Below are positions 1 through 54,445 of a DNA stretch of 54,445 nt, piece after piece; the stretch's first letter is position 1; every line of letters begins with the position of its first letter. The stretch is from positions 1 through 54,445 of the IMG/VR virus record IMGVR_UViG_3300025138_000051; one strand, 5' to 3'. This DNA is from a virus. The position numbers and the translations under genes are program-made. The notes under the pieces were generated by a model. It did no database searches. It was not told the DNA's origin and was given only the letters and a program-made list of their open reading frames with translations.

Positions 1-1
1 A

Positions 2-145
2 ACAGAAAATAGATTTGAAAGATGGACTTGGGGTAAAAATGCTCATTCAATAATAGACAATAAAAAAGATGGACAAGTAATTAAAGTTTATAGAACACGT
101 CAGGCTTGTATAAATAATGTAGAAAAATTAAATAATAATAATTAA
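2..145 (+). CDS. Partial hypothetical protein (5' end outside window)
   Basis: An open frame enters from the left edge and stops with TAA at 143-145, giving the last 47 residues of a protein. The visible part is hydrophilic, with a WTWGKNAH segment near its start and an Asn-rich end (four Asn in a row). No domain is recognised. It lies 11 bases upstream of the next gene on the same strand and so probably shares its transcript. That it is a gene at all rests on the open frame, the A-rich base composition and the position at the head of a dense gene run; the start cannot be placed. Confidence 0.55.
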   Translation, partial: TENRFERWTWGKNAHSIIDNKKDGQVIKVYRTRQACINNVEKLNNNN

Positions 146-156
146 AAACAAAGACA

Positions 157-378
157 ATGAAAACATTTCAAAAAATCTTATTAGTATTCTGTTGGTTGTT
201 TGTTCACTCAGCAATTATAAAACTAATGATACATATTGTTAGAACAGAAATACAATCAATAACTAATTTAATTGTATTGATCCCTTTACTAATTTTCATG
301 GCGGTATTAATGTATTTCAGCGGTGGATTAGTTTATCATATAGTTAAATCAAAAAATCGTTTGAGCGATTTAAAATAG
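157..378 (+). CDS. Small membrane protein, unknown function
   Basis: 73 residues with two hydrophobic segments, roughly residues 5-24 and 36-60, joined by a short polar stretch (HIVRTEIQS). A Lys/Arg-containing tail (KSKNRLSDLK) suggests the C-terminus faces the cytoplasm. No family is recognised. The ATG follows an A-rich leader (AAAGACA), as is usual in Bacteroidota. Small membrane proteins in the early arm of a phage often alter the host envelope or exclude other phages, but here that is only inference from position. Confidence 0.7.
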   Translation: MKTFQKILLVFCWLFVHSAIIKLMIHIVRTEIQSITNLIVLIPLLIFMAVLMYFSGGLVYHIVKSKNRLSDLK

Positions 379-393
379 ACGTTAAGCTCAAAG

Positions 394-456
394 CGTCCCA
401 AGAGTTTGAAGCTGACCATGAAAAATAGGTTATTTGATGGATTCTCTTGTGGGTCG
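394..456 (+). other. Possible structured RNA or leader hairpin
   Basis: The gap between two small genes contains an interrupted inverted repeat: CG (394-395), CCC (397-399) and AAGAG (400-404) can pair with CTCTT (444-448), GGG (451-453) and CG (455-456), with a two-base bulge, one mismatch and a loop of about 39 bases. The stem is GC-rich for this genome. No T-run follows, so it is not a plain terminator, and the gap lacks the CCA end and loops of a tRNA. It could be a leader structure for the gene at 478 or a processing site. Confidence 0.25.
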
Positions 457-477
457 TATAATATAAATAAATAAACA

Positions 478-678
478 ATGAAAAAAGTAACAACCGATGA
501 TACCAGAGATGTATCAATTTTATTAGTCCGCAGATTGATTGACTTGGGATATATTGAAGATAATGATGATTATTATTTTGATATACAAGATGTAATACAA
601 GATGAAATAAATGACTTATTAAATATAAGTGGAACTGATAATTTTTCAGAAATAATTTTTAAAACAATTAAACAATGA
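478..678 (+). CDS. Hypothetical acidic protein
   Basis: 66 residues, rich in Asp, Glu and Ile, with an acidic patch (EDNDDYYFDIQD) in the middle. No domain or membrane segment is seen. The ATG follows AAATAAACA, an A-rich leader. Its stop overlaps the ATG of the lipoprotein gene downstream by four bases (ATGA), so the two are probably translated in a coupled way. Its function is unknown; small acidic early phage proteins are often inhibitors of host DNA-binding proteins, which is speculation here. Confidence 0.7.
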   Translation: MKKVTTDDTRDVSILLVRRLIDLGYIEDNDDYYFDIQDVIQDEINDLLNISGTDNFSEIIFKTIKQ

Positions 679-842
679 AAAAAGTATTAATGATTGTGAT
701 GTGTATGCTCATAGCTACACCCACGCTGACAAGTTGTTCATCATCAAGAAGTTGTAAAACTTCTAAAATGAAAAAGAAATGGGCAAAAGATAATTATTGG
801 AAGTCTAACAAGAAACACAAAAAATCAAAATGGGGAAGATAA
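675..842 (+). CDS. Small lipoprotein, early region
   Basis: 55 residues starting MKKVLMIVMCMLIATPTLTS, then C21. This is a lipoprotein signal: two Lys, a hydrophobic core (residues 4-15) and a lipobox L18-T19-S20-C21. The mature part is only 35 residues, Ser-rich at first (SSSRSC) and then strongly basic (KMKKKW, KKHKKSK). It would be cleaved and lipidated at C21 and held in the host envelope. The start overlaps the previous stop (ATGA) and the end overlaps the next gene by 13 bases, so it sits in a translated operon. Short phage lipoproteins made early can block receptors or superinfection (T5 Llp is the known case); that role is inferred. Confidence 0.75.
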   Translation: MKKVLMIVMCMLIATPTLTSCSSSRSCKTSKMKKKWAKDNYWKSNKKHKKSKWGR

Positions 843-1429
843 AATTTAACTTAGAATTTGGGGGGTTTTATAACTCCGTTCACGAAAATGTCATTGATGA
901 TGCTATCAGCAATATGTTTCAAGATTATATAGATTTTGATTCATTCTATGAGTCCGATGATTATGATAATCTTGATTGGAAATCTATTCATGTTCAATAT
1001 TGTAAAATATATATAGACATATTAAACCATGAGCTTGATTTGAATTTGAAGTTTGTTAAATTAAATAGTCCACGCTTCTACAATTTTGAAACTGATAAGA
1101 TTGAAGCTGAAATATCTGGCAAAGAATTTAATAAATTAAAGTCAGAGTATCTAAACTCAAAAGAGTTCATTGACTATGTTAATGAAAGCTCTAAGTCCTA
1201 TGATGGATTTATTAGCTTCTACAATGGCATTGAGGCGGTAAAAGAGAATGATGAAATACTGTTAAATTATATGTTCAATTATATATTATGTTCCATTTCT
1301 GATGACATAGAGATGAGTCTTTATAATGTATTGGACGGGGTTTTTCAGTCAGGTAATGAAATAATTATTCCCTCATTTAGTAAAATGATATCAATTAATG
1401 TTAACAAAATGTTTAAAACACTTGCATAA
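830..1429 (+). CDS. Hypothetical protein
   Basis: 199 residues, acidic and rich in aromatic residues (Phe, Tyr) and Asp in the first third (YDNLDWKSIHVQY). No family is recognised and no membrane segment is seen. It begins inside the 3' end of the lipoprotein gene and is the last gene before a Bacteroidota-type promoter at 1422-1452, so it probably closes the first transcription unit. The promoter's upstream box lies inside its last codons. The shape (soluble, mixed helix and strand) suggests an ordinary globular protein. Confidence 0.75.
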   Translation: MGKIKFNLEFGGFYNSVHENVIDDAISNMFQDYIDFDSFYESDDYDNLDWKSIHVQYCKIYIDILNHELDLNLKFVKLNSPRFYNFETDKIEAEISGKEFNKLKSEYLNSKEFIDYVNESSKSYDGFISFYNGIEAVKENDEILLNYMFNYILCSISDDIEMSLYNVLDGVFQSGNEIIIPSFSKMISINVNKMFKTLA

Positions 1430-1452
1430 GTCGTTTACATAATGTACATTTG
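1422..1452 (+). promoter_or_regulatory. Bacteroidota-type promoter
   Basis: A -33 like box CTTG (1421-1424) and a -7 box TACATTTG (1445-1452) are separated by 20 bases, matching the Bacteroidota consensus TTTG/TAnnTTTG. It lies 26 bases upstream of the gene at 1479. An imperfect palindrome TACAT-A-ATGTA (1436-1446) overlaps the -7 box and could be an operator. Confidence 0.65.
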
Positions 1453-1478
1453 AATTAATAACTTAAAAAAAATAAATT

Positions 1479-2099
1479 ATGGCAAATTATTGTTGGAATT
1501 ATGTAGTTTTCAATGGCAAAGCTACACAGATTAAAAAATTAAGAAACAAGTTTAAACAATATGACAAAACGAATTGTTTTCTTGAGTTTGGAGACTATGT
1601 TTTAAACACAGGTAAGCTTGGTGCTACAAAAGAGGAGCTTGAAAAAAAGCATGGAGATGCATATTACTATGGTACACGAGATTGGGAATTTGACTTAAGA
1701 GACTATCCAGATGATGACAGAAATACTTTTACAGTAGCTGGAGACAGTGCTTGGAGTCCACCAATAGAATTAATAAGACAGATTTGTATTTTCTATGGAT
1801 TGTCTGCTGAGATGGACTACGAAGAGTGTATGGAAGATTTCGCAGGTGAAGTTAAGTTTGATGAAACAGGTATAAAAGACCATAAAGAAATGACTTATCA
1901 TGAGTACAGATACCATGATGATATTCCTTCTTGGAGAGATAACCTTGCTATGAATTATGAATATGAAGTTGACAGAGAAGACCTTGAATACGAAATGAAA
2001 ACATATCATAGCTATGCAAGTAAGACTCATATAAAGGAATTTATAGATTGGATTTTAGAAACCAATAGTCCTACTAACTTAAACTATAAAGACTTATAA
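1479..2099 (+). CDS. Api92/YubB ferredoxin-like domain protein
   Basis: 206 residues. The start MANYCWNYVVFNG, the segment YGTRDWEFDL (about residue 64) and AWSPPIELIRQICIFYGL (about residues 91-108), followed by a compact acidic region ending in FAGEVKFD, match the pattern of the YubB/Api92 ferredoxin-like family (DUF1281-like), which is common on phages and plasmids. Members have an alpha/beta ferredoxin-like fold; no biochemical role is established. The acidic C-terminal half (residues 140-206) is longer than I recall for the family core. It is the first gene after the promoter at 1422-1452, with an A-rich leader before the ATG, so it is probably among the most strongly expressed early proteins. 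Confidence 0.8.
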   Translation: MANYCWNYVVFNGKATQIKKLRNKFKQYDKTNCFLEFGDYVLNTGKLGATKEELEKKHGDAYYYGTRDWEFDLRDYPDDDRNTFTVAGDSAWSPPIELIRQICIFYGLSAEMDYEECMEDFAGEVKFDETGIKDHKEMTYHEYRYHDDIPSWRDNLAMNYEYEVDREDLEYEMKTYHSYASKTHIKEFIDWILETNSPTNLNYKDL

Positions 2100-2101
2100 T
2101 T

Positions 2102-2344
2102 ATGAAAATTACAATAAACAAAAATCAACAAGCGATTAATTTCAAAAAACATGTCTACCAAATAATAGCAATAGCAAAAGATAAAGCAAAAAATGGTATA
2201 GAAAGGTTTTATTATCCGATACCACGAAATCAGGGGATAGATAGCCATTCATTAATTGAAGAGGTGGAAAAGCAAACTGAGGAAAGCGTGTATGGAGGAT
2301 ACAAGTGCATTAAAGACGGACAAATAAAATTTTCAATAGGATAA
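2102..2344 (+). CDS. Hypothetical protein
   Basis: 80 residues with a basic first half (KDKAKNGIERFYYP) and a more acidic end (IEEVEKQTEESVYGG). No domain is recognised. It starts two bases after the previous stop (TAATTATG), the same AATTATG leader seen at several starts in this arm, and is separated by three bases from the next gene, so it is an internal gene of an operon. Confidence 0.7.
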   Translation: MKITINKNQQAINFKKHVYQIIAIAKDKAKNGIERFYYPIPRNQGIDSHSLIEEVEKQTEESVYGGYKCIKDGQIKFSIG

Positions 2345-2347
2345 ATT

Positions 2348-2578
2348 ATGGCAAGACATTATAACAAAAACACTTATGATTCAGTGATTGAATTAAAAAC
2401 GTATGAGGTTGAAGCTCTGCGTAAAGAAATAAAATCTTTAACAGAAAAACTTCAAAAATCAGACATGATGTTAATGTGGTACAATGACTTTGTAGATTTA
2501 GTACAAGACCAACACAATAATATATATAATTCAGCGTGTGAATATGCTGATGAAAAAGAACATTTAACTTTAAATTAA
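2348..2578 (+). CDS. Small coiled-coil protein
   Basis: 76 residues. Residues 14-40 form a clear amphipathic helix with Leu/Val spaced for a coiled coil (IELKTYEVEALRKEIKSL), so the protein probably forms dimers or binds a helical partner. The rest is acidic with no recognised domain. It starts three bases after the upstream stop with the same AAATTATG leader. The function is unknown. Confidence 0.7.
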   Translation: MARHYNKNTYDSVIELKTYEVEALRKEIKSLTEKLQKSDMMLMWYNDFVDLVQDQHNNIYNSACEYADEKEHLTLN

Positions 2579-2584
2579 ATAGAC

Positions 2585-2749
2585 ATGGAAAACGAATTAA
2601 TAGATACTTATTACACATGGTATATAGAAGAATGTTCAGAACCATTTAACGAAATGAAATGGCTTATAAATTGTGCGTTATCTTCTGAAACAGAAAGAGA
2701 TAATGTAATGCAAGCACTAAAAGACGTATTAAAACATAAAATTAAATAA
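2585..2749 (+). CDS. Small hypothetical protein
   Basis: 54 residues, starting at the ATG six bases after the upstream stop (TAAATAGACATG) and ending one base before the ATG of the next gene. It is acidic at the start (MENELIDTYYTWYIEECSEP) and basic at the end (LKHKIK). The exact fit between two neighbours, with no room for anything else, supports it as a real gene. No domain is recognised. Confidence 0.65.
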   Translation: MENELIDTYYTWYIEECSEPFNEMKWLINCALSSETERDNVMQALKDVLKHKIK

Positions 2750-2750
2750 A

Positions 2751-2993
2751 ATGAAATACAAAAATTATGTCAATTCAATTATCAGCGAGATCGATAGTGA
2801 ATTAAAAACTCCTTACAATAGGTATCAAATGATTCTTATAATTAAAAGACATGGCGGTGATGAATTTGAAACCGCAGAAGATGTTTGGGATTTAGCAATG
2901 CAAACAGATGCTGAAATTGCATCTAATCTTCAAAACATGAAAGAATATTATTTAAGAATTAAAGAAGAATATCATTATGAAACGGAGTTATAA
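2751..2993 (+). CDS. Hypothetical protein
   Basis: 80 residues, probably all helical, with an acidic middle (GGDEFETAEDVWDLA) and a charged end (YYLRIKEEYHYETEL). No domain is recognised. It begins one base after the previous stop and overlaps the next gene by 17 bases in another frame, consistent with a tightly packed early operon. Confidence 0.7.
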   Translation: MKYKNYVNSIISEIDSELKTPYNRYQMILIIKRHGGDEFETAEDVWDLAMQTDAEIASNLQNMKEYYLRIKEEYHYETEL

Positions 2994-3210
2994 CGGAACG
3001 TATACAATAGAACAAGACCACTATACATTAGCTATAATGTACACATATTATTCTGATGATGGAGACTACTTTAATCCTCCAGAGGAAGACTTTGAAATTA
3101 TAGATATAGAATACAATGGCATGGATATTACAGATTTTTTCTGGGATTATTTAGATGGTAGTGGCTTATGGTATGATGCTCTTGAGTATGCAAGAGATAG
3201 AGCGGAATAA
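2977..3210 (+). CDS. Hypothetical acidic protein
   Basis: 77 residues, very acidic and Tyr-rich (YYSDDGDYFNPPEEDFEIID), a composition that can mimic DNA in anti-restriction or nucleoid-inhibiting phage proteins; that reading is speculative. It overlaps the upstream gene by 17 bases. It is the last gene before the promoter at 3213-3243 and so ends the second transcription unit; no terminator hairpin is visible after it. Confidence 0.7.
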   Translation: MKRSYNGTYTIEQDHYTLAIMYTYYSDDGDYFNPPEEDFEIIDIEYNGMDITDFFWDYLDGSGLWYDALEYARDRAE

Positions 3211-3212
3211 AT

Positions 3213-3243
3213 TTTGCAATGTTAAATATATAAACTACTTTTG
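3213..3243 (+). promoter_or_regulatory. Bacteroidota-type promoter with overlapping palindrome
   Basis: The -33 box TTTG (3213-3216) and -7 box TACTTTTG (3236-3243) are spaced by 19 bases, a full match to TTTG-N19-TAnnTTTG. The expected start of transcription falls in or beside a perfect 12-base palindrome TTTTGTACAAAA (3239-3250), a plausible operator. It drives the DnaA-domain gene at 3279 and the recombination genes that follow. Confidence 0.8.
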
Positions 3244-3278
3244 TACAAAACATTGACATTTAATCAAATTTAAAACAC

Positions 3279-3587
3279 ATGAAAAAAAATATATTCGATA
3301 TGTACGCTGATGCGGTTGCTACGCAATTTCATATCACACTTGACCAAATGTTTTCTGGAGATAGAAGAAGAGATATTGTCGATGCAAGGCAAATGCTTTA
3401 TTTCATCTGCATGGAAAGACCTATCAGAATTAGTTATATTCAGAGATTTATGGAAGAGAACGAGTGTCCTGTAAAACACAGTACTATTATTCATGGATAC
3501 AATAGAGCTAAAAGTTTAATTGACAATGACCCTGACTATCAGGAAATTGTAGACCAAATCCAACAAACCAATGCAAAAGTATCATGA
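3279..3587 (+). CDS. Stand-alone DnaA domain IV-like DNA-binding protein
   Basis: 102 residues matching the C-terminal DNA-binding domain of the replication initiator DnaA and little else. The N-terminal helix (FDMYADAVATQFHIT), the basic turn followed by ARQ (residues 36-38) and the signature KHSTIIHGY (66-74, compare DHTTVIHA in DnaA) occur in the right order. The AAA+ ATPase domain of DnaA is absent. Such a protein could bind DnaA boxes and act as an origin-binding factor or as a competitor of host DnaA. It is the first gene of the unit from the promoter at 3213-3243 and sits upstream of the recombination and helicase genes. Its 3' end overlaps the next gene by 17 bases. Confidence 0.8.
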   Translation: MKKNIFDMYADAVATQFHITLDQMFSGDRRRDIVDARQMLYFICMERPIRISYIQRFMEENECPVKHSTIIHGYNRAKSLIDNDPDYQEIVDQIQQTNAKVS

Positions 3588-3966
3588 TATTCAGGATATA
3601 TTAAAACAAGCTTTGGAAGATCAAAAGTCTATAACAACTATCCTTACAAAAGGCTTAGCGGTTATAGGAAGAGGAGTTAAGATTCAAAAATTTGAAGATA
3701 AGACAGAGATTCTAAACATGGGCAAAGGCGGTATGTATTATTTAGAATGTGATAGTGAAGAGTATGGGTTTTTTGCTGAGCATGGTTGGATTGAAGGCTC
3801 AAAACATATTGCTTTAAATAATTGTCTACATAAATTAAGTCTTGTAGAAGACAGAATAAAGGAAGAGATGAACACCAGAAAGAATGATAAGCACATTCAA
3901 AACATGAAGACCAGAAGAGAAAACCTTTTAAAAAAATACTTCATCATTAAACAAGAATTAAATTAA
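3571..3966 (+). CDS. Hypothetical protein with C-terminal coiled coil
   Basis: 131 residues. The first part is mixed (FEDKTEILNMGKGGMYYLE) and the last 55 residues are a charged helix (LVEDRIKEEMNTRKNDKH). No family is recognised. It overlaps the DnaA-like gene by 17 bases and precedes the annealing-protein gene by nine bases, so it is co-expressed with replication and recombination functions and may be an accessory to them. Confidence 0.7.
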   Translation: MQKYHDIQDILKQALEDQKSITTILTKGLAVIGRGVKIQKFEDKTEILNMGKGGMYYLECDSEEYGFFAEHGWIEGSKHIALNNCLHKLSLVEDRIKEEMNTRKNDKHIQNMKTRRENLLKKYFIIKQELN

Positions 3967-3975
3967 ATAAATATT

Positions 3976-4620
3976 ATGAAACAGAACACAATTTTTGAAA
4001 CTTTAGGTAAGCTTCAAGTTTCAGACAAGACCCAAAAGAAAGGTAGATTCTCTTATCTATCATGGGCATGGGCTTGGCACATCTTAAAACAAAACTATCC
4101 AGATGCTCAGCGTAAAGTATATGAGAATCCTGAAGGAGTTCCATATTTTACTGATGGCAAATTTGCTAATGTAAAAGTTGGAATTATAATCAATGGGTTA
4201 GAGCATATTGATTACCTTCCGATTACTGACAATTCAAACAGGTCTATTCCTTTGGTAAAAATTACATCATTTCAAGTTAACACTGCTATACAAAGATCAA
4301 CTGCAAAAGCTATTGCTCTTCATGGACTTGCATTGTCTTTATGGATTGATGAAGACACAACTAAGTGTTGGGGAACTCCAGATGCACCACTCAAATCAAC
4401 TGATAAAAAGAAAGATACTGATAAATACACTATTCAAATCAATGACCCTGAAAAGTGGGACGATATGATGGATTATGTAGTCAAGTGGAAAGCCAAAGGT
4501 TTAACTTGGATTATAAATAATATCAGTAAAGAGTATATCATTACAAAAGAAGTGGAAAATCAAATCAAAATCAAATTAAATGGAAAAGGAAAAAGTACTA
4601 AAAAAACTACAAAACGATAA
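3976..4620 (+). CDS. DUF1071-type single-strand annealing protein
   Basis: 214 residues. The segments FSYLSWAWAWHILKQNYPDA (residues 25-44), PYFTDGKFANVKVGIIINGL (56-75), HIDYLPITD (77-85) and ITSFQVNTAIQRSTAKAIAL (96-115) followed by HGLAL are the classic signature of DUF1071 (Sak3-like) phage recombinases. These proteins coat single-stranded DNA and anneal complementary strands, working with a partner exonuclease in Red-type recombination. The exonuclease gene follows directly and overlaps by 41 bases. The C-terminal 90 residues are less conserved and end in a Lys-rich tail (KGKSTKKTTKR). Confidence 0.9.
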   Translation: MKQNTIFETLGKLQVSDKTQKKGRFSYLSWAWAWHILKQNYPDAQRKVYENPEGVPYFTDGKFANVKVGIIINGLEHIDYLPITDNSNRSIPLVKITSFQVNTAIQRSTAKAIALHGLALSLWIDEDTTKCWGTPDAPLKSTDKKKDTDKYTIQINDPEKWDDMMDYVVKWKAKGLTWIINNISKEYIITKEVENQIKIKLNGKGKSTKKTTKR

Positions 4621-5320
4621 AGATTATTACGGAGAGTTTGGTAGAAAGTATTTGTCCGCTTCAAATGTTCGTAGTTTATTATACGAACCTACACGATATG
4701 GTCAGTTTGAAAAAACTCTTCCGTTAATACAAGGGGGATACTTTCACACATTAATGCTTGAGCCTGAAAAACTTAAAGAGTATCATGTACTTGACTGTAA
4801 AACCAGAAACAACAAAGAGTTTAATGGATACAGAGCTGAGAACAACTTACATCAGTATGATATTTTATTGTCGCATGAGGTCGAAAAGATTAACAGATGG
4901 GCAGATAAAATGACATCGAACTTTGAATTATATAAGATGATATATGACTCTAAGAATAAGTTTGAAGTTCCAAACATCACAACTATTGGTGGGTTAGATT
5001 GGAAAGGTAAATGTGATATTCTGGGCGAGGATTATGTATATGATTTGAAAACTTCAGGAAACGTTCATAAATTCCGTTGGTCATGCAAGGAGTATTGTTA
5101 TGATGCTCAAGCGTATATATACCAAACATTATTTAATAAACCAATGAGGTTTATTGTTATTGACAAAACAACATTAGAAGTAAAAATCGCTGATTGCTCT
5201 GAGGAGTTTATTGATAGCGGTCAACAAAAAGTAGAAAATGCAATCAAAGTTTATAAAAAGTTTTTTGGTGATGAAGCAGATGATGACATTGATAGCTTCA
5301 TATATAGAGAAAAGTTATAG
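4580..5320 (+). CDS. PD-(D/E)XK exonuclease, RecE/lambda-exo-like
   Basis: 246 residues. LSASNVRSLL (25-34) and GGYFHTLMLEPEKL (52-65) form the N-terminal part with conserved His and Glu, and GKCDILG (143-149) followed by YDLKTS (154-159) supplies the catalytic D146 and D155-x-K157 of the PD-(D/E)XK fold; YDAQAYIY is the usual helix after the core. This is the RecE-like (PDDEXK_11/DUF3799-like) family, which degrades one strand of duplex DNA to give 3' overhangs. It starts inside the annealing-protein gene (41-base overlap), so the two form one recombination unit used for repair and concatemer formation. Exonuclease polarity is inferred from the family. Confidence 0.85.
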   Translation: MEKEKVLKKLQNDKDYYGEFGRKYLSASNVRSLLYEPTRYGQFEKTLPLIQGGYFHTLMLEPEKLKEYHVLDCKTRNNKEFNGYRAENNLHQYDILLSHEVEKINRWADKMTSNFELYKMIYDSKNKFEVPNITTIGGLDWKGKCDILGEDYVYDLKTSGNVHKFRWSCKEYCYDAQAYIYQTLFNKPMRFIVIDKTTLEVKIADCSEEFIDSGQQKVENAIKVYKKFFGDEADDDIDSFIYREKL

Positions 5321-5354
5321 TAAAAGTATACAAGTAGAAGTTCCAAATACTTGC

Positions 5355-5438
5355 ATGAGTAGAAATGATAAGGACAACCTTATTAGTGCTACAATTAATT
5401 TCTTGGAGCATAACATTAAAATTAAAGATAATGAGTAA
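5355..5438 (+). CDS. Possible very small protein before the SSB-like gene
   Basis: A 27-residue frame (MSRNDKDNLISATINFLEHN then IKIKDNE) fills the gap after the exonuclease gene and its stop overlaps the ATG of the next gene by eight bases, as in translational coupling. Against it: no family is recognised, the size is minimal and the frame stays open upstream of this ATG. It may simply be a coupled leader. Confidence 0.35.
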   Translation: MSRNDKDNLISATINFLEHNIKIKDNE

Positions 5439-5718
5439 CAATCAGAATCAAAAACCTATCTATGTCGGAAGTGGTGTAGAAAAGTTTGACGGGGATCTAA
5501 TCGAAGTTTCAGTTTGTTTATCCGACTTACCATCAGAGCATCGCTTTGAGTACAACGGTAAGTGGTATGCAAAGCTTAAGATTAATCGTAAAAGAGAGAC
5601 AGATGAATATGGTAAAACACATTCAGTGTCTATCAACACGTGGAAGCCAGAGCCGAAACAAAATGAAAAACAAGTAGCTAACCCTGTAGCAGAAAATGAT
5701 GGTGATTTACCATTTTAA
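5431..5718 (+). CDS. SSB-like single-stranded DNA-binding protein
   Basis: 95 residues from the ATG at 5431. The C-terminus ends in an acidic linker and NDGDLPF, which matches the SSB tail (DDDIPF in E. coli) that recruits partner proteins. The core (VSVCLSDLPSEHRFEYNGKW, then YAKLKINRKRE) is strand-rich and could be an OB-fold, though short for a full SSB. An upstream ATG at 5365 would add 22 hydrophobic residues in place of a normal SSB start, so it is rejected. It follows the annealing protein and exonuclease and would protect single strands made during replication and recombination. The SSB call rests on the tail, size and context. Confidence 0.65.
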   Translation: MSNNQNQKPIYVGSGVEKFDGDLIEVSVCLSDLPSEHRFEYNGKWYAKLKINRKRETDEYGKTHSVSINTWKPEPKQNEKQVANPVAENDGDLPF

Positions 5719-5738
5719 TTAAATCAAGTGTTGTAATT

Positions 5739-5775
5739 AAGAGGTAGACCGTATGATTGCTCTTACCTACCTCTT
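5739..5775 (+). terminator. Hairpin, probable terminator after the recombination operon
   Basis: A perfect 9-bp inverted repeat, AAGAGGTAG (5739-5747) and CTACCTCTT (5767-5775), encloses a 19-base loop and is followed by TCTTATG. It begins 20 bases after the SSB-like stop. The T-run is weak, so termination may be partial; it could also be a protein or RNA recognition site next to the origin-like region. Confidence 0.5.
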
Positions 5776-5786
5776 TCTTATGACGT

Positions 5787-5887
5787 AAATGACAAACAGA
5801 ACAACTAATTTAGGGAACAAGGAATATACAATACTATATATATTTTTTATATATAATTATCTATTTATTTCTGTCATTTCTGTCATT
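5787..5887. other. Origin-like AT-rich region with repeats
   Basis: In the 195-base gap before the primase gene, a nearly pure A/T stretch (about 5829-5870) is followed by a 9-base tandem repeat ATTTCTGTC at 5867-5875 and 5876-5884 plus ATT. The reverse complement of part of this repeat, AAATGACA, occurs at 5787-5794, on the other side of the AT tract. Easily melted DNA flanked by repeats beside a primase-helicase gene is the usual layout of a phage origin. It could instead be a promoter/operator region for the helicase operon, though no TAnnTTTG box was found. Confidence 0.4.
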
Positions 5888-5913
5888 AAAGAAGTAAAAT
5901 AAACTATAATTAA

Positions 5914-8313
5914 ATGGAAATAACTATATTTAAAGATATAAAAGAAACTTCACAACCTTTTTACAGAGACGTAAATATTATTCTTGATAGGATAAGAGAC
6001 GGTGCTTCTAAAGACATTATTAAAAGAATACGTTCTGAAAAAGATAAAGAAAAAATAAATAATTTAAAACAACAGCTACCTGCTGTATGTTTCAGTGGTA
6101 AGTTCACAAAACGAAATGATAAATCATTAAGTCAACACAGTGGATTGATTTGTTTAGATTTCGATGGCTATCCTAACAACAGAGAATTACTTCAAGAAAA
6201 AGAAAAACTTGCAAAGAATAAATATGTGTACTCAGTATTTATATCTCCAAGTGGAAACGGATTAAAAGCAGTTGTTAAAATACCACCAATACCAGAAAAC
6301 CATAAGAATTATTTTCTTGGGTTAGAAAAACATTTTTCTTCACAATATTTTGACATCTCTTGTAAAAATGTATCACGTGTATGCTATGAAAGTTATGATC
6401 CTCTAATCTATTTCAATGAAAACGCAAGTGTTTGGGATAAATTAGAAGACAAAGAGTACACAGAAGTTGTAAAGCACGTAGATATACAGACAATACCTGT
6501 CACTGACGAGAATAAAATCGTAGAAATTTTAGTAAAGTGGTGGCAAAAAAAATATCCTATGATGGAAGGAGCAAGGAACAATAACATTTATGTATTGGCT
6601 TCTGCTTTTAATGACTTTGGAGTAAACCAAACCTTGGCTGAGTATATTATGTCAAGCTTTGAAACTTCTTCATTTAAAAAAGATGAAATCAAAAGAACTA
6701 TATCATCTGCTTATAACAATAAACAAAACTTTGGCACAAAGTATTATGAGGACGAAGAAAAAGTCAGCATGATTAAAGTTAAATTAAAGCGTGGTGTATC
6801 AAAAAAAGAAATTAAGACTCAGCTCGATGCAGTTGACCCTATCATTGTCGAGAATGTTGTAAACAGATTAGAAGAAGAACAATCTAATCACAAGTTTTGG
6901 ACAAAGAATGAGAAAGGTGTTATAAAAATAGTACACATTTTATTCAAGCATTTTTTAGAGGAGAATGGTTTTTATAAGTTTAACCCTGAAGGAAGTAAGA
7001 ATTATGTATTTGTAAGAGTAACAAATAATTTGATTGACCATACTGCAGAGAAAGAAATTAAAGATTTTATATTAGATTATTTGTTAGAGGTTGATGATTA
7101 TACTGTTTATAATTACTTTGCAGAACATACCAGATACTTTAGAGAAGAGTTTTTAACCTTGTTAAACTCAATAGAGGTGTATTTTATAGAAGACAGTAAA
7201 GACACATCATACTTATATTATCGTAATGGAGCGGTTAAGATAAAGGAAGACAGTGTAACTATGATTGACTACCTCGACTTAGGTGGTTATGTATGGAAAG
7301 ACCACGTTATAGATAGAGATTTTGCATTTTGTGATAGTGTTCATTGTGACTATCAAAACTTTATAAGTAACATATGCGGTGGCGATGAAGAAAGAACATT
7401 GTCTATGAAAAGCACCATAGGATATATGCTCCATGGCTGGAAAAACTTAGCCTATTGTCCTGCTATAATACTCAATGATGAAGTTATATCTGACAATCCT
7501 GAAGGTGGTAGTGGAAAAGGATTATGGATTAATGGACTAAGCCAAATGAAAAAGGTTGTAGTTATAGATGGTAAGTCTTTTAATTTTGAGAAAAGCTTTG
7601 CATACCAACTTGTTTCAGCAGATACACAAGTCTTAACTTTTGATGATGTACGTAAACACTTTGACTTTGAAAGATTATTCTCTGTTGTAACAGAAGGATT
7701 AACTCTTGAAAAGAAAAATAAAGATGCTATTAAAATACCTTTCAGCAAGTCCCCTAAAATTGCCATAACTACTAACTATGCCATCAAAGGCAAGGGGACT
7801 TCGTTTGAAAGACGAAAGTGGGAATTAGAATTAGCACATCATTATAACAAAGATTACACACCTTTAGAAGAGTTTGGTAAGATGATGTTTGGAGACTGGA
7901 ATGATGAAGAGTGGTGTCAGTTTGATAACTACATGATTCAATGTCTTCAGCTATATTTAGAAAAAGGATTAATAAAAAGTACATTTGTTAACCTTAAAAT
8001 ACGTAAGTTATCAGCTGAAACATGCCATGAGTTTATTGAGTGGTGTGGAGTTTTAGGAGACGCTATGCATGATAAATTAAGGGTTGGCGGTAAAAGAAAC
8101 AAGTCAGATTTGTATTTAGATTTTGTAGAGGACTATCCAGATTTTGCACCTAAATCAAAAATGACAGTGAGCCGTACTCGTTTTAATAAATGGTTGATAG
8201 CATTTAGTCAGTTTAAGTATGATTGTTCACCAGAAGAAGGCAGAGAGGCTAATATGAGATGGATAAGGTTTAGAAACAAACATGAATTAGAAACACAAGG
8301 AGATTTATTTTAA
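5914..8313 (+). CDS. Primase-helicase: BT4734/VirE-N domain plus SF3-type helicase
   Basis: 799 residues. The N-terminal domain (about 45-185) carries HSGLICLDFDGY (75-86) and SPSGNGLKAVVKIP (111-124), typical of the BT4734-like/VirE-N primase-type domain of Bacteroidota elements. Residues 205-275 (KWWQKKYPMMEGARNNNIY) look like a PriCT linker. The C-terminal half is a D5/SF3-like ATPase: Walker A NPEGGSGKG (about 527-535), Walker B VLTFDD, motif C KIAITTNY and an arginine-finger region SFERRKWELE. It would make primers and unwind DNA at the fork. It follows the origin-like gap and its stop overlaps the start of the next helicase gene (TAATG). No polymerase gene is nearby, so synthesis probably uses the host enzyme. 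Confidence 0.85.
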   Translation: MEITIFKDIKETSQPFYRDVNIILDRIRDGASKDIIKRIRSEKDKEKINNLKQQLPAVCFSGKFTKRNDKSLSQHSGLICLDFDGYPNNRELLQEKEKLAKNKYVYSVFISPSGNGLKAVVKIPPIPENHKNYFLGLEKHFSSQYFDISCKNVSRVCYESYDPLIYFNENASVWDKLEDKEYTEVVKHVDIQTIPVTDENKIVEILVKWWQKKYPMMEGARNNNIYVLASAFNDFGVNQTLAEYIMSSFETSSFKKDEIKRTISSAYNNKQNFGTKYYEDEEKVSMIKVKLKRGVSKKEIKTQLDAVDPIIVENVVNRLEEEQSNHKFWTKNEKGVIKIVHILFKHFLEENGFYKFNPEGSKNYVFVRVTNNLIDHTAEKEIKDFILDYLLEVDDYTVYNYFAEHTRYFREEFLTLLNSIEVYFIEDSKDTSYLYYRNGAVKIKEDSVTMIDYLDLGGYVWKDHVIDRDFAFCDSVHCDYQNFISNICGGDEERTLSMKSTIGYMLHGWKNLAYCPAIILNDEVISDNPEGGSGKGLWINGLSQMKKVVVIDGKSFNFEKSFAYQLVSADTQVLTFDDVRKHFDFERLFSVVTEGLTLEKKNKDAIKIPFSKSPKIAITTNYAIKGKGTSFERRKWELELAHHYNKDYTPLEEFGKMMFGDWNDEEWCQFDNYMIQCLQLYLEKGLIKSTFVNLKIRKLSAETCHEFIEWCGVLGDAMHDKLRVGGKRNKSDLYLDFVEDYPDFAPKSKMTVSRTRFNKWLIAFSQFKYDCSPEEGREANMRWIRFRNKHELETQGDLF

Positions 8314-9548
8314 TGTTTAAATTTAGAGATTATCAGAAAAGAATTGTTAGACAGGGTTCTAAAATATTAAAGAACCATAACTTGTTATACTTAACTATGG
8401 AAGTTAGAACAGGTAAAACTTTCACAAGTTTAGGCATCTGCAATAAAATTAAAGCTAATAATGTTTTATTCATCACAAAGAAAAAAGCAATTAGCAGTAT
8501 TGAAGATGACTTTAATACTTTAAAACCTAACTACAAAATTACCGTAATTAATTATGAGAGCTTACATAAAATATCTACAGATCAACATTTTGATGTTTTA
8601 ATATTAGATGAAGCACACTCTATTGGAGCATACCCTAAAAAGAACAAACGTTGTTTACAAATACAAAGTTTGATTTTGATTCATGACCCTAAAGTTATAT
8701 TGCTTTCAGGTACTCCTACTCCAGAGTCTTTTTCTCAAATGTATCATCAGGTTTGTTCTATTCCTGGAAACCCTTTCTCAGATTATAAAAACTTTTATCA
8801 GTTTTGTAAACATCATGTAGATGTTAAACAACGTAGAATAAATGGTTTGTTTATGAATGATTACTCAAGAGGTAGAGAATCTATTTTAAAAGAAATGAAA
8901 CCATATACAATATCGTTTACTCAGAAAGAAGCAGGGTTTGTAGTTGATACTAATGAGGAAGTTTTGTGGGTTGATTTAGAAGATTCAACAAAAGAAATGA
9001 TTAAAACTTTGAATAAAGATAGAATACTCAAGGGGTCTGAAGAAGTTGTATTAGCCGATACTCCTGTAAAGCTTATGACAAAAACACATCAATTGTGTTC
9101 TGGGACAGTTAAGTTTGAATCAGGAAAGTCTCAAGTTGTAGATTACAGTAAAGCTAATTTTATTCATAAAAAATTTGGTAATAAAAAAATAGGTATATTT
9201 TATAAATTCAAAGAAGAGTTGAATGCACTAAAAGAGGTGTATAAAGATGACCTATGCATTGATCTTGAGACCTTTAACTCAACTAATAAAACCATAGCTT
9301 TGCAAATTGTTAGTGGGCGAGAAGGTATATCATTACGTCAAGCTGAAGCTTTAATATACTACAACATAGACTTCAGTGCAACCAGCTATTGGCAAAGCAG
9401 AGACCGTATGACTACTAAGGAAAGACTTTATAATAAAATCTATTGGATCTTCTCAAAAGGAGGTATCGAATCAGATATATACAAGGCTGTTATAAAGAAA
9501 AAAGACTACACCTTAAATCATTTTAAAAGAGATTTATTAGATTTGTAA
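8313..9548 (+). CDS. SF2 DEAH/SNF2-like helicase
   Basis: 411 residues. Motifs in order: FRDYQKRIV (4-12, Q-motif-like), Walker A EVRTGKT (30-36), a Ia-like INYESLH (79-85), DEAH (99-102) and SGTP (132-135, motif III), then a second RecA-like domain ending in YWQSRDRM (about residue 360, motif VI). This is a minimal SNF2/DEAH helicase of the kind phages use for fork restart, branch migration or transcription-coupled tasks. It starts at the stop codon of the primase-helicase gene (TAATG), so the two are translated together. No nuclease or zinc domain is fused to it. Confidence 0.85.
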   Translation: MFKFRDYQKRIVRQGSKILKNHNLLYLTMEVRTGKTFTSLGICNKIKANNVLFITKKKAISSIEDDFNTLKPNYKITVINYESLHKISTDQHFDVLILDEAHSIGAYPKKNKRCLQIQSLILIHDPKVILLSGTPTPESFSQMYHQVCSIPGNPFSDYKNFYQFCKHHVDVKQRRINGLFMNDYSRGRESILKEMKPYTISFTQKEAGFVVDTNEEVLWVDLEDSTKEMIKTLNKDRILKGSEEVVLADTPVKLMTKTHQLCSGTVKFESGKSQVVDYSKANFIHKKFGNKKIGIFYKFKEELNALKEVYKDDLCIDLETFNSTNKTIALQIVSGREGISLRQAEALIYYNIDFSATSYWQSRDRMTTKERLYNKIYWIFSKGGIESDIYKAVIKKKDYTLNHFKRDLLDL

Positions 9549-9549
9549 C

Positions 9550-9756
9550 ATGAGGTTAATTAAATTTTTATTAATTTGGATTAGTCAAAATTTAGCAATA
9601 CCTTTTTGGGTAGTAGGACATATTCATTTATCTATTCATAATTTTCATGACTTAATTGAACTACTTTCTTCAATAGGTATGAACTTAATAGTAGCAATTG
9701 GATTTGTATTAGATTACAGAAATGACAGAGCAACAAATACAAGTAAAAAAGATTAA
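9550..9756 (+). CDS. Small membrane protein
   Basis: 68 residues with two hydrophobic segments (about 3-24 and 36-56) and a polar, basic tail (YRNDRATNTSKKD). It is probably an inner-membrane protein. No family is recognised. It lies two bases after the helicase and overlaps the nuclease gene by 35 bases, so it is part of the replication operon even though it looks unrelated. Confidence 0.65.
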   Translation: MRLIKFLLIWISQNLAIPFWVVGHIHLSIHNFHDLIELLSSIGMNLIVAIGFVLDYRNDRATNTSKKD

Positions 9757-9970
9757 AGAGTTAGAGTCTTTAGGTTATTATGTAATTAAATTAACACTTA
9801 CTAATAAAAATGGTATACCTGATTTAATAGCTATACCTAAAAATTGTAATGTAGAATTTATAGAAGTAAAGAAACCAAATGGTAAACTATCAAAGCTACA
9901 AGAATATAGAATAGATGAACTAAAAAAACATGGAGTCAAGGTTGAAGTTTTTAAGGGATATGAATTATGA
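9722..9970 (+). CDS. VRR-NUC domain nuclease
   Basis: 82 residues, the size of a single VRR-NUC domain. GIPDLIAI (31-38) gives the catalytic Asp, EVK (48-50) the E-x-K pair, and SKLQ (57-60) the conserved Gln; the fold is PD-(D/E)XK. Stand-alone phage VRR-NUC proteins are structure-specific nucleases and are proposed Holliday-junction resolvases. Placed after two helicases, it would resolve branched DNA before packaging. The start overlaps the upstream membrane-protein gene, but MTEQQIQVKKIKELESLGYY is the usual N-terminal helix, which supports this ATG. Confidence 0.85.
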   Translation: MTEQQIQVKKIKELESLGYYVIKLTLTNKNGIPDLIAIPKNCNVEFIEVKKPNGKLSKLQEYRIDELKKHGVKVEVFKGYEL

Positions 9971-10244
9971 TATTGAAGACGGTTATACGTCAGCCTTGGA
10001 AAGTATGCCAGCAGGTAAGGCATATAGAATAGCTGTGTTTATAGAAAACAATATGCCCGATGTTAAAGTAAACGATTACCATACTTACATTTTTACAGGA
10101 GTAATTAGTTATTTTGGAGAAGAAGTTCCGTTTATTTTTGAAATTATGCATGCTTCGGGAGATGTCCCTACTTTAACTGATCTGTCTATTATTGAGATGG
10201 ATGAATTTTTAGACTTAATTAACTTAAATTTATTTGTAAAATGA
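9960..10244 (+). CDS. Hypothetical protein
   Basis: 94 residues from the ATG at 9960, which overlaps the nuclease stop by 11 bases and follows a purine-rich AAGGG. A start at 9930 is possible but would overlap more. The protein is acidic with a strand-rich middle (YHTYIFTGVISYFGEEVPFI) and no recognised domain. Its stop overlaps the next start (ATGA). Confidence 0.65.
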   Translation: MNYDIEDGYTSALESMPAGKAYRIAVFIENNMPDVKVNDYHTYIFTGVISYFGEEVPFIFEIMHASGDVPTLTDLSIIEMDEFLDLINLNLFVK

Positions 10245-10585
10245 GACAAGCATCTAAAAGAGAAAACATAATAATGGTATATACAAAAGATATGAGTGTA
10301 TCATACAGTGATATAGCATTGTTAACAGATAGTAATGTTAATTATGTTAACCAATGTATACATAATTACCACATTGATTTAGTGTCTTATTACGACATGT
10401 GTTTAGCTCCGAGTTTAGTAGATTCTGATATTTACTTTTTATTTTCTGACAATGGAGCTGAAAAAAGATTAAAATTTAAAAACAATATTGTAACTCCTGA
10501 AAACGAGTTAACAGCGTTAGAGGAGTTGTATGTAAAATTAAATTTAAGCAATAGAATAGCTCATTATGAGTCTGGTGTATTTTAA
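10241..10585 (+). CDS. Hypothetical protein with possible helix-turn-helix
   Basis: 114 residues. Residues 19-43 (SVSYSDIALLTDSNVNYVNQ) fit the spacing of a helix-turn-helix, with a basic N-terminal arm (MRQASKRE), so it may bind DNA; the rest (ALEELYVKLNLSN near the end) is helical. No family is recognised. It is the last gene of the replication operon before the promoter at 10593-10622, which would suit a regulator, but this is inference. Confidence 0.6.
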   Translation: MRQASKRENIIMVYTKDMSVSYSDIALLTDSNVNYVNQCIHNYHIDLVSYYDMCLAPSLVDSDIYFLFSDNGAEKRLKFKNNIVTPENELTALEELYVKLNLSNRIAHYESGVF

Positions 10586-10592
10586 AAAAAAT

Positions 10593-10622
10593 TTTGATGT
10601 TTAAATTATTTTTAGTACATTG
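10593..10622 (+). promoter_or_regulatory. Bacteroidota-type promoter (variant -7)
   Basis: TTTG (10593-10596), a 19-base spacer and TACATTG (10616-10622), one T short of TAnnTTTG. The palindrome TTGTACAA (10620-10627) overlaps it, as at the other early promoters. It lies 17 bases before the gene at 10640. Confidence 0.55.
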
Positions 10623-10639
10623 TACAAAATCTAACTATA

Positions 10640-10888
10640 ATGAAAGCCTACGAGGAATGTAAATACAATACATTAGATGTAGAGAAAATAATAAGTTTTT
10701 CTTCTTGGTCAGATACACGAAAAATTGATACGTTATTTCATATTGATTGTGTAATGTATTGTAATCTTGGAAAAGAGTCAAGTACTTCAGAAAGACGTAA
10801 AGCAAAATCAAATTCACGAACTATATATAAAGCAATAAAAACACTTGATTATAAATTAGGAGAGTTGTTATTAAAAAATATGGATTAG
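10640..10888 (+). CDS. Hypothetical protein
   Basis: 82 residues, Cys- and Ser-containing at the start and basic in the middle (SERRKAKSNSRTIYKAIKTL), which could contact nucleic acid. No domain is recognised. It is the first gene after the promoter at 10593-10622, and the next gene starts one base after its stop (TAGTATG). Confidence 0.65.
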   Translation: MKAYEECKYNTLDVEKIISFSSWSDTRKIDTLFHIDCVMYCNLGKESSTSERRKAKSNSRTIYKAIKTLDYKLGELLLKNMD

Positions 10889-10889
10889 T

Positions 10890-11081
10890 ATGTCAGGAAT
10901 ATCTCGTAATGATGTAGAGGTCATTAGTCATATAAATTATGTTACTAATAACCTTCACGACCTTACAGATGATTTATACGAAGACTTAATGGAGCGTGAT
11001 AATCAATCGGCCAAAAAGAAAGCAAAATACATTGTTAATCTTATGGAAGAATTAATTCAATCTTTAAGCGATGACATTTAG
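10890..11081 (+). CDS. Small helical protein
   Basis: 63 residues, almost entirely predicted helix, with an acidic half (LHDLTDDLYEDLMERDNQ) and a Lys cluster (SAKKKAKYIV). No family is recognised. Its 3' end overlaps the phosphoesterase gene by 11 bases, so the two are translationally linked. Confidence 0.65.
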   Translation: MSGISRNDVEVISHINYVTNNLHDLTDDLYEDLMERDNQSAKKKAKYIVNLMEELIQSLSDDI

Positions 11082-11799
11082 TGACAGCAATGAAATACGA
11101 CCAAGGTTAAAAGGAAATAAACGACAGGCTTTTGAAAACCTTAACAAAAAAGAAAGAAGAATATTAATTATAGGTGACCTACACGCACCATTTGTTTTAC
11201 CAGAATATTTAGAACATTGTAAACAAACTTACGCAAACTATAATTGTAATCAAGTTATATTTATAGGAGATATTTTGGACAACCATGCGTTTTCTTATCA
11301 TGAGCCAGATCCAGACGGACTTTCTCCAGGCTCTGAATTAAAAATGGCTAAAAAGTTTATTAAAGATTGGTATGGTGCATTTCCAAAAGCAGACGTTTTG
11401 ATCGGAAATCACGATCGTATGGCCTCTCGTAAAGCAATGACTGGTGGAGTACCTTCTGCATGGATAAAGTCCTATAACGATGTCTTAGGCACTCCTAAAT
11501 GGAACTGGGTAGAGACTATAGTGTATGATAATGTGTTGTATGAACATGGCGAAGGCGGTCAAGCTAAAACTAAAGCCAAGAACAATATGATGTCCAGTGT
11601 TTGTGGACACACACATACAGAAGCCTACACTATGTGGTTTGTTGGAAAGAAATTTAGAGTGTTTGGAATGCAAGTAGGTTGTGGGGTTGACTCCAAAAGT
11701 TATGCGGCTGCATATGCAAGAAACTTTAAAAAACAAGCCATAGGTTGTGGGGTAGTTATAGGAGGTCACACTGCAATAAATTCACTTATGAACCTATGA
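11071..11799 (+). CDS. Calcineurin-like metallophosphoesterase
   Basis: 242 residues with the complete metal-binding motif set: GDLH (35-38), GDILDNH (66-72), GNHDR (112-116) and GHTHTE (179-184). These bind two divalent metals and hydrolyse phosphoesters. Phage members act as DNA or RNA phosphatases, nucleases or cyclic-nucleotide phosphodiesterases; the substrate cannot be told from sequence. A removal of host signalling nucleotides or a DNA-end repair role would both fit an early gene. The start overlaps the small gene upstream, and the last codons overlap the next ATG (ATGA). Confidence 0.85.
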   Translation: MTFSDSNEIRPRLKGNKRQAFENLNKKERRILIIGDLHAPFVLPEYLEHCKQTYANYNCNQVIFIGDILDNHAFSYHEPDPDGLSPGSELKMAKKFIKDWYGAFPKADVLIGNHDRMASRKAMTGGVPSAWIKSYNDVLGTPKWNWVETIVYDNVLYEHGEGGQAKTKAKNNMMSSVCGHTHTEAYTMWFVGKKFRVFGMQVGCGVDSKSYAAAYARNFKKQAIGCGVVIGGHTAINSLMNL

Positions 11800-11927
11800 A
11801 AAAATTTAGACAATATAGAAGTAGACAAGGAAGAACAGATAAAAGTTACAGCGAATCATCTACTGTTCTATTAATCTCTTACCTTGCAATGCTTTTAATA
11901 TTGGTAGCAGTAGGATTAAACTCATGA
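11796..11927 (+). CDS. Small single-pass membrane protein
   Basis: 43 residues from the ATG at 11796, which overlaps the upstream stop (ATGA). A basic N-terminus (MKKFRQYRSRQGRTDKSY) is followed by one hydrophobic segment (VLLISYLAMLLILVAVGL), so it would sit in the inner membrane with the basic end in the cytoplasm. An upstream ATG at 11745 lies inside the phosphoesterase gene and is less likely. The function is unknown. Confidence 0.6.
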   Translation: MKKFRQYRSRQGRTDKSYSESSTVLLISYLAMLLILVAVGLNS

Positions 11928-12049
11928 AACCAAACATAACAACACAGGAAAGAAAAGATATTTTACAAAAAATATTGTTACTCAAAAATATGAGTTCACC
12001 TACACCAAAGGTAATAAAACAGATACAACAACTTCAACAACAATTATGA
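11924..12049 (+). CDS. Very small hypothetical protein
   Basis: 41 residues, basic, with a Gln-rich end (KQIQQLQQQL). The start overlaps the upstream stop (ATGA) and the end overlaps the downstream start (ATGA), so the frame is locked between two genes by four-base overlaps on both sides. That strongly suggests a translated gene, although no family is recognised. Confidence 0.6.
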   Translation: MKPNITTQERKDILQKILLLKNMSSPTPKVIKQIQQLQQQL

Positions 12050-12381
12050 ATAAAAAGATAGCCCTTGAATTAAAAGCTCAAGCAGAGGTCGTAGCTAAAA
12101 GATTTTCTCGAAAAGATAGAGAACAAAACTTTAATAATGAAGACTTTAAAGTAGACGAGATAATACCAATGTCTGACCATACAGCTTGTGTATATTATAG
12201 AAAGACTACTGATAAAATAGGAGCTGCATTTTTTTACTACATACCAAACGGTATGTCAAAAGGTTGGAAATATTTTTTTCCTACAGATTCACACCTCAAC
12301 GGTCTTGCTTCGTTTCACTATTATAAGTTAGAGGCCGAGAGGAAAAACTATAGTAAGAATTTAACTTCTTCTGATCTCTAA
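12046..12381 (+). CDS. Hypothetical protein, last gene of the early arm
   Basis: 111 residues, basic N-terminal third (VAKRFSRKDREQ), aromatic-rich end (AAFFYYIPNGMSKGWKYFFP). No family is recognised. Its last 86 bases overlap the 3' end of a gene on the other strand, an unusually long tail-to-tail overlap, and no terminator is seen between the arms. The overlap encodes only the C-terminal tails of both proteins, which is why it can be tolerated. Confidence 0.65.
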   Translation: MNKKIALELKAQAEVVAKRFSRKDREQNFNNEDFKVDEIIPMSDHTACVYYRKTTDKIGAAFFYYIPNGMSKGWKYFFPTDSHLNGLASFHYYKLEAERKNYSKNLTSSDL

Positions 12382-12622
12382 GCTCAGCAGCAATATTATA
12401 TTCTTCTATACCAACAAAGTATTCCATTAATAAATCATAGACATCATCTTTCATAACCGCTACTGGTTTTGTAGGATTAAAAACCACCTCTACTGTATAG
12501 TCTCTTTCAAGAAGCTCTTCAAAAGATATTTTACCAGTTAATAACTCATAACTTTGAACCATACTTGAGTGCTGGTTGTAATTGTTATCCATAAAATCCC
12601 ATTCTCTGTCTGAATTAATCAT
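12296..12622 (-). CDS. UVR-motif-like protein, last gene of the late arm
   Basis: 108 residues. DVYDLLMEYFVGIEEYNIAA (about 61-80) followed by ELRDQKK resembles the UVR motif of UvrB/UvrC and of McsA-type proteins, where E-x-Y/F-x-x-A-A-x-x-R-D mediates helix-helix binding. The N-terminal part (SMVQSYELLTGKISFEELLE) is acidic with no recognised domain. A protein-interaction role is likely, not DNA repair as such. The start overlaps the lipoprotein gene by eight bases. The final 28 residues (from about NSYYSFSSRPLTYN) lie within the overlap with the + strand gene. Confidence 0.65.
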   Translation of the reverse strand: MINSDREWDFMDNNYNQHSSMVQSYELLTGKISFEELLERDYTVEVVFNPTKPVAVMKDDVYDLLMEYFVGIEEYNIAAELRDQKKLNSYYSFSSRPLTYNSETKQDR

Positions 12623-12998
12623 CTTTTATTTTTGGAGGTTTTATTATTGTAGGTTTTTGACCATTTGGCGTTACTATAGTTGGTCTGGGTTTTGGACGAA
12701 CTAAAGGTCTAATGATGACTTGAGGGCTATAAGGTATATTATTATAATAAGGAATAGTATTATTATATTGATAAGTGTTATAAATTTTTGGTCTTAATGA
12801 ATTAACATCTATAAGAACAGTGTCACCAGAATGTGTAATACCTATTACTTTTCTAAAATGAAAAGGTTCATGAGTTACCGAACAACTACTAACAATTATT
12901 AAAAACAGTATCATAAATAAAAAAGTTATTACTGCATTAAAAGGGTGTGCCATTATATTTAATACTATATTTCTTGTGTAATTATACATATCTCTCAT
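12615..12998 (-). CDS. Proline-rich lipoprotein, possible outer spanin
   Basis: 127 residues. A hydrophobic stretch (VITFLFMILFLIIV) ends in a lipobox IVSSC (C39 counted from the ATG at 12998), so the protein is likely a lipoprotein. The mature part has a short middle and a Pro-rich C-terminus (RPLVRPKPRPTIVTPNGQKP). Lipoproteins with Pro-rich tails at the end of late operons are often outer-membrane spanins that complete lysis of Gram-negative hosts; no inner spanin is obvious beside it, so this remains a guess. A start at 12953 (MAHPFNAV) would give a more typical signal length. It lies three bases after the giant gene upstream. Confidence 0.6.
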   Translation of the reverse strand: MRDMYNYTRNIVLNIMAHPFNAVITFLFMILFLIIVSSCSVTHEPFHFRKVIGITHSGDTVLIDVNSLRPKIYNTYQYNNTIPYYNNIPYSPQVIIRPLVRPKPRPTIVTPNGQKPTIIKPPKIKDD

Positions 12999-13001
12999 AT
13001 T

Positions 13002-16000
13002 TTAATTTAATCCTTTAGACAAAGGTTTAGATAACCTTCTTCTTTTTTGTTTATTACTTGAATTTTTTTGTATAGGTTTTGGTCTTTGTAAAACTTTTCT
13101 TTTTCCTCCACTTGTTTTATCTCCTCCGATAACTTTACGACTATCCATATAATCATCATAAGCATCTTGTTGTTTTTTTGTTAAGGGACGTTTACCAAAC
13201 ATATCTTTAAGAATAATTCTTCTTATATCCTTATAAAAAGGTAGTAAACCTAAATTACCTAACGCTTCAACAGCTAATCTTTCTTCTAATTCTTTCTCGT
13301 ATTTAGCTATCGTTTCTGGCTTAGCAGTATCACTATTTAATCTCGTTAGCACTGTACCTGTTCTGATTAATGTTTTTAAAAGAGGCCCGTAAGGCCCAGC
13401 TAATACTTTTGATCCTACCTTTAAAAGATCACCGCTTGCTAAATCATCTTGATTTATTTGACTAAATACCATACTATGTACAAACGGATCGTATTCACCC
13501 TTTCTAAAGTCTTTCATAAGAGGCTCGTTTATACCATACTCAAGCATAAAGTTTATAGGTATTTTAGCAAAGTTTCCAAGTGTACCTCCTGTCATAAGAC
13601 CAAGAGATGATCCTACAAGTTGTCTTACCATCATATCTTCAAGGTCATCGTCTTCTCTTTTATCATCTTTTACATCAAACAATTCATCATCCATTAGACT
13701 TGTAAGCATTGAATACATAACCATATAAGAAGACATTCTAAATGTAACTCCTGCTAATAAACCTAAAGCTTCAGCTTTGCTTAAATCTCCTTTTTTATGT
13801 AAAGCATGGATTGCATGTCTTGCAGTACCAAATTCAAATAAAGTAAATCTTTGCATATAAGAATTAGACAGTTTATATAATTGCATTAAGCCTGAGTCAC
13901 TTACTTTTGGAGTGTTTTTGAGGATACCATCAAAAGGATTAGAAGAAGTAGCCATAACTACAACACTACCATCTGCCTTTTGTGTTGCTTCTTGTCTTGC
14001 TTCTTTAAAATCTACACCTAAATATTTTGATGTTCCATCAGCAATCTTTTTAAAATCTTCAGATGTTAATTTAATACCTGTAGTTTCAGCAAAAGAATCT
14101 GCAAAAGCTCCAAACCACATAGGTCTCGAAAGAACTTGATCTGGATATGACAAAACTTTATTACCCACTTCATTTACTGCAGCGTAAGTTTGTTTAATAC
14201 CACTAAATCTCATAATAGCACCCATAACATTCGACATTTGACTAACTGCTTGTCCAGAAGATCTGCTTGGCTGTACAAAATCTGACATATCAGAGTACTT
14301 AGAAGTTAAAGCATCAGAATCTACTAACTTACTTGTAACACCTGATTGTAAATTTGTTAAAGCATCAAACATTATTTCGGTATTGTAAGGATTTGATGTA
14401 AAAGTTCCAAAAGATTTCATAGCTCTTGTAGCTTTAGCTGGGTTGGACAACATCATTCCAAAGTTACCTATTAATTCAGCAGCAGCTCTTGGAAGTGAAG
14501 CCAATGCTGACTGATAACCTATTCTTTTTACTTCTTGCATCACTTTATCTGAAAGGGTTGCATCTGAATAAGATTGCATAAACACGTTTTCAACTACTTC
14601 ATTTATAGATCGTGTCAAAGCATTAGCAGCCATAATGGAAGATCGAGATGCATTAGGATTGTTTTCTAACTCACTCTTTATTGTATTTACTAAACCACCT
14701 ACTTGCTGTAAGTCTTGTGTCATATAGTAATCCATATTAATTTGTTGAACACCACGAATAGCCGAATACGAAGGATCAAAACTTATAGCTTTTGCTCCAT
14801 CTGTTCTTTCAATTATAGTTTTAGACTTTGTAGTACTATCAACTGTGTTAACATATTCCTTTGCCCTCTTAGCTACTTCTGTTTTAGCATCTCCGTCAGT
14901 ATTTATAACAGAGTGATGATTGTAGTTATTAAGTAAATCAACTTGATTACCATGCATTGTTGAAACAAACACAGCTTTTTGGGCTAATCCATTATTAACT
15001 TCATCATATAAAGCTAAAGCTTTCTTTTCTGCTGGAGTTAAAGATTTTTCTAACTTCTCTAAACTTAATTGATCTCCATCTAAAAATTGTTCTTTTAATT
15101 CTGTAAGTAATTTTCCATCTTTTTCTGAAAGTATACCTACGTTTTTTATTGCTTGCAACGTAGCATCTACAAACTCTAAAGCAGAAGGAGTTTTTTTATT
15201 TGGTTTATCATTCTTAAAGTTAGATAAAAACTCTCTTTGTAACTGTAACATTCTAATTTTATACTTAGATTTTACAATTGCATTTTGAGATCTACCCATA
15301 CGAGTTTTCTTTCTCACTTGATTTACTCCATCAAACTCTAATATTTTATCTGCAGCTTCTACTTTAGCTACTTCTTTTTTAGTTTCAGACTTGTAAGTTT
15401 CAAAAGCTTTACCAAGTCTACCAAATGTATTGTTGTAAATAGTTTTACTATTAAAGTTTCCAAAAATGTCATCAACATTAAATAAAGGGCCAGACCTTAC
15501 TCTTTCTAATACAAAAGATTTGTCAGTTTTCATTGACTTAATTTTTTGATAAGCACTCTTAACGTTACGATATATGCTTTCTTTCTTAACTTTTGCAATT
15601 ACTGGCTCTACTTTAATCTTTCTGTTATTAATATCTACTTTGTTAACCAGCTTCATAGCTGCTGCAGGAACATAACCGTTTTGAATATTTTGTTTTACTT
15701 TTTTCAAAGTTTCGATAGCAGAATAATCCATAGTGCCATCTTTCTTTTCTCTTCCTAAAGACCTAATTTCTTTTTCATTAAGTTCAGAAAGAATCCTTGC
15801 TATTTCTCTTGCTCTTGGATCGCTTATTTTTGAAAGTTCTTTTTTAGATATTTTCACTGCTTTTACACCAGCTACTCCCTCTTCAACATTATAGTCATCT
15901 GGAGTTGGTTTTTGATCAACAGATAAATTTTCATCTACATTAACCTCAGCCTCCACAGCATTTATGATATCTAAGGCTTGTTGCATTGTCGTAGACTTTT

Positions 16001-19000
16001 CTTTTAAATCTAAAACTGCTTTACTTGATCCAAACTCTTCCATTAATTGAAGATAAGAATCCAGTTTTGCATCTGGGATTATTGATGGATTAAAACCAAG
16101 TACTTGGTTTAAAGCTACTTTTAAATCATTTGAAACAGGCCCTATCTTACTTTTAATATTTTCCTTAGCCTTAGTTTTTAATTTTTTAGCTCTTGTAATT
16201 TTAGCTGTAAAGTCAGCGTCAGTCATGACTTTATCTACAAAAGCTAAATAACTATCTACTGATTCTTTAACAAAAGGTTTTACAGCTGCTAATCTATCTG
16301 TCAATACAGTAGTTTGCATAGAAGAAACTTTACCACCCTTTCTCAATGATTTTATTTCAGCAGTAATATTTTTTAAAAAACTCTGATAAGACTTTACTGC
16401 TTTCTTTGCAGCTTTTGCTTGCATTATAATTTGATCTTTAAGTGCAGTCCTTTCATTTACAACTACTCTTTTTTGAGGTACAGTTTTATTTTTACCTTCG
16501 TTTATAGTCCCTAACATTCTATTGTTCTGCTCAGCAAGCTTAAAACCTTTATTTATTGACGCTCTTGATGGTGCTTGAATACCAAGGTCTTCACTTACTT
16601 CACGAACTAAAGCATCATATTCCACTTGATTTAGTTGCTCGGCTAATTTAGTTCCACGTAAATACTCAGTCACTTGCTTAACTATAAAAGCAGGGTTTAT
16701 AGATTTAGGTCTACGTCCAAGAATTTTTTTCTTTATATCTTGAGCTATATTTTTAACACGCTGAGGGTCAGCTGTTACTCGTTGTTCAGCTTGTAAGAAC
16801 TCGTCAACTGAAACATTTTCTTCAGCTGCAACTTCTTTAATAGTATTCATTACATTATTAAATGATTCACTACCTTCTTGTTTTTCTTCTATTAATTTAG
16901 ATCTAACATCTTTTAGTTTCCCAGGATCTCTTGAATCAATTGCATCATTTACTTCCGTTTCGGTCTGCGCCTTTGTTGTGGTGCTGCTTTCGACTTCAGT
17001 CGATTCGGTAGAGACGTTGGCAGTGGGGTCTCCTTCTCCCACCGTTTTGCTATCTTGGGTAGATTCTTGTGCATCCACCTCCGTTGTGCTTGGCTTTTGA
17101 ATGGCATCTGGTTTCGTATTTAATTCATTAGTTACGTTTGTTGTTTTTTCTAAAACAGGCAACGCTACGTCTATAGTGTAACTTTTTTTACCTTTTTTAG
17201 TTCCTTTTCTTTTTATTTTTACCTCAATTCCTGGATAAGCTTTTTTAATTTTTTCAACTTCAGCTTCAGCTTTAGCTTTGTCATCGGTTTGAAAAGCCTT
17301 AAATGCATCTGTACCACCTTTATCTTTTACCGATTCTTGTGTTGCATCACTATATGCGGTTGTTTGCGTAACCACATTTCCGTCAGCATCTACTTTCTCT
17401 GTTAAATTTTTTGATTTATAATAAACATTTAAACCACCTTCAGATATTGTTGTGGTTTCAACAACTTCAGAACCAGGAGGTAAAGAAGCTTCTGCCATAG
17501 TAATCATATTCTTAAACTCATTCCCAGTAGATTCCATTTTTGCTGTAAACTGATTCGTTGGGTTTCCGTTTGAATCATAAATTCTTGTAAAGCCAACAAA
17601 ATTTTTAGAATCTCCACTGCTACTTATAACCACATCTAACTCTCCAGTTTTAGGATTGTTGTATGTAGCTGTTTGCACACCTTTTTCGTCTGGATTTGTA
17701 ATACCACTCAACACAGCTTTTCCATAAGGAAGTTTTTTATCTGAATGAGTTTTACCAAATACATCTGGTGCTGAATCTAATCGAGCTTGTTCAAATAATT
17801 CTTTTTGTTTAGCTTCTATTTGTTCTACAGAAGCATCAGTAACACCTTCGTTTTCTAAAGCTTCAATCGCACTATCTTTGGTGATAGAAATATTTAGATT
17901 TGTTGTATTCCCTTTTGTATCAGAAACTTTAACAGATTGAGCCATTACACCCTCATATTTATCTAAAATTTTATTTATCTGAATATCTATATCTGCTTTT
18001 CTTTTTTTATTTACTTTTAATGTAGGGTCTTGCATATTTGCAGACTCTTGTTCTAAAGCAATTAATTTAGCTCGATCTTCACCTTGTATGTAATCAGGAA
18101 TATCTAAATCAAATTGTGCAGCTTGTTTTCTTAATGTAATTTTATTAGAAAGTTCTGGGTCATTTTTAATGTCAAACTGAGCAGTTCTAATTTCTTCATC
18201 AGTCATCGTGTCAACCATAGCTTCTATGTCAGCTTTAGATGTAGGTGTAACATCTCCACCCTTGCTTATAGTTCCATACTTTGCTGGTTTAAATACATTT
18301 CGAGCAACATCTGTAAGGGAAGTTCCTGTCACAGCTTGAGGTACACTTAATACAGAACTTGCTTGTCCTGTTATACCTTCAAAACCTATTTCAGCCACAT
18401 CAAATTCTTGACCTCCTGTTCCACGATTAACAAAATCTAAATTAGTAGCTGCTCTTGCAGCGGTTTCTCCAGCTGACCCACCTAAAGCTTCTATACCAGC
18501 AGCTTTTAAACCTGCTCTTGTTGCCATTTTTTTAGACACTTGTTTTCCTGCTGCTTTTGCTGTTTTAACTGCTGATCCACCTAATTTACCTGCAACTCCA
18601 CGTGTTAAGCCATCAATTGTTCCAATCACTAAACCTCTTGCTGCAGATTTATTTCTTATACCTTGAAGTGCTTCAGGGTCTTCTAACACTGCTCGTATGC
18701 CATCATCGTTAAACTCTAATCCCTTTTTCTCAACAGCTTCTTTTAAAAACTCTGTAAATGATAAACCTGTTTCAAGTGCAGCTCCTGCTCCCATCAATGA
18801 CCCTGTTATAGCTCCACCTGCACCTGTAATAGCCGCTAAAGGCCCTCCAATAGCTCCTGCAGCTGCACCTACACCTCCACCTACTACTGCTCCAGCACCT
18901 GCTCCTGCAGCCACTGTGGGGTTTACCATTGAGGCAATAGATGAAATTAAAAGTTGGTTTACTACAGAAGGATTAAATGCTACACCTTTAACAAAACCAA

Positions 19001-19655
19001 GTATACCACCACCACTTTCTTCATAAATTTTATTGAAGCTACGCATTTCATCAGACATACCAATGTTATCCATTTCTTCAACAACCCTCATGTATTCTGT
19101 TAAATCTTCTTCTGAAATAGATGCGCCACGAGCATATAAGTTTAGAGCATCGTCTAAGGTTGCACCTTGACCCACCCCTTGTGAGGCAGCTCTCCACATA
19201 TCTCCAAAGAAATCTGTTACAGTGTTTTTACCCACCATTTCTTCAAGCCAAGTATTCTTTTCCCCTACTTGAGTATTACCTCCGTAACGAGTTCCTACAG
19301 GGTCTTGAGGTATAAAAACACTTTCTTCTGTTAAATTTTGTACGTTAAGTCCGTCACTTAATGAACCTGCCAACGGAGAAGATAATCCCGATGAAGATTG
19401 ATCCTCTGGAATTGTTTGATCTTGCATAGTCGTATCCAATCCCATATCTTGGGTAGGAGAAACTTGCGGAGAATCTTTTTTTTTTAATGGCTCAATATAT
19501 TGATTAAACTGTTCTTCGTCTTCAAATGTTCCAGGCTTAAACAAATCAAATAATTCATCAGTCCCATCTTCTTCAATAAAAGTTTTAAATTCTTCTATAT
19601 CCACGAATGTCCCATCGGGCATTAATCCAAATAATTCTTGTAATAATTCCTCCAT
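13002..19655 (-). CDS. Giant internal virion/DNA ejection protein
   Basis: 2217 residues, the largest gene. The N-terminus holds two related short units (MPDGTFVDIEEFKTFIEE and KPGTFEDEEQFNQYIEP). Residues about 230-310 are Gly/Ala-rich and hydrophobic (GAGAGAVVGGGVGAAAGAIG), able to enter membranes. Residues about 845-915 are a Thr/Ser/Glu linker encoded by unusually GC-rich DNA. The middle is basic and helical, and the last 800 residues (SLPRAAAELIGNFGMML, FEFGTARHAIHALHKKG, GVTFRMSSYMVMYSMLTSL) resemble large polyvalent-protein modules. The C-terminus is highly basic. With the 725- and 253-aa proteins upstream it forms a trio like T7 gp14/15/16, which build a channel for DNA entry. No lysozyme motif was seen. 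Confidence 0.7.
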   Translation of the reverse strand: MEELLQELFGLMPDGTFVDIEEFKTFIEEDGTDELFDLFKPGTFEDEEQFNQYIEPLKKKDSPQVSPTQDMGLDTTMQDQTIPEDQSSSGLSSPLAGSLSDGLNVQNLTEESVFIPQDPVGTRYGGNTQVGEKNTWLEEMVGKNTVTDFFGDMWRAASQGVGQGATLDDALNLYARGASISEEDLTEYMRVVEEMDNIGMSDEMRSFNKIYEESGGGILGFVKGVAFNPSVVNQLLISSIASMVNPTVAAGAGAGAVVGGGVGAAAGAIGGPLAAITGAGGAITGSLMGAGAALETGLSFTEFLKEAVEKKGLEFNDDGIRAVLEDPEALQGIRNKSAARGLVIGTIDGLTRGVAGKLGGSAVKTAKAAGKQVSKKMATRAGLKAAGIEALGGSAGETAARAATNLDFVNRGTGGQEFDVAEIGFEGITGQASSVLSVPQAVTGTSLTDVARNVFKPAKYGTISKGGDVTPTSKADIEAMVDTMTDEEIRTAQFDIKNDPELSNKITLRKQAAQFDLDIPDYIQGEDRAKLIALEQESANMQDPTLKVNKKRKADIDIQINKILDKYEGVMAQSVKVSDTKGNTTNLNISITKDSAIEALENEGVTDASVEQIEAKQKELFEQARLDSAPDVFGKTHSDKKLPYGKAVLSGITNPDEKGVQTATYNNPKTGELDVVISSSGDSKNFVGFTRIYDSNGNPTNQFTAKMESTGNEFKNMITMAEASLPPGSEVVETTTISEGGLNVYYKSKNLTEKVDADGNVVTQTTAYSDATQESVKDKGGTDAFKAFQTDDKAKAEAEVEKIKKAYPGIEVKIKRKGTKKGKKSYTIDVALPVLEKTTNVTNELNTKPDAIQKPSTTEVDAQESTQDSKTVGEGDPTANVSTESTEVESSTTTKAQTETEVNDAIDSRDPGKLKDVRSKLIEEKQEGSESFNNVMNTIKEVAAEENVSVDEFLQAEQRVTADPQRVKNIAQDIKKKILGRRPKSINPAFIVKQVTEYLRGTKLAEQLNQVEYDALVREVSEDLGIQAPSRASINKGFKLAEQNNRMLGTINEGKNKTVPQKRVVVNERTALKDQIIMQAKAAKKAVKSYQSFLKNITAEIKSLRKGGKVSSMQTTVLTDRLAAVKPFVKESVDSYLAFVDKVMTDADFTAKITRAKKLKTKAKENIKSKIGPVSNDLKVALNQVLGFNPSIIPDAKLDSYLQLMEEFGSSKAVLDLKEKSTTMQQALDIINAVEAEVNVDENLSVDQKPTPDDYNVEEGVAGVKAVKISKKELSKISDPRAREIARILSELNEKEIRSLGREKKDGTMDYSAIETLKKVKQNIQNGYVPAAAMKLVNKVDINNRKIKVEPVIAKVKKESIYRNVKSAYQKIKSMKTDKSFVLERVRSGPLFNVDDIFGNFNSKTIYNNTFGRLGKAFETYKSETKKEVAKVEAADKILEFDGVNQVRKKTRMGRSQNAIVKSKYKIRMLQLQREFLSNFKNDKPNKKTPSALEFVDATLQAIKNVGILSEKDGKLLTELKEQFLDGDQLSLEKLEKSLTPAEKKALALYDEVNNGLAQKAVFVSTMHGNQVDLLNNYNHHSVINTDGDAKTEVAKRAKEYVNTVDSTTKSKTIIERTDGAKAISFDPSYSAIRGVQQINMDYYMTQDLQQVGGLVNTIKSELENNPNASRSSIMAANALTRSINEVVENVFMQSYSDATLSDKVMQEVKRIGYQSALASLPRAAAELIGNFGMMLSNPAKATRAMKSFGTFTSNPYNTEIMFDALTNLQSGVTSKLVDSDALTSKYSDMSDFVQPSRSSGQAVSQMSNVMGAIMRFSGIKQTYAAVNEVGNKVLSYPDQVLSRPMWFGAFADSFAETTGIKLTSEDFKKIADGTSKYLGVDFKEARQEATQKADGSVVVMATSSNPFDGILKNTPKVSDSGLMQLYKLSNSYMQRFTLFEFGTARHAIHALHKKGDLSKAEALGLLAGVTFRMSSYMVMYSMLTSLMDDELFDVKDDKREDDDLEDMMVRQLVGSSLGLMTGGTLGNFAKIPINFMLEYGINEPLMKDFRKGEYDPFVHSMVFSQINQDDLASGDLLKVGSKVLAGPYGPLLKTLIRTGTVLTRLNSDTAKPETIAKYEKELEERLAVEALGNLGLLPFYKDIRRIILKDMFGKRPLTKKQQDAYDDYMDSRKVIGGDKTSGGKRKVLQRPKPIQKNSSNKQKRRRLSKPLSKGLN
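16951..17116. other. GC-rich patch in the linker of the giant ejection protein
   Basis: About 52% G+C by hand count over the first 160 bases of the patch, against roughly 30% in neighbouring lines. It encodes the Thr/Ser/Glu-rich linker and uses GC-ending codons (for example ACG, ACC, GCC, GTC read on the - strand) where the rest of the gene uses A/T-ending ones. The reading frame is intact. Confidence 0.7.
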
Positions 19656-19667
19656 TCTTTATTATTA

Positions 19668-21845
19668 TTATTGAGCATTAAAAGCTGCTGTTATTTCAGC
19701 AGTTGTTGCACCTGGATTAGTAGCTAAAAAGTCAGCTTTAAAAGCTGGATAACTCATTTTAATTTTATTTTTAACTTTCCCTCTGTTTTTGTAAGCTAAT
19801 TCATTTAACTCATTTAAAGCTCTTTGAATCTGTTGTCCATACTTACGAGTCTCTACACCGTTTGGCATATCTCCTGCAGCCATGACTACTATTTCTTTAT
19901 CCACTCCATTTTCTTTAAACTTAATAACAGACTTTCTACCTGTTCCATCTCCAGTGACTTCGGTTCTTACTTCACTTATACCAGCTCTTGTTCTTGCATC
20001 TGAGGCTGCTTGTGTAGTAAAGTCTTCAATAAACTTATTTGAAACTTCTGCAATTTGATCATCATCATCAGAAAAAGCATTACCAATGTTAGGCCCAAAA
20101 GCCGTATCCCCTGGCGCACCATCTCCTGTCCAGAAATTTCTTGAGGTTTGCGAACCAGTAGGTGTGGCTACTGCAGTTTCATCTCCAAGCACTTCAGGTT
20201 TTTGTATATCCTGAGTATAACCTACGTTTCTATTTTCTCCTCTTTCTCCGACAGATATTTTTTCTTGTGTAATAAATCCATCTATTTCAGAAGGTGATAA
20301 AGCTAAATCCCCTCCTTCAGCTTGCGCACCAGGAACAAGTATTTGATATAGCGCACCAATATCTTCTCTTACTGATGTTTCACTTGTGATACTGTCCATA
20401 TCATTCTCATCTCTAATTCTTCGTTTTATTATGGTTGGCTCTCCTGATTCATATGTAATAATAATTTTATCATCATTAATATCAATGTCATTTATTCTTG
20501 GTCTACCACCGTTTTCAATTCCACCTCTTTGTTCATTAATATTAGTAACTAATGTTCTCATTGTAGCTTCAGAAGAAGCAATATCAGGATTAGTTAAAAC
20601 TTTATTTATATCTCTTATATAAGCAGATTTTTTTCTGTTATTTACACCTGCTTTGGCTTCAGTTGGTGATTCAGCTCTTGCTTCTCTACCAGCCATTTCT
20701 TGAGTTTGTTTGATTTTTAAATCAATACGGCTTTCAATAGCACGTTTAGCTATGTTTCGAGCCTGCGTCATTTGTTCTGGTGTAAGCTTAATTTCTGGTC
20801 TACCATTTACATTTTTATATATTACATACTTTGATATACCTTTTTTCTTAGCTTCAGCTTCAGACTGTACCATTTTATATCCTGCACCTGTTAAAACCTG
20901 CATAGCATTCATTGAACTTAAATCACTTTTATCACCAGTAATAGTATCTACTTGATCACTCATGAATTCTTCATAAGTTATTTTAGTTCCATCATCATTC
21001 TTTAAATCCATATACCCTTTTCCATCAGGAGTTTCTGCATCAAATAAATTTCTAAAATCTTGAATAGAAGTTACTTGACCACCACCACTATAAAGATTGT
21101 ATTCTTGTGATGTAGATAAAATTACATCTGCTAAATTCTCTGTAATACCATCAGCTAATGTATTTGTGTTTCTACGATCTAATTTAAAATCAGTAGCTAC
21201 ATTTAAGTAAGCTGTGTTTTGAAAAGCTTCTGGATTTGTTTCTGGATCTGGCATAACTAAATTTCCAGTTCCATCATCTTCCATTGTAACTAAAACCAGT
21301 TCTCCGTTTCTTGGATTTGTAATTAATCTTTTATTTCTTAAATTACCAAAACCAAATGTCCCTTCATTCCAAGTCATTTCCATATCTGAAGCAATGGACT
21401 GACCGTCTTCACCAAGCTCTAATCTTGTCATAGCTTCTTGGTACTTAGCATCAGCTCCTTCAGCGTATAGGCTTAAATTTTTATACCCATCTAATTGACT
21501 TTGCATAATTAATTGATAGTCTTTAGGATCAAGACCACCATTACGGAGCAATTCCATATTAGCCATTAATGTTTTTTTAGAAAAATCTGAACCATTAATT
21601 AAAAGTTTACCTAATGATTGATTATCAACATCAGCAATTTGAGCCAAATCATTCATGGCTTTATTTGTCGCATCTGTTATGGCTTGCTTTTTAGCCTCTC
21701 TGCCGTCACGAATTGCATTTGCACCTGTAGTTAAATCCTTAGCTATCTGTCCCCAATTAACTTGAGTAGCTTGAGTGTCTCTATTTACATATACTGAATA
21801 CTGATTCGCAGCTGCTGCTCTGTCGTTGTTTTCTTTTTCTGCCAT
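19668..21845 (-). CDS. Internal virion/ejection protein (gp15-like position)
   Basis: 725 residues, hydrophilic, without membrane segments or catalytic motifs. The first 60 residues (DLTTGANAIRDGREAKKQAI) form a helix, followed by mixed regions with Asp/Asn-rich turns (EDDGTGNLVMPDPETNP) and a Ser/Thr-rich stretch before the end. Size and place, between a 253-aa Ala-rich protein and the 2217-aa protein, match the middle member of podoviral ejection trios (T7 gp15, 747 aa). Sequence identity to gp15 is not claimed. It starts 11 bases after the upstream stop. Confidence 0.6.
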   Translation of the reverse strand: MAEKENNDRAAAANQYSVYVNRDTQATQVNWGQIAKDLTTGANAIRDGREAKKQAITDATNKAMNDLAQIADVDNQSLGKLLINGSDFSKKTLMANMELLRNGGLDPKDYQLIMQSQLDGYKNLSLYAEGADAKYQEAMTRLELGEDGQSIASDMEMTWNEGTFGFGNLRNKRLITNPRNGELVLVTMEDDGTGNLVMPDPETNPEAFQNTAYLNVATDFKLDRRNTNTLADGITENLADVILSTSQEYNLYSGGGQVTSIQDFRNLFDAETPDGKGYMDLKNDDGTKITYEEFMSDQVDTITGDKSDLSSMNAMQVLTGAGYKMVQSEAEAKKKGISKYVIYKNVNGRPEIKLTPEQMTQARNIAKRAIESRIDLKIKQTQEMAGREARAESPTEAKAGVNNRKKSAYIRDINKVLTNPDIASSEATMRTLVTNINEQRGGIENGGRPRINDIDINDDKIIITYESGEPTIIKRRIRDENDMDSITSETSVREDIGALYQILVPGAQAEGGDLALSPSEIDGFITQEKISVGERGENRNVGYTQDIQKPEVLGDETAVATPTGSQTSRNFWTGDGAPGDTAFGPNIGNAFSDDDDQIAEVSNKFIEDFTTQAASDARTRAGISEVRTEVTGDGTGRKSVIKFKENGVDKEIVVMAAGDMPNGVETRKYGQQIQRALNELNELAYKNRGKVKNKIKMSYPAFKADFLATNPGATTAEITAAFNAQ

Positions 21846-21856
21846 GAACTATAATT

Positions 21857-22618
21857 TTACTGAGCTGGTTTATACATTTTGTCAAATATAGAGTAGTCAA
21901 AGGTTGTATTATCTCTCAAGAACCCTCTTGTTTGTTTTCCACTAAAATCTTGCTGTCTTAATGTATTTTTTATTTGTGCTGCTGATAATTCTCCACCTGC
22001 TGCTGCCTCTATAGAAGTTGCATCTAAACCATCATATAATGCTTCAGCTCTTTTCATACCGCCAGTTTTACCATATAAAGGTGCAATAGATGCTAAACTA
22101 CTTGCGGCCGTACCAATACCTGATATACCACTTGAAATAGCAGCAACTCGTGCTTGATCAGCATCTCTGGCCATTGCAGCCTGATCAGCCGCTTGACCCA
22201 TGTCCATAGCTTTTAAATCTTGGTTTATGGTATTTTGAGCGTCAGCTTTCATTTTTCTATTTTCATACAAAGCTTCTCCTAAACCAATACGAGTCTGTTC
22301 GTTAGCCGCTGCTCCTGCTGCGGTTAAAGCACCAATTCCTCCTTGTAAGTTTCTTTGATCACCTTCTTGTAAAGCTTGAATGGCCTGTTGTTGTCCAGCA
22401 ATATTTTGTCTAAATTGTTCACCATAAGCATCTAATGGCACATTAAGACCTTGATAAAAGTTTTTCTCTGCTCGTTCTCTTGCTGAAGCTTGAAGTTTTT
22501 TTTGCTCTGCTATCGCCTTAGATGATGCTCTTTTTTGTTGAGCGGCTTGACTAAAAGACATGCCTGCACTTGCCAAACCTGAACCAATACCTACTACTGC
22601 TGCTGTTGTTACTGCCAT
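21857..22618 (-). CDS. Internal virion/ejection protein (gp14-like)
   Basis: 253 residues. The start (VVGIGSGLASAGMSFSQAAQ) is a Gly/Ala hydrophobic helix, followed by a long Ala/Gln-rich helical region (QQAIQALQEGDQRNLQGGIG) and another hydrophobic segment (AAISSGISGIGTAASSLASI, about residues 163-182). This composition is that of T7 gp14-type ejection proteins, which form the outer-membrane ring of the DNA-entry channel. It is the first of the three ejection genes and is two bases from the acetyltransferase gene. Confidence 0.65.
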   Translation of the reverse strand: MAVTTAAVVGIGSGLASAGMSFSQAAQQKRASSKAIAEQKKLQASARERAEKNFYQGLNVPLDAYGEQFRQNIAGQQQAIQALQEGDQRNLQGGIGALTAAGAAANEQTRIGLGEALYENRKMKADAQNTINQDLKAMDMGQAADQAAMARDADQARVAAISSGISGIGTAASSLASIAPLYGKTGGMKRAEALYDGLDATSIEAAAGGELSAAQIKNTLRQQDFSGKQTRGFLRDNTTFDYSIFDKMYKPAQ

Positions 22619-22619
22619 A

Positions 22620-23030
22620 TTATAATACTTTAATCATTTCACTCGTATAACTTGAACCTTCTACATAACCTATTTTTTTATAGGTATCAATTAAAGGTTT
22701 GTTTTTTATTAATGCATACGAATATTTATATCCTTTTGTTTTAGCAATTTCAGTTATATGTTCTATTAATAATCCAATTGCTTCTTTTCTTTTTTGTCTA
22801 TCTTTGTAATGTATATTAGATATGATCCAATCACACCAGACAGATTTAGAGTTTGTTTCATACATAAAACCTGCGCATATAGGAGTATCTTTTTCATATA
22901 CAATATATCCTCCTACACCATTTTCTGGTAAAAAGTCTCTGTGAGGTGGTGTCCATCTCCAGTCTTTCCACCACTGACATAATATATTATCATAGTCAGC
23001 AAATTTTAAAGGCTTTACATTTAATTTCAT
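22620..23030 (-). CDS. GNAT-family N-acetyltransferase
   Basis: 136 residues. KLNVKPLKFADYDNILCQWW, then DWRWTPP near the start, GGYIVYEKDTPICAGFMY (about 40-57) as the central strands and the conserved tail IKNKPLIDTYKKIGYVEG (about 108-125) fit the GNAT fold, which transfers an acetyl group from acetyl-CoA to an amine. The acetyl-CoA loop (KDRQKRKEAIGLLIEHI) is degenerate relative to Q/RxxGxG/A. Related proteins occur in marine phage structural modules; the substrate is unknown but could be a virion or host protein. A TATCTTTG box lies only six bases before the ATG, so a leaderless mRNA is possible. Confidence 0.75.
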   Translation of the reverse strand: MKLNVKPLKFADYDNILCQWWKDWRWTPPHRDFLPENGVGGYIVYEKDTPICAGFMYETNSKSVWCDWIISNIHYKDRQKRKEAIGLLIEHITEIAKTKGYKYSYALIKNKPLIDTYKKIGYVEGSSYTSEMIKVL

Positions 23031-23036
23031 TTAAAG

Positions 23037-23044
23037 CAAAGATA
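23037..23044 (-). promoter_or_regulatory. Candidate promoter -7 box before acetyltransferase
   Basis: TATCTTTG on the - strand matches TAnnTTTG exactly, in the 22-base gap between tail genes and the acetyltransferase. No good -33 TTTG was found at 19-21 bases. The start codon is only six bases downstream, so the transcript would have little or no leader. Confidence 0.35.
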
Positions 23045-23052
23045 GTAAATTT

Positions 23053-23838
23053 CTATGGAAAACTTTTCATCATGCTACTACCAACAGAAAACAACTCTAC
23101 TTCAGTAGTATCGTCATTAACTAAAGTAAATTCCATATAGTAACCACGCATACCGTAACTCTCCGCTACAGTGTTATTAGCAAACAATAAAAAGTTATTA
23201 GCTACAGGAGCAGTTGCGCCCGTTACTGTGGTATCTAAAGTTACAGTTCCGCTGTCTCCTAACTTAGTTACTGCTGTTACTTTTCCTGCAAGCACAGGAG
23301 CTTGGCCATTAACTAAAGTATAAGCGTTTGCACCATTAGTAATAAGGTTTCCTATATTATTATTAAAAGAACAAACTAATGCATTGGCGTTTCCAGCTAC
23401 ACTTGCTATAGTTCCTAAACCATTAGAATATCTTAAAGCAAAATTTGTAACACCTGTGTTGTGTCTTACATAAGCAAACCATTCCCCTTCTTTCTGTTCA
23501 AAGTTTATTTCTGCTACATTTCCTTGACTTAAATCTGTAAGTAAAGATGTGCAATTCCAAACCGCATTACTTTCAAAAGAAAGTGTTTTAAATAATTTAA
23601 TTGTTAGCGATGGCTCAGGATTAAATACACTGGTTACTTGTGAACTACCTTGGATGCCATAATAGTTATTACGTAATGGAGAAGTATTATGTCTATATAT
23701 ATTTCCATTTTGAAACGTATACAAAAAACCATTCATTCCTTTTATATATTCAGGATAGAATGTGTAAAATGACGGCCAACCTTCAACACCTTCGCTGTAG
23801 GTTAATGTAAATGGATTATTTAATGATGGTATAGGCAT
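23053..23838 (-). CDS. Tail hub/muzzle-like protein, C-terminal part
   Basis: 261 residues. LTYSEGVEGWPSFYTFYPEY (about 13-32), NGFLYTFQNGNIYRH (about 36-50), RNNYYG (about 56-61) and FNPEPSLTIKLFKTLSFES (72-90) match a block I know from the C-terminal region of large phage tail-hub/muzzle proteins, in which the pattern is SExVxGWxSFxSFxPE, then YTFxNGxxxxH, then FNxxPSxxKxFKTLxYEG. Here this block is a separate gene instead of the tail end of the 1598-aa hub gene. The remainder is strand-rich and ends in YYMEFTLVNDDTTEVELF. It would sit at the lower end of the tail. It starts nine bases after the Cys-rich gene. Confidence 0.65.
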   Translation of the reverse strand: MPIPSLNNPFTLTYSEGVEGWPSFYTFYPEYIKGMNGFLYTFQNGNIYRHNTSPLRNNYYGIQGSSQVTSVFNPEPSLTIKLFKTLSFESNAVWNCTSLLTDLSQGNVAEINFEQKEGEWFAYVRHNTGVTNFALRYSNGLGTIASVAGNANALVCSFNNNIGNLITNGANAYTLVNGQAPVLAGKVTAVTKLGDSGTVTLDTTVTGATAPVANNFLLFANNTVAESYGMRGYYMEFTLVNDDTTEVELFSVGSSMMKSFP

Positions 23839-23847
23839 AGTTTTTTT

Positions 23848-24888
23848 TTATGGTGTTACACAGTTTCCAGTTGATATTACTACCCCTCTTCTAACTTGAA
23901 TATATGAACTTGAAGCTTGTAATGAATAGAATTTAGGGGTTGCTGTGTCGTTTAAATAAGTCGATCCATTAATTGTAGTAAACACAAAGTTCCCTACATT
24001 TGGTATTGTATTAGTGTCTTCATTAAAAGGAGCTGTAGTACCTGTAGCGTTTCTTGCAAAATATAACGTTTGAGTATCTGCACCACAATTAGGTACACTA
24101 TTAGTTGCTGCGGATGCTGTAAATGAAGGTAAATCTGCTGGACAATCTACTTCCCAACTAAAAGCTGTTCCACACATAGGTGCAGCAATTAATACATTTC
24201 CTAAAGTAGGCGTAACACTTGTTTTAGGAAAGACTAAAGTAAATACTGGAGAGGAAGGTGTTGATGTATCAGTGGCGTATCCAACCTGATTATTTACTAC
24301 ACTAACACTTTGAAGAGTGCCTTGAGCTACATAAGATCCACTTGTTAAAACGTAATTTTGAGGTTGATCTCCTTGACTACATGAACCTCCTGGAGCTGTT
24401 GTGTAGTTCCCAACTAAATTTGCATTTTGATTACCAACATACGTAGGTAGTTGTGTGCCTTGATTATTTTGTCCTGCATAATCTACAGTTGCTCCTGATC
24501 CGTCCACTAACGTTACTCCATTATGATTGTTAAAAGCAGTCAGTCTATTATAATAAGCACTATTGTAAGTTACTAATAAACCATCAGGTATACTTGATCC
24601 TAAAAAACATCTTAATATAACCGCACCTGTGGAGTTGGCTAAATCAACTGAAGCTTGAAACCATCCGTTTTGATTACTTATAGCCGCAGAAACTCCATTA
24701 CCACAGGACACCGCACATGTATCGCATGATTGTGCGTTTAACAAAATACCATTTAATTGTTGTCTTACAATACCTGCATTAGAATAGAATCCATCAGGCG
24801 CAAGAGTGGTCAATGCTGCATTTGTATATATAGCAGATGCAGTAGAGAAAGATGTTCCATTAAAATAATATATTCCTAATTGAGCCAT
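23848..24888 (-). CDS. Cys-rich tail protein
   Basis: 346 residues, strand-rich, Asn/Thr/Gly-rich, with paired cysteines (QSCDTCAVSCGNG, then CSQGD, MCGTAF, DCPAD, NCGAD, NCVTP), which suggests disulfides in an exposed protein. Residues 19-57 (AIYTNAALTTLAPDGFYSNA onward) resemble the extreme C-terminus of the hub protein upstream (SIYTNSNCEDSNLG, LPLGYYKISNTQYMQVG). It is thus probably a tail appendage that shares a module with the hub. No enzymatic domain is seen. It sits between the two halves of the apparent hub. Confidence 0.6.
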   Translation of the reverse strand: MAQLGIYYFNGTSFSTASAIYTNAALTTLAPDGFYSNAGIVRQQLNGILLNAQSCDTCAVSCGNGVSAAISNQNGWFQASVDLANSTGAVILRCFLGSSIPDGLLVTYNSAYYNRLTAFNNHNGVTLVDGSGATVDYAGQNNQGTQLPTYVGNQNANLVGNYTTAPGGSCSQGDQPQNYVLTSGSYVAQGTLQSVSVVNNQVGYATDTSTPSSPVFTLVFPKTSVTPTLGNVLIAAPMCGTAFSWEVDCPADLPSFTASAATNSVPNCGADTQTLYFARNATGTTAPFNEDTNTIPNVGNFVFTTINGSTYLNDTATPKFYSLQASSSYIQVRRGVVISTGNCVTP

Positions 24889-24897
24889 TTTATTTTT

Positions 24898-27800
24898 TTA
24901 ACAATTAATTATTTGAATTACTAAACCACTTGTACCAACTTGCATATACTGAGTGTTTGATATTTTATAATAACCTAAAGGTAAGAAATTTACTATTCCT
25001 AAATTACTATCTTCACAATTTGAATTTGTATAGATTGAACTTCCTACTATTGGTAAAGCATTACTTCCGTTATTATGATAATAAGTGCTTGATCTAACTA
25101 ACCCACAAGCATCTTGTGGTTGCTCTGTTCCAGAACTTGCAAGAAATGAAGTACAACTCCATGTACATAAACAACAAGCATCATTAGCTGAATTTGCATC
25201 ATAACATAATTGTTGTGCAGAAATTTCTCTTACGTCATATATCACATATAAATATTGATTATTTGTAGGTAAACTTAAATTTGATACAGTTGCTAAATGA
25301 ATATTAGTTGATGGATTAGTAACAGCACTATTAGGTATTGTAGTTGCAGCTGCTAATAATGAAGCTACTCCTGCAGGTGTGTTTGGATATAAAGTATTAG
25401 AAGATAAGTATCTAAAATTATCTTGAGGGTAACTCCAATCATATGTATCAAAGTTAACTTTGTTAACTCTAATAGTAAAATTCACCCCACTGTAAGGAAA
25501 AGTTCCTTGTGATCTAACACCAACCTGACTATTATAAAAACTAAATATAGTATTATTAGAGCCTAATGTTGCCATGTCACTATCAACAGGACTAATAGAA
25601 GTTGTATCTGCCCAATTGTATTCTACGTGTATAGTTTGGCCACTATTAGTACTTGAATTTATTAAACACTTAAATACTGTTAATGGAGTTTTAACTACAC
25701 ATTCAGGTGTTACACTATAAGTTGCTGTTCCCCCAGGTGTAATTTTTATTGTTGCTGTTGTAGGTGTGGCAGATGATTTAGTCCAACTAAAGTTTCCAGA
25801 TCCTGTAACGCTACCTGAATTATAATTATTACCATTCCATGAAACATTTATAGTTATACTACCTGAAGTAACATTATAAGCTACGTTTGAAGCTCCAATT
25901 ATAGTTCCATACTCATAAGTATTAGAAACTATTTGATTTTGGTTTTTAAAATTTATTTCTACACCACAACCATAAACAGGGTCTGGAACAGGAACTGAAT
26001 TTAAATTAGTACCTATTACATACTCGTCCATAAAAGGATCGTACCCTCCTATTTTTTGTGTATTGAGCTGAAAGTTGAATTGGTCTCTAAACCAAGATCT
26101 CATACCCAAATCAGATATTACTTTTAATCTGTCATTCACAGAATTACCAACCAGTTCGATAACAGCTCCTCTTTTAGTATCTGTAAAATAAAAGTAAGCT
26201 CCATAGTTTGCAAAACTTTCTGGATTATAACTAATACCATATTCTTCTACACGAGCTATTTGCGTCCCTAAAACTTGAGGCACTGAAGCAATAACACCAC
26301 CACCTGTTGAATCGCTAATAATATTTTTAGATGCAAGTACATAACTAATTCTATCTTCTTGCAATGTTAAAATATCTGTTTCTCTTGCAAACAATAATTG
26401 TATAGGGCCAAATGAAGTTTCTAAAGTTTTAAAATTAGCTAATCCTAAATTAAATTCATTAAGATTATTTAATCCTGAACTACTACTGTATACTCCACTG
26501 TATGTTAAATCAGCAAATCTATTTGTTTCTTTAAAATCTTGTTGTGACGCTGCCAATCCTCTTTGACCCATTACTACAGATCTTCCTTCTATTCTATCTA
26601 AATATTTAAAACTTTCTACTCCGTTACCAAACGTGTAACAATCCATAAAATCTAAAGTTACTATAGCTGGTTGAGTTAAAGTTTGATTTTGATCTCCAGC
26701 ATCAGTATCATTATCTGATTGATGTAACATAATTCCTGTACCTCCATTTCTAACTAAAGGCAATGCTCTCGATGCATCATAGTATATCTCTTCATTTGCA
26801 TCAGCTGGCTGTGTTTCAAAAACTAATACTGAATTAGCTCTTTGTACAACTATGTCAGCTTTGACCCTCATTGTTTTGTTACCAATATTAAAAGGTTCGT
26901 CTACTCCAATACCACCACATCTAACACCTAACCATAAAGGACTGTTTACATCTCCTGGAACTGCTTGTATAAATTGAAAAGTCATGGTAAATTTCCCATT
27001 ACAATCTACATTGTTAGCACGTTTATAAGTTCCGCCTGAGCCACTTATTGATGGATCAATACCACTACCAGATGGTGTAGCAAACGCACTGGAATATTCA
27101 CCAGTACATTCTACGTTTTCACAAAGATCTGCTTCAAGATCAACATTAGATGCTGTCCACCAATCTGCAAAATCATTAAATGTTTCCGAAGCAACAAATG
27201 TTTTTTCTATTCTCCAATGTCTTATAGGTGCGCCTAATCCATTACCTCCCCTTCTAAATTCAAACATAACCTCTATTATTGAACCTCCAGGAATATTGTA
27301 ATTTGTAGTTGAGTTATTAGCTTGATCATATGTAAATAACGGATAAGATAAAGCCCATACAGTACCACAAGCATTTTCACTATCACTACCTCGACTTCTT
27401 TCTCCATAATCTATTATAGCGTCATCACTAATTTCAATACTAAAATTAGATGCTTTAAGCTGCATATAAAGTCCTGCTAATTGCTCAGAGTTTGTTCCAA
27501 GCTCTTGCACTCCGTTTAAAAAATCAGAACTTTGAGCATCAACCGCAAGTACAGTTGTTTCAACTAAAGATGTTAATGCACCCCCAGTATCTCTTTTTAC
27601 AATAATTCTATCTCCTGTCTTTACTTTATTGGTGTTATCTCCTTCTAATTTAAAATGAGTTACATTATCAAAAGGATTGGTGTAAAAGAAATTTGTATAT
27701 ATTGTCTCATAACCTGCTTTACTTGGCTTTACTACGAATTTATATTTAGTTGCCCAAGTAGGAGCATAGTTGTTTACTGTTACTTGTATTCTGTTTTTAT

Positions 27801-29694
27801 TTACACTTGATGAAGGGGAGATGTAAATAGTGTTGTATTCAGAAACTAAAACCGTAGAGGCTCTGGCATATTCATCCATATACACAATACCTGTTTCAAA
27901 ATCTCTATTACTATGTAAACTATTTTTATTTATATTACTACTGTACTGTACATTAAATCTTATAAATCTAAAATACTCATACATGTTACTTGTAACACCG
28001 CCCGTAGTGTTAGTATAGTTCATTGCCAATAACTGAATTGTAAATGAAGATGAACCAGGAGTTCCCGATATTTTAAATCCTTGCTGTACGGTAGAAGATG
28101 TAACACTACTTATATTTTTTGTAAAAGCACATGTTATTTGAGGTGGCACTAAAGCTGCATTAAATCTATCTGTAAGAGAGAAACCTTGATCAGCTGTCGC
28201 CATTGGTTCAAAGTTTGTGCTTTCAATAGTTCCAATTGCATTTTCAAAATCAGATGATGTAACAAAATCATATGTATTAGCATAATTTTGTGTAAGATTT
28301 ATTACTACACCTATTGAAGTATCTGCAGTTTTAAAACCAGCATTCGACTGATAACAAGAAGTGCCAGTAGTTCCATTTATTAATGCATGTTCAAATCTAA
28401 TATTTAAAACAATTTGTGACCCTTGTTTTAATTTATCTTCTATTTCAGCTAAATTTACAGTTGCTAAAGAGTTTGCTACTGTGGTTGCAGTTGCAGCGTT
28501 TATAGTATAATTTACACCTGTTGAAAACACAGGCCCTGCTAAATTTTTAAAATCTAATGCTGTCTCTAATAAAGATGTAGAAAAGTCTAAAGGTATATTT
28601 TGCTTATTTCTATTAACTATATCAAAACCATCACTATAATTTCCATATATTAATCGGTTACCCATTATTGTTTGAGCTTGCGCTTTTAAAGGAACATTAT
28701 CGTATAATCTTAGCAATTCATCCGCACCAATAACTGAATATATTTTACTGTTTGTAAAAACATATTCTTGATGAGTGTTATCTGCCCATCCGTAATCTTC
28801 TTTTTTAAACCTTTCAATTACGTATATACTGTTAGTATTTGAATCTTTATAAAGTAAATCTACTTGAACTACCCTGTCACTTCCTGTACTAAATTGTACT
28901 TTAGCTCCATTAAAATTATTAGACATACCTGCATTATCATAAGTTCTTGTATCAAACCTAAAATTACCAGGTTGAAATGCTGCTAAACTAAATAATGATG
29001 TAGCACTGTATTCATTATTTAGATATTTGTATCTATATGCAAAACTTATAAATCTATCTTCTAAATAATTTTGTCCACCAGCCGCATTAATTAATGAAAA
29101 CGTAGGAGCTGGTAAAGGAATACTCCCCGATGGTAGTAAATCTTCAAACCCTGGTGGTTTTAATATTACTGAAATATCTTCTTCTTCTATACCATCTGTA
29201 TTACCTGTAGGAAAATCATAGTTACTTGTAACATTAATTCTCCTTGGAGGATTTTTACCATCAGTAAAAAACAATAAGTTTTCAATTTTATCTACACCTG
29301 TTACTAAATACTCAGGGTCAAACTTTAAAACGTCTAATGTTATTACATGATATATAAGTTGATCAGTTTGTGTATTAAAAGACACAATCATATCTACCGT
29401 TTCGTCTTGAGCTACTGGATTATCTGGATCATGAACAAACCAATATATGGTTTCTAACTGACCATCATCAAATGCACCGAGACACTTAGCTAAAGGAGAC
29501 AAAGGTTGACCGCCATAACTTAATGTTGTCAAAGCAGAATTTCCTCTTGAATTTTCTACAGCACCTATTTCAGTGTTTTCAGTAGAACCTAAACGTACAT
29601 TTATGGCATCAATATATTCACCTGGCGGAAGAAGTCTTTCATCCACAGATTTATTCATTCTACCTGCAATAAAATTTGTGTTTACTATTGGCAT
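24898..29694 (-). CDS. Large tail hub/stabilisation protein
   Basis: 1598 residues. The N-terminus (MNKSVDERLLPPGEYIDAIN then VRLGSTENTEIGAVENSRGN) is the hallmark of the large tail stabilisation/muzzle proteins of crAss-like and related short-tailed phages, functional counterparts of T7 gp12. Near residues 1160-1220, SFANYGAYFYFTDTKRGAVI, ISDLGMRSWFRDQF and GGYDPFMDEYVIG complete the propeller-like part. The C-terminal 350 residues are Cys-containing and end with a module shared with the next gene. The segment that normally follows GGYDPxxDEYV, with SExVxGW, is absent here and lies in the gene at 23053-23838. It is expected to close the tail and hold fibres. Confidence 0.7.
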   Translation of the reverse strand: MPIVNTNFIAGRMNKSVDERLLPPGEYIDAINVRLGSTENTEIGAVENSRGNSALTTLSYGGQPLSPLAKCLGAFDDGQLETIYWFVHDPDNPVAQDETVDMIVSFNTQTDQLIYHVITLDVLKFDPEYLVTGVDKIENLLFFTDGKNPPRRINVTSNYDFPTGNTDGIEEEDISVILKPPGFEDLLPSGSIPLPAPTFSLINAAGGQNYLEDRFISFAYRYKYLNNEYSATSLFSLAAFQPGNFRFDTRTYDNAGMSNNFNGAKVQFSTGSDRVVQVDLLYKDSNTNSIYVIERFKKEDYGWADNTHQEYVFTNSKIYSVIGADELLRLYDNVPLKAQAQTIMGNRLIYGNYSDGFDIVNRNKQNIPLDFSTSLLETALDFKNLAGPVFSTGVNYTINAATATTVANSLATVNLAEIEDKLKQGSQIVLNIRFEHALINGTTGTSCYQSNAGFKTADTSIGVVINLTQNYANTYDFVTSSDFENAIGTIESTNFEPMATADQGFSLTDRFNAALVPPQITCAFTKNISSVTSSTVQQGFKISGTPGSSSFTIQLLAMNYTNTTGGVTSNMYEYFRFIRFNVQYSSNINKNSLHSNRDFETGIVYMDEYARASTVLVSEYNTIYISPSSSVNKNRIQVTVNNYAPTWATKYKFVVKPSKAGYETIYTNFFYTNPFDNVTHFKLEGDNTNKVKTGDRIIVKRDTGGALTSLVETTVLAVDAQSSDFLNGVQELGTNSEQLAGLYMQLKASNFSIEISDDAIIDYGERSRGSDSENACGTVWALSYPLFTYDQANNSTTNYNIPGGSIIEVMFEFRRGGNGLGAPIRHWRIEKTFVASETFNDFADWWTASNVDLEADLCENVECTGEYSSAFATPSGSGIDPSISGSGGTYKRANNVDCNGKFTMTFQFIQAVPGDVNSPLWLGVRCGGIGVDEPFNIGNKTMRVKADIVVQRANSVLVFETQPADANEEIYYDASRALPLVRNGGTGIMLHQSDNDTDAGDQNQTLTQPAIVTLDFMDCYTFGNGVESFKYLDRIEGRSVVMGQRGLAASQQDFKETNRFADLTYSGVYSSSSGLNNLNEFNLGLANFKTLETSFGPIQLLFARETDILTLQEDRISYVLASKNIISDSTGGGVIASVPQVLGTQIARVEEYGISYNPESFANYGAYFYFTDTKRGAVIELVGNSVNDRLKVISDLGMRSWFRDQFNFQLNTQKIGGYDPFMDEYVIGTNLNSVPVPDPVYGCGVEINFKNQNQIVSNTYEYGTIIGASNVAYNVTSGSITINVSWNGNNYNSGSVTGSGNFSWTKSSATPTTATIKITPGGTATYSVTPECVVKTPLTVFKCLINSSTNSGQTIHVEYNWADTTSISPVDSDMATLGSNNTIFSFYNSQVGVRSQGTFPYSGVNFTIRVNKVNFDTYDWSYPQDNFRYLSSNTLYPNTPAGVASLLAAATTIPNSAVTNPSTNIHLATVSNLSLPTNNQYLYVIYDVREISAQQLCYDANSANDACCLCTWSCTSFLASSGTEQPQDACGLVRSSTYYHNNGSNALPIVGSSIYTNSNCEDSNLGIVNFLPLGYYKISNTQYMQVGTSGLVIQIINC

Positions 29695-29698
29695 ATTT

Positions 29699-30622
29699 TT
29701 ATTTTATCCACTTATCTTTTCCTCTCATGTTCATCAAGAGACGGCCAGGATGTATATTACTTAATCTTAATTTTGCATTTCTTAAAAGAGAAGACTTATC
29801 TTTTCTTGCTCTGGTTACAACATATTCTTGAACTCCAAGCCTGCCATTTAAAAGAGCAAAACGAATATATGCATATATATAATCTTCAAATAATTTATTT
29901 AAACTAACTGAAGCATCATTTCCATTTTCCATTCCGTCAGAGACGTATTCTAAAACTATAGACATTACTCCTCCAGAAGAACTAAAATTAATAACTCCAC
30001 CTTTTTTATCTATAGTAAATACAGGGTTTACATTTGCTGTTTCAGTATTTAATCCAAACCTTGCTCCTACTGCATAATCAAAATACCAACACCCATCTAC
30101 GTTGTATCCTTCTTGACCGTCAAAGAGACTGTTAGAGTTTAAATAAATACTTCTTCCTCCTGATGTTATTCTTGCTAAATCTACTTCACTATCCTGTGGA
30201 CTAAGAACATTACCATCTTGATCAAATAATAAATTAGAATTATTATCTTGTAAATATGCGGCAGCAAAACTTGTCTGAATATTTTCAGTTAGTGGAAGTA
30301 AAACTCCATTTTTCCATTGAGATATTCTTACCCAATTTACATAATCAGATGGTAAAATAAATCTATAGTTACTATCTAAATCTAATTGTAATATTTTAAT
30401 TTCTTTTAAAGCATCATAGTTCAGCTCTTGTATTCCACGTTTTGCGTGAAACAAGACTTGAAATCTATTTAGATTATTTACTAATTCATGATTACCTTGA
30501 TAGATAAGCATAAAATTATTTACTATGTCTTCTAATGATATATACTGATATGAACCCCAATTTGCATCATTAGGGTTTACCTCGTTATTAGTATAATATT
30601 GATATTGGTTTATATATGCCAT
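29699..30622 (-). CDS. Head-tail connector/tail ring protein
   Basis: 307 residues. YISLEDIVNNFMLIYQGNHE (about 27-46), FQVLFHAKRGIQELNYDALK (about 53-72) and FILPSDYVNWVRIS (about 87-100) match a conserved N-terminal region seen in connector or ring proteins of Bacteroidota and marine phages. KLFEDYIYAYIRFALLNGR and RARKDKSSLLRNAKLRLSN near the end give an Arg/Lys-rich helical tail. It follows another connector-type gene with a one-base gap and precedes the hub gene, so it probably forms the T7 gp11-like ring joining portal and hub. The exact role is inferred. Confidence 0.6.
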   Translation of the reverse strand: MAYINQYQYYTNNEVNPNDANWGSYQYISLEDIVNNFMLIYQGNHELVNNLNRFQVLFHAKRGIQELNYDALKEIKILQLDLDSNYRFILPSDYVNWVRISQWKNGVLLPLTENIQTSFAAAYLQDNNSNLLFDQDGNVLSPQDSEVDLARITSGGRSIYLNSNSLFDGQEGYNVDGCWYFDYAVGARFGLNTETANVNPVFTIDKKGGVINFSSSGGVMSIVLEYVSDGMENGNDASVSLNKLFEDYIYAYIRFALLNGRLGVQEYVVTRARKDKSSLLRNAKLRLSNIHPGRLLMNMRGKDKWIK

Positions 30623-30623
30623 C

Positions 30624-31592
30624 TTAACTTGTTTCTTGTGTGTCTAAATTTTCTTGTCCTAACGCATACTCAACAACATCTCCTTCTCTAATTTCTACCC
30701 CAGCGTATTGTAATATTTTCATTATTAAATTAGGCTCATCTGATAATGGTAATTCAAAACTTTGATACAAAGGATCAGAAGCATTGAATATAGGATCATT
30801 TCCAGAAGTCTCTAAATAAGTCCAATTAGGTGTAAACGGATATCTAATATACTGAGAAACTACTTGACCTTGCTCATATATAGTAATAGGATACATCTTA
30901 GCCGCTAAAGCATCCTGAGTGTATGCAGGGTAAGTTAGAGTTGGTTTTGTTAAAAGAGAGTTGTCTAAAAGTGTAATTTTAGAATGAGTTACTTTTTCAG
31001 CTTCTTTAATATCCGAACTATTAAATATAGAATAACTTATTCCTGTTGCAGTTAAATTGGTTGCTTCTAATTCCAGTCGTGTTTGTGAAGTAACTACTTC
31101 TACTACTGCATTAAAAGGAATACCACCTACAACATATCCTACTATATCTCCAGCAACAACACCATTTGTTATAAAGGTAGCATTAGTATCAATAAGTTGA
31201 TTGTTACCTACTACTGCAGTATTTGTTCCCGTAGCTCTTACTGTTTGATAAATTAATATTTTGTTTAGTAAATAGTAATCACTTCCATTTAAAGTTGTGG
31301 TAGGAAGTGTATATAAACTTTTATTTAATTGAGCTGTACTTTGATTTAACAAAGGACTAATAACGCTAAACGTATCTATAACCTCTTCTAAGCCTTTTAC
31401 AATATCTGCATAACCTGTTCCAGAGGTTCTATTATTTTCTCTGTTAATCCAGTTGTTATATTGGTAAAAGTAATCCTCAAACATATCCATTTGCGCTTGC
31501 AAACAATATAAATTAAAGTCTTGAGGAGAAAGGTATCCGTAATTGTTTTTATTGAGTACAGCTAATACTGTATTTCTTACAGAATTTATCAT
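30624..31592 (-). CDS. Virion connector/structural protein
   Basis: 322 residues. The N-terminal helix (INSVRNTVLAVLNKNNYGYL) followed by SPQDFNLYCLQAQMDMFEDY is common to first-in-operon connector proteins of Bacteroidota phages. A central strand module (LIDTNATFITNGVVAGDIVG, then VVEVVTSQTRLELEATN, about residues 128-172) is shared with the protein at 52633-53190. It is the first gene after a terminator and a TATCTTTG promoter box, hence the first gene of the tail transcription unit. An adaptor role between portal and ring is likely. Confidence 0.55.
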   Translation of the reverse strand: MINSVRNTVLAVLNKNNYGYLSPQDFNLYCLQAQMDMFEDYFYQYNNWINRENNRTSGTGYADIVKGLEEVIDTFSVISPLLNQSTAQLNKSLYTLPTTTLNGSDYYLLNKILIYQTVRATGTNTAVVGNNQLIDTNATFITNGVVAGDIVGYVVGGIPFNAVVEVVTSQTRLELEATNLTATGISYSIFNSSDIKEAEKVTHSKITLLDNSLLTKPTLTYPAYTQDALAAKMYPITIYEQGQVVSQYIRYPFTPNWTYLETSGNDPIFNASDPLYQSFELPLSDEPNLIMKILQYAGVEIREGDVVEYALGQENLDTQETS

Positions 31593-31607
31593 TGATTTCT
31601 TTTTTTA

Positions 31608-31615
31608 CAAAGATA
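31608..31615 (-). promoter_or_regulatory. Candidate promoter -7 box for the tail operon
   Basis: TATCTTTG on the - strand, exact to TAnnTTTG, 15 bases upstream of the ATG at 31592 and directly after the terminator hairpin. The -33 position falls in the hairpin and lacks TTTG. Confidence 0.45.
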
Positions 31616-31617
31616 GC

Positions 31618-31652
31618 AAAAAAAAAAGAGGCCTATTTTTTTTAAGCCTCTT
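31618..31652 (-). terminator. Rho-independent terminator after the head operon
   Basis: Read on the - strand: AAGAGGC (31652-31646), a 13-base loop, GCCTCTT (31632-31626), then a run of eight further T (31625-31618). It is a textbook intrinsic terminator. It ends the transcript of the gene at 31677-32006 and insulates the tail operon. Confidence 0.85.
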
Positions 31653-31676
31653 CTCCTTTTTGGTTGTTAACGTAAT

Positions 31677-32006
31677 TTAAGCAGAGTATTCCACTTCTAT
31701 TTGAGCTATTGCTGTAATAGCAAATTTAGGCTCAAGAACGTAGAAAGGATTTAACCAACTTGTTGCTAATGCTTTTTCAATTGCATCTACAATGCTGACT
31801 AATTGCTCTTTAGTTTTAGCTGCATCCGCTGCTGTTGTAGCAGTGAGTTTAACTCCTAATACTTCTGACGCTGCAGTAGCTCTATGACCTACTAAATTGT
31901 ACAGAATGTTAACTTCAGTGTCTGCTCCCACTTCTATTCCAAGTATGTTTTTAATTGGAATTAAGTGATAAGCTCCACTTAAACTGATTTTTAGAAATTT
32001 TTCCAT
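31677..32006 (-). CDS. Head-associated structural protein, unknown role
   Basis: 109 residues, strand-rich at both ends (KISLSGAYHLIPIKNILGIE; KFAITAIAQIEVEYS) with an Ala/Thr-rich helix between (TAATTAADAAKTKEQL). No family is recognised. It has its own TATCTTTG box 44 bases upstream and a strong terminator downstream, so it can be transcribed alone, as is often seen for abundant decoration proteins. The head-decoration role is inferred from place and expression signals. Confidence 0.6.
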   Translation of the reverse strand: MEKFLKISLSGAYHLIPIKNILGIEVGADTEVNILYNLVGHRATAASEVLGVKLTATTAADAAKTKEQLVSIVDAIEKALATSWLNPFYVLEPKFAITAIAQIEVEYSA

Positions 32007-32049
32007 CTTTAAAAAAAAAAATAAATGTTATATGAGACTATTCTCAATA

Positions 32050-32057
32050 CAAAGATA
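32050..32057 (-). promoter_or_regulatory. Candidate promoter -7 box
   Basis: TATCTTTG on the - strand in the 58-base gap before the 109-aa gene; exact TAnnTTTG. No clear TTTG at -33. The 5' leader would be about 40 bases. Confidence 0.4.
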
Positions 32058-32064
32058 CAAGTTA

Positions 32065-32820
32065 TTATTTATTACTACTTAAGCGTTTTTTTAGCAACTT
32101 GTACGTTTCGATTCCTTCATCAGATTGAAATAAAGATGCCACGATATAATATGGATCTTCACCAAATGGAACTGTTAATAGTTTGGTTTTATTTTTTGGT
32201 AGATTAAAGTAAACATCTTTCCCTGCATTTTTCATAATTAAAAATGAATGGTTAAAAAACTGAACCACATCATTTGTTAATTCTAACATAGGATCATTTA
32301 ATGTTTCTACAAAGTCAAACGGATCATTTTGTGCATAAACCATTACGTCTCTTTTTATTTCTGCCGTAGACATACGATCAACACTTGCTCCTATTAAAAC
32401 TCTTGCTACCGCTAATAAGCTATCCCCTTTTAATTCTTTAGCTTGAATCATTGCTTCTACAGCTTGTTCTACTATTTCTAACTCTTCAGATGCATCACGA
32501 GCTTTATCTACTGCTTCGTATACTCTTCCGTTAGAAGGATGATAGTGTAAAAATTTTTGTAATACTTGATTTTGTTTTGGAACAAATAACATTCCATCTT
32601 CAAATACAATTGGTTCTAATACTGCATTTCCATCCTGCTCGTCTTCAAACGGGCTTTTTTGGTTTCTTGCATATCTTAGTGGTCTGTTAATTCCTTTATC
32701 TTCATCGAAATATAATAAAGGTGAACGTTTTGAGTGGCGAGAAGCCAACATATAACTTAAAGGCGCACGCTCTTGAATTAGTCTATAAGCTACGTCTATA
32801 TACTTTTGTGTGTTTTTCAT
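32065..32820 (-). CDS. Probable head protein, unknown function
   Basis: 251 residues, soluble. The N-terminal half has a conserved-looking strand segment (PLLYFDEDKGINRPLRYARN, about residues 34-53), then helices (ARDASEELEIVEQAVEAMIQ) and an acidic-hydrophobic C-terminal part (FDFVETLNDPMLEL). No motif of known function is seen. It lies directly after the capsid gene and its terminator, where head-completion or decoration proteins are usual. Function by context only. Confidence 0.6.
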   Translation of the reverse strand: MKNTQKYIDVAYRLIQERAPLSYMLASRHSKRSPLLYFDEDKGINRPLRYARNQKSPFEDEQDGNAVLEPIVFEDGMLFVPKQNQVLQKFLHYHPSNGRVYEAVDKARDASEELEIVEQAVEAMIQAKELKGDSLLAVARVLIGASVDRMSTAEIKRDVMVYAQNDPFDFVETLNDPMLELTNDVVQFFNHSFLIMKNAGKDVYFNLPKNKTKLLTVPFGEDPYYIVASLFQSDEGIETYKLLKKRLSSNK

Positions 32821-32851
32821 TTGATATAATTTAATTTTAATTTAAAAATAA

Positions 32852-32878
32852 TTACCCCCGTCTTTGCAACGAGGGTAA
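32852..32878 (-). terminator. Hairpin after major capsid gene, partial terminator
   Basis: An inverted repeat TTACCC-C-CGT (32852-32861) and ACG-A-GGGTAA (32869-32878) gives a nine-pair stem with one mismatch and a seven-base loop. On the - strand it is followed by TTATTTTT. A leaky terminator here would raise capsid mRNA over downstream genes. Confidence 0.65.
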
Positions 32879-32892
32879 ATATTACTTACTTA

Positions 32893-34359
32893 TTATGCAT
32901 CTTGAAATAAGAAGAAGTTGTTTGCTCCTAAAACACAAACAGCTCTTTCAGTCAAGAAGTTTACTTCCATAGCATCTAAAGAAGATGTTTTTGCTCCACC
33001 AGCAGAACCAGTGATCCAAGTCTTGTATCTTCTATCTTCAGTTTCAGAAGCTCTGTAACGAACATGTAAGAAAGGACGCTTAGCATTCTTTCCTAAGATT
33101 TGATCGTAAACTGTAGTTGAACCAGCAGGAACTAACATTCCGTTGATTGCTCCACCTACAAGACCACCTCTCATTGTCGGGTCATTCAGATATTTCCAGT
33201 CAGACTTGTAAAAGTCATAACCTCTTCTAAATCCTGAGAATCCAAGATTTAAAGCCATCTCTTCATCATTGTCAAATAAACCATATGAAGTACCACCAGC
33301 TCCGTAAGAGTTTTGTGATGCTAACATATCGTCAATGTCAAATGAAAAGTCTCTATTTACAAAAAGAACATTTTCTTCAATAGCTCCTTGCTTGTCTAAT
33401 CTTTGGATAATAGAATCAAATTCAGCAAGAGTTGTTGGATTACCTCCACCAAATACATTACCTCTTTGTCCTACTACAAAGAATACACCTTCAGAACCAT
33501 TTAAGTTTGCTGCAGACGCACCAGCACCAACTCCTTGGAAAAAGTCTCCTGCTCCAGAAGTAGCTTCTGCAGGCACAGCTTCAATCATAGCTGTCTCCAT
33601 ATAGTCTTCAAAACGTAATCTTGTGTCATGCTCAGATTTTAAATACCATAGGTATCCGCTTACGCCATCTTCACCTGATACTTCGATCCATCCGATTTGA
33701 GCCATATCAGAACCAGAAACAGAATATTTGTCTTTGATAATGATTGGTTTGTTATCGAAAATGAAATCGTCAGATTCATTAGATCCTACCATACCATCAG
33801 TTCCTTTGTTAAATTCAGAACCATAGATAAAGATATCACACGCTACACCAGCTGCCATTACTTGTCCGCTTGCTTCATAGTAAGCAATTGTTACAACGTT
33901 TGGCGCACCAGCTGTAGGTGCTACTGTAATTACACCTTTGTTCGTTAAATTTGAACCAGGTGTTTTGTCAGAGATCATTACTGTTTGACCAACTCTTAAC
34001 GATGCTGTGTTAGGTGTTCCACCTAAAGCAGGGTTAAAGTTAGAAACATTGTTTGGAATAGTCCATACTGCTGATCTTGTTCCTGCACCAGCTGCTGATG
34101 CAGATGTGCAATTTTGATATTTTACATGCAATCTTCCTTGCTCAGCCCATTTAATAAGGTCAGAGTTAGAAGGCATTTCAGCTCCTACCAATCTTAGGAA
34201 GGAGGATACGCTTCGATTACCATATCTTTCAAACTCTTTTTCATAAGTGTCAGGTAAATACTGATTTAAGAAATTGAAGTCTGTAATATAGTTGCTTTCC
34301 AACGGCACTTGTTGTGCTGAAGGTTGTAAGTCGAAACCAGGGGTTACATTTACTGCCAT
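32893..34359 (-). CDS. Major capsid protein
   Basis: 488 residues. The N-terminus (DFNFLNQYLPDTYEKEFERY, about 28-47, then GNRSVSSFLRLVGAEMPSNS) and the long middle (TAMIEAVPAEATSGAGDFFQ, about 252-271; FDSIIQRLDKQGAIEENVLF) are typical of HK97-fold capsids in this phage group, although the fold itself cannot be verified by eye. Position is decisive: it follows a scaffold-like acidic coiled-coil gene and the portal, and a terminator hairpin lies after it. Length agrees with crAss-like capsid proteins (about 490 aa). It is expected to be the most abundant virion protein. Confidence 0.8.
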   Translation of the reverse strand: MAVNVTPGFDLQPSAQQVPLESNYITDFNFLNQYLPDTYEKEFERYGNRSVSSFLRLVGAEMPSNSDLIKWAEQGRLHVKYQNCTSASAAGAGTRSAVWTIPNNVSNFNPALGGTPNTASLRVGQTVMISDKTPGSNLTNKGVITVAPTAGAPNVVTIAYYEASGQVMAAGVACDIFIYGSEFNKGTDGMVGSNESDDFIFDNKPIIIKDKYSVSGSDMAQIGWIEVSGEDGVSGYLWYLKSEHDTRLRFEDYMETAMIEAVPAEATSGAGDFFQGVGAGASAANLNGSEGVFFVVGQRGNVFGGGNPTTLAEFDSIIQRLDKQGAIEENVLFVNRDFSFDIDDMLASQNSYGAGGTSYGLFDNDEEMALNLGFSGFRRGYDFYKSDWKYLNDPTMRGGLVGGAINGMLVPAGSTTVYDQILGKNAKRPFLHVRYRASETEDRRYKTWITGSAGGAKTSSLDAMEVNFLTERAVCVLGANNFFLFQDA

Positions 34360-34377
34360 TTTTTTAATTTTTAATTG

Positions 34378-35517
34378 TTAATTATTTTTAATACTTCTAA
34401 TTTTGAGTCCTCTTCCACTACTACTGTCACCAATTGGGCGAATCTTTAAACCATCTTTTGTTGATAGCTGTGGTGATTTACGTACATCCATATTAATGTT
34501 TTTGGATTTACGTGTAACATCATCCACTGCTGCTGCAACACCTTGGTCATAAAAGAACTGAGCAAACTTTTCTGGATTCATTGCAACCGATAAGGCTTTA
34601 TGGTATCCATTTGCATCTGACATTAAACCATCTTTGTTAATGTATTTATTTACAAAGTTGTTTACGTCTGACTGCTTGTTCATCAATTCATCTGCTGTAC
34701 CTGGTTTATAATTAATCTTTTTTTCACCAACCTCAAATTCAAAACCTTTGAACTCATTGTTAAACACTTCTTTAGTGCGGTTTAAAAAGTAATCATATCG
34801 CTTTTCATTACTTTCAGCAATTGTTTTTGATTCCTCTATATACTTATTATAGTCACTTAATTTTTTTTCTTGATCATCAGATAATCCATCCCTACTTGAC
34901 TCAAGAGGAATTTTATATTTATCTTTCTGTTCAGTAAAAAATTTACGTGCCTTAGCAAGTTCTCTTTTTTTAGCTAATTTTATTTTTCTAATATCTCTTT
35001 CATCATCATCTTCATCATATCCAAACTTGTCATCCATTAAGTCTTGAATATCAATAGCATCCAAACCTTCTTCTTGAATAGACATATAATCAGCTATCAC
35101 TGCGTCTTCTTCCATGTTATCGTAGTCTTTTTGTAATTTATAAAAGTCTTCGATTCCACGACCAGTTTCTTTTTTATACTCAAAATACTTTAAAACATCT
35201 TCAGGTAATTTTTCATTTGATTCTTTGGTCTCAAATAATTGATCAACTGATTCAATGTCTTTATTGTATCTTTCTTTTATATATGAAAGAACGTTATCAT
35301 CATTTACCCCTGATGATTCAGGTATATCTTTAGAAGTATTTTCAACTTCTTTAGTTTCAACTTCTTTTGCTTGTTCTGGAGCTTCTACCTTTACTTCTTC
35401 TACTTTAGCTTCAGGTTTTTCCTGAGATGTAGTTTCTTCGTGTTTTTGCAGTAACTGCTCTTCTATTTCAGCTTTAGATTTTTCGTTTCCACTAACTTCT
35501 TTTACTTGTAATTTCAT
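34378..35517 (-). CDS. Scaffolding protein
   Basis: 379 residues. The N-terminal 80 residues are a Glu/Lys/Val-rich disordered stretch (KVEEVKVEAPEQAKEVETKE), the middle is strongly acidic and helical (KFGYDEDDDERDIRKIKLAK, about 165-184) and the end is basic (SSSGRGLKIRSIKNN). Acidic, helical, soluble, directly before the capsid gene (18-base gap): these are the usual features of scaffolds that shape the procapsid and bind capsid through a basic C-terminal segment. A TAACTTTG promoter box lies 16 bases before its ATG, so scaffold and capsid form one unit. Confidence 0.75.
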   Translation of the reverse strand: MKLQVKEVSGNEKSKAEIEEQLLQKHEETTSQEKPEAKVEEVKVEAPEQAKEVETKEVENTSKDIPESSGVNDDNVLSYIKERYNKDIESVDQLFETKESNEKLPEDVLKYFEYKKETGRGIEDFYKLQKDYDNMEEDAVIADYMSIQEEGLDAIDIQDLMDDKFGYDEDDDERDIRKIKLAKKRELAKARKFFTEQKDKYKIPLESSRDGLSDDQEKKLSDYNKYIEESKTIAESNEKRYDYFLNRTKEVFNNEFKGFEFEVGEKKINYKPGTADELMNKQSDVNNFVNKYINKDGLMSDANGYHKALSVAMNPEKFAQFFYDQGVAAAVDDVTRKSKNINMDVRKSPQLSTKDGLKIRPIGDSSSGRGLKIRSIKNN

Positions 35518-35533
35518 TTGATTTAATTTTTAA

Positions 35534-35541
35534 CAAAGTTA
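35534..35541 (-). promoter_or_regulatory. Candidate promoter -7 box before scaffold gene
   Basis: TAACTTTG on the - strand matches TAnnTTTG, 16 bases upstream of the scaffold ATG in a 53-base gap. No obvious -33 TTTG. Confidence 0.4.
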
Positions 35542-35570
35542 ATACTTATTTAATTATATATTTTAGCTGT

Positions 35571-35705
35571 TTAAATATTACAAAAACGTCTTTTGGATTC
35601 CCATTGAATTTTTTTTGATTTACCTAACATACTTTTTTTACTAACCCTATTGTTAAAATCTTCTCTTGCTTGATTTAATTGTGGGCCTGCTGTTTTTTGC
35701 ATCAT
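35571..35705 (-). CDS. Small basic protein
   Basis: 44 residues from the ATG at 35705, which overlaps the upstream stop (ATGA); a second ATG at 35702 gives 43. The protein is basic and polar (NQAREDFNNRVSKKSMLGKS, then KKIQWESKRRF). No family is recognised. It lies between the basic head protein and the scaffold gene and may be a minor head or packaging component. Confidence 0.55.
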   Translation of the reverse strand: MMQKTAGPQLNQAREDFNNRVSKKSMLGKSKKIQWESKRRFCNI

Positions 35706-36031
35706 TTTTTTATCTTTTTATCAAGAGCTTTAGCACCTCCTTTTTTACCTAAATGTTTTGAAATATATTTTAATATCATCTTACCTCCTTTTAAAATTTT
35801 ACCACCGCCTATCATTCCTCCTCCTACTGCGCCACCTTTCATTTTTGGCTTTGGAAGAGGTTTAAGATTTTTAGCATACTCTCTTAGTTTAGCTGATTGT
35901 GCCTCTGATTGTTTTTTTGTTATTAGTTTTCTACGAGGTTTAGTAGGAACGTTTGTTGCAGTACGTGTAGACTCTTTTGCTATCGCAGCAGGTCTTTGTT
36001 TTTTTCTTTTTTTCTTATCTAATTTACTCAT
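35702..36031 (-). CDS. Highly basic head-region protein
   Basis: 109 residues with about a third Lys/Arg (MSKLDKKKRKKQRPAA; KPRRKLITKKQ) and a Gly-rich, partly hydrophobic segment (MKGGAVGGGMIGGGKILKGG, about 64-83). Such composition fits a DNA-binding capsid-interior protein or a small membrane-active virion peptide. It starts one base after the portal gene and its stop overlaps the next start. No family is recognised; head location is inferred from the neighbours. Confidence 0.6.
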   Translation of the reverse strand: MSKLDKKKRKKQRPAAIAKESTRTATNVPTKPRRKLITKKQSEAQSAKLREYAKNLKPLPKPKMKGGAVGGGMIGGGKILKGGKMILKYISKHLGKKGGAKALDKKIKK

Positions 36032-36032
36032 A

Positions 36033-38468
36033 TTATCTTGGGTTAAATTCTGCTAAATCAAAACCATCTAAACTATCTTCATTAGATTCAAAAGTTATTG
36101 GAGGTAAGTTTCTTTTTCTTTGCTCAATCATTTTAGATTGCTGCGAGTTAGCCATAGTAATTCTATCTGATTTTCCCTTTTCTTTAGCTTCTTCACGTAA
36201 ATCAATTTGTTTTTGTTCTAAACCTCTTAGTTGCATATTATATGCAAATTCAGTTTCCATTAGTTGTGCTTTTAATGCAGCTTCGTTTTTAAGCTTCTCG
36301 ATATCCATAGCAACTTCTTGTTGTTTTAATTGCATCTTACCTTGGATTTCCATTTGTGCTTTTTGTTGGTCAGCTTGAGCCTGAGCCATTATACCAGCTT
36401 GTTGTTGTTCAGCTTGTGCTGCTTGTTGTTGTTGCATTTGTTGCATTTCTGCATCCTGCTTTCTTTTTCTTTTTACTTTTAATAATTGGTTAGCCATTTT
36501 TAAATTATGGATTTCCCTAATATCAATAGCGTCTTCTAAGCTTATATCATTTTTAGATAAAGCCATTTGTATGTTTTGTTCAAGCATTTGCTTTTGTTCC
36601 TCATCAGGAGACATTTCTAAGAAAACACCAAAATCATATAAATAAAAATCTTTTAAATCTTCTAATATTCTTAAATTGTATTTACCGATTTGCATAGCAA
36701 ATTGATTTTTGAAATCGGAATATTCTAAAATATCTGCAGTTCTTATAACTACACCTTCTGCTAATCTTTTAGTCATAAATAAACTACTGTTTAATATATG
36801 TCTTGTAGCAGTATTAGAACTAAGAGCTGCAAGTTTTTGAACACCTACTAAAGCATCTGGGTTAGGACTTGAAGCATCTCGTGCTTCATTTAATCCTGTG
36901 ACTGTTCTAATCATATCCATATAATGATTATAGTTACCTATAAGCATTTGAAGTTTTCCAGCACCACTACTTGAAGTTAATTGTTGAATAGGTTGTCTTG
37001 CATTATTAAACTCTCCATCTTGAGTATAAGACCTACCTACTACAGAACCTGTTTGGAAGTAAAGTCTTAAAGCATCTTCTGGGTTGTATGCGTTTCCTGT
37101 TCCTAAGTCAACTTCATTTAAACCATCAGCATCAATGAAAACTCCATCAGGAACAACACGTGAAACTACTTGTTGTATTTTTAAATGTGTAATTTGTATC
37201 AAGTCTGCAAAAGGAATCATTCTTCTAACTAAAGACTCGTAAACTCCTTTATACATTCTTGGCGCACAAGCCACATAATTTGGTAAAGCATGTTGAGATG
37301 CAGATTTAGGTCTTACCATATTTTCTGCCAGTTCCCATTTTAGCATAATGTTAGTACCCATAACCATAATACCATCATACCAAACTTCTATATTTTTTTC
37401 TATTCTTTCAAATTTACCCTCCTCTTGCATTTCTGTTGGAGGATTAAATTCATCGTTTTTACTTACTACTTTGAAACTACCGTCCGCCATTTCTTTCTTT
37501 TTATAAACAAAAGAATGAGTCGTTTTATAATTGAAATATAATAAAGTAACAGTGTCACGCATAAACATACTATTCTCATAGTACTGTGCGTTATTATAAT
37601 AGTTGTACCAAGATTGACTATACTTGGATATAGTTTCCATTTCTTCATTTGTAATATCAGGATTTATTTTAACCAACTCTGTCATTGGTATAGTTTTAAT
37701 TTCTCCCCAATAAAAACAATCTTTAAAATAAGGATCTTCTGTATAGCTATAAACAACATTAGCTGGATCAACATAATCTAATTGAACACCTTGTCCTGGC
37801 AAAAATTGATGTTTTGCCATACTAACTCCAAGAGTCATCAAATCGTAATCACATCTTTTTCTAATTTCTTGATATTGGTTTTTATTTAAAATCGTATCAA
37901 TTGCTTCTTCTGCAGCAATTTCTATTGCTGGTTTGTACTTCATTTGCATAAACAACTGAAGTTCTTCGTCATCATTAGGAAGTTCAGATTCTTCTGTTTG
38001 AAAAACATTAACTCCAAAGTCTTGTTCGATTTGTTGAAATAAAGGTCGAGCTATCATCTCACCTTCTATTTGTTTTTGAAACTCATTTCTTTTTTCAGCC
38101 GACATTGCGTCTTCCGCAAATGCTTTTACTTTAAAAAGTCGGTCATTCAATCCATTAACTACTATGTCTACAAATTTAGGAATAACAGGAACTGGTGTCC
38201 AATCTAAATTTAAGTAACTTAAATCTCCGTCTACTGCAATTTCGTTTTTATACTTAGATACAGATTGTTCTCCACGAGCATAAAGTCTAAGTCTGTTAAA
38301 CTCTCCCCATTGATTAAAAAATCTACATGTACTATTATCTTTTCTAAACCACTCGTACTGTATCGCCTGCCCTACTTGTAGGCCGTACTCCATGGTATCT
38401 TTTTGTGCGTCAGTAACAAACTGATCAGGAAAAGCGGCTTGATTAATTTGTATATTTACCTCTTTCAT
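36033..38468 (-). CDS. Portal protein
   Basis: 811 residues. The N-terminal region has NQWGEFNRLRLYARGEQSVS (about 48-67) and LDWTPVPVIPKFVDIVVNGL (about 83-102), characteristic of portals in crAss-like and flavobacterial phages; LPNYVACAPRMYKGVYESLV (about 393-412), then RRMIPFADLIQITHLKI, form the later core. The C-terminal 150 residues are a Gln-rich coiled coil (MQQMQQQQAAQAEQQQAG), probably the barrel inside the head. Twelve copies form the DNA entry ring. It overlaps the terminase gene by four bases (ATGA), as is usual for TerL-portal pairs. Confidence 0.85.
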   Translation of the reverse strand: MKEVNIQINQAAFPDQFVTDAQKDTMEYGLQVGQAIQYEWFRKDNSTCRFFNQWGEFNRLRLYARGEQSVSKYKNEIAVDGDLSYLNLDWTPVPVIPKFVDIVVNGLNDRLFKVKAFAEDAMSAEKRNEFQKQIEGEMIARPLFQQIEQDFGVNVFQTEESELPNDDEELQLFMQMKYKPAIEIAAEEAIDTILNKNQYQEIRKRCDYDLMTLGVSMAKHQFLPGQGVQLDYVDPANVVYSYTEDPYFKDCFYWGEIKTIPMTELVKINPDITNEEMETISKYSQSWYNYYNNAQYYENSMFMRDTVTLLYFNYKTTHSFVYKKKEMADGSFKVVSKNDEFNPPTEMQEEGKFERIEKNIEVWYDGIMVMGTNIMLKWELAENMVRPKSASQHALPNYVACAPRMYKGVYESLVRRMIPFADLIQITHLKIQQVVSRVVPDGVFIDADGLNEVDLGTGNAYNPEDALRLYFQTGSVVGRSYTQDGEFNNARQPIQQLTSSSGAGKLQMLIGNYNHYMDMIRTVTGLNEARDASSPNPDALVGVQKLAALSSNTATRHILNSSLFMTKRLAEGVVIRTADILEYSDFKNQFAMQIGKYNLRILEDLKDFYLYDFGVFLEMSPDEEQKQMLEQNIQMALSKNDISLEDAIDIREIHNLKMANQLLKVKRKRKQDAEMQQMQQQQAAQAEQQQAGIMAQAQADQQKAQMEIQGKMQLKQQEVAMDIEKLKNEAALKAQLMETEFAYNMQLRGLEQKQIDLREEAKEKGKSDRITMANSQQSKMIEQRKRNLPPITFESNEDSLDGFDLAEFNPR

Positions 38469-40717
38469 CTATTATTTATTCTACTGCGAGAATCAGTGTT
38501 GTTATATGTTGCAAATTTAATGCTTATTTTCGTCTTTTCTCTTGACGGTGTATATAAGTGTTTTTGGTTGGCCATTATAGCTAATCCAGAGCTTATCGAA
38601 GCATCAAACTTAGTTCTATTATTTATGTCAAATTTTGCCCAATCTTCTAATGTTCTTTGAAAATAAGTATCACCCATATCTCCTTCCGTTCTATAAATAC
38701 CACCCATATCTAATCCTACATATTTTTCTATATACGACTCAATAGCAGACGCATGTGATTGTTTTACATCTTCAGAAGTGTTTGGTATACCCCCTAATTC
38801 TTTTTCAGTCTTAGAAAGCTTATTAATTGTTTTGTCAGGCCTATTTAAACTAAACCCTCTATAACCTCTATTCTTAAAATGATAAAGTAATCGAGGCTTA
38901 TTGTTTTCACACAATATTGGCATCCCATAAAACACACAAGCCATTAATACTTCTTCAAAAAATATTTCAGCTGTTTGAGGTCTGGCTATGTATTCTAAAA
39001 AGAAATGATTACTTGGCATCTCTTCCATAGAAAATTTTGTTAAACCATGTAAAGAACCATTAGATCCTTTTCCAACTACAACACCTGATATGTCATAAGA
39101 ATCACAACCAAACGAACCTAAATGTTCATTTCCTGGAAAAAATCTGCCATTCTTTTTAATAACATTATTTTGTAACGCTACTTTTGGCATGTAAGTTACA
39201 AAAAATCTACCTCTTTTATTTGGAGTCCAAATAACCTTAGTATCTTTAATACCATCTTTCCAACTAAACGAACCTTGTGTTATAAAATGTTCTTTAACTA
39301 AAGAGTCATTATAATCTATTTGTTGATATATTTTTGTTAAATTAAATAAAGATTGTTTACTTTCATCTCTAAATGCATGTGATTCAGTTCGAGGGAATTG
39401 TCTGTAAAATTCATTTAAAGCATCTGGATCTGTACTTAAAGAATTAACTTCATTTTTCCAATAATCAATTGCTCCTTGATAAATTATTTCATCATCAATA
39501 CCCTTTACTGGTTTTTCTGGAGTGTCTAAAACAGGCATACCATACTGATCTATAAAACCTTCCATATTCCATTCCATAGGAACGAAAAGGGAATATAATC
39601 CACTTTTAGTTTGACCATTTTTATTTCGCTTTGAAACATCAGAGTCATTAAAAAGTTGTTTAAAATTCCTACCTCCTTTATCTAAAGCGTTAGATGTAGA
39701 TCCCATCATACATTTTCCAACAATTTTACTACCTAATCTTAAACATGTTTTTGTAACACGCCAGTTATTTAAAATATTATCAGGTCTTTCCCATTTTCCA
39801 GATTCGTCATGTACAAGTAACTTTAATTTTTCACCATCGTAACTATTATCTCCTGTGTTTTTCCAATCAATAGTTGTGTCTAATCCTTCAAGTTGTTCTT
39901 CTTCATCTATTACAAACATATTTTTTTTTGTAATTTTTGCAGCAGGAACTCTATATGCTAATTCTGTTTTTGGCTTATCCATACCATCTTGTATGGGTTT
40001 AAAGAAAAAAGGATAGTTATTTGAAATAGGAACAACTTTATCAGTAAACATTTTTTTAGCATCTGAACCAGTTTTAGATAATATACCTATACGTGCATCT
40101 TTAGCAAGAGTTGCTAAGTTTACACATTCTTCAGAACCCATATATGAAAAACCTGAACGTCTAATTTTTAAATAACAAATACCAAAACTTCTTTTGTCAG
40201 CTTTACAAGCTTCCCAGTATAAGTAAAATATTCTATTAGCTTCACGAAAATCTGGTAAACCTACATCAATTTTTGTCCACTGTAAGTACATATAGTGAGA
40301 CCCTGTTACATATGTAGGAACTCCATTGTTATAAAACCAATGACCAAACTCTCTTCTATTAAACTCTTTTTCTATATAATCAACCCATTGTTCTTTAAAA
40401 CTATTAGGCATTGAATGCCATTGGAATATAGTAGATATTCTTTTAAGTGTTTTTGAATACTCTGAAACCTCCCAGTACTGATTTGATTTTTCAGGTGATC
40501 TTTTGTATATTTCTTTTGGAGTATTTGGAAGAGCAACTTTTAAATTATTTATATTATAGATATCTCCTATTGTGCCGTCACGTGATATAATAACCATGTC
40601 GTACTTTTCATTATAACCATATTGCCAAGATCTTTTACGATTCTTTAACACCCTGGTTTGTTTAGGGACAACACTGTTTACTTTTATATATAAACTATTT
40701 TGATTTTGATTCTGCAA
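38465..40717 (-). CDS. terL: Terminase large subunit
   Basis: 750 residues. The ATPase domain shows a variant Walker A (LKIRRSGFSYMGS, about 183-195), Walker B KLLVHDE (299-305) and the coupling motif GSTSN (339-343). The nuclease domain begins near GCDSYDIS (about residue 535) and continues with the helix region IFFEEVLMACVFYGMPILCE and KQSHASAIESYIEKY. The N-terminal 100 residues are an added basic domain. The enzyme cuts concatemers and pumps DNA through the portal encoded next. Walker A lacks the standard GKT, which occurs in diverged terminases. It overlaps the small gene upstream by 23 bases. Confidence 0.85.
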   Translation of the reverse strand: MQNQNQNSLYIKVNSVVPKQTRVLKNRKRSWQYGYNEKYDMVIISRDGTIGDIYNINNLKVALPNTPKEIYKRSPEKSNQYWEVSEYSKTLKRISTIFQWHSMPNSFKEQWVDYIEKEFNRREFGHWFYNNGVPTYVTGSHYMYLQWTKIDVGLPDFREANRIFYLYWEACKADKRSFGICYLKIRRSGFSYMGSEECVNLATLAKDARIGILSKTGSDAKKMFTDKVVPISNNYPFFFKPIQDGMDKPKTELAYRVPAAKITKKNMFVIDEEEQLEGLDTTIDWKNTGDNSYDGEKLKLLVHDESGKWERPDNILNNWRVTKTCLRLGSKIVGKCMMGSTSNALDKGGRNFKQLFNDSDVSKRNKNGQTKSGLYSLFVPMEWNMEGFIDQYGMPVLDTPEKPVKGIDDEIIYQGAIDYWKNEVNSLSTDPDALNEFYRQFPRTESHAFRDESKQSLFNLTKIYQQIDYNDSLVKEHFITQGSFSWKDGIKDTKVIWTPNKRGRFFVTYMPKVALQNNVIKKNGRFFPGNEHLGSFGCDSYDISGVVVGKGSNGSLHGLTKFSMEEMPSNHFFLEYIARPQTAEIFFEEVLMACVFYGMPILCENNKPRLLYHFKNRGYRGFSLNRPDKTINKLSKTEKELGGIPNTSEDVKQSHASAIESYIEKYVGLDMGGIYRTEGDMGDTYFQRTLEDWAKFDINNRTKFDASISSGLAIMANQKHLYTPSREKTKISIKFATYNNTDSRSRINNR

Positions 40718-40970
40718 ATCCTTTAGGTAAATTATTAGTTTTTCTTTCTATTCCGTTAATTTTATCTTCTTCTTCTTCAATACGTTTAAGAATATCAAAC
40801 GCATCAAATATTGCAAGCTTCTTAGTTGCAGCTGCATTTTTTAATCTATCAGCAGCAAGTTCATCTTCAGGGTCACCAGTAATAATTTTTTCATTAGCAA
40901 CTTTAATTAGGTGCTTCACAGCCTTTTCACCTGCTTGAATTATTTGTATTTTTAAACTTACTATATCCAT
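40695..40970 (-). CDS. Small helical protein, possible small terminase subunit
   Basis: 91 residues, helical, with ADRLKNAAATKKLAIFDAFD (about 40-59) then ILKRIEEEEDKI as a charged coiled coil. It lies immediately before the large terminase and overlaps it by 23 bases, the place of the DNA-recognition subunit in many phages. No clear helix-turn-helix is seen, so the assignment is positional. Confidence 0.5.
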   Translation of the reverse strand: MDIVSLKIQIIQAGEKAVKHLIKVANEKIITGDPEDELAADRLKNAAATKKLAIFDAFDILKRIEEEEDKINGIERKTNNLPKGFAESKSK

Positions 40971-41539
40971 TACTTAAATTTATAAAACATTACAAATACT
41001 TTACGTCCTTCTTCCCAAGATTTATTAGGATATTTACTATGAAAATAATTAGATGGATAAGAAACTAATCTATTTTCTTCATAACCAACTACCGTACTTA
41101 ATCTCCATTTATTCAAATCTTCTGAATCTAATTTAAGTATTTTATCATACTCATCATCAGACATATTTTTTGGCATTTCTTTTCCATAAATATTGTGTTC
41201 CCAAAAAGCCGTTCCATTTAATTCTTCTAACTCTCTTGGTGATAAATATAATACTATAGCCCTATCAGGTTTCTGACCTTTAATATTCAAGTCTGAATGA
41301 ATACCCCAAGTTATATCTAATTTATCCGTAGATACTCTAAAAAAACTTAGTATGTTTTCTAATTCTCTTTCTTCTTTTTGTTGTAAAATATCTAAGATAA
41401 AATAATCAAAATCTTCATTAGATTCTAAAACATAAAAATCCTTACCACCAGATATTTTCTTTTGGAAAGGATTATCTAAATATTCTTTAATTATTTTTAA
41501 AAAATCTTTATCGATAACATCATCTAATATATAAATCAT
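40970..41539 (-). CDS. 2OG-Fe(II) oxygenase-like protein
   Basis: 189 residues. The facial triad of the double-stranded beta-helix oxygenases is visible: H81-x-D83 (in WGIHSDLN) and H167 (in NYFHSKYP), with R179 (GRKVFVMFY) to bind 2-oxoglutarate. This is the arrangement of small prolyl-4-hydroxylase/DUF6445-like phage oxygenases. They hydroxylate a protein, nucleic acid or small-molecule substrate that cannot be named here. It sits in the late packaging operon, overlaps its upstream neighbour by four bases (ATGA) and shares one base with the gene downstream, so modification of a virion protein is a reasonable guess. Confidence 0.75.
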   Translation of the reverse strand: MIYILDDVIDKDFLKIIKEYLDNPFQKKISGGKDFYVLESNEDFDYFILDILQQKEERELENILSFFRVSTDKLDITWGIHSDLNIKGQKPDRAIVLYLSPRELEELNGTAFWEHNIYGKEMPKNMSDDEYDKILKLDSEDLNKWRLSTVVGYEENRLVSYPSNYFHSKYPNKSWEEGRKVFVMFYKFK

Positions 41540-42102
41540 AGTTTTATGGTTATATTATCAGTGTACATTCTGTATAATAAATCTCCTTCTATAACAAATT
41601 CATATTCACTAAAAGGCTCATAACAAATTTGATCTCCTTTTTTTAAACCAAGTTCTTCTAATTGTTTATTTAGATAAACTAATTCTCCATGTAGAGGTTC
41701 ATTTTTAACACCACTACCTATAATATAAGAATCTTTTTTTGCAATAGGTTTTACAAAACAATATTTATCGAAAGCATTCCATTTATTATTTTTTTTATAA
41801 AGAAAAAACTGATCAAAATCTACAATAAATAAATCGTCTTTAATCCAGCTTCTACCGCTTTTTTGCCTACCATACATATCATTATAATATTTAAAAACAT
41901 TATGATGAACTAATATAGTATCTCCAATAGAAACCTCACCTTTATAATTTATAGGGACATTAACTACTTCTGCAAACCTATTTGAAACTGTATGATCTTC
42001 TTCAGAAACACTAATGATTAATTCTTTATCACCATAGTTTCTAATATTATCATATCTTCTGCCATTTACTGGCTTTACTATAAATGAATATGGGGATTGC
42101 AT
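41536..42102 (-). CDS. GroES-like co-chaperonin
   Basis: 188 residues. The first half has FAEVVNVPINYKGEVSIGDT (43-62, like the GxVxxVGxGxxxxVxVGDxV strand of Cpn10); the second repeats the fold: LGLKKGDQICYEPFSEYEFV (151-170), then IEGDLLYRMYTDNITI (compare VKVGDKVLFxxYGGTEI, then DGEEYLIxRExDIL). This looks like the beta-barrel and C-terminal strand of GroES, with an inserted segment (about 80-120) for the mobile loop or a roof. T4 gp31 is the known precedent for a phage co-chaperonin that helps fold its capsid. Divergent, so the call needs a structure prediction. Confidence 0.55.
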   Translation of the reverse strand: MQSPYSFIVKPVNGRRYDNIRNYGDKELIISVSEEDHTVSNRFAEVVNVPINYKGEVSIGDTILVHHNVFKYYNDMYGRQKSGRSWIKDDLFIVDFDQFFLYKKNNKWNAFDKYCFVKPIAKKDSYIIGSGVKNEPLHGELVYLNKQLEELGLKKGDQICYEPFSEYEFVIEGDLLYRMYTDNITIKL

Positions 42103-42326
42103 TAAAAGTTTATATTATATTCCAAAGATATAGGCATAGTCATTTTAAATTCTTTCCAAAGTAATACCTCATCTCCGTTCATAATCCATATTTTATATGA
42201 ATCCATAACTTTATCGTGTTGTATTAAATGAATAACATATGATCCACCTAAAACCTCTTGGCCAACAATATAATGCATTGCGCCAGATTTATAATCTGAT
42301 CCTATGGAGATTTTTCTTATGTCCAA
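42102..42326 (-). CDS. Conserved small protein, unknown function
   Basis: 74 residues, all strand-rich (SYVIHLIQHDKVMDSYKIWI, about 29-48; MNGDEVLLWKEFKMTMPIS). The N-terminus DIRKISIGSDYKSGAMHYIV is reminiscent of a small protein common in marine phage late operons, but I know no function. It shares one base with the GroES-like gene downstream. It is probably a minor virion or assembly component. Confidence 0.6.
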   Translation of the reverse strand: MDIRKISIGSDYKSGAMHYIVGQEVLGGSYVIHLIQHDKVMDSYKIWIMNGDEVLLWKEFKMTMPISLEYNINF

Positions 42327-42335
42327 TTTATTAAA

Positions 42336-42866
42336 TTAAAATGTAGACCCTGTAGTCAAAACTCTATAATAAACATTAATAAACATTTTTCCATCTCCTT
42401 GCGAAGGATTGGCTGATGTTTTTAAGTTTAAAGCTTGTCCAGGGGATAGGGTTACAGAGTTACCGCTTCCTACCATAACTTTAGCAACATTATTAGCAGC
42501 ACTATTTACAGATGCTTTAGGCAAAGTTCCCATTAACACAGAATTATAATCAAATGTTAAGTCATTTCCAAAATTATAAACTGTTGTTCCTGGAACAAAA
42601 TTAATAGAAATAGATAATATATCTATAACCTTGTCTGATCCAGGAGATGCAATTAAAACTTTAGATGTAGAAGCTAAGGTTTGTAACTGTGCTGATGTAA
42701 CCTCTACATGAGCCACCAACGTATCTATCCCAAAAAATGATTGTAGTTGACTAACAGTACAAGACTTAGTCATTAACTGGTTTTCTTTGTCAGTTAAAAT
42801 TAAATAATCATCTAAATCTAAATTTAGTATTTGTGGATATGCCGTTGTGTTACTTATTCTTGCCAT
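42336..42866 (-). CDS. Virion protein with tail-anchor type N-terminus
   Basis: 176 residues. The N-terminus (MARISNTTAYPQILNLDLDD, then YLILTDKENQLMTKSCTVSQ) has the same pattern as the fibre at 51190-51915: MARI, a YP, a D-x-x-I-x-(T/S)D, an N-x-x-x-TK, then a short helix. The rest is beta-rich (VAHVEVTSAQLQTLASTSKV; MFINVYYRVLTTGS). The pattern suggests an attachment domain common to fibre-like proteins of this phage. It may be a head or tail fibre or decoration protein. Confidence 0.55.
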   Translation of the reverse strand: MARISNTTAYPQILNLDLDDYLILTDKENQLMTKSCTVSQLQSFFGIDTLVAHVEVTSAQLQTLASTSKVLIASPGSDKVIDILSISINFVPGTTVYNFGNDLTFDYNSVLMGTLPKASVNSAANNVAKVMVGSGNSVTLSPGQALNLKTSANPSQGDGKMFINVYYRVLTTGSTF

Positions 42867-43124
42867 TTATTCTTTTTTTTCTTCAGGCTGAGTAACCTCT
42901 CCTGTTTGTAAATTTATAGTAGCGTTTTCGCCATATTTTTCAGCAAGTACTTTTTCTTGCTTTTTAAAATCTTTTTGAACTTCACTTAATTCTGCAACTA
43001 ATTGTTGTTGTTGAATTACAGCATCTGCAATCGCAACTTTAGTTTGCATAAATTTTTGATTTAATTCTTGAATGACTACTAATTCATCTGCATTCAATTT
43101 TACGGACTCTTCTTTTTTACTCAT
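42867..43124 (-). CDS. Coiled-coil protein
   Basis: 85 residues, mostly one coiled coil (ADELVVIQELNQKFMQTKVA, then IADAVIQQQQLVAELSEVQK, residues 12-51) with acidic ends. No domain is recognised. It begins a short transcription unit behind the TATATTTG box at 43157-43164 and abuts the next gene without a gap. It may assist assembly of the fibres encoded beside it. Confidence 0.6.
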   Translation of the reverse strand: MSKKEESVKLNADELVVIQELNQKFMQTKVAIADAVIQQQQLVAELSEVQKDFKKQEKVLAEKYGENATINLQTGEVTQPEEKKE

Positions 43125-43156
43125 AATATTAAATTTAATTTGTTATTTATTTTATA

Positions 43157-43164
43157 CAAATATA
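43157..43164 (-). promoter_or_regulatory. Candidate promoter -7 box
   Basis: TATATTTG on the - strand matches TAnnTTTG, 32 bases upstream of the ATG at 43124, in a 56-base gap. The -33 region is only T-rich. Confidence 0.4.
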
Positions 43165-43180
43165 CTAATTTTATTTTTGC

Positions 43181-43513
43181 CTAAATAGAATCTTGCCACG
43201 TAAAATACAACTCTTCATTTACTGGACTTTTTTCAACTTGTATGGCTGCAGAAATAGTTGCTTTCATTTCATCTACATCTACAGATCCTTCTAACCAACC
43301 TATCACTACGTTTTCAAAAGCTTCCGTATTTTCATATGGCACAAAAGGATCACCAAATTTATAAGTAAAATCTTGTTCTCCATTTTCAGCACTCATATAA
43401 ACGTCTTCTTGTCCTACATAAGTCCACTGCACTTTGTGTATTACATTGCTTTCGCCTTCTGATTCAACATAAGCTTCCATTTTTGAAATTACCCATTTAT
43501 AATTAATTGCCAT
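43181..43513 (-). CDS. Conserved phage protein, DUF7936-like
   Basis: 110 residues, acidic, strand-rich N-terminus (INYKWVISKMEAYVESEGES, then NVIHKVQWTYVGQEDVY) and C-terminal helix (AFENVVIGWLEGSVDVDEMK). The layout (M-A-I-x-Y-K-W-x-I at the start and W at the end) recalls a small phage protein family found near fibre genes in marine phages (DUF7936, from memory). No function is known. It is four bases downstream of the giant fibre gene and probably co-translated. Confidence 0.6.
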   Translation of the reverse strand: MAINYKWVISKMEAYVESEGESNVIHKVQWTYVGQEDVYMSAENGEQDFTYKFGDPFVPYENTEAFENVVIGWLEGSVDVDEMKATISAAIQVEKSPVNEELYFTWQDSI

Positions 43514-43517
43514 AATT

Positions 43518-46500
43518 TTATTTTTCTAATTGTTCTATTCTTGCTTTTAAATCTTCTATCATCACTTGTTGCTCCTTTACCGCATTTATTAGTACAGCAG
43601 TTAAATCTGAGTATGCTACTGACTTAAGTCCGTCATCTTCATTTTCTAATATAAGTTCTGGTAAAACAGCTTCAACTTCTTGTGCTATAACACCAACTTT
43701 TTTTACTTCGGTGTTGAAATCAGTTCTGTTGTAATAAACACCTCTCATAGCTTGAACCTTACCAATACAATCGTCTATTTCAACTATATTTTCTTTTGTT
43801 CTTATATCAGATAATTGAGTTAACGTACCATTAATAGTCATGTTGGCAGTTGAAGGGAAAAATCTATATCTAATTGACCCTCCATCTCTCCAGTATACAT
43901 TACCACAATTCATGTCAAAGTAAGTATCGGCATTATTTGTGTGAAATCTAAAGTGATTTGCTGATGCGTTATTTCCTAAATAGAAATCACCTACGCCAGT
44001 AGTTGTTCTTACTAATGAAGTTCCGTTTACATGAAATTTTGCTAATGGTGTTACACCAATACCACAATCTTGATTTATTACAGTAGCAAAATTATTAACT
44101 GATATTCTATAAGCTCCACCAGTTGCAAATTGTATTGTATCCGAAGCTGGGTTAAACATACCAGTGTTTGTATCACTTGTAAAAGCAATACTTGGTTGAA
44201 AAGCATTTCCACTTGTATATCTACCACGTCCTGCTACAATATTCCCTACCGCTTCAAGGTTACCTTGAGATCTAATGTTTGTGGATACGTTTAATTCAGA
44301 TCCATTAGCATCAAGTCTTACATCAAAATCAGATGTACCTGTGTTGCTTGTGTGAAAATCTATATATCTACCTATTTCAGTTACTGCACCAACAATCGCT
44401 ACTCCACCATTATGCCAAGCTCCACTTACTGGTTTTAATACACTGATAGTACCTGTGCTTGTAATTGTTCCACCTAATACAGGTGATGTTGTAGCAATTG
44501 ACGTAACTCCAGAAGAAGTTTTATAACCAGCGTCATTTGGAAATAAATTATTAGGAATATTGCTTGGTGTTGTTTTGAATTGACTACCACTTGATGTGGT
44601 TATTGCAAACGAGTCAGATGATGTCATATCTCCTGTTGCGGAACTTAATTCTGATAAATCAACATTTAAAGTTACACTACCTGAAGTACCGCCACCGTCT
44701 AATAAAGTTCCAGCAGTTACTGCTGTAATATCTCCAGTGTTAGTTGTAAATCCTCTACCGTTAGTTAATTGATTATTATTTGTAATAGTACAATTTAATG
44801 TAACTGCTCCACTTGAACCGCCACCACTCATGTTTGTACCTGCAGTAACACTTGTTATATCTCCCGAATTATTAGTGAATGGCAAGTTACTTATAGTTGA
44901 TTTAGCAACATTATTTGTAGATGCACTACTAACAAGTATTTGATCTGAAGTACTTAGCGTACCTGTAGCTGTGTTAGGTGCATCTAATATAATATTATCA
45001 CTTCCTGCGTAATCTACACTAATAGTAGGCGTTCCACTTGAACCACCACCTGTTAATCCATCTCCAGCAGTTACACCATCTATATCACCAGTACCACCTG
45101 TAGTTACTGCGGTCACTCTTCCATAAGCGTCTACAGTTATATTATCTATTTTAACAGAGTTGGATGTAGAACCATATGTTCCAGCTCCAACACCACCTGT
45201 TGCCATATTAAGTGTGACAGAGCCAGATGTGCCTCCTCCAGTAAGATTAGTTCCTGCAGTTACAGCAGTAATGTCTCCAGTATTAGATGTAAATCCAGCA
45301 TCGTTACTAAATATACTAAGCCCTATTTCATTAGCGGCTTTTCTTCTTTCAGCACCACTATCTAATACTATGAACTCATCAGTACCAGTCATCGTAGCTG
45401 TCATATCAGTAAGTTCTGATAAATCTAAAGTAATAGTAAAGTTAACGTTGGCAGATGAATTAGCGGAAAATGTTTGTGTACCACCGTCAAGACCTGTACC
45501 TGTGGACATTGTAAGCAAACCATTACCAACTGAAGGTATTGAAGATGAGGTTATATATCCTGCACCATTTGTAAGTTGGTTATTGTTTGTAATATAATTT
45601 GCATTAGTTGCACCTGTATAACCAAGTGTGGCTAATGTAGTTGTGGCAGATGTTAGACTTGTAACATGACCATATGTATCTAATGTTACATCTTGTATAT
45701 ATGTATTGCCTGAGTTATTTACAGAACCTTGACTTGATGTATCTGCATGTGATAAAGTTCCAGTTGAAGTTATTGTTCCACCTGTTAATCCACCACCAGT
45801 TGCTACAGAAGTTACACCTGAAACTACTGAACTTGAAGCTGCTCCTATAAAAGTTCTAATAGCAGAAGCATCACTACAAAAACGTATGTAGTTGTCTGTT
45901 GTACTGGTTCTAAATGCTATTGCTCCACCTATAGTACTTTGATTTTGATAATTAGATCTAAATAATCTTGCGTTAATATCAGCAGCTGAATCTCTATAAG
46001 CAATAGTACTTGCTGTTGCAGCAGTTGTTGCGTTTGAAGTTACTGTAAATGTAGTGTTACCACTTTGATTTGCAGTAGCATCCATAGAACCGCTTAATCC
46101 ATTACCACTTGTTCTTCCGTCTATTTGACCATTACCAACTGATGGTAAAGATGATGATGTTATGTATCCAGCTCCATTTGTTATAGCATTATTATTTAAT
46201 GATATATTAGCTGATCCATTAAATGAAACACCAGCTATAGTTCTTGCTGTTTGCAATACAGTTGCAGATCCTGCGTTACCAGATACTGTTGTTTGAACAA
46301 TATTAGGTTTTGTATTAGTTATAGTTAATGTTCCTCCACTTGAAGTAGAAGTGAGTTCAGACTGTATACCATTACCCTGTGCAAAAGTTACTGTTTCGCC
46401 ATTTGTAACAGTACTTGTTTCTGTTCCATTCCCTTCTTTTAACGTCCAAGAAGACATATTACCTACTTGTGAATTATCTACCTTTGTCCATGTTGTATTA

Positions 46501-48947
46501 GCAAACACAGCCCAATCACCTATTGCCCAGTCTGTTATTCCATTTAAGTTAGTAGAGCCTGCAACAGACACTATGTAATAGTCCCCTGATGTGCCGACAC
46601 TACTTTGTAATGTTGGTGTGTTTGTACTTGCGTTCCATGTACCCTCAAATTGAACCACTCCAGTAAGAGCAGTATTAATAGCTGTTTGTATTTGCGCTCC
46701 TGTTGCTAAACTTGAAGAACTACCACTTACTGCGGCAGTTATTGGTGTTACTGTTGTTGTTGTACCACTGCTTACTGTAAGTGTAGATAAATTACCTGAG
46801 TTTACTTGATTAACTTGACCAGTAGCTCCAGTTGATACAGCAGTTACTCTACCGTATGCATCAACTGTAATATTATCTATCTTAGTACTGTTAGATGTAG
46901 AACCATATGTTCCAGCTCCAACACCACCTGTTGCCATGTTTAATGTTACACTACCCGATGTTCCACCGCCAGTTAAATTAGTACCAGCGTTTACCGCTGT
47001 TATATCTCCAACGTTAGATGTAAATCCAGAATCATTACTAAATATACTTAGACCTATTTCACCTGCACGTTTTCTTCTTTCTGCACTACTGTCTAACACT
47101 ATGAATTCATCATTAGTATTCATTGCCGCAGTCATATCAGTAAGTTCTGATAAATCTAAAGTTATTGAAAATGATCCAGAAGTAGTAATAGTTCCACCAC
47201 CATCTAAACCTGTACCTGTTGAAAGAGCTACACTTGTTACAGTACCCGTATTAGTTGTATAACCAGAATCATTAGTCCATTGAGATATGTTGTTACTTGC
47301 TAAACCTAATGTTACTGAACCAGATGTTCCACCACCTGTTAATTTATTTCCTGCTACTACTGCTGTTATATCACCTTGAGGTACACCAGCTATAGCATTA
47401 TCTACATATGTTTTATTCGCTGCGTCAGTTCCAGATGAAACTGTATCAACACCTTGTATGCGTCCTGTTCCTGTAAGAGTAATACCTGTTTTTACAGTTA
47501 ATACGCCAGGTAGGTAGGACGTGGCATCAGCTCTATTAATATATGCATTACTTCTTCCTGCCCATCCACTGCTCCAATTATCAGGAGAAGAGTTAATTTC
47601 CAGTCCTGCCTCAGCATTTAAATAAACTGATTCGCCTGTTTGACCTGTAGCATAAGAAGATGACTCACCTGCATTAAGTACAAGTTGTTGCCCACCATAT
47701 GTTCTTACTTCATTAGTTCTTATACCTGCTGCATTAGAGAAATCAGTTCGCTCTGTAAATGTTTTAAGATTTGCAATTGTTTGCGCACCTGAAGTTCTTA
47801 CTACTGTGCTGTCTACTAATAATCCTGTAGATGATTGTGATAATCCATCACCAGCTCCTACAGTTAAAGTACCTGTTGAGGTTATTGTACCTCCAGATAT
47901 TCCATTACCAGTTGCAACGGATGTTACACCTTGGGCGTCACTATTAGCTGATATAGACGTAACGTGTCCTGTAGCATTTACTGTTACAGTAGCTCTTGCA
48001 TATGAACCTGCAGTCACACCTGAATTAGCATGTGAAATTGTAACCGATCCACTTGATCCACCCCCAGTTATTGGTGAGGTTGTACTTACATTTGTAATAT
48101 CACCTGCATTATTGGTAAAAGGTAAATTGCTAATAGTCGATTTAGAAACATTACTTGTTGAAGCAGCACTAACAAGTATTCTGTCTGACGTAGATAAAGT
48201 TCCAGAAGCCTCAGTTGGAGCATCTAATATAATATTATCGCTCCCTAAATAATCTACGCTTATTGTAGGTGTTCCACTTGTACCTCCACCACTCAATCCA
48301 TCTCCTGCAGTAATACCGTTTATATCGCCAGTACTTCCTGTACTTACGGCAGTTACTCTACCATATGCATCAACTGTAATGTTGTCTATTTTTATATTGT
48401 CAGATGTTGAGCCATAAGTTCCTGCTCCAACCCCTCCAGTAGCCATGTTTAAAGTAACACTGCCAGAAGTTCCTCCTCCTGTTAAATTAGTACCAGCATT
48501 CACTGCTGTTATATCTCCAACGTTAGATGTAAACCCTGCGTCATTGTTAAATATACTTAGCCCTATTTCGTTAGCTGCTTTTCTACGTTCTGCACCAGAG
48601 TCTAACACTATAAACTCATCAGTTCCAACCATTGTGGCTGTCATATCTGTAAGTTCTGATAAATCTAAAGTAATTGTGCCTGAGGTTGAAAATGACCCAT
48701 CTAAACCAACTCCAGTTGATACAGATGTTACAGTTCCTTGAGGATTACTAAACGATGTGTTTAATGTTACTCCACCTTGTAGGCCTATCGAAAGAGTTAT
48801 AGTAGAACTACCAGAATCACTAAAACTATTTACAGAATTAGCGTATCCTGCATTCCATTGACTTGAATTACCACCAGAAGCTGTTATTACTCCTGTTGTG
48901 GTTAATGTTCCGTCTATTGACTGGTTTTCTAAAAATCTAATTGCCAT
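43518..48947 (-). CDS. Giant tail fibre with S74 intramolecular chaperone
   Basis: 1809 residues, Ser/Thr/Gly-rich, built of repeats with TGTDEFIVLDSGAERRKA and IDNITVDAYGRVTAVST as hallmarks. The C-terminal 98 residues are the S74 chaperone: LSDIRTKENI (about 1712-1721), GVIAQEVEAVLPE (about 1752-1764) and a final coiled coil. In this family the chaperone trimerises the fibre and then cuts itself off before the Ser of LSD. NADTYFDMNCGNVYWRDGGS and RFFPSTANM precede it as the tip domain. About 220-residue units occur two and a half times (listed separately). The fibre would bind the host surface; the tip before the chaperone is the likely receptor-binding part. Confidence 0.85.
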   Translation of the reverse strand: MAIRFLENQSIDGTLTTTGVITASGGNSSQWNAGYANSVNSFSDSGSSTITLSIGLQGGVTLNTSFSNPQGTVTSVSTGVGLDGSFSTSGTITLDLSELTDMTATMVGTDEFIVLDSGAERRKAANEIGLSIFNNDAGFTSNVGDITAVNAGTNLTGGGTSGSVTLNMATGGVGAGTYGSTSDNIKIDNITVDAYGRVTAVSTGSTGDINGITAGDGLSGGGTSGTPTISVDYLGSDNIILDAPTEASGTLSTSDRILVSAASTSNVSKSTISNLPFTNNAGDITNVSTTSPITGGGSSGSVTISHANSGVTAGSYARATVTVNATGHVTSISANSDAQGVTSVATGNGISGGTITSTGTLTVGAGDGLSQSSTGLLVDSTVVRTSGAQTIANLKTFTERTDFSNAAGIRTNEVRTYGGQQLVLNAGESSSYATGQTGESVYLNAEAGLEINSSPDNWSSGWAGRSNAYINRADATSYLPGVLTVKTGITLTGTGRIQGVDTVSSGTDAANKTYVDNAIAGVPQGDITAVVAGNKLTGGGTSGSVTLGLASNNISQWTNDSGYTTNTGTVTSVALSTGTGLDGGGTITTSGSFSITLDLSELTDMTAAMNTNDEFIVLDSSAERRKRAGEIGLSIFSNDSGFTSNVGDITAVNAGTNLTGGGTSGSVTLNMATGGVGAGTYGSTSNSTKIDNITVDAYGRVTAVSTGATGQVNQVNSGNLSTLTVSSGTTTTVTPITAAVSGSSSSLATGAQIQTAINTALTGVVQFEGTWNASTNTPTLQSSVGTSGDYYIVSVAGSTNLNGITDWAIGDWAVFANTTWTKVDNSQVGNMSSWTLKEGNGTETSTVTNGETVTFAQGNGIQSELTSTSSGGTLTITNTKPNIVQTTVSGNAGSATVLQTARTIAGVSFNGSANISLNNNAITNGAGYITSSSLPSVGNGQIDGRTSGNGLSGSMDATANQSGNTTFTVTSNATTAATASTIAYRDSAADINARLFRSNYQNQSTIGGAIAFRTSTTDNYIRFCSDASAIRTFIGAASSSVVSGVTSVATGGGLTGGTITSTGTLSHADTSSQGSVNNSGNTYIQDVTLDTYGHVTSLTSATTTLATLGYTGATNANYITNNNQLTNGAGYITSSSIPSVGNGLLTMSTGTGLDGGTQTFSANSSANVNFTITLDLSELTDMTATMTGTDEFIVLDSGAERRKAANEIGLSIFSNDAGFTSNTGDITAVTAGTNLTGGGTSGSVTLNMATGGVGAGTYGSTSNSVKIDNITVDAYGRVTAVTTGGTGDIDGVTAGDGLTGGGSSGTPTISVDYAGSDNIILDAPNTATGTLSTSDQILVSSASTNNVAKSTISNLPFTNNSGDITSVTAGTNMSGGGSSGAVTLNCTITNNNQLTNGRGFTTNTGDITAVTAGTLLDGGGTSGSVTLNVDLSELSSATGDMTSSDSFAITTSSGSQFKTTPSNIPNNLFPNDAGYKTSSGVTSIATTSPVLGGTITSTGTISVLKPVSGAWHNGGVAIVGAVTEIGRYIDFHTSNTGTSDFDVRLDANGSELNVSTNIRSQGNLEAVGNIVAGRGRYTSGNAFQPSIAFTSDTNTGMFNPASDTIQFATGGAYRISVNNFATVINQDCGIGVTPLAKFHVNGTSLVRTTTGVGDFYLGNNASANHFRFHTNNADTYFDMNCGNVYWRDGGSIRYRFFPSTANMTINGTLTQLSDIRTKENIVEIDDCIGKVQAMRGVYYNRTDFNTEVKKVGVIAQEVEAVLPELILENEDDGLKSVAYSDLTAVLINAVKEQQVMIEDLKARIEQLEK
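44790..45428 (-). repeat. Fibre protein repeat, third copy
   Basis: It encodes about 213 residues beginning LDLSELTDMTATMTGTDEFI and parallels the first copy almost residue for residue (through VKIDNITVDAYGRV, SDNIILDAPNTATGTLSTSD and a GGGSSGAVTLN end). The DNA differs from the other copies mostly at third codon positions. Confidence 0.8.
46815..47158 (-). repeat. Fibre protein repeat, second (short) copy
   Basis: It encodes about 115 residues beginning LDLSELTDMTAAMNTNDEFI and ending near RVTAVSTGATG; it contains only the first half of the unit. It differs from the other copies by RKRAGEIG in place of RKAANEIG. Confidence 0.75.
48035..48668 (-). repeat. Fibre protein repeat, first copy
   Basis: It encodes about 211 residues from LDLSELTDMTATMVGTDEFI (residue 94) to GGGSSGSVTIS. 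The later part (SDNIILDAPTEASGTLSTSD) is also similar to part of the neighbouring 735-aa fibre, so the module is shared between genes. Confidence 0.8.
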
Positions 48948-48967
48948 AAACTATTTAATTAAAGTTA

Positions 48968-51175
48968 TTAAACAGTCTTACTAATCAATACTCTTACGTC
49001 ATTAGTTGCTATAGGACTGTTTGTTGCTATTGTTACTTGTGATGTGCTATTTCTAACAACTCCAGCATATACTGTGTCATATGTACTATTATCATATAAT
49101 TGTACTACAACATCTCTTGTGCCTAAATTGTGTGTTACTACATAACTTGTAGCAGAACCATTACCAATATTGGTAGAGTATGTTAAATTACTTGCTACAC
49201 ATGATTCAACTGCTGTACAAAAATCAGTTACTTGAGAAGCTGGGATTGCAATTGATTGTTCTGATGCCGCAGTTGCAACACCAAACTTATCAAATACAAT
49301 AGTAGACGTTTCAGTTGCTGATCCATAAGATCCTCCTACTCCATTATTTTTCATTTGTACCCAACCATTTCCAGTTGCAGTAAACGATGCAGAATCAAAT
49401 CCAGCAATACCTTTTGTTGTTGCTCCATCTGTAGATCCTGCTGTAGCAATACTTTGTCCAGATTGTACTATTGTATAATCCGATGCACTTGGCGTTGAAC
49501 CTGCTGCAATTGCATTATTTGCAAATATTAAATCTCCAACTTCTACAACTACTCCTAAAAACGATGTATTGTTTGAGTCTGTTACAGCAAAGTAATCACC
49601 TTGATCTAAAGCTACGTTACTTGCTCCAGTTAAAGCTGGACTATTTGTTATTGCATTATATCCTCCTTGGAATATTCCAACACCAGCCGCTATTGCTTGT
49701 ACCTGTGCTAAGTTAACACCGTCTGTACCTGCAGTACCAGTTTTTACATCTAATAATTTATTGTTTCCAAAATCAACATCTCCTTCAGCATCACCAAATT
49801 GTTGTAAGTGAATATCTGAAAGTAATACTTTTTGTTCTGAATTTAAAGAGGTAACAAAAGGTAAGAAATCTCCTGATGCCATTCCTGTTAGTGTTCCTAA
49901 TTCTTCTAAAGCTAAATTAACAGTAATAACTTGCGCTCCTGCAATATTTGTTGAAATACCAGTACCACCAGCAATATCTACAACTTCACCAGTTGTTACA
50001 GTTTGGTCAGATCCACTATCTGCACGTGCTATCCAATTTGACATTGTACCAGTACCACCAGTGTAAGCCACAGTTACAACACCGCTTCCATTGTTTGTTG
50101 TACTTATATTCGATCCTGCTGCAATAGTTATTGAGCCTTGATTTCCAATTGTTGAGTCACTTCCAGTTGATGCTGATAATGTTAAATTATCAAATGGTTT
50201 ACTGTTTGTAATAGTTATAGTGTCAGTAGCTGATGCTGCTGTCGTTATACCAGTTCCTTGTAAAAAAGAAGCAGTGTTGCCGTTTGTGATTGTTTGTGGA
50301 GTACCACTTGATCCTGCAAGAGTCCAAGAAGTCATTGTTCCTGATCCACCGCTTGCAGCTGCTGTAATTCTACCTTGTGCATCAACCGTAATATCTGCTG
50401 AGGTATAAGAACCTGCAGTAACTGCGGTATTATCTAAGTTTATTGTAACTGTATCTGTCGCACTTACCACTGAACTTAATGCTGTACCACCAGCAATATC
50501 TACAGTGTTTCCACTTGCTATAGTTTGATTTGAACCAGAATCAGCAGTTAATGTCCAACCAGAATAATTATCAAAAGGTAAAAGACTAATAGTTGCATCT
50601 GCAACATTGTTATTTGAAGCAGCACTTACAAGTATTTTGTCTGAACCAGAAAGTGTTCCAGTTGCAGTACTTGGTGCAGCTAAAATTACGTTATCAGTTC
50701 CTGTATAATCAACTTGTATATCATCAGCGTTAGCTGTTATACCAAGTCCGCCTATAACATTTAAAGTAGGTATCGGGCCAGATAAATTTGTACCTGTCAT
50801 ACCTGAACCAGCTACAATAGCTGTTATGTCTCCTTGAGGTATTGTTGGGAATGTTGTTAAATTTCCTGCTCCATCAATATATTGAGAAGACGAACCAACA
50901 ACACTTATGGCTAAAGTTCCTGATCCTGTAATAGGAGAACCAGCTACACTAAAAGCATTACCACCATGAGATTGGGCTACAGATGTAACTGAACCACCAC
51001 TTGTTCCAAAAGTTTGCCAAGCAGAACCATCGTAATATTTCATTACATTAGTATCTGTTCTGTATATCATTTGTCCTTCACCTACTACTGAAGGATCTGC
51101 AGAAAGATTTTGAACTTTAAAGTTCTGTAACTCCCCGTTGGTTAAATCGATGTTTGATAAATATTTTATTGCCAT
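48968..51175 (-). CDS. Tail fibre protein
   Basis: 735 residues. The N-terminus (NLTNGEL-like, then SVVGEGQMIYRTDTNVMKYY and DGSAWQTFG, about 29-57) is the common fibre start of flavobacterial phages. The body is Ser/Thr/Gly repeats (TGTDNVILAAPSTATGTLSG, shared with the giant fibre). The C-terminal 75 residues (SYVVTHNLGTRDVVVQLYDN then DTVYAGVVRNSTSQVTIAT) are a HNL-type domain, also present in the next protein. No S74 chaperone is present. It is 20 bases upstream of the giant fibre gene; the two probably form one fibre complex. Confidence 0.8.
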   Translation of the reverse strand: MAIKYLSNIDLTNGELQNFKVQNLSADPSVVGEGQMIYRTDTNVMKYYDGSAWQTFGTSGGSVTSVAQSHGGNAFSVAGSPITGSGTLAISVVGSSSQYIDGAGNLTTFPTIPQGDITAIVAGSGMTGTNLSGPIPTLNVIGGLGITANADDIQVDYTGTDNVILAAPSTATGTLSGSDKILVSAASNNNVADATISLLPFDNYSGWTLTADSGSNQTIASGNTVDIAGGTALSSVVSATDTVTINLDNTAVTAGSYTSADITVDAQGRITAAASGGSGTMTSWTLAGSSGTPQTITNGNTASFLQGTGITTAASATDTITITNSKPFDNLTLSASTGSDSTIGNQGSITIAAGSNISTTNNGSGVVTVAYTGGTGTMSNWIARADSGSDQTVTTGEVVDIAGGTGISTNIAGAQVITVNLALEELGTLTGMASGDFLPFVTSLNSEQKVLLSDIHLQQFGDAEGDVDFGNNKLLDVKTGTAGTDGVNLAQVQAIAAGVGIFQGGYNAITNSPALTGASNVALDQGDYFAVTDSNNTSFLGVVVEVGDLIFANNAIAAGSTPSASDYTIVQSGQSIATAGSTDGATTKGIAGFDSASFTATGNGWVQMKNNGVGGSYGSATETSTIVFDKFGVATAASEQSIAIPASQVTDFCTAVESCVASNLTYSTNIGNGSATSYVVTHNLGTRDVVVQLYDNSTYDTVYAGVVRNSTSQVTIATNSPIATNDVRVLISKTV

Positions 51176-51189
51176 TATATTATTTTTAC

Positions 51190-51915
51190 TTAGTTAAAAA
51201 ATGCTTTACCTGCAAAAGCAGATTTAAATGTTATTGTTACTTGGTTTAAACTGTTATAATCTACTTCTCCATATACGGTTGTATTTGCCGAATCTACTAC
51301 TGATACTGATGGGTACTTGTTTAAATTATGTGTTACAACCCATGTTGATGCTGCAGTACTTTGTGTAAATACAAAAGTTTTATCAGCTGCCGCTGTAGCA
51401 TTATACGTCAACAAAGATATAAAATAATCTTCGTTCTTCTTCAAGCTACCATTACCAGCTTTGAACGTTAATGTTATGTCGTAAAAATTATTGTTGTTAG
51501 GATCTTTTGCTTCATTATCCCATTGAAATATAGCAAACTGACTCATGTCATTACACTGAGTTATAAGTATATTGCTGGTTTTAAATGGAGTATTATATAA
51601 TGATGATACATCTATAGGTGGTGTAGCCTCGTTACTGTAAGAATCAAACTTACTTAATACAAATGAATTGATTCCACTAAACTGTACAACATCTGCTCCA
51701 TATGGATCGAAACTTATAGTTGCTGGTTTTAATACTCCTTCCGTTTGATACGTATATCTTAGTAATTGACTTTGAGAAGCTTTTTTGTTTATAAAATTAG
51801 CAACATCTCCAGCAGTAAAGTTTTTAGTTTGATTATTATTCTGAGAGTCAGAACCAATCCACTTATCTGCTGATACTATATTTTCATCATTCGGGTATGT
51901 TGCTATTCTTGCCAT
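51190..51915 (-). CDS. Tail protein with anchor and HNL domains
   Basis: 241 residues. The N-terminal part (MARIATYPNDENIVSADKWI then GSDSQNNNQTKNFTAGDVAN) is an anchor pattern seen at the start of many Bacteroidota phage fibres. The C-terminus (STWVVTHNLNKYPSVSVVDS, then VYGEVDYNSLNQVTITF) is the HNL-type domain common at fibre ends. The short middle (YQTEGVLKPATISFDPYGAD) links them. It lies directly before the 735-aa fibre and after the probable holin gene, and probably is a short fibre or adaptor. Confidence 0.7.
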   Translation of the reverse strand: MARIATYPNDENIVSADKWIGSDSQNNNQTKNFTAGDVANFINKKASQSQLLRYTYQTEGVLKPATISFDPYGADVVQFSGINSFVLSKFDSYSNEATPPIDVSSLYNTPFKTSNILITQCNDMSQFAIFQWDNEAKDPNNNNFYDITLTFKAGNGSLKKNEDYFISLLTYNATAAADKTFVFTQSTAASTWVVTHNLNKYPSVSVVDSANTTVYGEVDYNSLNQVTITFKSAFAGKAFFN

Positions 51916-51918
51916 TTG

Positions 51919-52374
51919 TTATTTTTTTATTGATTGCCCTTTTTCGTAACTACGTCCTCCGAAGTATGCTGCAACAATTGTGATAAGAAGCATTTTTAAA
52001 AGTTCCTTCCATTCGCTATCTACTGCAAAGTTAATAAATCCTGAGTCAATAAATATAAGCAAGATTGTACTGATTAAAACAAAGGCTAAAGACAGGGGTC
52101 TAATTGATTTGGAAAGTTTATTATCTGATGACATATCTGATGACCATCTTTTTGACACCTCTTCTAACTCAGTGTTTTGATGATCATATATCATTTGTTG
52201 AAGTTTTATTTTATCTTCAACTGATATTTTTGATTCTGTGATTGCTTGTATAGCTTCTTTAGGAGATACAACACCTTCAAGTAATTTACCTAAAGCAGGA
52301 TTTATTACATGAGCAGCTCCCAGTAATATTTTTCCAAAAGTAGTGTCTTTAAATTTCTTTTTTTTGTCTGGCAT
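51919..52374 (-). CDS. Holin-like membrane protein (3TM GTA-holin type)
   Basis: 151 residues. A basic start (MPDKKKKFKD) and an amphipathic helix (FGKILLGAAHVINPALGKLL) precede a charged linker, then two membrane segments (about 93-112, RPLSLAFVLISTILLIFID; 123-141, LLKMLLITIVAAYFGGRSY) and the short end YEKGQSIKK. The order (SIRPL before the first segment, RSYEKG after the second) is that of the GTA-holin 3TM family. It would permeabilise the inner membrane at lysis. It is the second of two small membrane genes here; there is no recognisable lysin between or beside them. Confidence 0.65.
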   Translation of the reverse strand: MPDKKKKFKDTTFGKILLGAAHVINPALGKLLEGVVSPKEAIQAITESKISVEDKIKLQQMIYDHQNTELEEVSKRWSSDMSSDNKLSKSIRPLSLAFVLISTILLIFIDSGFINFAVDSEWKELLKMLLITIVAAYFGGRSYEKGQSIKK

Positions 52375-52383
52375 TTTTTACGA

Positions 52384-52563
52384 TCATTTATTTTTTTTAT
52401 CTTGATCGTATTTTTTTTGAAGTAACCACCATTTATTTATTGTGTAACCTATACTGACTATTAATAATAATAACTTTAAAATCATGTCAAGGTTTGTGAA
52501 TGATAACGCAAGAGTACCTGCATTAAGAACATATAATTTTATATCTGACATCCAGTTATTCAT
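52384..52563 (-). CDS. Small membrane protein, holin candidate
   Basis: 59 residues. A polar N-terminus with NAGTLALSFTNLDMILKLLL is followed by a hydrophobic stretch (MILKLLLLIVSIGYTINKWW) and a basic tail (LLQKKYDQDKKNK), so one membrane segment. The order SFTxxxxxLKxxLLIVSIGYTIxKW is familiar from small proteins beside phage lysis genes. The start overlaps the tiny gene upstream (ATGA), and the next gene starts nine bases downstream. It may be a holin, antiholin or pinholin partner of the 151-aa protein. Confidence 0.6.
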   Translation of the reverse strand: MNNWMSDIKLYVLNAGTLALSFTNLDMILKLLLLIVSIGYTINKWWLLQKKYDQDKKNK

Positions 52564-52631
52564 TTATTTTCCACATATGTGTAGGTTATTACTAATTCGT
52601 CTGACCAAGAGTTGTTTTGTGTGTTTTCCAT
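52560..52631 (-). CDS. Possible 23-residue protein
   Basis: The frame MENTQNNSWSDELVITYTYV then ENK starts one base after the stop of the upstream gene (TAATATGG) and ends in an ATGA overlap with the next start. A perfect fit between genes is hard to explain unless it is translated, at least for ribosome coupling. No family is recognised. Confidence 0.45.
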   Translation of the reverse strand: MENTQNNSWSDELVITYTYVENK

Positions 52632-52632
52632 A

Positions 52633-53190
52633 TTACCATATTGCTAAACAAGTATTTCTTGCAGCAGCTGTTGTTGAGGTTGAGTATAATTGAACTATCT
52701 GAATTGGTAAATAATTACCAACTGGGAAATTTTCAAACGTTACAGAATTACCTGATATTGTTTTTACACGAATATTTACATATCTCGGATCAGCTGTTCC
52801 TGCTCCTGGAGTTATATCTTGTAATATAGTTGCGCTTGAACCAACATATAACAAACATCCTTCTGATGAATTAATTCTCGAAGAACCATTTGGCCCTCCT
52901 AAAAATATTTCGTAATCTTCTGGAGAAGTAAATATGTTTGCACTTACCGATAATATTGTTGAAGTATCTATTGCTGTTACTATTGCTGATGTATTGTCTG
53001 TAGTATTGTAAACTATATCATTTACACTTACATTAGAAAAGTCAGCTCCAACATCCACAAGTTTATTTGCCGTAGAGGCTGTTGTTGTTCCAGATAAAAC
53101 TGGAAGGTCTGGTGCTGGAATTGGAATTGTATCACTGGCAATGATCTCTCTTGCTAAGCCTGTGTTTACGGTAATTTTTGGGTATGCCAT
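52633..53190 (-). CDS. Virion structural protein
   Basis: 185 residues. MAYPKITVNTGLAREIIASD (1-20) then TIPIPAPDLPV is a start seen in structural proteins of Bacteroidota phages. A central module (KLVDVGADFSNVSVNDIVYN, then TSAIVTAIDTSTILSVSANI, about 43-86) is shared with the connector protein at 30624-31592. The end (VTFENFPVGNYLPIQIVQLY) is strand-rich. It is probably a head or tail decoration protein. Its start is preceded by 37 bases without a clear promoter. Confidence 0.6.
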   Translation of the reverse strand: MAYPKITVNTGLAREIIASDTIPIPAPDLPVLSGTTTASTANKLVDVGADFSNVSVNDIVYNTTDNTSAIVTAIDTSTILSVSANIFTSPEDYEIFLGGPNGSSRINSSEGCLLYVGSSATILQDITPGAGTADPRYVNIRVKTISGNSVTFENFPVGNYLPIQIVQLYSTSTTAAARNTCLAIW

Positions 53191-53227
53191 TTTTTTGTTT
53201 TTGAGGGTTAAAAATCTCTTTTACTAA

Positions 53228-53383
53228 TTATCTTTTATAAGGAAATTTACGATTTAAACTATCACGTCTTTCAGAACAACCACAGTCTTTTCCTATTATT
53301 TTTCCTACTCTTTGAACAGCAGAGTGTATCCCTGTTGCTTTTGTTACTTTATGAATTGAATCACCTAATCCTCTTGATTTCAT
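53228..53383 (-). CDS. Small conserved Cys-containing protein
   Basis: 51 residues: a helix (GLGDSIHKVTKATGIHSAVQ, 5-24), a DCGC motif (33-36) and a C-terminal RRDSLNRKFPYKR. The combination G-x-G-D-x-I, T-G-I, D-C-G-C and L-N-x-x-F-P-Y is one I recall as conserved in phages of Bacteroidota, function unknown. The two Cys could bind metal in a dimer. The start overlaps the upstream gene (ATGA). Confidence 0.65.
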   Translation of the reverse strand: MKSRGLGDSIHKVTKATGIHSAVQRVGKIIGKDCGCSERRDSLNRKFPYKR

Positions 53384-53625
53384 TTATTTAATTCTTTACT
53401 GTTTTTATAATATTCATCTTCTTCAACACTACCGCCCATGTTTACTGGATCAGGCATGTTTACTTCAGGAATACCTTGACTTGAACTGGGCTTACAAACG
53501 CATTGTGAAATTGGACATTGGTCTACTTCAAATATTAATTTAGATATTAGCCAATTCCATTTACATTGAAATTTACACCATACGTTCTGCATCCAAATTC
53601 CTAATCTTACAAATAATTTTCCCAT
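53380..53625 (-). CDS. Cys-rich small protein
   Basis: 81 residues. The N-terminal half has Trp/Cys-rich segments (WMQNVWCKFQCKWNWLISKL, then CPISQCVCKP) with five Cys; the C-terminal half is acidic and Pro-rich (EVNMPDPVNMGGSVEEDEYY). Metal or disulfide binding is possible. No family is recognised. It is four bases downstream of a Lys-rich gene and overlaps the next gene by four bases. Confidence 0.6.
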   Translation of the reverse strand: MGKLFVRLGIWMQNVWCKFQCKWNWLISKLIFEVDQCPISQCVCKPSSSQGIPEVNMPDPVNMGGSVEEDEYYKNSKELNK

Positions 53626-53629
53626 TTTA

Positions 53630-53773
53630 TTATTTTGAATTATATATTGTTTTTCTTTTTACGTGAGGAACAACTTGAACTGTTGGATTAGTTGCAACTA
53701 TTGCCTCAGGTTTTTTCTTTACTTCCTTCTTTTTTGGAGAAGCAACTTTCTTTTTTGAAATCTTTTTCGCCAT
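53630..53773 (-). CDS. Small Lys-rich protein
   Basis: 47 residues starting MAKKISKKKVASPKKKEVKK; one third or more Lys, with a hydrophobic middle (AIVATNPTVQVVPHV). It could bind nucleic acid, like histone-tail-type virion proteins. The stop is followed four bases later by the next ATG. No family is recognised. Confidence 0.55.
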   Translation of the reverse strand: MAKKISKKKVASPKKKEVKKKPEAIVATNPTVQVVPHVKRKTIYNSK

Positions 53774-53789
53774 TATATTTAATTTAAAT

Positions 53790-53954
53790 TTATTTTTTCT
53801 TTCTCATATTTTTAAGATTCATAGCAAAATTATATGCTTTAGAACCTTTAGGACATGTTTTACTTCCAAGTTTTTTACCAGTACATTTTCCTAATGTACC
53901 TTTTTTCTTAGCTTTAGCAAATACATCTTGTATGAATCCTTTTTTTTTGCTCAT
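53790..53954 (-). CDS. Small basic protein with two Cys
   Basis: 54 residues: FIQDVFAKAKKKGTLGKCTG (7-26), then KKLGSKTCPKGSKAYNFAMN and a basic end. The spacing KGxLGKCTGKKxGSKxCPxGSKxxNxAxxxK looks conserved-type, but no function is known. Its ATG overlaps the upstream stop by one base (TAATG). A nine-A run near its start is a possible slippage site. Confidence 0.6.
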   Translation of the reverse strand: MSKKKGFIQDVFAKAKKKGTLGKCTGKKLGSKTCPKGSKAYNFAMNLKNMRKKK

Positions 53955-54169
53955 TACTTTTTAATAAGCTTTCCTAAATGCGCATGCACTTTACCATTTT
54001 TTATACACTGGTGTTCGTAGCTCATAGAATGATCTCCTCCGTAAGAATGTCCATACATTTTTTTAGACATACCTTTACTTTCATCTCTTCTTGATTTATA
54101 AGATTGAGACTTCTTTCCATTTTTTGAACCTAAAGACTCATCGAGTCTTGCATTATATCCTTGTTTCAT
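53954..54169 (-). CDS. Small conserved late protein
   Basis: 71 residues. It carries two related short units, YNARLDESLGSKNGKKSQSY (5-24) and KSRRDESKGMSKK (25-37), each with R-x-DESxG, followed by MSYEHQCIKNGKVHAHLGKL. Very similar small proteins are common in Bacteroidota phages in the same place, from memory; function unknown. A TATATTTG box lies 16 bases upstream, so it may start a transcription unit. Confidence 0.65.
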   Translation of the reverse strand: MKQGYNARLDESLGSKNGKKSQSYKSRRDESKGMSKKMYGHSYGGDHSMSYEHQCIKNGKVHAHLGKLIKK

Positions 54170-54185
54170 AACTTTTAATTTTATA

Positions 54186-54193
54186 CAAATATA
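54186..54193 (-). promoter_or_regulatory. Candidate promoter -7 box
   Basis: TATATTTG on the - strand, exact to TAnnTTTG, 16 bases before the ATG at 54169. No -33 TTTG, and the region is very AT-rich, so chance occurrence is possible. Confidence 0.35.
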
Positions 54194-54199
54194 ATAATA

Positions 54200-54445
54200 T
54201 TATTTTTTAGATTTTTTACCAACACATTTCCATCTTTTACGAGAAAGATTATTAGGTGTGTTAGGGTCATTTCTTTTACCAATAGGTAATCCCATTTTTA
54301 TACCATAGCTTCTGGCACAATATGAATCGCCTTTAGAAGTTCCTGGTTTTACTCTTGGGCCACCCCCTTTTGCTTGTCCAGCCTGTCCGTAACTAACTTT
54401 TTTTCCAGAAGCTGTTACTTTTACTTTTGCTTTACCTTGTCGTGG
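54200..54445 (-). CDS. Conserved small phage protein, 5' end outside window
   Basis: 81 residues are visible with no start, so the gene continues past the right edge. The sequence (KVTASGKKVSYGQAGQAKGG, then KPGTSKGDSYCARSYGIKMG and NDPNTPNNLSRKRWKCVGKK) has a highly patterned basic composition with two Cys. I recall PGTSKGDSYCARS...NDPNTPNNLSRKxWKC proteins as a recurrent late phage family of unknown function. It precedes the promoter of the next small gene. Confidence 0.65.
   Translation of the reverse strand, partial: PRQGKAKVKVTASGKKVSYGQAGQAKGGGPRVKPGTSKGDSYCARSYGIKMGLPIGKRNDPNTPNNLSRKRWKCVGKKSKK

What the first reader, a model, noticed from the sequence alone, without database searches (positions are those of the whole stretch)
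3279..3587. Stand-alone DnaA domain IV encoded by the phage
The sequence shows the DnaA C-terminal signature (ARQ, KHSTIIHGY) without the ATPase. From family knowledge, domain IV alone binds DnaA boxes. It could direct host DnaA or replisome proteins to the phage origin or compete with host initiation. I noticed no perfect TTATCCACA in the window, so its target may differ from the host box.
Basis: partly seen in the sequence, partly recalled or inferred. Interest (0 to 1): 0.65.

Follow-up and report, generated by a model that had tools for sequence, protein, structure and literature searches.

The report
Phage stand-alone DnaA origin-binding protein
A small phage protein that is only the DNA-gripping end of the bacterial replication starter DnaA is kept, always in the same place, beside the phage's own replication genes, and probably marks the phage's replication start site by binding altered DnaA-type boxes found there.

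Summary
Confirmed: ORF 3279-3587 (102 aa) is a stand-alone DnaA domain IV. It passes the Pfam Bac_DnaA_C cut-off, all 60 relatives tested match that family, and its predicted fold matches solved DnaA DNA-binding domains (TM 0.78-0.84). There is no AAA+ part and no exact TTATCCACA in the window. New: the gene opens an almost invariant module (DnaA-IV, unknown 131 aa, Sak annealing protein, exonuclease, SSB-like, primase-helicase, helicase, nuclease). It lay upstream of the primase in 61 of 61 relatives with enough sequence. The intergenic stretch before the primase (window 5719-5913) is built like an origin in this phage family: two inverted pairs of boxes flank an AT-rich core. The family box is WWATYRACA, close to the DnaA box but changed at base 6; the window carries a further diverged form. 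Canonical DnaA boxes are not enriched. The pattern is absent from shuffles and unique in the window. Most likely the protein is a trans-acting origin-binding protein for the phage's PrimPol/SF3 primase-helicase, not a competitor of host DnaA. Binding and recruitment are inferred; helix-box coevolution was not shown.

The parts
3279..3587 (+). Stand-alone DnaA domain IV protein, 102 aa (P0001)
   Evidence: PF08299 1.2e-8 above cut-off; AF2 model and Foldseek to 3pvp/1j1v/8btg/1l8q; 60/60 relatives PF08299
3236..3243 (+). TACTTTTG, a Bacteroidetes-type -7 promoter element (TAnnTTTG), 43 bp before the start codon
   Evidence: motif upstream of the gene in 28/90 representatives against 7.6 expected. 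Promoter function inferred
3571..3966 (+). Conserved 131-aa module protein, function unknown
   Evidence: present in 78 of 84 DnaA-IV loci; confident fold (pLDDT 90.5) without PDB match
3976..4620 (+). Sak-type single-strand annealing protein
   Evidence: PF06378 4e-30, phrog_659
4580..5320 (+). Exonuclease (DUF3799 / exonuclease VIII-like)
5431..5718 (+). SSB-like protein ending in GDLPF, the acidic tail typical of SSB
   Evidence: sequence; some relatives show the same tail; no Pfam or NCBIfam match, so inferred
5739..5775 (+). Terminator-like hairpin (AAGAGGTAG / CTACCTCTT) at the left edge of the intergenic stretch
   Evidence: sequence; GC hairpin with T-run at the same place in most relatives printed
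5781..5789 (-). Box 1, TTTACGTCA
5790..5798 (-). Box 2, TGTTTGTCA
5799..5867 (.). AT-rich core (83% A+T), candidate unwinding element
   Evidence: AT-rich core at the same place in relatives
5868..5876 (+). Box 3, TTTCTGTCA
5877..5885 (+). Box 4, TTTCTGTCA
5914..8313 (+). Primase-helicase: PrimPol-like N-terminus, PriCT-1, SF3-type ATPase motifs (GGSGKG, LTFDDV, ITTN)
   Evidence: PF08800 1e-21 and PF08708, PrimPol_Db 4e-13, below its cut-off, conserved motifs read by eye
8313..9548 (+). SNF2/DEAD-type helicase
9722..9970 (+). VRR-NUC nuclease

Best explanation
The ORF encodes a trans-acting origin-binding protein made from DnaA domain IV. It binds two pairs of inverted boxes at 5781-5798 and 5868-5885 (inferred), leaving the AT-rich core between them to be opened. 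It then helps the neighbouring PrimPol/SF3 primase-helicase load and begin phage DNA synthesis (inferred). The boxes are altered relative to DnaA boxes, so the phage origin would be read by the phage protein rather than by host DnaA. Shown: the domain, the fold, the conserved residues, the module, the box array and its conservation. Inferred: binding, unwinding, recruitment.
For: Fold and family. DNA-contact positions kept: Arg399 position K/R 89/89, Arg407 89/89, His434 83/89, while Asp433 is replaced by a range of residues. Published contacts: Arg399 reads TTA in the minor groove and helix 434-451 reads TnCACA (PMC5742627). Gene locked to the primase, 61/61. Box array in the primase intergenic stretch: right-hand pair in 53/90 representatives against 0.66 expected; full two-sided pattern in 24/90 against none in 200 shuffles of the set; unique place in the window; 0 of 20,000 shuffles of the window's own stretch. 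Unbiased 7-mers: ATCGACA 50 against 0.7, ATCAACA 47 against 3.2; TTATCCACA 0. Box consensus WWATYRACAY, sharing AT--ACA with TTATNCACA. No enrichment of the Bacteroidetes promoter motif in that stretch (12 against 13.8). Boxes are not clustered upstream of the DnaA-IV gene in relatives.
Against: No binding data. Box variation did not point to DnaA-IV columns more than to other module proteins; lineage dominates. Resemblance of the box to the DnaA box is only five of eight fixed positions and is weaker in the window's own boxes; a match of that size could arise by chance over registers and strands. GC skew does not switch at 5.8 kb but follows gene direction. The boxes lie at the front of the primase operon, so they could be operators. 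The primase-helicase itself could be the box binder.
Confidence: 0.64

Rival explanations
1. Transcription regulator: the protein binds the same boxes as an operator and switches the primase-helicase-nuclease operon on or off, without a direct part in origin firing.
For: Boxes sit between a terminator-like hairpin and the primase start; iterons in relatives lie 10-32 bp before the ATG. DnaA itself doubles as a transcription factor (general knowledge).
Against: No enrichment of the Bacteroidetes promoter motif in the stretch; symmetric paired boxes around an AT-rich core look like an origin; boxes not clustered upstream of its own gene.
Confidence: 0.2
2. The boxes belong to the primase-helicase (its own origin-binding activity); DnaA-IV has another task in the recombination half of the module.
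For: Boxes directly precede the primase gene; many SF3 helicases carry their own origin-binding domain (general knowledge). The coevolution scan did not favour DnaA-IV.
Against: DnaA-IV is the only domain of the module known to read such boxes. Two phages with a related primase N-terminus (elemo, Panino) and no DnaA-IV gene in the stretch read have a different initiator gene and no box array upstream of the primase.
Confidence: 0.1
3. Host take-over: the protein competes with host DnaA at oriC or lures host DnaA or its partners to the phage origin.
For: It is a true DnaA DNA-binding domain; without the ATPase it could be dominant-negative.
Against: Asp433 is replaced in the family and the boxes lack the CACA end; canonical boxes are not enriched at the phage site. 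Strict linkage to the phage primase is not needed for such a role.
Confidence: 0.06

Closest known systems
DnaA domain IV (Pfam PF08299; structures 1j1v, 3pvp)
   Same: Same fold (TM 0.78-0.84), basic loop, ARQ motif and H-S/T-T recognition helix
   Different: No domains I-III; different turn before the recognition helix; Asp433 replaced by various residues; putative boxes altered at base 6 and, in the window, further
Lambda O-type phage initiators with iterons beside an AT-rich stretch
   Same: Works like: small phage protein binding iterons beside an AT-rich stretch and handing over to a helicase (general knowledge)
   Different: Unrelated DNA-binding domain here; the helicase is a phage PrimPol/SF3 enzyme rather than host DnaB loaded by lambda P
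phrog_16091 (unknown function) and GenBank proteins annotated dnaA / DnaA protein in MW202828 and Cellulophaga phage phi18:3
   Same: Homologous stand-alone domain IV proteins
   Different: No function, origin or box described for them in the records read
REP-associated tyrosine transposases with a C-terminal Bac_DnaA_C domain (PMC6006769)
   Same: DnaA domain IV borrowed by a mobile element whose sites do not resemble the DnaA box
   Different: Fused to a HuH nuclease; not an origin binder

Membership tests
DnaA domain IV (PF08299) | Profile match above curated cut-off | tested here: met
   35.2 against 31.5 bits; 60/60 relatives match at E <= 0.01
DnaA domain IV (PF08299) | DnaA-type helical HTH fold | tested here: met
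   Foldseek top ten all DnaA, 3pvp E 5.7e-4, 1j1v TM 0.78/0.84
DnaA domain IV (PF08299) | Minor-groove Arg399 and Arg407 of the ARQ motif | tested here: met
   R29 and R37 in P0001; K/R 89/89 and R 89/89 in representatives
DnaA domain IV (PF08299) | D433-H434-T435-T436 of the recognition helix | tested here: inconclusive
   P0001 has K66-H67-S68-T69: Asp433 lost, the rest conservatively kept
Full-length DnaA initiator | AAA+ ATPase domain III | tested here: not met
   102 aa, aligns only to the C-terminal ~85 residues of DnaA; only one PF08299 gene in the record
Full-length DnaA initiator | TTATNCACA boxes at the site | tested here: not met
   0 TTATCCACA in the window; TTATNCACA not clearly enriched in relatives, 3 against 1.25
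Iteron-type replication origin | Repeated boxes beside an AT-rich core, next to a replication gene | tested here: met
Iteron-type replication origin | Initiator binds the iterons and replication starts there | not testable with these tools
   needs footprinting and origin mapping

The most novel reading that the evidence does not exclude
A whole family of phages, probably of Bacteroidota, starts replication with a two-part initiator not described in the papers searched: a stand-alone DnaA domain IV reads shifted DnaA boxes and recruits a PrimPol/SF3 primase-helicase in trans, with a box code orthogonal to that of host DnaA.
Probability: 0.45. Interest if true: 0.75.

Novelty: new variant of a known kind. 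Interest (0 to 1): 0.6.

Why it matters
If right, it assigns a function to a phage family filed as unknown (phrog_16091), gives a predicted origin for many largely uncultured phages, and shows that the DNA-reading part of the bacterial initiator can work without its ATPase as the address label of a viral helicase. The shifted boxes offer a natural series for studying how domain IV specificity changes. All of it can be tested with a 102-aa protein and a 200-bp DNA.

Tried and rejected
Exact and relaxed DnaA boxes in the window: none clustered. Autoregulation through boxes at the DnaA-IV promoter: TTGACATTT and TTAACATTG flank it in the window, but not in relatives. Coevolution of box base and DnaA-IV residues: lineage-confounded, not shown. 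The clearest co-change (clade L209/L212/L213/L222/L376/L379/L383 with TTGGAATAA boxes, altered basic loop and HNT helix) is a single event. EM motif search without a pattern fell into poly-A and was replaced by k-mer enrichment. Of the Lachnospiraceae genome matches, those read are ordinary full-length DnaA, not stand-alone copies. First box register (TTATGTYGA) was replaced by WWATYRACA after the k-mer result. Fold search for the 131-aa neighbour: nothing significant. Papers: 10 searches found no description of a phage stand-alone DnaA domain IV as initiator; the library lacks most subscription journals.

Full report
Observation. The ORF at 3279-3587 exists as stated and is a genuine DnaA domain IV: Pfam Bac_DnaA_C above its curated cut-off, NCBIfam DnaA models aligned only over their last ~85 positions, profile matches to solved DnaA chains including the E. 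coli domain IV-DNA complex 1j1v, and a confident AlphaFold2 model (pLDDT 88.8, pTM 0.81) whose ten best PDB matches are all DnaA. There is no ATPase part and no second copy in the record. No exact DnaA box occurs in the window.

Residues. Aligned to E. coli domain IV (sequence checked against 1j1v), the family keeps the minor-groove Arg399 position as K or R in 89 of 89 representatives, Arg407 in 89, His434 in 83, and Ser/Thr at 435 in most. Asp433 is replaced by a range of residues; lysine in the window. According to PMC5742627, Arg399 reads the TTA part and helix 434-451 reads TnCACA. So the protein should still bind DNA, with a changed reading of the CACA half (inference).

Neighbourhood. 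The gene begins a module: DnaA-IV, a conserved 131-aa protein, Sak annealing protein, exonuclease, an SSB-like protein with a DLPF tail, an intergenic stretch, a PrimPol/PriCT/SF3 primase-helicase, a SNF2-type helicase and a VRR-NUC nuclease. In viral contigs fetched by primase similarity, every locus with at least 4.5 kb upstream carried DnaA-IV there, 61 of 61 (not corrected for relatedness). A distant relative, MW202828, has the same order at 37-38% identity and its gene is annotated dnaA. Portal, terminase and tail fibre genes lie on the other strand. Known-host relatives of these proteins mostly infect Flavobacteriia, and the DnaA-IV promoter has the Bacteroidetes TAnnTTTG element; the host itself is not known.

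The site. Comparing 166 distinct modules, the stretch before the primase shows a terminator-like hairpin, a pair of boxes on the minus strand, an AT-rich core, a pair of boxes on the plus strand, and in many relatives 11-bp iterons up to the primase ATG. Unbiased 7-mer counts recover the box: ATCGACA 50 against 0.7 expected, ATCAACA 47 against 3.2; TTATCCACA is absent. The box reads WWATYRACAY; positions 1-5 were not fixed by the search pattern and still show W, W, A, T, Y. It equals the DnaA box TTATNCACA except at position 6 (C to A/G) and, often, 1-2; nine representatives carry TTATCGACA, one base from TTATCCACA. Right-hand pairs occur in 53 of 90 representatives against 0.66 in shuffles, 11-bp pairs in 49 against 0.37, and the full two-sided pattern in 24 against none. 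The pattern was chosen after seeing the data, but the excess is very large. The window carries TTTACGTCA and TGTTTGTCA (minus) and TTTCTGTCA twice (plus) around a core of 83% A+T, the only such place in 54 kb; 0 of 20,000 shuffles reproduce it. The window's form keeps less of the DnaA box than the family consensus does.

Mechanism. The best reading is an origin: DnaA-IV marks it through paired boxes, the AT-rich core opens, and the primase-helicase loads. Shown are the domain, residues, module, array and conservation. Binding, unwinding and hand-over are inferred. Against: a scan for residues that follow the A/T change inside the box did not favour DnaA-IV over other module proteins, and GC skew does not turn at the site. 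A role as operator of the primase operon remains open; the stretch shows no excess of the Bacteroidetes promoter motif, but phage-specific promoters cannot be excluded.

Known or new. Homologues are in databases without function (phrog_16091) or annotated by name only. Papers found describe DnaA domain IV in DnaA itself and, fused, in REP-associated transposases with a non-DnaA target (PMC6006769), not as a stand-alone phage origin binder. I rate it a new variant of a known kind.

Noticed in passing
window 3571-3966: 131-aa protein kept between DnaA-IV and Sak in nearly all relatives, with a nearly invariant NTRKNDKHIQN stretch; confident helix/small-sheet/long hairpin model, no PDB match. May link DnaA-IV to the primase or the annealing protein.
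   Followed up: partly
L493 1908-2474 (MW202828 60107-60676) and L210 14907-15458: A second, longer (~185 aa) phage protein with a DnaA domain IV-like part (DHSTIIHYLKKID in MW202828) in some relatives; not found in the window.
   Followed up: partly
relatives, e.g. L003 and L010 before the primase: Between the right-hand box pair and the iterons many relatives keep an ATATAAGTAGTAGTTAG / ATAACTAATAATTAG element that resembles DnaA-trio repeats; the window has only a remnant. Not tested against chance.
   Followed up: no
window 3211-3278: Promoter of the DnaA-IV gene is flanked by TTAACATTG (-) and TTGACATTT (+), possible boxes; not conserved in relatives.
   Followed up: yes
L085 3559-3631 and 12447-12519: A contig binned as a Pseudomonadales MAG carries this DnaA-IV gene and two copies of the box array 8.9 kb apart; binning error or duplicated origin.
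   Followed up: no
window 43518-48947: 1809-aa tail fibre gene with several diverged internal repeats of up to 300 nt.
   Followed up: no
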